In this document: positions 1 to 29,812 of the stretch, piece after piece
Layout of the letters: each line of letters opens with the position of its first letter
Position numbering within the stretch: the stretch's first letter is position 1
Source of the DNA: a virus
Direction: 5' to 3' (one strand)
Length of the DNA: 29,812 nucleotides
IMG/VR virus record: IMGVR_UViG_3300044675_001586
Coordinates: 1-29,812 of that record
The notes under the pieces: model-generated
Seen by the model: only the letters and a program-made list of their open reading frames with translations
The model's database searches: none
Told to the model about the DNA's origin: nothing
Program-made: the position numbers and the translations under genes

Positions 1-1
1 C

Positions 2-775
2 ACCAACGTAACTTGTACATTAGGTGGCACTCCTGCTACTTCGTTGCTTAGAGCAGTATCATTAACATTTGGATGGACTGGTACTCTTGCAGTCGGAAGA
101 GGTGGGTCAGGGGCATCAACACTCACAGGTGTATTAATCGGCAACGGCACATCTGCATTTACGGGAGTAGCGGGTACGGCATCGCAATTGTTAAGAAGGA
201 ATGCAGGAAATACTGCTTATGAGTTTTTTAGCGGTGCTAACTTAACAAGTTCAAACGACACCAACATCCAAATAACTCTTGGAGGTACTCCAACGGGTTC
301 TCTGATTAATGCCGTCTCGCTCACAATGGGTTGGACGGGGCAGTTGGCAGTTGGTAGGGGTGGTACAGGAGCAGCTACGTTAACGGGAGTAGTCATTGGC
401 AATGGTACGTCTAACATGACTGCGGTGGCAGGAACGGCAGGGCAATTGCTTAGACGGAATACGGCTAATACTGCATACGAGTTTAGAACGCTACAAGGCG
501 GAGATATTGCAGGAAGTGAACTGACTAAATCGGATGATACCAATGTTACAATCTCATTAGGTGGTACTCCTGCATCGGCATTACTTCAGCCTGTAAGCCT
601 TACACTTGGTTGGACAGGTCAACTTGCCGTTGGTCGTGGAGGAACTGGAGCGAGTACGCTCACTGGAGTTCTGATAGGAAATGGCACTTCAGCCGTCACT
701 GGTGTTGCAGGTACATCGGGTCAACTGCTTAGAAGGAATGTAGCGAATACTGCTTATGAGTTTTTTACGGCATCA
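2..775 (+). repeat. Three protein-level repeats in the fibre gene
   Basis: Repeat units begin near 2, 260 and 539, each starting with a TN(V/I) strand followed by LGGTP, GWTG, LAVGRGG, LTGV(L/V)IGNGTS and QLLRRN..NTAYEF. Unit spacing is 258 and 279 bp. Amino acids are highly similar, but the DNA differs at many wobble positions, so these are not simple DNA duplications. Confidence 0.85.
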
Positions 776-1819
776 TTACTCACGGGTAATGGTACGGCTA
801 ATTTTGTACCAATTTGGACATCATCAACGAATATCCTTGATAGTCCACTTTCATTTGTAAGCGGTGAGGCTAATTTCGGGAGTAATAAGTTAGTTGCTGG
901 TAATACATCTGCACCGAATGGTTCGATAATGCTCCAAGATAACTATTCAACAGGTCATCTTGGAAACATTGGTACGATGTACTCAGGTGGAAATCTAATG
1001 CTTGGGTATTGTGTTACGCCTTCCACATCATCATCAACGGCATTCCTATCGGCTACGGGATTGACTGACTTTCCGAGGTCATCAATGGTTCTTGGTGAAA
1101 ATGTAAGCATTTATACAGGCGCAGCACAGACTGTAACAGTAGGATCATCAGTAACCATGTCTGAGAGGTTTAGGATGGAGAATAACGGCAGATTAAGACT
1201 GAATGCATATACATCATCATTGTCTTTTACGGGCATTGCAGCAGGTTATTTAGCATTTACAAGCGGTGGTTACATAATCACAACTGCCACACCAGGAGGT
1301 ATCTCTGGTACGCAGGATTACCTTGCTAAGTTCGATTCCACGGGTATTGCGGTGGGTAACTCACGGATAGTAGATAATGGCACTAATTTCCTGCTTAATT
1401 CTGCATCATCATACGTTACGGGTCTGAACCTAATCGGGGATATCGGTATGCAGTCCGCATCGGGTCAGGCATCGGCTATTCTGATGAGGAGTAACCAAAC
1501 CCCAACGAGCGGTACATCAATAGGGATAATTGATTCCTATGCAATAACTACGGGGTCAACATACACGCAATCGGCAGGAATGGATTTCAGAGCATCGCAG
1601 AATTGGAACTCCACTTCAGCAGGAACTGATATCTTTGTTCAGACGGCACCTGATAACACGATTGCTCCTGCGGACATGTTTGTGTTTTTAAATAATGGAG
1701 CAGTTAGGTTCATAGGTAGGACATCAAACCCATTATCACCCACAGCAGGAACAATGTATTATAATAGTTCCGCAAATAATATGCGTTATTATAACGGAAC
1801 AAGTTGGATTACTTTTTAA
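2..1819 (+). CDS. Tail fibre protein, C-terminal part (cut by left edge)
   Basis: The frame is open from base 2, so the gene begins outside the window; 605 residues are visible. The first ~255 residues are three glycine-rich repeats sharing LGGTP, GWTGxLAVGRGG and QLLRRN. After them come stretches built around short modules such as LAKFDSTG that resemble receptor-binding fibres of Bacteroidota phages. The end, with TAGTMYYNSS and YYNGTSW, is a common fibre C-terminus. Role, by inference: a trimeric host-binding fibre at the tail tip. Lysis genes follow directly. It may be the continuation of the fibre gene that runs off the right edge, or a second fibre gene. No chaperone or peptidase domain is visible at its C-terminus. 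Confidence 0.75.
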   Translation, partial: TNVTCTLGGTPATSLLRAVSLTFGWTGTLAVGRGGSGASTLTGVLIGNGTSAFTGVAGTASQLLRRNAGNTAYEFFSGANLTSSNDTNIQITLGGTPTGSLINAVSLTMGWTGQLAVGRGGTGAATLTGVVIGNGTSNMTAVAGTAGQLLRRNTANTAYEFRTLQGGDIAGSELTKSDDTNVTISLGGTPASALLQPVSLTLGWTGQLAVGRGGTGASTLTGVLIGNGTSAVTGVAGTSGQLLRRNVANTAYEFFTASLLTGNGTANFVPIWTSSTNILDSPLSFVSGEANFGSNKLVAGNTSAPNGSIMLQDNYSTGHLGNIGTMYSGGNLMLGYCVTPSTSSSTAFLSATGLTDFPRSSMVLGENVSIYTGAAQTVTVGSSVTMSERFRMENNGRLRLNAYTSSLSFTGIAAGYLAFTSGGYIITTATPGGISGTQDYLAKFDSTGIAVGNSRIVDNGTNFLLNSASSYVTGLNLIGDIGMQSASGQASAILMRSNQTPTSGTSIGIIDSYAITTGSTYTQSAGMDFRASQNWNSTSAGTDIFVQTAPDNTIAPADMFVFLNNGAVRFIGRTSNPLSPTAGTMYYNSSANNMRYYNGTSWITF

Positions 1820-1831
1820 TTCTTAAATTTG
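1804..1831 (+). promoter_or_regulatory. Putative Bacteroidota-type promoter for the lysis operon
   Basis: TTG at 1804-1806, 17 bp, then TAAATTTG at 1824-1831 matches the TTG/TAnnTTTG promoter type of Bacteroidota. It covers the end of the fibre gene and lies 14 bp before the ATG at 1846. A start point about 6 nt downstream would give a very short leader. Spacing is at the short end of what the family uses, and a match in AT-rich DNA can arise by chance. Confidence 0.4.
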
Positions 1832-1845
1832 TTAAAACTTAAACT

Positions 1846-2223
1846 ATGACTTACAAAGATTTGATTGAAACTATGCAGCAATTGGTTCACAATATCGGAA
1901 ACCAAGAAACTAAGACACAGAAGAAACTTCTCAAAATTCATGGGAAATTGAAGGAGTACTATGAAAATTACGAGGAATTACTAAACGATATCCGCCTTGA
2001 GAATGCAATGACTGAAGATAATGGTGCGCTGATTTTAGATGATAAAGGTGGGTATAAGTACAATAAGGATGGTCAGAGAAAGATGTATAAAGAGATTAAG
2101 GACTTGCTTAATAAGGAGTTTTATTATGATCTCATTGAGGTAATAAACACAAAAGGACTTGAAGAACATTTATATTTAAAAGATTTCGTAACAGGTGTAA
2201 AATTCGCAGAAGACAATGAGTGA
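1846..2223 (+). CDS. Hypothetical protein, first gene after the fibre
   Basis: A 125-aa soluble, highly charged protein. The first half is helical and Lys/Glu-rich, likely coiled coil around residues 15-55. There is no signal peptide or membrane segment. It starts 26 bp after the fibre stop, right behind a promoter-like sequence, and overlaps the next gene by 8 bp, so it is probably translated with the lysis cassette. I do not recognise the family. A fibre-assembly helper or a lysis-related protein are both possible from position alone. Confidence 0.65.
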   Translation: MTYKDLIETMQQLVHNIGNQETKTQKKLLKIHGKLKEYYENYEELLNDIRLENAMTEDNGALILDDKGGYKYNKDGQRKMYKEIKDLLNKEFYYDLIEVINTKGLEEHLYLKDFVTGVKFAEDNE

Positions 2224-2428
2224 GATGCAGTTCATAATAGATAGGCTTGAGGCAATTGATTCCAAGTTTGATGAGAAATTGGATAAAATACTCATTCAGA
2301 CTACCAAAACAAATGGTAGGGTATCAGGTCTTGAGAATTGGAAACGTGGCATCTCTAAAACGATATGGTGGGTTATGGGTATAGCAGGAGCAGTAATTCT
2401 TTTAATAATTCAAAAATATCTATTATGA
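2216..2428 (+). CDS. XhlA-like small membrane protein (lysis-associated)
   Basis: A 70-aa protein with an amphipathic or coiled-coil N-terminal half (residues 1-45, including a TNGRVSGLENWKRG stretch) and one C-terminal membrane segment (about 48-66). This is the layout of haemolysin XhlA-type proteins, which accompany holins and endolysins in phage lysis cassettes. It lies between an unknown gene and a hydrophobic small protein, with an 8-bp overlap upstream and a 4-bp ATGA overlap downstream. The assignment rests on architecture and context rather than strong similarity. It could instead be a holin with a single segment. Confidence 0.55.
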   Translation: MSEMQFIIDRLEAIDSKFDEKLDKILIQTTKTNGRVSGLENWKRGISKTIWWVMGIAGAVILLIIQKYLL

Positions 2429-2652
2429 GTGGTTTATTCAGTCTAAACAAACGTGATGCCATTAATGGTTTAATCGTTGCCTTTCTTTCTGCTGCGCTTA
2501 CAGGCACATTGGCTGCCCTTGATGCAGGTGAACTGCCTTCGCTTGATGCTTTGAAATCTGATGCCTTATTCGGCTTAAAAGCCGCAGGAGCGTACCTTCT
2601 TAAAAACCTTTTCACGAATTCTCAGGATAAATTCCTTGTGGGTGAAAAATAG
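2425..2652 (+). CDS. Small hydrophobic protein, candidate holin
   Basis: The ATG at 2425 overlaps the stop of the previous gene as ATGA, which favours this 75-aa start over a longer upstream reading. Residues 13-33 form a clear membrane segment and residues about 46-63 a weaker, partly amphipathic one ending in YLLKNLFTNS. Small proteins of this look are common in Bacteroidota phages next to endolysins. A holin or pinholin role, making the membrane lesion that starts lysis, is inferred from size, hydrophobicity and place. Confidence 0.6.
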   Translation: MSGLFSLNKRDAINGLIVAFLSAALTGTLAALDAGELPSLDALKSDALFGLKAAGAYLLKNLFTNSQDKFLVGEK

Positions 2653-3094
2653 TTTGTTGATTGTAGTTATGGTTCTGATAGGGTGCAATCCTGTTCGATT
2701 CGTTCTGCGGGATGCACCTTCTTTTGCTAAAGTAGCTGATGAAGTCATTAAGCGTGGCTACTGCTTAAATGATACTACTTACATTCATAGCAGTGATACT
2801 CTTGAAGTTCACGATACTACTACATTGGTATTAGTTGACACAACTATTGTGAATGATACTACCTATCTATGGGAAACAAAATTTCACACTGTAACCAAGA
2901 CACGCACAATTAGAGATAGTATTAAATCCGTGGTTATTGATTCTGCACAGGTTAAAGTATTACGAAGACACTTACAAGACACAGAAACTAAGCTATCCGC
3001 TGCGTTAAAAGACCAGAAAGGTCTGAAAAAGATAATGTTCTTAATGGGTGGTGGTTCGTTACTATTTTTCTTATTATTATTTAAATTGAGATGA
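2642..3094 (+). CDS. Putative unimolecular spanin (lipoprotein with C-terminal membrane anchor)
   Basis: Taking the GTG at 2642 gives 150 aa beginning MKNSLL; a TTG six bases earlier is also possible. The N-terminus is a lipoprotein signal ending in the lipobox LIGC with Cys15. The C-terminus has a membrane segment (about 131-147) ending in KLR. Between them is a periplasmic region rich in Thr and Asp with repeated DTT motifs, probably beta-stranded, followed by a helical stretch. A lipidated N-terminus in the outer membrane plus a C-terminal inner-membrane anchor is the layout of u-spanins such as T1 gp11, which fuse the two membranes in the last step of lysis. It lies among holin-like genes upstream of the endolysin and overlaps its neighbours. 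Confidence 0.6.
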   Translation: MKNSLLIVVMVLIGCNPVRFVLRDAPSFAKVADEVIKRGYCLNDTTYIHSSDTLEVHDTTTLVLVDTTIVNDTTYLWETKFHTVTKTRTIRDSIKSVVIDSAQVKVLRRHLQDTETKLSAALKDQKGLKKIMFLMGGGSLLFFLLLFKLR

Positions 3095-3291
3095 ATAATA
3101 AAGTACAACAGATATTGTCATTTTTAGGGTCATTCCTGATTATAGGACTTGCATTATATATATTTATAATGCTGATGGAACGTGAAATGCCTGAGTCAAA
3201 TCGTGAATTGTTGATAGCATTTGTATCAGTTTTGTTTGGAGCAATGGCAGCATCAATGAAAAACATAACGGGTGGAAGAGATGACAACTGA
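3091..3291 (+). CDS. Holin-like protein with two membrane segments
   Basis: A 66-aa protein with membrane segments at about residues 9-29 and 40-56 separated by a short charged turn (MEREMPESNRE), and a polar C-terminus (GGRDDN). This is a class II-holin-like topology. The ATG overlaps the previous stop as ATGA. Of the small membrane proteins here, this one has the clearest two-segment holin layout, so it is the best candidate for the pore-former. It may work with or against the 75-aa protein at 2425. Confidence 0.6.
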   Translation: MNNKVQQILSFLGSFLIIGLALYIFIMLMEREMPESNRELLIAFVSVLFGAMAASMKNITGGRDDN

Positions 3292-3487
3292 AAAGCTTGG
3301 GTGGTTTGATTACGTTTTAATTGTCGTAGTGTTAATCATAGTAGTGGTTTCTTTGGGTTTCTTATTTACTTTTTATAAGTCTGATGAAGTTAAAACAGAT
3401 ACTTTATTAATCGAAAAAGTAGAAACACACGAAACCAGACTAAATAGGATTGATACACTTCATTTAAAATACATAAACGAAAAATAA
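3281..3487 (+). CDS. Single-pass membrane protein in lysis cassette
   Basis: The ATG at 3281 has a GGAAGAG stretch just upstream and gives 68 aa; a GTG three codons earlier is possible. There is one strong membrane segment at about residues 10-31, then a charged, helical periplasmic tail (EKVETHETRLNRIDTLH). It overlaps the holin-like gene by 11 bp and ends one base before the endolysin. The layout resembles an inner-membrane spanin subunit or a holin regulator; no family is recognised. Confidence 0.55.
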   Translation: MTTEKLGWFDYVLIVVVLIIVVVSLGFLFTFYKSDEVKTDTLLIEKVETHETRLNRIDTLHLKYINEK

Positions 3488-3488
3488 T

Positions 3489-3950
3489 ATGCAACTTTCA
3501 GCACATTTATCCGTAGCAGAGTACATAAAAAGTGATACTGCTAAACGCAAACAAATCAGCAATGAAATGACTCCTGCTCATTTGGAGAATGCCAAAATAC
3601 TTGCTGCAAAGATATTTGAGCCGATACGTGTACATTTCGGTAAGCCTATATACCTTTCATCTGGTTATCGAAGCGAGGCACTCAATACTGCCGTTGGTGG
3701 TAGTTTGACATCACATCATTGTATGGCTTTTGCTATGGATTTAGATCAAGACGGCAGAGGCACAGGCGTTACCAATAGGATGGTATTTGACTTCATAAAA
3801 GCCAATCTAAACTTTGACCAATTAATATGGGAATTTGGAACTGACAAAAATCCTGATTGGGTTCATGTTTCCTATGTTGGTGCAGGAAATCGCAAACAAG
3901 TTCTCAAAGCCGTAAAGTCTGGTAACTCTACAAAATATATTCCTTATTAG
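3489..3950 (+). CDS. Endolysin, M15-type zinc peptidase
   Basis: A 153-aa protein matching the peptidase M15A family, zinc enzymes that cut peptidoglycan peptide bonds. Expected zinc ligands are His77 and Asp84 in the SHHCMAFAMD motif and His126 in WVHVSY; Arg61 of SSGYRS is the usual active-site arginine. There is no signal peptide, so it needs a holin to reach the cell wall. In the motif SxHxxGxAxD the usual glycine is Ala80. It is the last gene of the rightward late region and its 3' end overlaps the end of the opposing gene by 23 bp. Confidence 0.85.
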   Translation: MQLSAHLSVAEYIKSDTAKRKQISNEMTPAHLENAKILAAKIFEPIRVHFGKPIYLSSGYRSEALNTAVGGSLTSHHCMAFAMDLDQDGRGTGVTNRMVFDFIKANLNFDQLIWEFGTDKNPDWVHVSYVGAGNRKQVLKAVKSGNSTKYIPY

Positions 3951-4137
3951 GATTCTCAGGGAATCTGCGGAACTCAACTTTAGGAAAGTAGCAATCGAAA
4001 TGCTCTTCATTAATCCATTGATCCTTGTATCGGAATTTTAAGCCATCTTTATAACGCCATAGTACGTTATATCGGTTTAATTTTGCCTCCATGTAGTGTT
4101 TTACACTATTACTTATCGTAACGTTGCGCATATCCAT
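3928..4137 (-). CDS. Hypothetical protein, last gene of leftward operon
   Basis: A 69-aa protein rich in Tyr, Lys, Arg and Phe, with no membrane segment and no family I recognise. It overlaps the thermonuclease-like gene upstream by 29 bp and the endolysin gene, on the other strand, by 23 bp at the 3' ends. ATG at 4137 is used; an in-frame ATG two codons later is equally possible. Confidence 0.55.
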   Translation of the reverse strand: MDMRNVTISNSVKHYMEAKLNRYNVLWRYKDGLKFRYKDQWINEEHFDCYFPKVEFRRFPENPNKEYIL

Positions 4138-4405
4138 CTGATACCATTTTGTCGTTGATGCTACCTATCCTTACGACTGGCCTCCCATACTTATCAAGTC
4201 CTGTGGACTCAATTGTAAACTCAGGTGATAGCATCTGCATCAGCGCAACCTTTGCGGTCTTCCCTTCCTCCGTATTCATTTCAGGCGCATTAATCCCTGC
4301 GAGTCTGCAATTAGCGGTGTAGGTCAGTCTGAATCCAAGATCAATCGTTAAATTGACCGTGTCACCGTCTACGACTCTGTTTAGTTTTGCTTTGTAGGTG
4401 TACAT
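4109..4405 (-). CDS. Thermonuclease-fold (SNase-like) protein
   Basis: A 98-aa protein of the staphylococcal nuclease family, which cuts DNA or RNA with calcium. Visible elements are VVDGDT with Asp14, RLAGINAPE with Arg34 and Glu42 (the catalytic Arg35/Glu43 pair of SNase) and DKYGR with Arg75 (Arg87 in SNase). All three catalytic residues appear present. It is short for the family (about 150 in the mature type enzyme), with a cut-down C-terminal helical part. No signal peptide, so it acts in the cytoplasm: host DNA breakdown or repair are possible roles. Confidence 0.75.
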   Translation of the reverse strand: MYTYKAKLNRVVDGDTVNLTIDLGFRLTYTANCRLAGINAPEMNTEEGKTAKVALMQMLSPEFTIESTGLDKYGRPVVRIGSINDKMVSDGYAQRYDK

Positions 4406-4416
4406 GTTATTGATTT

Positions 4417-4653
4417 TTATATAAATATTATACGATTTGGTTCAGCATATTCACATTCACCTGATTCTACATCTTCAATCAAAGCATAAGTTGCTACATA
4501 TGTTGTATCTTTTTGTGGGTCTTCTGGATGTCTTTGTGTCTCACCTGATTCAATCCATTTATGAAAATAATATACTTCATTGTATGTTTCTTGTCTAATA
4601 TTTACTCTTATCCTACATTTTCTTAAATTATTTAATTTTTCTGTCTGTGCCAT
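4417..4653 (-). CDS. Hypothetical small protein
   Basis: The ATG at 4653 gives 78 aa beginning MAQTEK, with a 10-bp gap from the zinc-finger gene upstream. A longer in-frame reading back to 4797 would run through that gene and has the look of a shadow. The first part is basic (LRKCRIRVNIRQE), the rest acidic and Tyr-rich, with no membrane segment. Family not recognised. Confidence 0.5.
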   Translation of the reverse strand: MAQTEKLNNLRKCRIRVNIRQETYNEVYYFHKWIESGETQRHPEDPQKDTTYVATYALIEDVESGECEYAEPNRIIFI

Positions 4654-4663
4654 GTTATTTGTT

Positions 4664-4987
4664 TTAATCAAGTTGTACTGGATAATAAAAAGCCGCATAA
4701 TTAATCTCCATATTCGCCTTCTTTGTAGTCGTGTAACAAGCCTTACACTTGTGAACATATCCATCTTTTGTTGACCTGCTGCGTGGGAATGCTCCATAGT
4801 CCTTCATCTCCATACACCCTGCACATTGTTTCTGCCCTTCCTTATGAGGTCTTTTTGGCTTGGCTTTCCCATTTCTGTCTACACGCTGACATTGCTTACA
4901 TTGTGAATTGTACCCACCTTTAAAATAGGCTTTTACGCAGAATTCAGTCAACGGCTTATCTTTTTTACACTTTGTACAGGTTTTCAT
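4664..4987 (-). CDS. Double zinc-finger protein (tandem CxxC modules)
   Basis: A 107-aa protein made of two similar modules, each with two CxxC pairs: Cys4/7 with Cys30/33, and Cys55/58 with Cys81/84. Both modules have 22 residues between the pairs. The CTKCKKDKPLTEF start resembles treble-clef zinc modules seen on HNH endonucleases, but no HNH motif follows. The gene starts immediately after the stop of the Mom-like gene (TAAATG), so the two are surely co-translated. Function unknown; nucleic-acid binding is likely. Confidence 0.7.
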   Translation of the reverse strand: MKTCTKCKKDKPLTEFCVKAYFKGGYNSQCKQCQRVDRNGKAKPKRPHKEGQKQCAGCMEMKDYGAFPRSRSTKDGYVHKCKACYTTTKKANMEINYAAFYYPVQLD

Positions 4988-5635
4988 TTAGAATAGTTGT
5001 GTTTGTATAGTAGGGTTATAACTTGCATCGTATCTTTTATTTTCTCCTTTAGGGTATGAGTGAATTTTATATTTTAGATTTAATAAATATATTTTTTTCT
5101 CTTTTTTGTTTGCTATTATATAAACATATCTAAATTTCGGTAATTGTTTCTCCGTTTTAATTACTATACCTTTTTTATCAATATGTCTTCTCGTTTTTAC
5201 AATTTCGCCATTTTGTAAATAATATATTTTCTCTATTGAACTTAGTCCTGTATAAATCCAATTTGTAGCTTGATATATATACCCGTAGTGGTTCTGATTT
5301 TTGTCAGCATAGGAAACAATACACATTGGTTTAGGCAATATTTTCAATACGTTTGAAACAAAATAAGATAAAGCATTTTTATCTAAATTTTCTTCCACTA
5401 CTAATCTGTTCAATTCATAAACAATATGCTTATGTTCTTTTCCTAAAATGCCTTCACATAGTGTGTAACTTGCAGGTTTACCTATTGTTAAGCAACCAAC
5501 TAATATATTATTATAAAATAAACCAAAAGCATAAGATATACTTGGTATCCTTTTAGCATAATGCTTATGCAACAACCAATCATGTGTAATATAATTATCA
5601 ATACTTTTTACTTGATATTTATCTTTGACACTCAT
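4988..5635 (-). CDS. Mom-like DNA adenine modification protein (GNAT-like)
   Basis: The ATG at 5635 forms an ATGA overlap with the upstream gene, giving 215 aa; an ATG three codons earlier is less likely. The central part matches the phage Mom family: HYAKRIPSISYAFGL at about 25-39, LTIGKPAS at 49-56, YELNRL around Arg77, and SYAD around Asp111 followed by GYIYQATNWIYTG. Mu Mom converts adenine in phage DNA to a methylcarbamoyl derivative and so blocks many restriction enzymes. Residues beyond about 140 are Lys- and Tyr-rich and less recognisable. The gene is visibly more AT-rich than the structural genes. Host restriction evasion is the inferred role. Confidence 0.75.
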   Translation of the reverse strand: MSVKDKYQVKSIDNYITHDWLLHKHYAKRIPSISYAFGLFYNNILVGCLTIGKPASYTLCEGILGKEHKHIVYELNRLVVEENLDKNALSYFVSNVLKILPKPMCIVSYADKNQNHYGYIYQATNWIYTGLSSIEKIYYLQNGEIVKTRRHIDKKGIVIKTEKQLPKFRYVYIIANKKEKKIYLLNLKYKIHSYPKGENKRYDASYNPTIQTQLF

Positions 5636-5847
5636 AATGTACACGCTTGAATATAATGCTGCCTCTGGTGTTCGAACTCAATCTGCTGCCATCTGCACCC
5701 ATGAGTGTCGAGTAATGCTTCCCAGACATCTTCCCAATAGGATTTGTCTACACTATGCTGATGCAGTAGGCAGATAGCTGATTCGGCTGCGTTGAATGAC
5801 AGATTCATATAAATGTAAATCTGTTCTGCTTTTTCTTTTGGTGTCAT
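5632..5847 (-). CDS. Small conserved-looking phage protein
   Basis: The ATG at 5847 gives 71 aa beginning MTPKEKAEQIYIYM. A longer in-frame start at 5901 would overlap the upstream gene by 43 bp. Proteins with a TPKEKAxxL helix, a central stretch of small residues and an ending with YWxxVxxAL are common small phage genes of unknown function in Bacteroidota phages. Its stop overlaps the start of the Mom-like gene as ATGA, so translation is probably coupled. Confidence 0.6.
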   Translation of the reverse strand: MTPKEKAEQIYIYMNLSFNAAESAICLLHQHSVDKSYWEDVWEALLDTHGCRWQQIEFEHQRQHYIQACTL

Positions 5848-5858
5848 TTTGATATTTT

Positions 5859-6053
5859 TTATCTGAAACAAATTGTAATACCTAAATTGTTTTTGTAACA
5901 TTTACACTTAGATTTCCTGTAGAAATGAACATTCTTAACTCCAAGTTCCTCAGCAGCCTGTTTCATTGTACTGTATTCTTTTATTAATTGCTTTTTTTCA
6001 ACATCATAAACTTTAACTTTATGAGGCATATGTTGAAGAATTAATTTTTTCAT
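5859..6053 (-). CDS. Small NUMOD-like putative DNA-binding protein
   Basis: The ATG at 6053 overlaps the stop of the 39-aa gene upstream as ATGA, giving 64 aa. Residues about 12-40 (VKVYDVEKKQLIKEYSTMKQ followed by AAEELGV) look like a NUMOD1-type module: a short beta-hairpin and a helix-turn-helix found next to homing endonuclease domains. No nuclease domain is attached. The C-terminus holds three Cys (CKCYKNN and TICFR) that might bind metal. Function unknown. Confidence 0.55.
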   Translation of the reverse strand: MKKLILQHMPHKVKVYDVEKKQLIKEYSTMKQAAEELGVKNVHFYRKSKCKCYKNNLGITICFR

Positions 6054-6169
6054 TTTAAGTTCAGTTTTAAGCAATGTGGACATAATGATTGTGTTTTAGT
6101 TGTGGCAGAAATGGTATAGTATTTACGGCAGGATTTACACTTAATCCAAAATGTGCGAATCAGTTTCAT
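6050..6169 (-). CDS. 39-aa zinc-ribbon protein (Com-like architecture)
   Basis: A very short gene. The ATG at 6169 overlaps the stop of the DnaA-C-like gene as ATGA, and its own stop overlaps the next ATG at 6053 in the same way, which strongly supports translation. The product has CKSC (Cys11, Cys14) and CPHC (Cys30, Cys33), a minimal zinc ribbon, with basic flanks. In phage Mu, the small zinc protein Com activates translation of mom. A Mom-like gene lies three genes downstream here, so a similar role is conceivable, but ribbon proteins of this size have many uses. Confidence 0.65.
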   Translation of the reverse strand: MKLIRTFWIKCKSCRKYYTISATTKTQSLCPHCLKLNLK

Positions 6170-6498
6170 AACCCGATGTTTTTCATGTGCATGGAAATCT
6201 CGTTGTCATTCTTTAAAGATAGCTGATCTTCAACACCACGAAGTGCATGGATGACTGTTGTGTGGTGCTTGATACCTGGGGAGAAGAATATACCGATATC
6301 TTTCAGCTTCCAATGGCATCTGTAATAAAGATAATAAGCCAATATGGAACGGATAACAACTATTTCCCTATCTCGCCTCCGTACACGCAAAGTCTTAATG
6401 TCGCAATTAAAGTAGGTCAAAACCCTTTGAATTACGTATTCAGATGTATTTAATCGTGCTGATTCACGGATGCCAGGTAGGACATAAGGGCTTACCAT
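6166..6498 (-). CDS. DnaA domain IV-like DNA-binding protein
   Basis: A 110-aa protein resembling only the C-terminal DNA-binding domain of the bacterial initiator DnaA. Residues about 33-94 hold the helix-turn-helix, with HHTTVIHAL at 78-86 in place of the DnaA signature DHTTVxHA. The preceding RDREIVVIRSILAYYLYY matches the helix that starts domain IV. There is no AAA+ ATPase domain. It could bind DnaA boxes in the host origin to hamper host replication, bind the phage origin, or act as a repressor. Start at 6498 overlaps the upstream 38-aa gene by 7 bp. Confidence 0.7.
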   Translation of the reverse strand: MVSPYVLPGIRESARLNTSEYVIQRVLTYFNCDIKTLRVRRRDREIVVIRSILAYYLYYRCHWKLKDIGIFFSPGIKHHTTVIHALRGVEDQLSLKNDNEISMHMKNIGL

Positions 6499-6608
6499 AT
6501 ATGAGGGTCATTTTGGGTTACTCTGCCTAAAATAGCTAATAAAATCCATACAATAGATACCCAAATGGCTACTTTGTTTTCAGCATAAAACTGTTTCAAC
6601 TCTTTCAT
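6492..6608 (-). CDS. 38-aa small membrane protein
   Basis: A tiny frame with an ATG at 6608 and TAA overlapping the next start by 7 bp. It has a charged N-terminus (MKELKQFYAENK) and one membrane segment (VAIWVSIVWILLAILG, about 13-28). It overlaps the preceding small gene by 29 bp in another frame. Clean topology and tight packing in a polycistronic region support it; function unknown. Confidence 0.45.
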   Translation of the reverse strand: MKELKQFYAENKVAIWVSIVWILLAILGRVTQNDPHIW

Positions 6609-6756
6609 TTACTTTGGTTTTTAAGGTTTGTAAATCTGTGATTTGGATTTGAAAAAAGCTATCTAATTGACCATTGTCCAAGAATGACTCATATAACTTG
6701 ATTTTCTCATCAATGAGCCGTTTGATTGTAAGCAGTTCGTAGATTGTTAGGTTCAT
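6580..6756 (-). CDS. 58-aa hypothetical protein
   Basis: Begins MNLTIYELLTIKRLIDEKI and ends in a Lys/Val-rich helix. The whole product looks helical and probably coiled coil, without membrane segment or known motif. It fills what would otherwise be an unexplained gap between the first gene of the leftward operon and the 38-aa membrane protein, with which it overlaps by 29 bp. Confidence 0.5.
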   Translation of the reverse strand: MNLTIYELLTIKRLIDEKIKLYESFLDNGQLDSFFQIQITDLQTLKTKVNERVETVLC

Positions 6757-6794
6757 GGTTAATGAGGTGTAGGATGCCTCGCCCCGTGGTTTAA

Positions 6795-7034
6795 TTAGAA
6801 TGGATTTGGTACGTAATAATACTGACCTTTATTTCCTTTCTGTAAGCCTAAAAGGATTCTTCCCATTTGACATTTTGTAAGCCTTGGGAAATTAGTTGTA
6901 AAGTAATTTTTGCACCATTCAGAATTGTACTCACCATTAATTTCTTTGCATAATTCTCTAATATAATGCTGTGCTTCGATGCAATTTGAAATCTTGCTGA
7001 TGTCTTGATTTTTGTACCAATTTTGTGTGTTCAT
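6795..7034 (-). CDS. Hypothetical protein, first gene of leftward operon
   Basis: A 79-aa soluble protein with Cys and aromatic residues (EWCKNYFTTNFPRL) and a Gly-rich, Tyr-rich C-terminus (GLQKGNKGQYYYVPNPF). It starts at 7034, about 20 bp after a TAGTTTTG element in the divergent promoter region, and is likely among the earliest expressed genes. Not recognised. Confidence 0.55.
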   Translation of the reverse strand: MNTQNWYKNQDISKISNCIEAQHYIRELCKEINGEYNSEWCKNYFTTNFPRLTKCQMGRILLGLQKGNKGQYYYVPNPF

Positions 7035-7140
7035 TGTGTTGTGATTTATAACTCAAAACTATTCCTTTATTGTCAAATAAAAAAATATTTTTTATATTTA
7101 TTTTTTACTATATTTGCAGTTCACCAAACATATTTAACAC
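7035..7140. promoter_or_regulatory. Divergent promoter region of the two early operons
   Basis: A very AT-rich spacer between divergent ATGs at 7034 (leftward) and 7141 (rightward). On the plus strand TATATTTG at 7109-7116 fits the Bacteroidota -7 element TAnnTTTG and lies 24 bp before the ATG. On the minus strand TAGTTTTG (7061 to 7054) fits the same element 19 bp before its ATG. No good -33 TTG is present at normal spacing for either, so strength is uncertain. The 53-aa RHH protein encoded at 7141 would be a natural regulator of this site. Confidence 0.5.
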
Positions 7141-7302
7141 ATGGAAGAAAAACAAAGACAGAAACCTGGTAGGAAGAAACTCCCAGAAGATCAGCGTAAG
7201 TTAATCGTTACGGCTTATCTCACCGCTGATGAGAAACGTATTATAAATGAGAAATACGGGAATCTCAGCAAGGCAGTACGTACATTATTAATTAATAACT
7301 AA
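7141..7302 (+). CDS. 53-aa ribbon-helix-helix-like regulator
   Basis: Short frame beginning MEEKQRQKPGRKKLPEDQRK, a basic arm, followed by a beta strand (LIVTAYL), helix (TADEKRIINEKYG) and helix (NLSKAVRTLLINN). This strand-helix-helix order and length match small CopG/Arc-type DNA-binding proteins. It is the first gene of the rightward early operon, immediately after the divergent promoter, so autoregulation or an early/late switch is a reasonable guess. The similarity is by pattern only. Confidence 0.6.
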   Translation: MEEKQRQKPGRKKLPEDQRKLIVTAYLTADEKRIINEKYGNLSKAVRTLLINN

Positions 7303-7312
7303 AAAAGCAGCA

Positions 7313-7954
7313 ATGAAACAGGAACTCATTCGTGCGCAAGACGCTCTCTCATTAGGCGAAACATTCCATAAATCAGGTATGTTCGCAGACATTAAATCAG
7401 CATCACAAGCAGTAGTTAAAATCATGGCAGGTGCTGAAATGGGCATTAGTCCATTCCAAGCTATGTCGGGCATCCACATTATCCAAGGTAAGCCAAGCAT
7501 AGGAGCAGGACTCATGGCATCACGTGTCAAAGCGAGTGGCAAGTACAATTATCGTGTTACTGAGATGTCAGACACCATCTGCACAGTAGAATTCACCGAG
7601 AATGGGCAGTCAATCGGGGTGAGTACATTTACCATCGAAGATGCGAAGAAGGCAGGAACTAAGAACCTTGACCGATTCCCACGTAATATGCTTTTTGCTC
7701 GTGCCATGTCAAATGGAGTGCGTTGGTACTGCCCAGATATCTATGAAGGGCCAGTGTACGTTCCTGAGGAGATGCAAGAGCCTGAGCATCCGATTCAAAC
7801 ACCCAAGCGCATTCTTGATGAAGAGCAATGGGCAAAACTCATTGAGTCCGTAAAGGGTGGTAAAAACTATGATTGGGCAGTGGAGAATGTAGAGATGACA
7901 CCTGACCAACGTTCTGAACTTGAGGCAGCGAATTCCAATAATATCATTCTATGA
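7313..7954 (+). CDS. Putative RecT-like single-strand annealing protein
   Basis: A 213-aa protein. Residues about 20-75 (SGMFADIKSASQAVVKIMAG, then MGISPFQAMSGIHIIQGKPS) match the N-terminal signature of phage recombinases of the RecT-like group, which anneal complementary single strands. The middle (NGQSIGVSTFTIEDAKKAG, then FPRNMLFARAMSNG) also fits, and the C-terminal 50 residues are variable. A PD-(D/E)XK exonuclease and an SSB-like protein follow, as expected for a recombination module. Its stop overlaps the ATG of a 30-aa frame as ATGA. A non-recombinase ssDNA-binding protein is the main alternative. Confidence 0.6.
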   Translation: MKQELIRAQDALSLGETFHKSGMFADIKSASQAVVKIMAGAEMGISPFQAMSGIHIIQGKPSIGAGLMASRVKASGKYNYRVTEMSDTICTVEFTENGQSIGVSTFTIEDAKKAGTKNLDRFPRNMLFARAMSNGVRWYCPDIYEGPVYVPEEMQEPEHPIQTPKRILDEEQWAKLIESVKGGKNYDWAVENVEMTPDQRSELEAANSNNIIL

Positions 7955-8043
7955 AACGTTGGAAATTCCGACTCATTTGGATATTAATAACATTATTAAC
8001 GGCTGCTATATGGGCAGTAATAATAAATCACTTATGGAACTGA
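7951..8043 (+). CDS. 30-aa basic membrane peptide
   Basis: The ATG at 7951 overlaps the stop of the annealing protein as ATGA, and the stop overlaps the next gene (ATG 8034) by 10 bp. The product has a basic N-terminus (MKRWKFR) followed by a hydrophobic stretch (LIWILITLLTAAIWAVII). The packing suggests it is translated, but a frame this short may be chance. Confidence 0.4.
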   Translation: MKRWKFRLIWILITLLTAAIWAVIINHLWN

Positions 8044-9035
8044 CTACACAACAAAATGGGTGGCTGCGTATGGCAGACATGAAAAACACCCTATTCGATG
8101 AACTCCAAAAGGCTGAACTTCAAGTTCAGTCTTCTCTTGAGGAAATTACCACCGACAACCTCAAATCTGCAAAATCCATCATGGCATCTGCCAAAGATAA
8201 ACGCATGGCATTCACGGGAATGATTACTGATAAACTCATTACTCCTGCAATGGAATATGAGAAACGTATGCAGAATGTCATTAATGCTGCTGCCGTGGTT
8301 GAACTTGAGATGCGTAAGAAGCAAGAACAGGAAACTTTACAGGCTCAAGCACTAATTAATGAAGAAGCTGCACTCCGTAATCACATCACAAATGAGTATT
8401 TCCGTATAGCTGCGGAGAATCGGCTGAACTATCAGAAAGGGATTGATGCCTCATATCGGAACTGCCTTGCCAATCGTGTTCCCGTTGAGAAGATTCCTGC
8501 AATGATTGCAGACATGAAACGGATACTATCATTATTTGAGGTACCTGAGATGACTAAATTTCAGCGGACACTTGTCTCCGATGAAAGGGCATTGCAGATA
8601 TTTCAGTCCATTGAGAAGTATGATCCTAAAATGGATTTGATGCGTTACCAATCTGAGGCAGAAAAGAAGTGGATTAACTATGAGATGGATTTAGCTAATG
8701 CCGATGTAGCAATTAAGGCTCTTGAAAAACAGGCTGCGGAGAGAGAGGCTGAAATCGCTCAAGAAATAGCCATTGAGACGGCTACAAATACGCTGATTGC
8801 TCAGGCTGAGACTATTACACTTGAAACTCCACGCATTAAGCGTGAGGTTAAAATCATAGTAGTCGAATCTGAGGCATGGGCAAAGGCGGTGATTGTGAAT
8901 TTTATACGTGTATTCCCCGTTGACAAGTTACGTGTGAAATCTTGGAGTAAACTCACACTTGCTCAAATGGCTGAAGCCTTGGCAAAGTCTGGTGCTGAAT
9001 TGCATAACCTTCAAACTGAGGAGATATGCAAGTAA
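8034..9035 (+). CDS. Coiled-coil protein of the recombination module
   Basis: The ATG at 8034 gives 333 aa starting MELTTQQNGWL; an ATG at 8010 is possible. Long Glu/Gln/Lys/Ala-rich helices dominate (about 15-125 and 210-270), with no catalytic motif visible. Proteins of this type, reminiscent of DUF1351, often lie between recT and its exonuclease in phages. The C-terminal ~60 residues (VINFIRVFPVDK-like region ending LAQMAEALAKSGAEL) form a separate small helical domain. A partner of the annealing protein or exonuclease is the likeliest role, by context only. Confidence 0.6.
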   Translation: MELTTQQNGWLRMADMKNTLFDELQKAELQVQSSLEEITTDNLKSAKSIMASAKDKRMAFTGMITDKLITPAMEYEKRMQNVINAAAVVELEMRKKQEQETLQAQALINEEAALRNHITNEYFRIAAENRLNYQKGIDASYRNCLANRVPVEKIPAMIADMKRILSLFEVPEMTKFQRTLVSDERALQIFQSIEKYDPKMDLMRYQSEAEKKWINYEMDLANADVAIKALEKQAAEREAEIAQEIAIETATNTLIAQAETITLETPRIKREVKIIVVESEAWAKAVIVNFIRVFPVDKLRVKSWSKLTLAQMAEALAKSGAELHNLQTEEICK

Positions 9036-9586
9036 GTAACATACAGTATTACCGCAATAACTTCGAGGCATATAACACCATGAAGGGATACTCTTATAGT
9101 GGTATAACCAAAGGAGCAGCATTCATACCATCAGCAAAGATGCGACTCGGTACTGCGGTGCATGAATACCTTCTTGAACCTGAGAATTACAATCATGAGA
9201 ATCGGGATATCGTAGTGCCACTTGCAAACGCAGTACGGGCAGAATTAGGCGGTTTATTACCGTTCTTGGATACTGAGTTATCGGTTTACGCTGAGTTCGA
9301 AAATAACGGTCTTATAATGCCTTACAAGGGAAGGGTTGACATGGTAAGAACGGGTAAAATAGTATTAGATTTGAAGGTATCTGAAGTACCTTTACGCAAC
9401 TCCGTGCCATATTTCGGTTATGATAGGCAAGTCAACGGCTACATGGCAGCTACTATGTCTGATTTGGGTATGATAATCAGAATTGACCCAAAGAATGCAA
9501 GGGTTGAGAAAAAGATGATACCCAAAGACCATTCATGGTGGGAAGATCAGATATCACGTTTCGGAGTTCCTAAAGAAATTTATTAA
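9026..9586 (+). CDS. PD-(D/E)XK exonuclease, RecE/lambda-exo-like
   Basis: A 186-aa nuclease with the motif order of phage RecB-type exonucleases: GTAVHEYL (Gly42, His46), GRVDMV (Asp105), VLDLKV (Asp115 and Lys117) and RQVNGYM (Gln135, Tyr139). Such enzymes resect double-strand ends so that the annealing protein can load. It is short compared with RecE-type enzymes but complete in motifs. The start overlaps the coiled-coil gene by 10 bp. Confidence 0.75.
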   Translation: MQVSNIQYYRNNFEAYNTMKGYSYSGITKGAAFIPSAKMRLGTAVHEYLLEPENYNHENRDIVVPLANAVRAELGGLLPFLDTELSVYAEFENNGLIMPYKGRVDMVRTGKIVLDLKVSEVPLRNSVPYFGYDRQVNGYMAATMSDLGMIIRIDPKNARVEKKMIPKDHSWWEDQISRFGVPKEIY

Positions 9587-9597
9587 AACCAATAATT

Positions 9598-9861
9598 ATG
9601 AGTCAGTTATTTACAGGCAGCATCTGCGTTTCAGACATTGACAAGTCAAAGCTAACACAAGCCAAGAACGGCAAACTTTACCTATCCGTTGACATTTGGA
9701 TAAATGACCAAGCCGATAACTACGGAAACACTGGGTCAATCTCAATCCGTCAATCTAAGGAAGAAAGAGAGGCGAAGACCAAAAAGACCTATATTGGCAA
9801 TTTAAAACCCGTTGAAAAATCCAATAGCGCAGCACCTATAATGCAGGACTTACCTTTCTAA
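9598..9861 (+). CDS. SSB-like protein with conserved C-terminal tip
   Basis: An 87-aa protein. Residues 1-70 look like a small beta-barrel (FTGSICVSDI, YLSVDIWIND, TGSISIRQ, KTYIGNL), and the chain ends in an acidic-hydrophobic tip, MQDLPF, like the DDxPF tail that lets bacterial SSB bind partner proteins. It directly follows the exonuclease. Together this supports a single-strand DNA-binding protein of phage type; the OB-fold is inferred from the pattern, not from strong similarity. Confidence 0.6.
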   Translation: MSQLFTGSICVSDIDKSKLTQAKNGKLYLSVDIWINDQADNYGNTGSISIRQSKEEREAKTKKTYIGNLKPVEKSNSAAPIMQDLPF

Positions 9862-9922
9862 TGTTCAATCTGTGATTTACCCCTGGTGTGTCTACATCGG
9901 GGAATTTTTAAAACTTTAACTT

Positions 9923-10342
9923 ATGAGCAAAATACGATATAACGAAACCCATTACGATTGGTTTAAAGAGCAATATCCAAACGCTTGGAAAGATAATCTT
10001 TACTCACCTCCACCTATGCCGACTATCAGCAAGGCAAATGGTTTAACGAAGTATATCACAAACTTTTTATTCTGGAAAGGTCATAGAGCCACAAGGGTGA
10101 ATGTTCAAGGAAGAGTTGTAAAAGGCAAGTGGATTCCGTCAAGTACGAGGAAAGGCACGGCAGATATTTCAGCTACCATTAAAGGCAGATCAGTCATGAT
10201 AGAAATAAAATGCGGTGCTGATAAGGCACGACCCGAACAATTGCAAGAGCAGGAAAGGGAACGTAAAGCAGGCGGTATTTATGAATTCATCAGGACTGCT
10301 GATGAGTTTTTGGAACTTTATGATAAAATTGTAAATTTGTGA
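9923..10342 (+). CDS. VRR-NUC-like nuclease
   Basis: A 139-aa protein with a PD-(D/E)XK core in its C-terminal half: KGTADISATI (Asp81), VMIEIK (Glu94, Lys96), RPEQLQEQ (Gln106/108) and a GGIYEFIRT strand. This is the pattern of phage VRR-NUC proteins, which may resolve branched DNA. It lies between the SSB-like gene and the primase-helicase. The last codons carry the -7 element of a promoter for the downstream non-coding RNA candidate. Confidence 0.7.
   Translation: MSKIRYNETHYDWFKEQYPNAWKDNLYSPPPMPTISKANGLTKYITNFLFWKGHRATRVNVQGRVVKGKWIPSSTRKGTADISATIKGRSVMIEIKCGADKARPEQLQEQERERKAGGIYEFIRTADEFLELYDKIVNL
10309..10339 (+). promoter_or_regulatory. Consensus-like Bacteroidota promoter
   Basis: TTTG at 10309-10312, 19 bp, then TAAATTTG at 10332-10339. 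Both elements match the TTTG/TAnnTTTG consensus at the usual spacing. The predicted start near 10345 lies just after the nuclease stop codon and just before the structured RNA candidate. It is the best promoter match I found in the window. Confidence 0.65.
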
Positions 10343-10344
10343 TG

Positions 10345-10462
10345 TAAATGTCGCAGGTGAGATCGTGACATTAATCAGAAAATCATTTTAAAGCCTGAAG
10401 GGGCGATACTGCCGAATGTAAGTTCATTCGATCTCACCAGTGTCAAACCTTCAGGTTTTTTT
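10345..10462 (+). ncRNA. Candidate structured small RNA with pseudoknot
   Basis: About 118 nt with no plausible reading frame, between a strong promoter match and a terminator. Complementary segments: AATGTC 10347-10352 with GACATT 10367-10372; GGTGAGATCG 10356-10365 with CGATCTCACC 10429-10438; CGAATG 10413-10418 with CATTCG 10425-10430; and the terminator stem. The second stem begins in the loop of the first and crosses the terminator stem, giving a pseudoknot or alternative folds. It could act in trans, or as a 5' leader controlling the genes that follow. I do not recognise it as a known riboswitch or ribozyme. Confidence 0.6.
10391..10462 (+). terminator. Intrinsic terminator with large loop
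   Basis: CCTGAAGG (10394-10401) pairs exactly with CCTTCAGG (10448-10455), extendable to 11 bp with one G-T pair, followed directly by seven T (10456-10462). The loop of 46 nt is unusually long and holds its own hairpin (CGAATG/CATTCG) plus the segment that can pair upstream, so termination may depend on the fold. Confidence 0.65.
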
Positions 10463-10467
10463 ATTTT

Positions 10468-10752
10468 ATGGAGTTATATAAATTAGAAATTATTAATGGT
10501 GATTTTTCACGTACAATTTATGACGATAAGAAATTAAAGAAAAAATTGTACAAATTATGTAAAGTCATAACTACAAAGATTATTTACTATCACATAGAAG
10601 TAAATGGAGTTTTACATAATTTAATATTATTTAATTTACCTCATAGTAAAATTTGCTACATATCAGACAATGATGTTTTTACTGGTACTTCTATTGCTAC
10701 ATTTATGCATGACTTATACTTTGATGCCTTGATACATTTTAATATAGATTAA
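10468..10752 (+). CDS. Hypothetical protein upstream of primase-helicase
   Basis: A 94-aa protein with mixed beta strands and helices, AT-rich codons, and many Ile, Tyr and Lys. There is no membrane segment or known motif. It starts 5 bp after the T-run of the terminator, so its expression would depend on read-through or on a fold that prevents termination. Not recognised. Confidence 0.55.
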   Translation: MELYKLEIINGDFSRTIYDDKKLKKKLYKLCKVITTKIIYYHIEVNGVLHNLILFNLPHSKICYISDNDVFTGTSIATFMHDLYFDALIHFNID

Positions 10753-10774
10753 TTTCACCATCCAATTTTATCTT

Positions 10775-12892
10775 ATGCTTATTTCAACATATCGCAATGG
10801 ATTTGATGTCCAATCAATTGTCACAGAAGATATTTCAGCAATTTTATCGGGTATAAAAACAGGAAGGTGGCAGGATGAATGCCTACCTATTATGAATGAA
10901 CCTGATGAAAAGAAACGCAGGGAATTAAAAAAACACCTACCCAATTACACCATTTCTGGTAGGTTTGACAAAGGGAGAGCAGATAAAACACTTATTGAGC
11001 ATTCAAATTTGATTGGGATAGACTTTGACCATATTGAAAATGTCAATGGTTTGGTATCACAATTAAAATCTGATCCCTATACTTTTGCAGTTTTTAAATC
11101 CGTTTCTCATACTGGTGTTTGTGCAATCGTAAAAATTGATGGTAAAAAACACCTTGAGTCATTTAATGGACTTGGTCAATATTATTGGGATAAATATAGA
11201 GTAAATATTGACCCTACCTGCAAAAACATTTCAAGGATTAGGTATGTTTCATTTGACCCACACTTATTTGTAAATGAAAAATCCAAAGTATTTAAAACAT
11301 ATATACAAGAAAATAAAGTAAATAATGAGGAAAGGATACCACACTCAGATGCCAGGTTTGGATTTGTTTTAAACAATATAGAAAAAGCCGAAAAGGACAT
11401 AACTGGAAATTATGTTACATGGGTAAAATTAGGATTTGCAATTGCTCATCAATATGGTGAAAATGGATTGCCATTTTTTATGGCAATAAGTAAATATTCA
11501 GATCAATACACAGATCAAGAATGTACTGAACAGTATGATTTATGTTGCAGAAATGCAGCAGGAAGAGAAAAAATAGCAACAATAAAATCATTTTATAGCG
11601 AGGCTCTATTCCAAGGAATTGAAGTTTACACCGAGGATGAAAAAACAATGATGAAAGTTGCTGAGGTAGCAAAACTTACTGGATTGAGTTTAGACCAAGC
11701 AAAGAAAATGATTGAGGATGAGGGAGTTATACCTGATGATGCATTAGTTACTAAAGCATACGAACAAGCCAAAAAGGAAGAAAAGAAGTCAAATAAACTT
11801 GATATTGAAGCCGTTAAATTGTTTTTACGCAGATATCAAATCAAGAAAAATGAGGTTACAAGAAAGTACGAATGGAATGGTAATGAAATGAATATTGAAG
11901 ATTTCAATACTATATTTTTGGAAGCCAAAGAGAAATTTGAAAAGCTATCCAATGATATGTTTTTGAGTATAATATTCAGTCATTTTACACCTACATATAA
12001 TCCAATAAAAACATACTTTGATTCAATTGAGTGGGATGAGAAAGATAGGATAACCCCATTGGTTCAATCAATTAACTCTGATACTGGTGACTTTGATTAT
12101 AGGCTTATTGCAGTACAATCATGGCTTTTGGGAATCATTGAATCAATATATATAGACAATCCAAATATCTTACAATTGATATTTGCAGGAAAGCAAAACA
12201 CTGGTAAATCAGTATTTTTTAAGCAATTACTACCAAAGCAATTATCAAGGTATTTTGGTCTGTCACAATTGGATAATGGTAAGGATGACCAAATACTCAT
12301 GTGCGAAAAATTACTCATTCTTGATGATGAATATAGCGGTAAGGCTAAAGAGGATGCTAAACTAATTAAAAGGCTACTTTCAGCACCTCATTTTGATATC
12401 AGAGAGCCGTACGGCAGACAAAACGTCAAAATGAAACGTATAGCATCCCTTTGTGCCACTACCAATGAAACTAAAATACTTAATGATATTACAGGCAATC
12501 GCAGAATACTTGTATTAGAGGTTATTGGAAAATTTGATTATGAACTATATAATAGTATAGATAAAGAGCAGCTTTTTGGTCAATTGTACGATATGCACAA
12601 AAAAGGCTATGAAGCGCAGCTTACTGATAAAATGATTGACTTAATGAAAGAGTATACCCATGCAAGGAATTCTGAACCATCAGTTGAAGAAGAGTGCTTG
12701 GAAAAATTGTTTCACAATCCAACAATTCATGATGGTTATAGCTATTTAACAAATACGGAAATAGTCTCAATCATAATGGATAAAATGAAATTGAGAGTAG
12801 GATCAAAGAAACTTGGAATCGTATTAAAAGAAGTTGGCTATGAGCAAAAAAAGAAAAATGGTGTACAAAAATACCAAATTATGCCAAAATAG
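10775..12892 (+). CDS. Primase-helicase, VirE_N / PriCT / VirE type
   Basis: A 705-aa protein with three regions. Residues about 50-165 match the VirE N-terminal (BT4734-like) primase domain: GIDFDHIE supplies Asp83 and Asp85, and SVSHTG supplies His112, the DxD and SxH motifs of archaeo-eukaryotic primases. Residues about 205-275 resemble PriCT_2. Residues about 395-585 are an SF3/VirE-type ATPase with Walker A GKQNTGKS (472-479), Walker B LLILDDEY, sensor ATTNE and arginine pair GNRR. It would unwind and prime phage DNA. No DNA polymerase is present, so host polymerase is presumably recruited. Its stop codon touches the repeat array of the putative origin. Confidence 0.85.
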   Translation: MLISTYRNGFDVQSIVTEDISAILSGIKTGRWQDECLPIMNEPDEKKRRELKKHLPNYTISGRFDKGRADKTLIEHSNLIGIDFDHIENVNGLVSQLKSDPYTFAVFKSVSHTGVCAIVKIDGKKHLESFNGLGQYYWDKYRVNIDPTCKNISRIRYVSFDPHLFVNEKSKVFKTYIQENKVNNEERIPHSDARFGFVLNNIEKAEKDITGNYVTWVKLGFAIAHQYGENGLPFFMAISKYSDQYTDQECTEQYDLCCRNAAGREKIATIKSFYSEALFQGIEVYTEDEKTMMKVAEVAKLTGLSLDQAKKMIEDEGVIPDDALVTKAYEQAKKEEKKSNKLDIEAVKLFLRRYQIKKNEVTRKYEWNGNEMNIEDFNTIFLEAKEKFEKLSNDMFLSIIFSHFTPTYNPIKTYFDSIEWDEKDRITPLVQSINSDTGDFDYRLIAVQSWLLGIIESIYIDNPNILQLIFAGKQNTGKSVFFKQLLPKQLSRYFGLSQLDNGKDDQILMCEKLLILDDEYSGKAKEDAKLIKRLLSAPHFDIREPYGRQNVKMKRIASLCATTNETKILNDITGNRRILVLEVIGKFDYELYNSIDKEQLFGQLYDMHKKGYEAQLTDKMIDLMKEYTHARNSEPSVEEECLEKLFHNPTIHDGYSYLTNTEIVSIIMDKMKLRVGSKKLGIVLKEVGYEQKKKNGVQKYQIMPK

Positions 12893-12939
12893 GGTAGGTT
12901 GGGCAACTTCGGGTAACTTGTAAATTGACGAAGTTACCC
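12892..12939. repeat. Left iteron cluster
   Basis: GGGTAGGTT (12892), GGGCAACTT (12901) and GGGTAACTT (12911) in one direction, then AAGTTACCC (12931) in the other. The last two form a 9-bp inverted repeat with an 11-nt gap. The first copy begins on the last base of the primase-helicase stop codon. Confidence 0.85.
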
Positions 12940-12977
12940 TACTCAAACTCAATGTAGATAAGGCTTTCAGCGTATTA

Positions 12978-12995
12978 GGGTAACTTGGGTAAGAT
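12978..12995 (+). repeat. Middle iteron pair
   Basis: GGGTAACTT at 12978 followed in tandem by the degenerate GGGTAAGAT at 12987, at the left edge of the AT-rich core. Confidence 0.7.
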
Positions 12996-13082
12996 AAATT
13001 CCTATAAAAGGTTATAGAATATTATATTATAGAGAGTATATATAACGCGTGATTTTTATAGCACTTCATAGAACCGCATTTG

Positions 13083-13109
13083 AAGTTGCCCAAGTTACCC
13101 AAGTTACCC
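13083..13109 (-). repeat. Right iteron cluster, three tandem copies
   Basis: AAGTTGCCC, AAGTTACCC and AAGTTACCC follow each other with an exact 9-bp period, the reverse complement of the left cluster type. Confidence 0.9.
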
Positions 13110-13146
13110 TACAAAAAATATTTCGCCATAAATATCTAAATCTGAT

Positions 13147-13154
13147 TAATTTTG
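13147..13154 (+). promoter_or_regulatory. Possible -7 element for the late operon
   Basis: TAATTTTG fits TAnnTTTG and lies 5 bp before the ATG at 13160, so a transcript from it would be almost leaderless. No TTG lies at the right distance upstream. It may be a chance match; if real, the iteron array just upstream could control it. Confidence 0.3.
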
Positions 13155-13159
13155 TTTAA

Positions 13160-13384
13160 ATGGCAAAGAAAGGTTTTTACATACGGCATAACACCAAAGA
13201 CAATAGCATAATGCTCAATGTCTTTGTAGAGGATTTTAAGGCGTATTTAGACACTTTGCAGTCAGATGATGGTTGGGTTAAGCTGAGGATATTTGAGAGG
13301 CAAGAAGTGGACTCAAAAGGCTTTACACACGATATGCATGCAATAGTCTTGAATAAACAAACTGATAATCATGAGCAACGTTAA
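13160..13384 (+). CDS. Small conserved-looking phage protein, first late gene
   Basis: A 74-aa protein beginning MAKKGFYIRHNTKDNSIMLN, with VFVEDFKAYLDTL, DDGWVKLRIFERQ and KGFTHDMHA. Proteins of this pattern are common small genes near terminase in Bacteroidota phages; their function is unknown. The fold looks mixed alpha/beta. It overlaps the small-terminase gene by 14 bp. Confidence 0.6.
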   Translation: MAKKGFYIRHNTKDNSIMLNVFVEDFKAYLDTLQSDDGWVKLRIFERQEVDSKGFTHDMHAIVLNKQTDNHEQR

Positions 13385-13652
13385 AGGATGGGGTGGGAAG
13401 AGACCTGGAGCGGGTCGAAAAAAGAGGATGGATGAAGAGGAGCAGATGGAGAAATTATCTGTTTTCGAGCCTGATGCCTTCAAGGCTTGGGGTGAAAAGA
13501 TAAAGGAGAAGGATATGGAAGCCATTAAACTCTTTGTGAAATACTACTTGGGCGAACCAGTAAAGAAAGTTGAGCAGACAATCGAAGGAAATTTATCAGG
13601 ATTAGTTGTAGAAATAATCAATGGGGCAACCGCTGAAAATACAAACAAGTAG
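13371..13652 (+). CDS. Small terminase subunit (putative)
   Basis: A 93-aa protein with the N-terminal basic motif GWGGKRPGAGRKK typical of phage TerS-like and other DNA-binding proteins, followed by helices (about 22-65) and a short C-terminal tail. It overlaps the large terminase gene by 32 bp, the standard order. It would recognise phage DNA and present it to the motor. It is shorter than many TerS proteins and the assignment leans on the neighbour. Confidence 0.7.
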   Translation: MSNVKGWGGKRPGAGRKKRMDEEEQMEKLSVFEPDAFKAWGEKIKEKDMEAIKLFVKYYLGEPVKKVEQTIEGNLSGLVVEIINGATAENTNK

Positions 13653-14769
13653 AGTATTCGAAATCCTCAAGGATTCGAATTCCCGTATCACTGTGATGCA
13701 GGGTGGATCACGCAGCGGTAAAACGTACAACATAATTCTGTGGTTTGTCATAAAACTCCTCCAAGAAAGGGGTAAAACGCTTTCGATTGTGAGGCAGTCA
13801 CTTCCGAGTATCAAGGGGTCGGTTCTGAGGGATTTCATTGAAATCCTGCTGAAAATGGGTATTTACGATGAGTCGAATCACAATAAGACCGAGCAGACTT
13901 ACAATCTCAATGGAAACCTGGTTGAGTTCGTTTCCGTTGACCAACCGCATAAAATACGGGGTAGGAAGAGAACTTACCTATTCATGAACGAGTGTACCGA
14001 AATGTCTTATGAGGCATGGGTGCAGTTGACCATGAGAACGGAGGGTAAAATCGTTCTTGATTATAATCCATCGGATGAGTACCATTGGGTGTTCGATAAA
14101 GTCATTCCAAGAGATGATGCTGATTTCTTTATCACCACTTACAAAGACAATCCATTTCTGCCGAAGGAACTCGTTGCTGAAATAGAACGCCTCAAAGATG
14201 CTGATGAGAATTACTGGCTTGTCTACGGATTAGGGCAGAAAGGTAATCAGAATGACACAGTTTATACCCATTGGAGGCCAGTAACGAAGATGCCTGAAGG
14301 TGAGACGGTTTACGGACTTGACTTTGGTTTTAACAACCCATCAGCAATGGTTAAAGTTGTATTTTATGATGGTGGGATTTACGCAGAGGAGATGCTATAT
14401 GAAACTAAGCTAACCACCAATGATCTTGTAGATAGGATTAAGAATCTCGGCATTTCAGCTTATGATGAGATATTTTGCGATTCTGCCGAGCCGAAGACCA
14501 TTGAGGAACTTGTGCGTAATGGGTTCAATGCAAAGCCATCAAACAAAGATGTCTTTGTTGGGATACAAAAGATAAAATCTTTGCCGTTCTTTGTGCTTGA
14601 TACTTCAGCCAATCTTATCAAGGAACTTAAAAACTACAAGTGGAAAACTGACAAGAATGGTAAGAGATTGGATGAGCCTGTGAAATTCATGGATCACGCC
14701 ATTGACGGACTTAGATATAGTGTATACACGAAATTAAACGCTCCTCAATTAACCTGGGGAATAATATAA
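13621..14769 (+). CDS. Large terminase subunit (packaging motor)
   Basis: A 382-aa ATPase-nuclease of the Terminase_3 type. ATPase: Walker A GGSRSGKT (28-35), Walker B TYLFMNE with Asn123-Glu124, and coupling motif DYNPS (147-151). RNase H-like nuclease: Asp234 in GLDFGFNNP, Asp287 in FCDSAEP, and Asp358/Asp362 in FMDHAIDGLRYS. It pumps DNA into the prohead and cuts it. All expected catalytic acidic residues are present. The Asn in Walker B is common in this family. Confidence 0.92.
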   Translation: MGQPLKIQTSRVFEILKDSNSRITVMQGGSRSGKTYNIILWFVIKLLQERGKTLSIVRQSLPSIKGSVLRDFIEILLKMGIYDESNHNKTEQTYNLNGNLVEFVSVDQPHKIRGRKRTYLFMNECTEMSYEAWVQLTMRTEGKIVLDYNPSDEYHWVFDKVIPRDDADFFITTYKDNPFLPKELVAEIERLKDADENYWLVYGLGQKGNQNDTVYTHWRPVTKMPEGETVYGLDFGFNNPSAMVKVVFYDGGIYAEEMLYETKLTTNDLVDRIKNLGISAYDEIFCDSAEPKTIEELVRNGFNAKPSNKDVFVGIQKIKSLPFFVLDTSANLIKELKNYKWKTDKNGKRLDEPVKFMDHAIDGLRYSVYTKLNAPQLTWGII

Positions 14770-14773
14770 CAAT

Positions 14774-16150
14774 ATGGGTATTTTAGATATATTCAAGAAA
14801 AAAGGACTTAATCCAAATATCGGAGCGCAGCGTGAAGTTCAAGCCGTTAATGGTGTTGTACTTCAGCCATACTATCAACAGGCGTATGTTGATGATGGTT
14901 ACATGGGCAATTCAGATGTTTACTCCATTGTGACATTCCTTGCGAGAAAAGCAGGGTCAATCCCTTGGTACGTCTACAAGATGAAGCCAGGTGAGAAGGC
15001 GAAAACATCATTAGAGCGTTATAAGCAACTATCTAAAGGTCTGCACAACAAGGGAGCGTTTGAACGTGCCTTGATGGAGCGGAAGAACGCCTATGAGGAA
15101 AATATGGTAACGGGAACTCCGTTGGCGAAGTTATTGGAGCGACCAAATCCACAACAGGCACAAGACCAGTTCTTTCAGAACTTATTCGGTTACAGAATTC
15201 TCAGCGGTGAGGGTAACATCTATGGGAACGATGGTAACATAGAGAATGGGAAATTCCTTGAACTTAACGTATTGCCGACTCAATTCCTTGAGATTTACCC
15301 TGATCCGAATGACCTTTACGGGTTATTGGGGTATAAACTCATGGTTGCTCAAGGTATCAACATCCCAAAGGCAAATGTATGCCATTGGAAATCTTGGAAC
15401 CCAGATTTTAACGATGTAACTCGTTCACACCTTAGAGGTGTTTCTCCACTCCGTTCAGCGTGGAAACTCTTGAGGATGTCAAACAACGCAGCCGATGCAT
15501 CAGCTAAGATGACACAAAATGGTGGTGCAAAGGGTGCGCTTGTTCCGCAGCCTGTAAATAACAATATCCCTCAGATGACACCCGAACAGGCATCAATTAT
15601 CCAACGTGCAATCAATGAGCGAATTAACGGCACGGATAACAAAGGTTCAGTTGGAGTGATGCAATACCCTTACAACTACCTCAATTTCGGTTTGTCATCG
15701 GTTGACATGGAACTTGTGAAGACTCTGCAAATGACTTTGCATCAATGGTGTCGGGTATTTGGTATGCCCATCGTATTGTTCGATACTGACACCTCAAGCT
15801 ATAACAACTACACCAATGGTATGCGTGACCTTATTACTAACACCATTGCACCGCTTTGTGCTGAGTTACGTGATGAGTTGAACGCATGGCTCGTTCCAAG
15901 GTTCGGTGAAAACGTTTACATTGATTTCGATATCTCTGCACTGCCAGAACTCCAATCTGACATGGAGAAGATGGTTTCTCAGCTTAAACAAGCCGATTGG
16001 CTGACATTTGATGAGAAGAGGACTGCGATGGGTTATGAAGAGAAAGGCGGTGCTTATGCATCATCATATGTAAGCGGAGGCATGATGCCACTTGAGATGT
16101 CAATGATGGATTTAACTGTTCCAGATGACAATAATGGAAATGGTATATGA
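14774..16150 (+). CDS. Portal protein, HK97 type
   Basis: A 458-aa protein with an early DVYSIVTFLARKAGSIPW stretch, LLERPNPQQAQDQFF, SGEGNIYG, and the CHWKSWNPDFND to RGVSPLRSAWKLL region, all features of Phage_portal proteins. Twelve copies would form the ring at one capsid vertex through which DNA passes and to which the tail attaches. It starts 4 bp after the terminase gene. The C-terminal 40 residues are acidic and Met-rich (GGMMPLEMSMMD). Confidence 0.9.
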   Translation: MGILDIFKKKGLNPNIGAQREVQAVNGVVLQPYYQQAYVDDGYMGNSDVYSIVTFLARKAGSIPWYVYKMKPGEKAKTSLERYKQLSKGLHNKGAFERALMERKNAYEENMVTGTPLAKLLERPNPQQAQDQFFQNLFGYRILSGEGNIYGNDGNIENGKFLELNVLPTQFLEIYPDPNDLYGLLGYKLMVAQGINIPKANVCHWKSWNPDFNDVTRSHLRGVSPLRSAWKLLRMSNNAADASAKMTQNGGAKGALVPQPVNNNIPQMTPEQASIIQRAINERINGTDNKGSVGVMQYPYNYLNFGLSSVDMELVKTLQMTLHQWCRVFGMPIVLFDTDTSSYNNYTNGMRDLITNTIAPLCAELRDELNAWLVPRFGENVYIDFDISALPELQSDMEKMVSQLKQADWLTFDEKRTAMGYEEKGGAYASSYVSGGMMPLEMSMMDLTVPDDNNGNGI

Positions 16151-16304
16151 GAAATACCCAAAGACACAGGCAGAACGTAATTGCTTGATAGAGAAGAGGA
16201 TGATGGATGCGCTACGGGCATCATATAAACTAAAGTTAGAAAATGAACGCAAAGCAGAGGAAGGAATACTGGATGAAAACGGAGAGACTCAGAGCAGGTC
16301 TTGA
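16134..16304 (+). CDS. 56-aa hypothetical protein overlapping portal and head genes
   Basis: A short frame starting 17 bp before the portal stop (a second ATG two codons on, at 16140, is equally good) and ending 62 bp inside the next gene. The product is Lys/Glu/Arg-rich and helical, containing TQAERNCLIEKR. It fills the otherwise unexplained 92-bp gap between portal and head protein. Moderate support only. Confidence 0.45.
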   Translation: MEMVYEKYPKTQAERNCLIEKRMMDALRASYKLKLENERKAEEGILDENGETQSRS

Positions 16305-17118
16305 TAAAAAGTACTTTGAGCAGGTTCAGCAATCTGTTTGGAATACTTTCAAGCGTTTCGCTCGTGACATCGAAGTCATCGGAATTGATGCTGCACGTTC
16401 ACGGCTTGGCTTGGATTTGTGGGATAAGGAAATGCTAAAGATATTTGAATCACTTTATAAAGAATCTGTTTTACTATTTGGCAATAGTGTTTATAGGGCA
16501 TTGCGGATTGAATCCCAAAAGGCTGAAACCTTTGGATTTAATCGTGAGTGGACTGATGCGGTACTTGAGTTTCTTATGAAGCAGGGATTTGTCTTGGTGG
16601 CTGATATTACCTCAACAACTAAGAAGAAACTGAACGACATCGTGACCAAAGGAATCGAAGAAGGTTTAGGCGTGGATGAGATTGTGAAACTAATCCTTTC
16701 TGATGAGAACCTCGCATATTCAGCCATGAGGGCAAGGAGAATTGTGAGAACTGAGGTAATGCGCTCAAGCAACATAGGAGCAATGAAAGGAGCGGAGGCG
16801 CATGGATTTTATGTAGATAAAGAATGGATTTCAGCAAGGGATAAGCGGACACGCAGAATCCCTGAAGATGAATTTGACCACGTGCAGATGGATGGGAAGG
16901 TAGTTCCGTTTGAAGAGCCGTTCACCTCCACGGGTAAAAAGGGTGAGCCTGTGGTAATCATGCAGCCTGGTCAATTAAGTGATGAAAGTAATGGAATATT
17001 TGCACCTCCAGGATTCACAATCAATTGCCGTTGCACGGTTGGATTCATCCCCAAGCGTGATGCCAATGGTCGTTTATTAAGGAAACCAAGATTAAATGAA
17101 CCTCAAATTATATCATAA
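16243..17118 (+). CDS. Minor head protein, Mu-F-like
   Basis: A 291-aa protein with the Phage_Mu_F signature in its second half: RRIVRTEVMRSSNIGAMKGA (about 162-181), KEWISARDKRTR, HVQMDGKVVPFEEPF and the C-terminal INCRCTVGF. Such proteins sit inside the head next to the portal and help assembly or DNA ejection. The start begins MNAKQRKEYW, common for this group in Bacteroidota phages. Its stop overlaps the next ATG by one base (TAATG). Confidence 0.85.
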   Translation: MNAKQRKEYWMKTERLRAGLDKKYFEQVQQSVWNTFKRFARDIEVIGIDAARSRLGLDLWDKEMLKIFESLYKESVLLFGNSVYRALRIESQKAETFGFNREWTDAVLEFLMKQGFVLVADITSTTKKKLNDIVTKGIEEGLGVDEIVKLILSDENLAYSAMRARRIVRTEVMRSSNIGAMKGAEAHGFYVDKEWISARDKRTRRIPEDEFDHVQMDGKVVPFEEPFTSTGKKGEPVVIMQPGQLSDESNGIFAPPGFTINCRCTVGFIPKRDANGRLLRKPRLNEPQIIS

Positions 17119-18245
17119 TGCCGATAACAAGGTGCGAAAACGGAAATTGGAGAATTGGAGATGGTGAATGCGTATTTACATCTGAATCGAATGCAGCAAG
17201 GGCATACGCTGAATATCTTGAAGAGGAAGAGAATGAGTACAAAGAAGAAACCTACAACGATTACCCAGAGGCTGCAACTAATAATGCAAAGAGAGCATTA
17301 AAGTACAAGGAAGAGAATGGCAGTGATTGTGGTACTCCTGTTGGATGGGCAAGAGCCAATCAGTTAGCAAAGAGAGAAAGAGTTTCAAGTGACACAATAG
17401 CAAGGATGGCATCCTTTAAAAGGCATCAGCAGAATAAAGATGTGCCTTATGATGAGGGATGCGGTGGTATCATGTGGGATGCTTGGGGTGGTGATGCAGG
17501 GATTGAATGGGCAATAACTAAGTTAAATCAAATAGACAATAAAAAAAGTATGATATACAATTATAAACATCAGTCAATCGACATCAAGGATGTTGATGCT
17601 AAACAAGGTATAGTTACAGGATATTTCTCCGCATTTGGAAATGTGGACTCCGATGGTGACATAATGATGCCAGGAGCATTTAAACGTTCCATCCAAGACT
17701 GGGGGCCAGAGGCAAAGGGCAGAGTAAAACATCTTATGAACCATGATCCGAGTAAGCCACTTGGTAAAATTATTGAACTAAAAGAAGACGGATACGGCTT
17801 GTACTATCGTTCAAAGATAGGTACTCACAAACTTGGTCAGGACTTCATCAAGATGGTTGAATCAGACCTCATCAAAGAGCATTCAATAGGATTCAGAATA
17901 TTAAGGGAGCAAAAGAACGCTGAAGCGAATGAGATTCATGAGGTGATGCTTTTTGAAGGTTCTTCACTCACCGCTTGGGGTGCAAATGAAGCTACCCCAA
18001 TTGTGAATATGAAGTCAATAACTGAGATTACCGAATATAAAAATACTATTCGTAATTTTGAGAAGTTTATCCGTGATAGTGATGTCACTGATGAAACGAT
18101 TGAACTTTGTCTTATTAAAGTCAGACAACTCGCACAGGCGGTTGAAAAAATGAGTACCACGATTGCTACTGAAAAAGAGCAAGAGCAGGGAAAAGAGATA
18201 AAAGTGCCAGTGGACTCATTTATAAACATAATAAAAAACATTTAA
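17118..18245 (+). CDS. Prohead protease (S78) with extra N-terminal domains
   Basis: A 375-aa fusion. Residues about 150-300 are an HK97-type prohead protease, with His209 in MNHDPSKPLG, Ser256 in EHSIGFR and an acidic residue in the IHEVMLFEGSSLT stretch as catalytic candidates. It would trim the capsid N-terminal arm during maturation. In front are two domains not needed by the type enzyme: a short Cys-containing module (ENGNWRIGDGECVF, 7-20) and a region at about 48-138 with AKRALKYKEENG, CGTPVGWARANQLA and YDEGCGGIMWDAWGG, seen in other phage proteins but of unknown role. The C-terminal 70 residues are helical. Confidence 0.85.
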   Translation: MPITRCENGNWRIGDGECVFTSESNAARAYAEYLEEEENEYKEETYNDYPEAATNNAKRALKYKEENGSDCGTPVGWARANQLAKRERVSSDTIARMASFKRHQQNKDVPYDEGCGGIMWDAWGGDAGIEWAITKLNQIDNKKSMIYNYKHQSIDIKDVDAKQGIVTGYFSAFGNVDSDGDIMMPGAFKRSIQDWGPEAKGRVKHLMNHDPSKPLGKIIELKEDGYGLYYRSKIGTHKLGQDFIKMVESDLIKEHSIGFRILREQKNAEANEIHEVMLFEGSSLTAWGANEATPIVNMKSITEITEYKNTIRNFEKFIRDSDVTDETIELCLIKVRQLAQAVEKMSTTIATEKEQEQGKEIKVPVDSFINIIKNI

Positions 18246-18247
18246 CA

Positions 18248-19417
18248 ATGGAAGAATTAAAAAAGTTTGAGGATGCTCTTGCATCCAAGTTGGCAGAGCA
18301 AAAAGCTGCCGTTTCAGCAGAAAACGAAAAGGCTGCTAAAGCCTTCGAAACACGCATTGAGCAAATCAATGAGCAATTGGTAAAAAACAATCAGTCTTTG
18401 GAAGAGGCTCGTAAAGATGCCCTTGAAGCAAAGGCAGCATTGGGTAAAATCAATGCAAAGACTGAGAGCAAGGTTGCAACCTCTTACGCAGAGCATATCA
18501 ACGCTATCAAAGCTGAGATTGCTAATGTTGTAGAGAAAGGTTACAACGAAATCAAAAATGCTGCACGTACAAATGGTAAGGGTTTCTCAGCAGACCTTGA
18601 CCTGAAAGCAGTAGGCACAATGACCATTTCAAACAACCTGACTGGTTCTGTTTACACATCTTATGTTGACAATCCTGCTTTGCGTTCATTCGTGAATCCG
18701 CACCTCCGCAGTGTGTTCAACATCATCCCTGTAAGCACTGGTTCAGTATCTTTCCCACGTGGTAATACCCCCGTGGGAGAAGGCTCGTTTGGCAAACAAT
18801 CGGAAAATTCTGCTAAGGCTCAGGTGGATTATGACGTAACTGTGGTTAATACTGCATTGTCATTCATCGCAGGATACGCCAAGGTTAGCCGTCAGATGAT
18901 TGATGATTTGCCTTTCTTGCAAGCTTACTTGCAGCAGTCTCTTATCGAAGATTTCCAAAAGGCTGAAGATACTTACTATCTGAACGCTATCGCTGCATCT
19001 GCTACCGCAGGTTCTTCTTCAGGTGCTAACACTGCCGAGAAGTTTATCGATTACCTCGCTCAATTGGGTGCATCCAATTGGACTGCTAACCTCGCTTTGA
19101 CAACTCATGCAGGTTGGGCAGGACTTTTGAAAACCAAAGGTTCTGATTATTCTGTACCTGGTGGAATGACAATTGATCTCAATGGTAATGTTCGTATCGC
19201 AGGTGTTCCTGTTATTCCTCATAGCCTTGTAACTGCATCTAAGATTTATGTAATGGATACTACAAAGTTTGCCATTGCTCAACAATCTGGTCTTGCAGTA
19301 AGGTCAACCGAGTTCGACCAAGATGACTTCATCAAGAATCTCATCACTTTCAGATGCGAGGCTCGTTGTGAACTTCTTCAGTTCCAACCAAGCGCAGCAG
19401 TTTACGGAGCAATCTAA
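18248..19417 (+). CDS. Major capsid protein, HK97 fold
   Basis: A 389-aa protein. Residues 1 to about 105 are a Lys/Glu/Ala-rich coiled coil, the delta-domain scaffold that the upstream protease is expected to remove. The rest is the HK97-fold shell protein, with LRSFVNPHLRSVFNIIPV, the extended FPRGNTPVGEGSFGKQ loop, SRQMIDDLPFLQAYLQQSL (spine helix region) and VTASKIYVMD near the end. It starts 3 bp after the protease stop. An intrinsic terminator follows, which suggests capsid mRNA is partly ended there. Confidence 0.92.
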   Translation: MEELKKFEDALASKLAEQKAAVSAENEKAAKAFETRIEQINEQLVKNNQSLEEARKDALEAKAALGKINAKTESKVATSYAEHINAIKAEIANVVEKGYNEIKNAARTNGKGFSADLDLKAVGTMTISNNLTGSVYTSYVDNPALRSFVNPHLRSVFNIIPVSTGSVSFPRGNTPVGEGSFGKQSENSAKAQVDYDVTVVNTALSFIAGYAKVSRQMIDDLPFLQAYLQQSLIEDFQKAEDTYYLNAIAASATAGSSSGANTAEKFIDYLAQLGASNWTANLALTTHAGWAGLLKTKGSDYSVPGGMTIDLNGNVRIAGVPVIPHSLVTASKIYVMDTTKFAIAQQSGLAVRSTEFDQDDFIKNLITFRCEARCELLQFQPSAAVYGAI

Positions 19418-19439
19418 ATCCTGTTTCTTGCTAAATAAC

Positions 19440-19470
19440 GGGGGAGGTGTAAAAGCCTTCCCCTATTTTT
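19440..19470 (+). terminator. Intrinsic terminator after capsid gene
   Basis: GGGGGAGG (19440-19447) pairs with CCTTCCCC (19456-19463) with one G-T pair and an 8-nt loop, followed by TATTTTT up to 19470. The next gene's ATG begins at 19471, so the T-run is also its leader. It would lower transcription of the glycosyltransferases and tail genes relative to capsid. Confidence 0.75.
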
Positions 19471-20028
19471 ATGAATACTATACTACTAACTACACACGAT
19501 TCACCAAGAACAGAAGGGGCATACAACCATCTACTATCTCATGGTTTTGATGCTGATATATTTTACGCTATAAAGAATGATGATGCGAAAACATCATTCA
19601 ACTTATCAATGCAGCACATCACTTCACAAAGTGATGGTATTTTATGGTTCTTTGAAGATGATGTTTATTTGAAGGATTCAGCACATTTGCACGATGCAAT
19701 AAATCAAATGCCAAGTGATTGGGATATGCTCTATCTTGGAGCAAATCTTGTTGCACCAATACAAAGGCATTCTGATAATCTATTCCGCACGTTTGGAGCA
19801 TGGACAACTCACGCAGTATGCTTTAATAACGCTAAAGCACTCTGTGAGGCGTACCAAGACACTACACAGATGTTTGATGATTGGCTCAAGGATAATATAC
19901 ACCCAAGAGGTAAAAGCTACATCGTTTCACCTATGATTGCGTGGCAAAAACCACATGAATCACCACTTTGGAATCACTATGCTGATTATACCGATATATT
20001 TAACGCATCAGCAAATAAAATACTATGA
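19471..20028 (+). CDS. Glycosyltransferase, GT25-like
   Basis: A 185-aa protein that begins ILLTTHDSPR and contains LWFFEDDVYL (acidic metal-binding triad Glu62-Asp63-Asp64), DWDMLYLGAN and GAWTTHAVCFN, the pattern of GT-A fold enzymes related to LPS glycosyltransferase family 25. It would move a sugar from a nucleotide donor to a protein or glycan. It starts directly after the capsid terminator and overlaps a second glycosyltransferase by 4 bp (ATGA). Being in the head module, it may glycosylate virion proteins; altering host surface glycans is the alternative. No membrane segment. Confidence 0.75.
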   Translation: MNTILLTTHDSPRTEGAYNHLLSHGFDADIFYAIKNDDAKTSFNLSMQHITSQSDGILWFFEDDVYLKDSAHLHDAINQMPSDWDMLYLGANLVAPIQRHSDNLFRTFGAWTTHAVCFNNAKALCEAYQDTTQMFDDWLKDNIHPRGKSYIVSPMIAWQKPHESPLWNHYADYTDIFNASANKIL

Positions 20029-20999
20029 ATATACTCGCATCCATTCATTTATACCCACCTCAACACAATTGCGGTGCTGAATATATGTTGCATGGAATAC
20101 TAAAGCACTTACAATCAGAAGGACACCATATTAAAATATTACTACATCAAGCCAACCACTACAAAATAACCAACAATTATGTTTTCGATGGTATTGATGT
20201 ATTCCCACCGAATTCAAATGTCATTGAAGGACTAATGAGATGGTCAGATGTAGTATTCACCCACTTGGATTATACAAGGTGGACAATTCACACCGCTAAA
20301 CTTTATCGAAAACCAGTATTTCACCTTATTCATAATTCTCATCCGTACCCTGAAATTATTGATGCTGAGAATAAACAACATATCATTTATAATTCTTTTT
20401 GGCTAAAATCCTTATTGAACTACAATTTCCCTAATTTTGTATTAACCCCTCCTTGCGACTATCGTTATTACGATACTAATACTGACACTTCCAAGAATAC
20501 TTACATTACACTAATTAACTTAAACGAGAACAAAGGGGGTAAGGTCTTTGCAGATATTGCCCGTGCGATGCCACATAAACGATTTTTAGGTGTTCTTGGT
20601 TCATACGATGAACAAGTAACCGAAAATCTGCCAAATGTGGTATATGTGAAAAATAATCCGAACATACTTGAGACTTACAAACAGACTCGTATTTTACTTA
20701 TGCCATCAAACTATGAATCATGGGGAAGAACGGCAACGGAGGCAATGTCAAGCGGTATTCCTGTGATTTGTACTGAGGCAGATGGTTTAAAGGAAAACTG
20801 CGGTAAAGCAGGTATTTACATTAAAAACAGAACCGATGTTAAGGAATGGGTCAGAAGAATTACTGAACTTGATGAAGAAAAAGCCTATCAAGGAGCATCA
20901 AGAAAAGCAAAAGCAAGAAGCAGAGAACACGATCCGAGAGAAGCACTTAGTCAATTCTCAACTTGGTTCAAAGAAAAAGCATACGAATGGTATACATAA
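20025..20999 (+). CDS. Glycosyltransferase, GT4-like (GT-B fold)
   Basis: A 324-aa enzyme. The N-terminal half has the acceptor-domain start MNILASIHLYPP..CGAEYMLHG, where GAE resembles the GGAE motif of GT4 proteins. The C-terminal donor half has LINLNENKGG, VLGSYDE and the EX7E motif in ESWGRTATEAMSSGIPVI (Glu231, Glu239). These enzymes are cytoplasmic and retaining. Coupled translation with the GT25-like gene suggests sequential sugar additions on one substrate. It overlaps the connector gene downstream by 13 bp, so the pair is embedded in the late operon, not a loose insertion. Confidence 0.8.
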   Translation: MNILASIHLYPPQHNCGAEYMLHGILKHLQSEGHHIKILLHQANHYKITNNYVFDGIDVFPPNSNVIEGLMRWSDVVFTHLDYTRWTIHTAKLYRKPVFHLIHNSHPYPEIIDAENKQHIIYNSFWLKSLLNYNFPNFVLTPPCDYRYYDTNTDTSKNTYITLINLNENKGGKVFADIARAMPHKRFLGVLGSYDEQVTENLPNVVYVKNNPNILETYKQTRILLMPSNYESWGRTATEAMSSGIPVICTEADGLKENCGKAGIYIKNRTDVKEWVRRITELDEEKAYQGASRKAKARSREHDPREALSQFSTWFKEKAYEWYT

Positions 21000-21544
21000 A
21001 TAGCGTAGTTATTCAAGCCGATGCCGTTGCAGAGCCTGTGAGCAGGACTGATGCTAAGAATTGGATGAGAATTGACTACACATCTGATGATACTTTAATT
21101 GATAATCTGATTTCCGCTGCGAGGCAACATCTTGAGAAATTAACGGGGAGGTCATTTGCAAATAAGTTGATTCAAGCCAATGTTGAATGCACTGGTCAGA
21201 ATCCTAAAGTATGGATAATTGATTTGCCTTATTCTCCTTTGGTCTGCGTTAATAGCGTGACAATGAAAGAGGGTATCAATGACAATGAGGCTTTGACTGT
21301 GAATGATGACTATGAGGTGATAGGCGGTAAATTATGGTTGTACATCCCAGGTACCTATACTGTCACATATCAGGCAGGATATGGTACACTTCCAAATGAT
21401 TTGAGGAATGACATTTTAACGCTTGTTTCGTGGATGTACGAAAATAGGGGCAAGAAGATGAATGCTGATCCAAGGCAATCTGTTTCGCAATATCCTTCAT
21501 GGGAAGGGTTGAATTATCACCAATATAGGCAAGTAGTTATATAA
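20987..21544 (+). CDS. Head-tail connector, gp6-like
   Basis: The ATG at 20987 gives 185 aa; an upstream in-frame start would overlap the glycosyltransferase more. The N-terminal part, VSRTDAKNWMRIDYTSDDTLIDNLISAARQHLEKLTGR, is the classic start of gp6/DUF3199-type connectors. A beta-rich middle (LPYSPLVCVNSV, TVTYQAGYG, LPNDLRNDILTLVSWMYENRG) follows. It would form the ring joining the portal to the tail. Confidence 0.8.
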   Translation: MVYINSVVIQADAVAEPVSRTDAKNWMRIDYTSDDTLIDNLISAARQHLEKLTGRSFANKLIQANVECTGQNPKVWIIDLPYSPLVCVNSVTMKEGINDNEALTVNDDYEVIGGKLWLYIPGTYTVTYQAGYGTLPNDLRNDILTLVSWMYENRGKKMNADPRQSVSQYPSWEGLNYHQYRQVVI

Positions 21545-21984
21545 TGGCTAAAGGATTTAACATAGAGGTTTCAGATAGAGCAATTAACAATATTCTTAAA
21601 AAGTATAAGAATAAAGTTGATGATGCTGCTATTGAGATTGACTTGGAACTTGCAGGGTATGGTGAGCAAATGGCAAGGAACGCCAAGAATATAGTAGTAG
21701 TTGATACAGGAAGGCTAAAAGGTTCAATCTCACTTAGAAAAAAAGAGTTCATGAATTATGAACTTGTGGCTCAAACTAATTACGCAGCTTATATTGAATT
21801 CGGCACGGGCGATAATTATCAGATACCTGAATATAAGGAATGGGATGCAATTGCTGCCAAATTCAAGGGGAAAGGACTAAGAAAGGTAAACATGATGCCA
21901 CGACCATTTATGAGACCATCAATCTTGAAATACTGGCCTGAGTTTAAAAAAAGAGTAATAGAGGTATTGAAATATAATAAATGA
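21544..21984 (+). CDS. Head-tail completion protein, HK97 gp10-like
   Basis: A 146-aa protein with VVVDTGRLKGSISLRKK, TNYAAYIEFGTG and MMPRPFMRPS, the three signature blocks of the HK97-gp10 family. These proteins cap the connector and help the tail attach. Start overlaps the previous stop by one base (TAATG), and the end overlaps the next gene by 4 bp. Confidence 0.85.
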   Translation: MAKGFNIEVSDRAINNILKKYKNKVDDAAIEIDLELAGYGEQMARNAKNIVVVDTGRLKGSISLRKKEFMNYELVAQTNYAAYIEFGTGDNYQIPEYKEWDAIAAKFKGKGLRKVNMMPRPFMRPSILKYWPEFKKRVIEVLKYNK

Positions 21985-22412
21985 AAGATACTTCAAATAG
22001 CATACGTGTAATATATGTCAATGCCTTAAATGGCAACTTGTCCTACAATGGGCAAGATGTTCCCGTTTATGGACAAACACCATTTCGTACTACTCCTAAA
22101 AACTATGTAGTAATATCCTCAATTACCGAATCAGCGAATAATAACAATCAGTATTTTGGGAACTTTGTTGATGTTGTAATTGACATATTCAGCGAACAAT
22201 ACCGAGTGTATGATAACGGAGTGGTGGATAATATAGCATCACAAATATTAACAATATTAATTCCTGATACTGCGGTTGATGGGTTTAGTGATACGGATTT
22301 CGTAGTATATCCAACGGCAAGGACTTCATCAAGCTATTTGCCGTTACAGAACGGAGATAATTTTGTTGCTCGTAAGATAATAACAATTAGTAATTTAGTA
22401 AATCAAAAATAG
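21981..22412 (+). CDS. Tail completion protein (DUF3168-like)
   Basis: A 143-aa protein with a DVVIDIFSEQYRVYDNGVVD block and an acidic loop region before LQNGDNFVARKIITISNLV. Size, position between gp10-like and tail tube genes, and beta-rich pattern fit the DUF3168/gpU-type tail terminator. Similarity to the family is weak by eye. Confidence 0.65.
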   Translation: MKDTSNSIRVIYVNALNGNLSYNGQDVPVYGQTPFRTTPKNYVVISSITESANNNNQYFGNFVDVVIDIFSEQYRVYDNGVVDNIASQILTILIPDTAVDGFSDTDFVVYPTARTSSSYLPLQNGDNFVARKIITISNLVNQK

Positions 22413-22418
22413 AATAAA

Positions 22419-22850
22419 ATGCCACAAGTATTAGGTTCATTACAAAACATCGAAATAGATGTAGCAGGTGGAAGTTCATACAAGAATCTTGTATGTCTTC
22501 GTACTGGTTCAGTTAACACAACAATGGATGCAACAGTTGAGCAAACCAATTGCGGAGTTTTGACTTCACCTTCAGAGCCTCAGATGACTGTTGATTTTGA
22601 TGCTATCTGCGAGGCTGCCCCAACTATTGCTCAAGTATCTTACGAAGACCTTCTGACTGCAATGGTTAATAAAACTATCGTAGCGGTAAGGGTTCAGAAT
22701 CCAACTATCACAGGTTCTTCAGTAGGAACAGTTTACTACCATCAATTTAGTGGTTATATTACTGACCTCACTTTGAATCAGTCTACTACCGAGTTTGTAA
22801 ATTTCAGCGGAACTATTCAATCTTCAGGTACTCTTGATGTAATTGCTTAA
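22419..22850 (+). CDS. Major tail tube protein
   Basis: A 143-aa beta-rich protein (NIEIDVAGGSSYKNLVCLRTGSV is split by Gly turns; later MTVDFDAICEAAPT and YHQFSGYITDLTLNQ) in the place where the tail tube gene stands in TP901-1- and lambda-like phages, just before the two chaperones and the tape measure. It would stack as hexamers around the tape measure. A second tube-like protein is encoded at 27900. Confidence 0.75.
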   Translation: MPQVLGSLQNIEIDVAGGSSYKNLVCLRTGSVNTTMDATVEQTNCGVLTSPSEPQMTVDFDAICEAAPTIAQVSYEDLLTAMVNKTIVAVRVQNPTITGSSVGTVYYHQFSGYITDLTLNQSTTEFVNFSGTIQSSGTLDVIA

Positions 22851-22852
22851 TT

Positions 22853-23236
22853 ATGAACTACTGCACTATAACTATCAACGGCACTAAGACTGGTATTAAA
22901 TTCGGCATGGCATCATTTCGTTACTTAGGTGATGGGAAACTTGTAGAAGGCAAGACTCACAAAGGTGATGAACTCAATGAAATCGGAATAGCACATATAC
23001 TTTATTCGGGTTATTGGAATAACTGCATCGTAAAGGATGCAGAGCCTGAGTTGACTTTCTCCGATTTCGTTGACTATATCGAATCCAATTTGCGTAATGA
23101 AGAGGCAATGATTGAAATAAGAAACGCATTGGAGATATGGACTAAAAACGAGTTCATCAAGCAAGTGAACGAGCCTGAAGCAAAAAAAAAGATTTCACCT
23201 TCGAAGAAATTGAAGCCTACGCCTTCGGTGAAATGA
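22853..23236 (+). CDS. Tail assembly chaperone, gpG-like
   Basis: A 127-aa protein beginning with TITINGTKTGIKFGMASFRYL and ending with a Lys/Pro-rich tail. It lies between the tail tube and tape measure genes, the place of lambda gpG. The run of nine A near its end, at 23182-23190, allows a -1 shift into the frame of the next segment. The unshifted C-terminus (KKKISPSKKLKPTPSVK) looks disordered, while the shifted frame reads as conserved protein. Confidence 0.75.
   Translation: MNYCTITINGTKTGIKFGMASFRYLGDGKLVEGKTHKGDELNEIGIAHILYSGYWNNCIVKDAEPELTFSDFVDYIESNLRNEEAMIEIRNALEIWTKNEFIKQVNEPEAKKKISPSKKLKPTPSVK
23185..23191 (+). promoter_or_regulatory. Programmed -1 frameshift site
   Basis: The heptamer A AAA AAG, at the end of a run of nine A, is the classic slippery sequence of bacterial and phage -1 frameshifting. 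The -1 frame is open from 23179, only a few codons before the site, and its translation immediately continues as FTFEEIEAYAFGEMMLLP, a coherent protein. The fused product would be about 210 aa. Confidence 0.75.
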
Positions 23237-23484
23237 TGCTTTTGCCTAATGAGTTTTACAAGATGTCACCACGGCATTTTTCACTAATGCTCAAAGGACA
23301 TCAGGAAAAGAAGGTTGATGCTTATCGGCAAACGAGGCTATTAATGTTTACGATGGTTCGTTTGCATGGTGATCCGAAATCTTCACCTAAATCACCAGAA
23401 GCATTGTGGGAATTACCAGGTGATGAGGTCAAAGGGATGTCCGATGAAGATTATCGGGAAATATTTAAACGTTTGGTAAAATGA
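23188..23484 (+). CDS. Tail assembly chaperone, gpT-like frameshift extension
   Basis: The -1 frame continues from the slippery run as KDFTFEEIEAYAFGE, then LLPNEFYKMSPRHFSLMLKG and ELPGDEVKGMSDEDYREIF, ending at 23484. This matches the second chaperone segment of phages of this type, normally made only as a fusion with the gpG-like part. An internal ATG at 23233 overlapping the gpG stop (ATGA) could also start it, but it would lose the conserved first 15 residues. Overlaps the tape measure ATG by 4 bp. Confidence 0.75.
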   Translation, partial: KDFTFEEIEAYAFGEMMLLPNEFYKMSPRHFSLMLKGHQEKKVDAYRQTRLLMFTMVRLHGDPKSSPKSPEALWELPGDEVKGMSDEDYREIFKRLVK

Positions 23485-25490
23485 ATGAAGACTTTATATT
23501 TCGGCTTGGTGCGGATGTCTCATCATTTACCAAGTCTATTGCTGAAGTTGAAAAGGAACTCAAAGAGGCGAGAAAAGTCACAAAAACGGCTCTTGGTGAT
23601 GACCTTATCAATGCCAACAAATACGTTAATGAACTTGAGAAATCTCTCAAGAATTTAGGTAAAGTTGGTATACCTGAAATAAAACCTGGATTAGGTAATG
23701 ATTTAAAAGATATCCCTCCTGCTGCTCAGAAAGCGCAAAACACGCTCACAGGGTTGTCAGGTGTTGTAAGGGATTTACCATTTGGGTTCATAGCAATTCA
23801 GAATAACTTACCAATTCTGATTGACCAATTCTCTGCATTAAGTAAAACAAGTGGTGGTATAGGTGGAGCATTAAAGAATTTATCAGGTGCATTAATTGGC
23901 CCTGCAGGTGCAGCGTTTGCGTTTGGTGCAGTTGTTTCCGTAGTTACTGGTGTAATACAGAAATATGGTTCTTTAGGGAACGCAATAAAGGTATTAACGG
24001 CAGAAAACGCAGCACTTGTTGAGGCACAACTACAATTTGTAAAGGAGTCAACTAAGGCAGCAGGGGCATCCGTTGTTGAGGATGCGAAAGTCAAAATATT
24101 AACTCAATCTTTACTTGATGGTAAGACTGCTCGTAAAGATCAGATAGCTTATTACGAGGAACTTAAAAGAATTTCACCAGATGTCGTTTCTGGCATAAGT
24201 GAAGAGAACTTAGGTACTGATGAATCAAACAGACTAATTTCACAAAACGTTTTATTACGTGCTGAATTAGTAAGATTGCAGATACAAGAGGCAGGAATAA
24301 AATCTGCTGCATCAACTAATGCAGAGGCTTTAGCACTTGCAAGGAATAAGGAAACTAAGGCAACAAAAGATTTAGCAAATTTTACGGCTGAATATAATGC
24401 AGTATCAAAAGCATCTGGTCAAGCACCACAAGCCATTCAAGGGTCAGCTACTGCAATTGCAGCAGCGAATAGTGCATTAATATCTGCACAAAAAGAAATA
24501 AGTAAATTAACTGTTGTTGAAAATGAGTTTCTTGGTCAGCTTGATAAGATAACTCCTCGTGTTGCACAGATTAATGGTATTTTTAAAGAGCAAAATGATA
24601 CATTAGCAGAAAGTACACGTAAAACTAATGAGGCTAAATTAGAGGGTGAAAGAAGAACAAAGCAATTAGAGAGAGAGGCTATTGCAATCGCAAAGAAAAG
24701 CAAAGCTGATGAAAAGGCTCTTGAGAAATTAAGGCAAGAAAGAACAATAAGGGTAACTGCTCAACTTGACCTTGATTTTCAGCGTAGAGGAAATATTGAT
24801 ACTTCTGAGATACTTAAAAAACGTATACAAGAAACTCAAAAGGAAGTAGAAAGAACGGCAGGAGCAATCCAAGTCCCTTTAGTTTTCCCTGGGGTTAACC
24901 CATTGGGTTTGTTAGAAAATATAAAACTTGCACAAGCAGAATTTGCAAAACTTAAAGAGGCTGCTAATTTACAAGCGACTACGCAACTTATTACTGATAC
25001 ATTCTTTAATCCATTATCACAGTTATTTGAAGGACTTATATCTGGGGCTAAGAACTCAATGCAAGAATTTGGTAAAGCCATTACAAGTGCATTAAAACAA
25101 TTAGTTGCTAAAATAATTGCAACGGGTATAATACAGATTATAGGTGTTTTGATTTCGGGTGGTTTTGGTGCAGCAAAAGGTGGTGCAGCTAATGGATTTA
25201 AAGAAGTATTAAAAGGCATTGGTTCTGCATTCGGATTTAAATTCGAAGCCAACACATTTAAAAACGCTTTCGATTTCGAAGGTATAGCTAATGGGTTACA
25301 AAACGCAATCAATAGTGTAAATACATCACTTGCATTCCAAGGGTCATTTGCAGGTGTTGCTAATCCCAATTTCGGAGGTGTAACGAGTGGAGGAATGGCT
25401 ATGAATGGAGCAGTTAACGTAGTATTGAGAGGTCAGGATTTAGTAGGATCACTTAACAGAACAAACGCACAAATTAACAGAGTTGGCTAA
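23481..25490 (+). CDS. Tape measure protein
   Basis: A 669-aa protein that is mostly helical and Ala/Lys/Glu-rich, with hydrophobic segments at about 140-160 (GPAGAAFAFGAVVSVVTGVI) and 545-570 (IIATGIIQIIGVLISGGFG), as usual for tape measures that insert in the host membrane. Tail length scales with this protein; at about 0.15 nm per residue a tail near 100 nm is expected. It follows the chaperone fusion that would coat it. The C-terminus ends with VVLRGQDLVGSLNRTNAQIN, common in this group. Confidence 0.9.
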   Translation: MNEDFIFRLGADVSSFTKSIAEVEKELKEARKVTKTALGDDLINANKYVNELEKSLKNLGKVGIPEIKPGLGNDLKDIPPAAQKAQNTLTGLSGVVRDLPFGFIAIQNNLPILIDQFSALSKTSGGIGGALKNLSGALIGPAGAAFAFGAVVSVVTGVIQKYGSLGNAIKVLTAENAALVEAQLQFVKESTKAAGASVVEDAKVKILTQSLLDGKTARKDQIAYYEELKRISPDVVSGISEENLGTDESNRLISQNVLLRAELVRLQIQEAGIKSAASTNAEALALARNKETKATKDLANFTAEYNAVSKASGQAPQAIQGSATAIAAANSALISAQKEISKLTVVENEFLGQLDKITPRVAQINGIFKEQNDTLAESTRKTNEAKLEGERRTKQLEREAIAIAKKSKADEKALEKLRQERTIRVTAQLDLDFQRRGNIDTSEILKKRIQETQKEVERTAGAIQVPLVFPGVNPLGLLENIKLAQAEFAKLKEAANLQATTQLITDTFFNPLSQLFEGLISGAKNSMQEFGKAITSALKQLVAKIIATGIIQIIGVLISGGFGAAKGGAANGFKEVLKGIGSAFGFKFEANTFKNAFDFEGIANGLQNAINSVNTSLAFQGSFAGVANPNFGGVTSGGMAMNGAVNVVLRGQDLVGSLNRTNAQINRVG

Positions 25491-27900
25491 AGCACTAAAA
25501 TATCAAATGGCATTTAAGACAGTTGACAATAAAGATGTCATTGTTGACTTTAGAATTGAAGGTGCAACGGGTTCTGTGGTTCAATTAGAGGCAGGTGTGC
25601 GACCTGTTGTTTTCCGTGAGTACAATACCGATGAGGATATATTCAAGCCGATAAGAGCGTTACTATGTGAGTTACAGATAATGACAAATGTCAATGGAGT
25701 AACAATCGACACTTTCATTGCAAATAATGATACTGACATACAAGTAATTGTTCATTATAATGGTTATTATTCAAATAGCACTTGGTATGGCTATATTTTG
25801 CAGGATGATATAGAGGAGGTATGGGATGATGGTAATCATTATCTTATCGTACGTGCAGCGGAGGGTTTTGGGTTATTAAAAACAATCCCATTTGCAGTAG
25901 CAGGAGCAGAGCCAATCGGGAAATATACACCACTTCAATTTATTGAAAATGCTTTATCAACTCTCACGACTGGTGTTACGGCTGATTATTATGTTCTTAA
26001 TAATCTCTTTCACGATAGTATGGTTGATACTGCTGGTAGGCATCCACTTAATCAATGCTATATTGATGCGAAAACATTTCAGCAAGAAGCTACTGTTTAT
26101 GATGACTGCTATACTGTAATAGAAAAAATATGTGCTGCATTCGGTCAATCTATCTTTTTTGATGGTCAAATGTGGTTATTTAGACCTGAAGAACTTTATA
26201 CCTCATATAATAATAATCTAAGGGTTGCAAATGTCACAAGTGTAAATCAATTTGAGATACTTACACGATATGACATAGAAATAGGGGTAGGTAGGGATAT
26301 GCAACCTATTATGCCTGAGATGCTGAGAAGTCTCAATAGGGCAACAAAGTTCGATGAGGTTGATTTTTACTATAATGGGTTTGATGAAATGCTACAAAAT
26401 GAAACATTTGCAAGGGGAGCATTGACATCATCAAGTGCAACAACAAAAACATACAATGTAGATTCTTGGACATTTTTAAGAGGTGGACTTGATTCTACAA
26501 CGGCAGGAACAGGAACATTCGCAGCAAGGGAGATTTATAACTCATCTTTAGGTGGTGGTTTGCTTGAGCGTTATATTTTCTTGGATTTGGCAACACCTGC
26601 AAATGATTATCAATTTGTGAAATCACAATCGGTTGCAGTTCCATCATTAGGTATTATAAAGTTTACCACAGATATAAAATGGGCAAACACTATAACAAAT
26701 AATAGCATACCAGTTGCGTGGGTAATTTTACAATCTGGTTCTTTTTATTATTGTCTTAATGAAGAAGGGGAGTGGATTCTTGCATTGTCTCTTTTTGCTG
26801 CAAGTGCAAGTTATATAAGATTAGATATTTCTTCATCATCAAATGTTGATATGACAACTTGGAACACCATACAAGTTGAATCAAACATTTTACCAGTTGC
26901 AGGTAATGTAACAGTTTACTTAGGGTCACAAACATTTTCAACTGCCAATATTGTTTATTATAAAAATATGGAGTTTGAGTATCTATCCTCATTTGAATCT
27001 GGGCAGGATATTCGTAAAATATTAGGTATAAACTCATATTTTAAAAAATCAACAACGATAAATAATTCATATAAAGAAGAAATTTATCTTGATGACCATT
27101 TTTCAGCATTGCATAAAGGTGCAATATTTCAAAGTGACCAAACAACCCTAACCGATGCGGATTGGTACAGATATCGTTTTGCAGGTGAATCATACGGATT
27201 CCGTAGGCAAAATGCTACCGCTCAATGGGAGCATAACCGATTCAATCGTAACAAAATTGATGTTAATCTTTATGGGATATCATGGGATACTGGCAGCGGG
27301 TTTGAAATGATGTCATTTAAAAATACATATCGGTTTATGGATGATGATGTGAATAAGGTGTACTACCCTGCGAATATTAGTGAGATTGACCTTGTTAATA
27401 ATACATGGTCAGGAACGCTTGTTGAGGTTTGGGATCAGACAAAAGACTTACCAACTACACAGACATTTGAAGCTGATTTCACTCTTGGGACTTATACTAC
27501 ATCACCGCTTACCGCTCCGCTCACATTGGTTACCTCAGGTGGTTTTAGCATTCAGTCAAGCAATACGGCAAGGTATGATGCAGCTACAACATTAACAACA
27601 CCAGTCACAGTTGGTATTTTTGGAAATGTTTCGTGTAGTACTTATCCTAAAAATGTTACCTTTGAATTGCGAAAATCAGGTACTGCAATACGGACTATTA
27701 ATTATCCTGTTTACGTGGCTAATCAGCCATTTACTTTTGACTTATCCGTAGGAACGCAGACAATAGCAACAAATAATACTTTCACTGTTGTGATTACTGG
27801 TCATTCATCGGTGACAATTGGAGGAGGAGATATGAAGATTAACACACCAGGAACTGCTTATACTTTCGACACATATACAGATAATTATTTATATCAATAA
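25483..27900 (+). CDS. Large tail tip protein
   Basis: An 805-aa protein that starts with TTG at 25483 (product begins MAKALKYQMAF), overlapping the tape measure end by 8 bp; an ATG at 25507 is the alternative. The N-terminal 250 residues contain DIFKPIRALLCELQI and a YTVIEKICAAFGQSIFFDGQMWLF region resembling distal-tail/hub proteins placed after the tape measure. The rest is beta-rich with Thr/Ser/Gly stretches. The likely job is the tail-tip hub or a carbohydrate-binding spike. No peptidase or lysozyme motif seen. Confidence 0.7.
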   Translation: MAKALKYQMAFKTVDNKDVIVDFRIEGATGSVVQLEAGVRPVVFREYNTDEDIFKPIRALLCELQIMTNVNGVTIDTFIANNDTDIQVIVHYNGYYSNSTWYGYILQDDIEEVWDDGNHYLIVRAAEGFGLLKTIPFAVAGAEPIGKYTPLQFIENALSTLTTGVTADYYVLNNLFHDSMVDTAGRHPLNQCYIDAKTFQQEATVYDDCYTVIEKICAAFGQSIFFDGQMWLFRPEELYTSYNNNLRVANVTSVNQFEILTRYDIEIGVGRDMQPIMPEMLRSLNRATKFDEVDFYYNGFDEMLQNETFARGALTSSSATTKTYNVDSWTFLRGGLDSTTAGTGTFAAREIYNSSLGGGLLERYIFLDLATPANDYQFVKSQSVAVPSLGIIKFTTDIKWANTITNNSIPVAWVILQSGSFYYCLNEEGEWILALSLFAASASYIRLDISSSSNVDMTTWNTIQVESNILPVAGNVTVYLGSQTFSTANIVYYKNMEFEYLSSFESGQDIRKILGINSYFKKSTTINNSYKEEIYLDDHFSALHKGAIFQSDQTTLTDADWYRYRFAGESYGFRRQNATAQWEHNRFNRNKIDVNLYGISWDTGSGFEMMSFKNTYRFMDDDVNKVYYPANISEIDLVNNTWSGTLVEVWDQTKDLPTTQTFEADFTLGTYTTSPLTAPLTLVTSGGFSIQSSNTARYDAATTLTTPVTVGIFGNVSCSTYPKNVTFELRKSGTAIRTINYPVYVANQPFTFDLSVGTQTIATNNTFTVVITGHSSVTIGGGDMKINTPGTAYTFDTYTDNYLYQ

Positions 27901-28508
27901 TGGCAGATCCAGTTAAAGCAGAAGGTTTAGTCATAGCGTACACAGTGGGTAGTAACATCTACCCTCTTGCGTGTGCGAAAAACGCATCTATGACCATTCA
28001 ACGTGATATGCTTGAACTTGCTCCGAAGACTAATAACACACATAGGCAATTTATTCCTGGCAAGAGAGCATCAACAATAACGGGGTCAGGACTTGTTAAG
28101 ATTGTGGGTACGACTCAACACGGAATTGATTTCTTTGAGGACTTATTAACAACAGTTGACACGAAATACACTGCCTATCTTGACATTATTGACCCACAGA
28201 ATAACTATCGGGTTTATCAGTTTCAATGCTATGTGACTGAGGTTTCTTATGATTCCACGGTCAATAATTTCGCACAGTATAACTATTCACTCCAAGTAAC
28301 GGGTGGGTTTACTGAGTTGACTGTTGTTGATACCTATACTGTGGCATCGGGAACGATTACGGGTCGTTCAACTTCAACACATAAACTTGTGGCGGTTGGG
28401 TATGGTGGCAAATGGTATTACAACTATACTGTCAGCGCAGGGCCAGTAATTACACTTGGAACTGCTTTGAATGGCGTTTCAGTAGTGGCAGCATATATAA
28501 CAATATAA
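27900..28508 (+). CDS. Tail-tube-like structural protein
   Basis: A 202-aa beta-rich protein. Residues 1-140 follow the TP901-1-type major tail protein pattern: IYPLACAKNASMTIQRDMLE, APKTNNTHRQFIPGKRASTI, then TAYLDIIDPQNNYRVYQFQC and YNYSLQVTGGF. The last 60 residues (SGTITGRSTSTHKL and after) look like an added small beta domain. It lies behind the tail tip gene, away from the chaperones, so it may be a minor tube or tip-ring protein; or it is the true tube and the 143-aa protein at 22419 is minor. Confidence 0.65.
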   Translation: MADPVKAEGLVIAYTVGSNIYPLACAKNASMTIQRDMLELAPKTNNTHRQFIPGKRASTITGSGLVKIVGTTQHGIDFFEDLLTTVDTKYTAYLDIIDPQNNYRVYQFQCYVTEVSYDSTVNNFAQYNYSLQVTGGFTELTVVDTYTVASGTITGRSTSTHKLVAVGYGGKWYYNYTVSAGPVITLGTALNGVSVVAAYITI

Positions 28509-28511
28509 AAT

Positions 28512-28850
28512 ATGTCAGAACATAATTTAAAAACAATTCGTAAGGGTGACACGTGGAGCATGGACTTGTCATTTTATGAAGAACCCTGCGAAACAACACC
28601 TATCAACGTGAGTACATGGACTTTTAAACTCATGGCTAAGAATTCCGCAGGAGTTACTCAATGGACTTGGGATAATGCAATCTTTGTACAAGGGGCAACA
28701 ACTAATCAGCGGATTGTGACACTTAGTGCGGTAACTACCGCTACCTATGCCGTTGGTGAGTATGCCTATGATTTGCAAGTAACTACGGGAACGGGAGTTT
28801 ATACTTATATGACTGGTTTTGTAATCGTTGAAGACCAAATAACATCGTAA
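28512..28850 (+). CDS. Small beta-sandwich tail/baseplate protein
   Basis: A 112-aa protein with KTIRKGDTWSMDLSF, STWTFKLMAKNSAG, TLSAVTTATYAVGEYAYDLQ and FVIVEDQIT. This resembles the N-terminal Ig-like domain of baseplate upper proteins (BppU type) and related adaptor proteins placed before fibres. It ends one base into the fibre gene's ATG (TAATG), suggesting it links the fibre to the tail. Confidence 0.65.
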   Translation: MSEHNLKTIRKGDTWSMDLSFYEEPCETTPINVSTWTFKLMAKNSAGVTQWTWDNAIFVQGATTNQRIVTLSAVTTATYAVGEYAYDLQVTTGTGVYTYMTGFVIVEDQITS

Positions 28851-29812
28851 TGACCATAAAAGTAACATATAATGTAACAGATGTTTATGTAACGCAGGAT
28901 GTTTCGCCTGTTTATATAAATGTTTCATATAGTGGCGGAGGAAGTGGCGGTGCAGCGGTTTGGGGTGGGATTACAGGAACGCTTTCGGATCAGACTGACC
29001 TCCAGACTGCATTGGATGGTAAGTTCGATGACCCAACGGGAGACACTACACAATACATTGCAGGTGATGGGTCTTTGGTAGCGTTTCCAATTACGGGACA
29101 AGCAGGTACTCTTGTTCGTGAGGTTAGGAATGTTACGGGTGCGACACTTACAAAAGGGACTGTTGTTTACATAAATGGTGCGAGTGGCAATAAGCCAACT
29201 GTTGCGAAGGCAATAGCAACAAGTGATGCGACATCTGCGCAGACATTCGGATTAATTCAAGCAGATATACCGAATAATTCAAACGGGTATTTAGTAGCGT
29301 TTGGTGATTTGGATGGTTTGGATACATCTGCGTTTGCTGAAGGTGTGCAGTTGTATTTAAGTGCAACAACGGCAGGGGCATATACAAGCACTAAGCAGTA
29401 TGCACCAAGCCATTTGGTTTATATCGGTGTAGTAACAAGGCAGCACGTTAACCAAGGTAGGATTGAGGTTCGTATACAGAACGGCTACGAGATGGATGAG
29501 CTGCATGACGTGGCTGCACAAACACCATCTAACAATGATGGCTTATTCTACAATAGCACCAATTCACTTTGGGAGAATAAATCCATCGCAACTGCATTAG
29601 GCTACACCCCTGCGAATGCCGCTACGACACTCACGATTAATGGTGTCACATTCGATTTATCAGCCAATCGCACATTCACAGTCGGTAGTGTTACGGGCAG
29701 CGGTGCGAGTGGGCAGGTGGCGTATTGGACAGGAACGAGTGCGCAGAGTGGAAGTAATAATCTGTTTTGGGATAATGCGAATGGTAGATTGGGGATTGGT
29801 ACTAATGCGCCT
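28850..29812 (+). CDS. Tail fibre protein, N-terminal part (cut by right edge)
   Basis: The frame is open to the last base; 321 residues are visible. It starts MTIKVTYNVTDVYVTQDVSP, has a Gly/Ser hinge (SGGGSGG), then a beta domain (REVRNVTGATLTKGTVVYIN to GRIEVRIQNGYE), a LGYTPANA shaft motif and a VTGSGASGQVAYWTGTSA module ending at LGIGTNAP. These modules are typical of long fibres of Bacteroidota phages and match the style of the sequence at the left edge. The gene was not in the list of complete frames because it has no stop here. Confidence 0.75.
   Translation, partial: MTIKVTYNVTDVYVTQDVSPVYINVSYSGGGSGGAAVWGGITGTLSDQTDLQTALDGKFDDPTGDTTQYIAGDGSLVAFPITGQAGTLVREVRNVTGATLTKGTVVYINGASGNKPTVAKAIATSDATSAQTFGLIQADIPNNSNGYLVAFGDLDGLDTSAFAEGVQLYLSATTAGAYTSTKQYAPSHLVYIGVVTRQHVNQGRIEVRIQNGYEMDELHDVAAQTPSNNDGLFYNSTNSLWENKSIATALGYTPANAATTLTINGVTFDLSANRTFTVGSVTGSGASGQVAYWTGTSAQSGSNNLFWDNANGRLGIGTNAP

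Follow-up and report, generated by a model that had tools for sequence, protein, structure and literature searches.

The window, the whole 29.8-kb virus record analysed here (29,812 nucleotides, with capsid, terminase and VapE-type primase-helicase genes), contains what is almost certainly a real RNA element of Bacteroidetes phages, uncatalogued and conserved in structure. How it acts is less certain; the reading that we prefer, with a probability of roughly 0.55, is a cis-acting, pseudoknotted terminator leader (an attenuator) gating the next gene. The element and its surroundings comprise the following features, where PK denotes the pseudoknot:

9923–10342, + strand: upstream endonuclease or Holliday-resolvase-like gene (VRR-NUC-type), weak PHROGs matches; used to gather relatives
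10309–10312, + strand: −33 box TTTG, read in the sequence, 19 nt ahead of the −7 box and inside the end of the upstream gene
10332–10339, + strand: −7 box TAAATTTG, identically placed in relatives whose RNA sequence is unrelated
10347–10354 with 10365–10372, + strand: P1 hairpin, 8 bp with a 10-nt loop AGGTGAGATC; in the minimum free energy fold, with covariation
10356–10364, + strand: PK 5′ strand GGTGAGATC, in the P1 loop; covariation of PK alone
10373–10389, + strand: A/T-rich linker between P1 and P2; an A-rich linker of 9–31 nt in members
10390–10401, + strand: P2 5′ arm AAAGCCTGAAGG, with its complement CCTTCAGGTTTT at 10448–10459; minimum free energy fold and covariation
10393–10404, + strand: P2a, alternative hairpin GCCT-GAAG-GGGC within the P2 5′ arm, excluding P2 while formed
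10405–10410 with 10439–10444, + strand: P2b, 5′ arm GATACT with AGTGTC; minimum free energy fold, covarying helix 4
10414–10418 with 10425–10429, + strand: P3 hairpin GAATG/CATTC; in the minimum free energy fold, with covariation
10430–10438, + strand: PK 3′ strand GATCTCACC, between P3 and the P2b 3′ arm
10448–10462, + strand: P2 3′ arm and U tract (T7 at 10456–10462), predicted intrinsic terminator
10468–10752, + strand: first downstream gene, 94 amino acids, no assigned function; start codon 8 nt after the stem
10775–12892, + strand: primase-helicase (BT4734-like_N, PriCT_2, VapE-like; Pfam, PHROGs)

A first-pass annotation had described a segment of about 118 nt with four complementary pairs and a terminator with seven T, and everything it listed is found in place. 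The two long pairings that it called interleaved can be read directly: GGTGAGATCG (10356–10365) is complementary to CGATCTCACC (10429–10438), and the P2 pairing is slightly wider than it had proposed. Folding of 10345–10466 yields −39.8 kcal/mol (z −5.4), with 0 of 200 shuffles as good. The minimum free energy structure contains P1, P2, P2b and P3 and leaves the strand GATCTCA... (10431–10437) unpaired; its complement is the P1 loop, with which it forms the PK. If G10365 is assigned to P1, the 8 bp of P1 and the 9 bp of the PK (10356–10364 with 10430–10438) have no base in common. In the window a single unpaired A precedes the PK 5′ strand in the loop and no nucleotide follows it, the geometry of an H-type pseudoknot, in which a strand further downstream pairs with the first stem's loop, loop 1 is short and there is little or no loop 2. 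Flanks of 0–2 nt before and 0–1 nt, usually 0, after the strand are found in 25 of 31 members, a geometry that the descriptor scan described below does not impose.

The PK and P2 are also without a common nucleotide, and are therefore interleaved rather than mutually exclusive by sequence; this and the H-type geometry make it probable that they can coexist. The suggestion that the two long pairings form a pseudoknot or compete is borne out in its first part, by covariation; the second part is not supported. The competitor that we did find for P2 is the small hairpin P2a inside its 5′ arm, in the form of the element that we call subtype I. This arm is more self-complementary than its shuffles (p ≤ 0.034) in 10 of the 12 subtype-I members; for the window arm a 14-nt cut gives p = 0.10, and the same arm in locus L085, in a fuller register, p = 0.008. 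A P2a-like hairpin was not seen in the subtypes other than I. P2 itself encloses 46 nt, which exceeds the loop of a textbook terminator.

Relatives were gathered with the upstream gene, giving 80 viral loci, and with a piece of P2, giving six more. In many loci the parts follow the upstream gene in an unchanged order but in different letters; many others have no element there (L011, L015, L024 and L032 among them), so the element is dispensable. A descriptor consisting of promoter, P1, loop-to-P2 pairing, P2, U-rich segment and ATG gave 37 matches scoring at least 55 in 680 kb of related loci and none in their shuffles, with the window highest of all (70). The same descriptor found one match of at least 55 (57.0) in 324 kb of Bacteroidota genome pieces, and reached 55.5 at best in five shuffles of one phage genome. 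In searches by sequence, blastn of the window element against 50,697 phage records gave nothing beyond a chance match of 25 nt, the upstream gene had no tblastn match in phages, and a scan with the pattern ATGAMGTGAAACCCAT added one new member only (L119). The family is missed by such searches because its letters change and only the shape stays.

The element occurs in three forms. Subtype I (the window, L002, L010 and others) has P2, P2b and P3, with the PK strand between P3 and the P2b 3′ arm. In subtype II (L031, L059 and others), a 7-nt segment has its full complement in a second one, which lies in a hairpin loop, as in a loop-loop kiss. Simpler forms (L064, L115 and Bacteroides phage B40-8) have the PK strand in or beside the P2 loop.

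In alignment A4 (8 sequences), 97% of cells are paired and 22 of 36 pairs have two-sided changes, a result that none of 500 shuffles equals. MAFFT misaligns P1 when given all members, and models were therefore seeded with 8 well-aligned members. Model R1, built from A4 without the PK, aligned 16 members (A7): 98% of cells are paired, two-sided changes are seen in 33 of 36 pairs, 0 of 500 shuffles do as well and slid controls stay at or below 50%. A7 has a covariation score of 0.825; shuffles score 0.246 and slid controls no more than 0.184. Two-sided changes affect all six modelled pairs of P1, with 99% of its cells paired, and all seven of P3; G-U pairs are tolerated on the sense strand. Alignment by a model favours the helices that the model contains; this bias does not extend to the PK, which was absent from the aligning model. 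In the 16 relatives, the PK alone has 100% of cells paired and two-sided changes in 7 of 8 pairs, with slid controls at or below 50%.

Model R2 was seeded without the window (one seed, L085, has the P2 sequence of the window) and detects it with a score of 55.6 bits (E = 7e-9). For 24 distinct PKs, the pairing run with the own partner has a mean of 7.5, against 3.6 with foreign partners; as members were partly selected by complementarity, the covariation of A7 and of the PK alone weighs more than this comparison. The first-pass annotation had proposed a covariance search as the check on its pairings, and the outcome is decisive: homologous intergenic regions keep the pairing in A4, A7, the PK and R2. 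Comparison among relatives shows the helices P1, PK, P2, P2b and P3, along with the U tract, a promoter sequence and a location ahead of genes, and the structure is well supported by it. The RNA had also been called unrecognised, and so it is: none of the 4227 families of Rfam 15 matches the window or 18 related loci at gathering score, and a low threshold brings only chance matches, the best (E 0.3) to an unrelated sRNA. Literature searches found no such element in phages.

The Bacteroidetes promoter consensus is TTTG/TANNTTTG (PMC6847099), and the promoter match noted earlier, TTTG-N19-TAAATTTG, reads at 10309–10312 and 10332–10339, the −7 box overlapping the last codons of the upstream endonuclease-like gene. 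The −33 box is the weak part and is not clearly present in every relative. In Flavobacterium the −7 box spans −12 to −5 relative to the start (PMC9723704), a measured spacing that places the predicted start near 10344; in the Flavobacterium phages mumin and lillamy the predicted 5′ end would lie about 5 nt behind TATATTTG. TAnnTTTG-like boxes, putative promoters to judge by their letters, precede nearly all members in the same direction, and P1 begins a few nucleotides from the predicted start in most of them. Other TAnnTTTG boxes of the window, at 1824, 7109 and 13147, have a gene close behind and no such leader, so the leader is particular to the replication unit. No antisense TAnnTTTG box was found near the element, and no separate promoter was seen in the stretch from the element to the next gene.

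The 8 nt behind P2 contain a mean of 6.5 T over the 31 members, against 2.2 at −13 to −6 before the ATG of 96 other open reading frames; in a few members the U tract is imperfect. A covarying stem with a T-rich tail thus stands ahead of the first gene, as expected of a terminator in sequence and structure. From P2 to the next open-frame ATG there are 6–23 nt in the 31 loci (6–19 in 30 of them, mostly 6–14). Given the T content and the short distance, stem and tail look like a terminator from which read-through would reach the next start at once. The genes that follow are unrelated among loci: primases (VapE, DUF3987, DnaG/Toprim), Lin1244_N replication proteins, a ResIII helicase, HNH and GIY-YIG endonucleases, small unknown proteins and, in L062 and L063, the endonuclease-like gene itself. 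Most are primases, replication initiators, a helicase or homing-type endonucleases.

Homing-type endonuclease genes (HNH, GIY-YIG) lie directly behind the element in L146 (11666–11764), L058 (3486–3580) and L060 (3604–3903). The element may be a preferred insertion place of such genes, or may travel with them. A consensus scan of the window also met a plain terminator-like hairpin with a T tail at 9881–9902, between a gene ending at 9861 and the one starting at 9923.

Isolated phages carry the element as well: Flavobacterium phages mumin, hemulen, lillamy and 11b, and Bacteroides phage B40-8. The genome of mumin6-1 has two. Element A (12714–12808) is followed by a small gene and then by helicase and primase, and element B (about 11666–11764) lies ahead of an annotated endonuclease; their PKs differ and have no common pairing sequence. 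Element A matches 46 records of related Flavobacterium phages. The PK reads GTGGAACG/CGTTCCAC in mumin and GTGAGACG/CGTCTCAC in hemulen and lillamy, a difference of two compensatory changes within conserved DNA; the latter two phages keep the element, but directly behind the U tract another gene has taken the place of the downstream one. Their next ATG is about 45 nt off, and close fusion to a start codon is therefore not obligatory. The simpler form is found in Flavobacterium phage 11b (33634–33718) and in Bacteroides phages B40-8, where it precedes a Rha gene, and BF702P1; BF766P1 has lost one PK pair. With this descriptor, no convincing element was seen in Cellulophaga phages phi46:1, phi12:1 and phi38:1 (first 50 kb), Nonlabens phage P12024S or the first half of crAss001. 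Nor did R2 find a convincing copy in 395 genomes of one class of Bacteroidota; its two matches, in one of these genomes, are ordinary terminators without P1 and PK. R2 detects subtype I only, so this null result says nothing on the other forms.

From the structure and the position, we infer transcription, termination, read-through and a regulatory role as follows. Positions 10332–10467 would be the promoter and structured 5′ leader of the replication operon. Transcription would start near 10344 and P1 would fold first, followed by P2a in the P2 5′ arm and then by P3. The emerging PK strand would pair with the P1 loop, as an H-type pseudoknot in the subtype of the window and as a 7-nt loop-loop kiss in another. 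P2b and P2 would form last; P2a would have to open, and P2 would close around P2b and P3. P2 and the U tract would end most transcripts at about 10460–10466, leaving a pseudoknotted RNA of about 120 nt, and transcripts reading through would go on to include the adjacent start codon and the primase. Folding kinetics probably govern the gate, with P2a forming first and the PK fixing the strand beside P2b, and the outcome would depend on P2 forming in time, before the polymerase has moved off the U tract.

We do not claim the PK as an antiterminator; PK and P2 can probably coexist. As they have no common nucleotide, the structure alone does not prove a switch. A switch controlling read-through into the primase operon, as proposed in the first-pass annotation, is made plausible by the next ATG lying a few nucleotides behind the stem in most relatives and by the predominance of replication genes downstream.

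IsrK of the Salmonella prophage Gifsy-1 ends at a terminator or is read through into phage genes (PMC4825925). It resembles the present element in being a phage RNA with its own promoter and with short and long isoforms, made by termination or downstream read-through; its sequence, structure and host are different, and it acts in trans on its long isoform (PMC4825925). It is the nearest functional precedent in the literature consulted. To our knowledge, IsrK has no pseudoknot into its terminator. The alpha (primase) operon of the enterobacterial satellite phage P4 likewise has a structured leader ahead of a primase-helicase gene and control by premature termination, but is not known to have an H-type pseudoknot in the terminator; the CI RNA is processed from this leader and pairs with separate target sites. 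The leader pseudoknot of T4 gene 32, which binds gp32 and controls translation, is likewise of the H type and lies near the 5′ end of the mRNA for a phage replication gene, but is not known to form part of a terminator. Plasmid replication leaders, controlled by antisense RNA, offer a hairpin loop paired with a distant strand in the IncI-alpha/IncB rep activator pseudoknot, and kissing loops in ColE1 RNAI/RNAII, which the fully paired 7-nt loops of L031 and L059 resemble. In contrast, the partner in the phage element is in the same RNA, and there is no antisense TAnnTTTG box nearby.

The promoter sequence, compact conserved fold and U tract would also suit an independent gene for a stable small RNA of about 120 nt, acting in trans on host or phage RNA or protein, with the next gene merely packed behind it. 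Its retention in lillamy and hemulen, despite the replaced neighbour, favours this reading, which we nevertheless consider doubtful. By inspection across the members, no accessible seed is conserved, and only the A-rich linker is conserved and unpaired; PKs differ among phages and between the two elements of one genome. A trans-acting sRNA in general, the other role suggested in the first-pass annotation, is thus possible but unsupported. The usual 6–14 nt to the next ATG also argue against an independent gene, and even then the next gene would need read-through, as no separate promoter is seen in between. The closeness of P1 to the predicted start in most members, and of the start codon to P2, could instead point to a 5′-end mRNA stabiliser or a control of translation, as in T4 gene 32, with stem and U tract not a working terminator. 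Translation initiation in Flavobacterium is indeed tuned by structure near the start (PMC6847099). We think this unlikely, given the excess of T directly behind the stem and the distant start codon of lillamy.

More improbable still is self-recognition in trans, in which a terminated RNA, through its P1 loop or PK strand, would make a kissing contact with the nascent leader from a second copy of the same phage and so alter termination there. Phage P4, prophage IsrK and plasmid control are parallels. Each loop has its complement within the same RNA, and the loops diverge among phages as specificity loops do; IsrK is a precedent in which the short, terminated RNA acts on the read-through form of the same transcript (PMC4825925). 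However, intramolecular pairing would compete, no second target was found and the two elements of one genome do not match. P2 alone would pass for an ordinary terminator, but chance complementarity beside it, or a palindrome at the DNA level, is hardly credible given compensatory changes in all helices, the PK included, and the failure of shuffles; the sense-strand G-U pairs and the PK covariation rule out the palindrome. A riboswitch was rejected for lack of conserved core nucleotides, and a type III toxin-antitoxin RNA because the element is single-copy, without tandem repeats or toxin, and is followed by replication or endonuclease genes. A packaging RNA was rejected because position and gene order vary.

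Structure thus reveals a family that spans environmental phage contigs and phage isolates of Flavobacterium and Bacteroides, and the isolates make it testable at once. If the terminator leader does gate replication genes, it would be a general control point in phages of a main gut and fresh-water phylum, the Bacteroidetes, in which phage RNA regulation is little known, and a compact portable leader for genetic tools in these bacteria. If self-recognition were true, the fast-changing loops would define RNA-based copy-control or immunity groups among Bacteroidetes phages.

Elsewhere in the window, the non-coding stretch between the primase and terminase genes (12893–13159) contains the repeated GGGTAACTTG, an RNA fold with z −4.6 and inverted repeats at 12976–12992/13095–13111 (17 nt, 100%) and 12887–12910/13082–13105 (24 nt, 83%); judged by its sequence, it is a candidate origin or regulatory region. 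A Mom family DNA-modification protein is encoded at 4988–5644 on the − strand (Pfam E 1e-31; PHROG Mom-like), and the phage DNA may therefore be modified. Also on the − strand, 6166–6498 encodes a protein with a DnaA C-terminal helix-turn-helix domain. A Group-1 (GT4-type) glycosyltransferase gene lies at 20025–20999 on the + strand, between capsid and head-tail genes.
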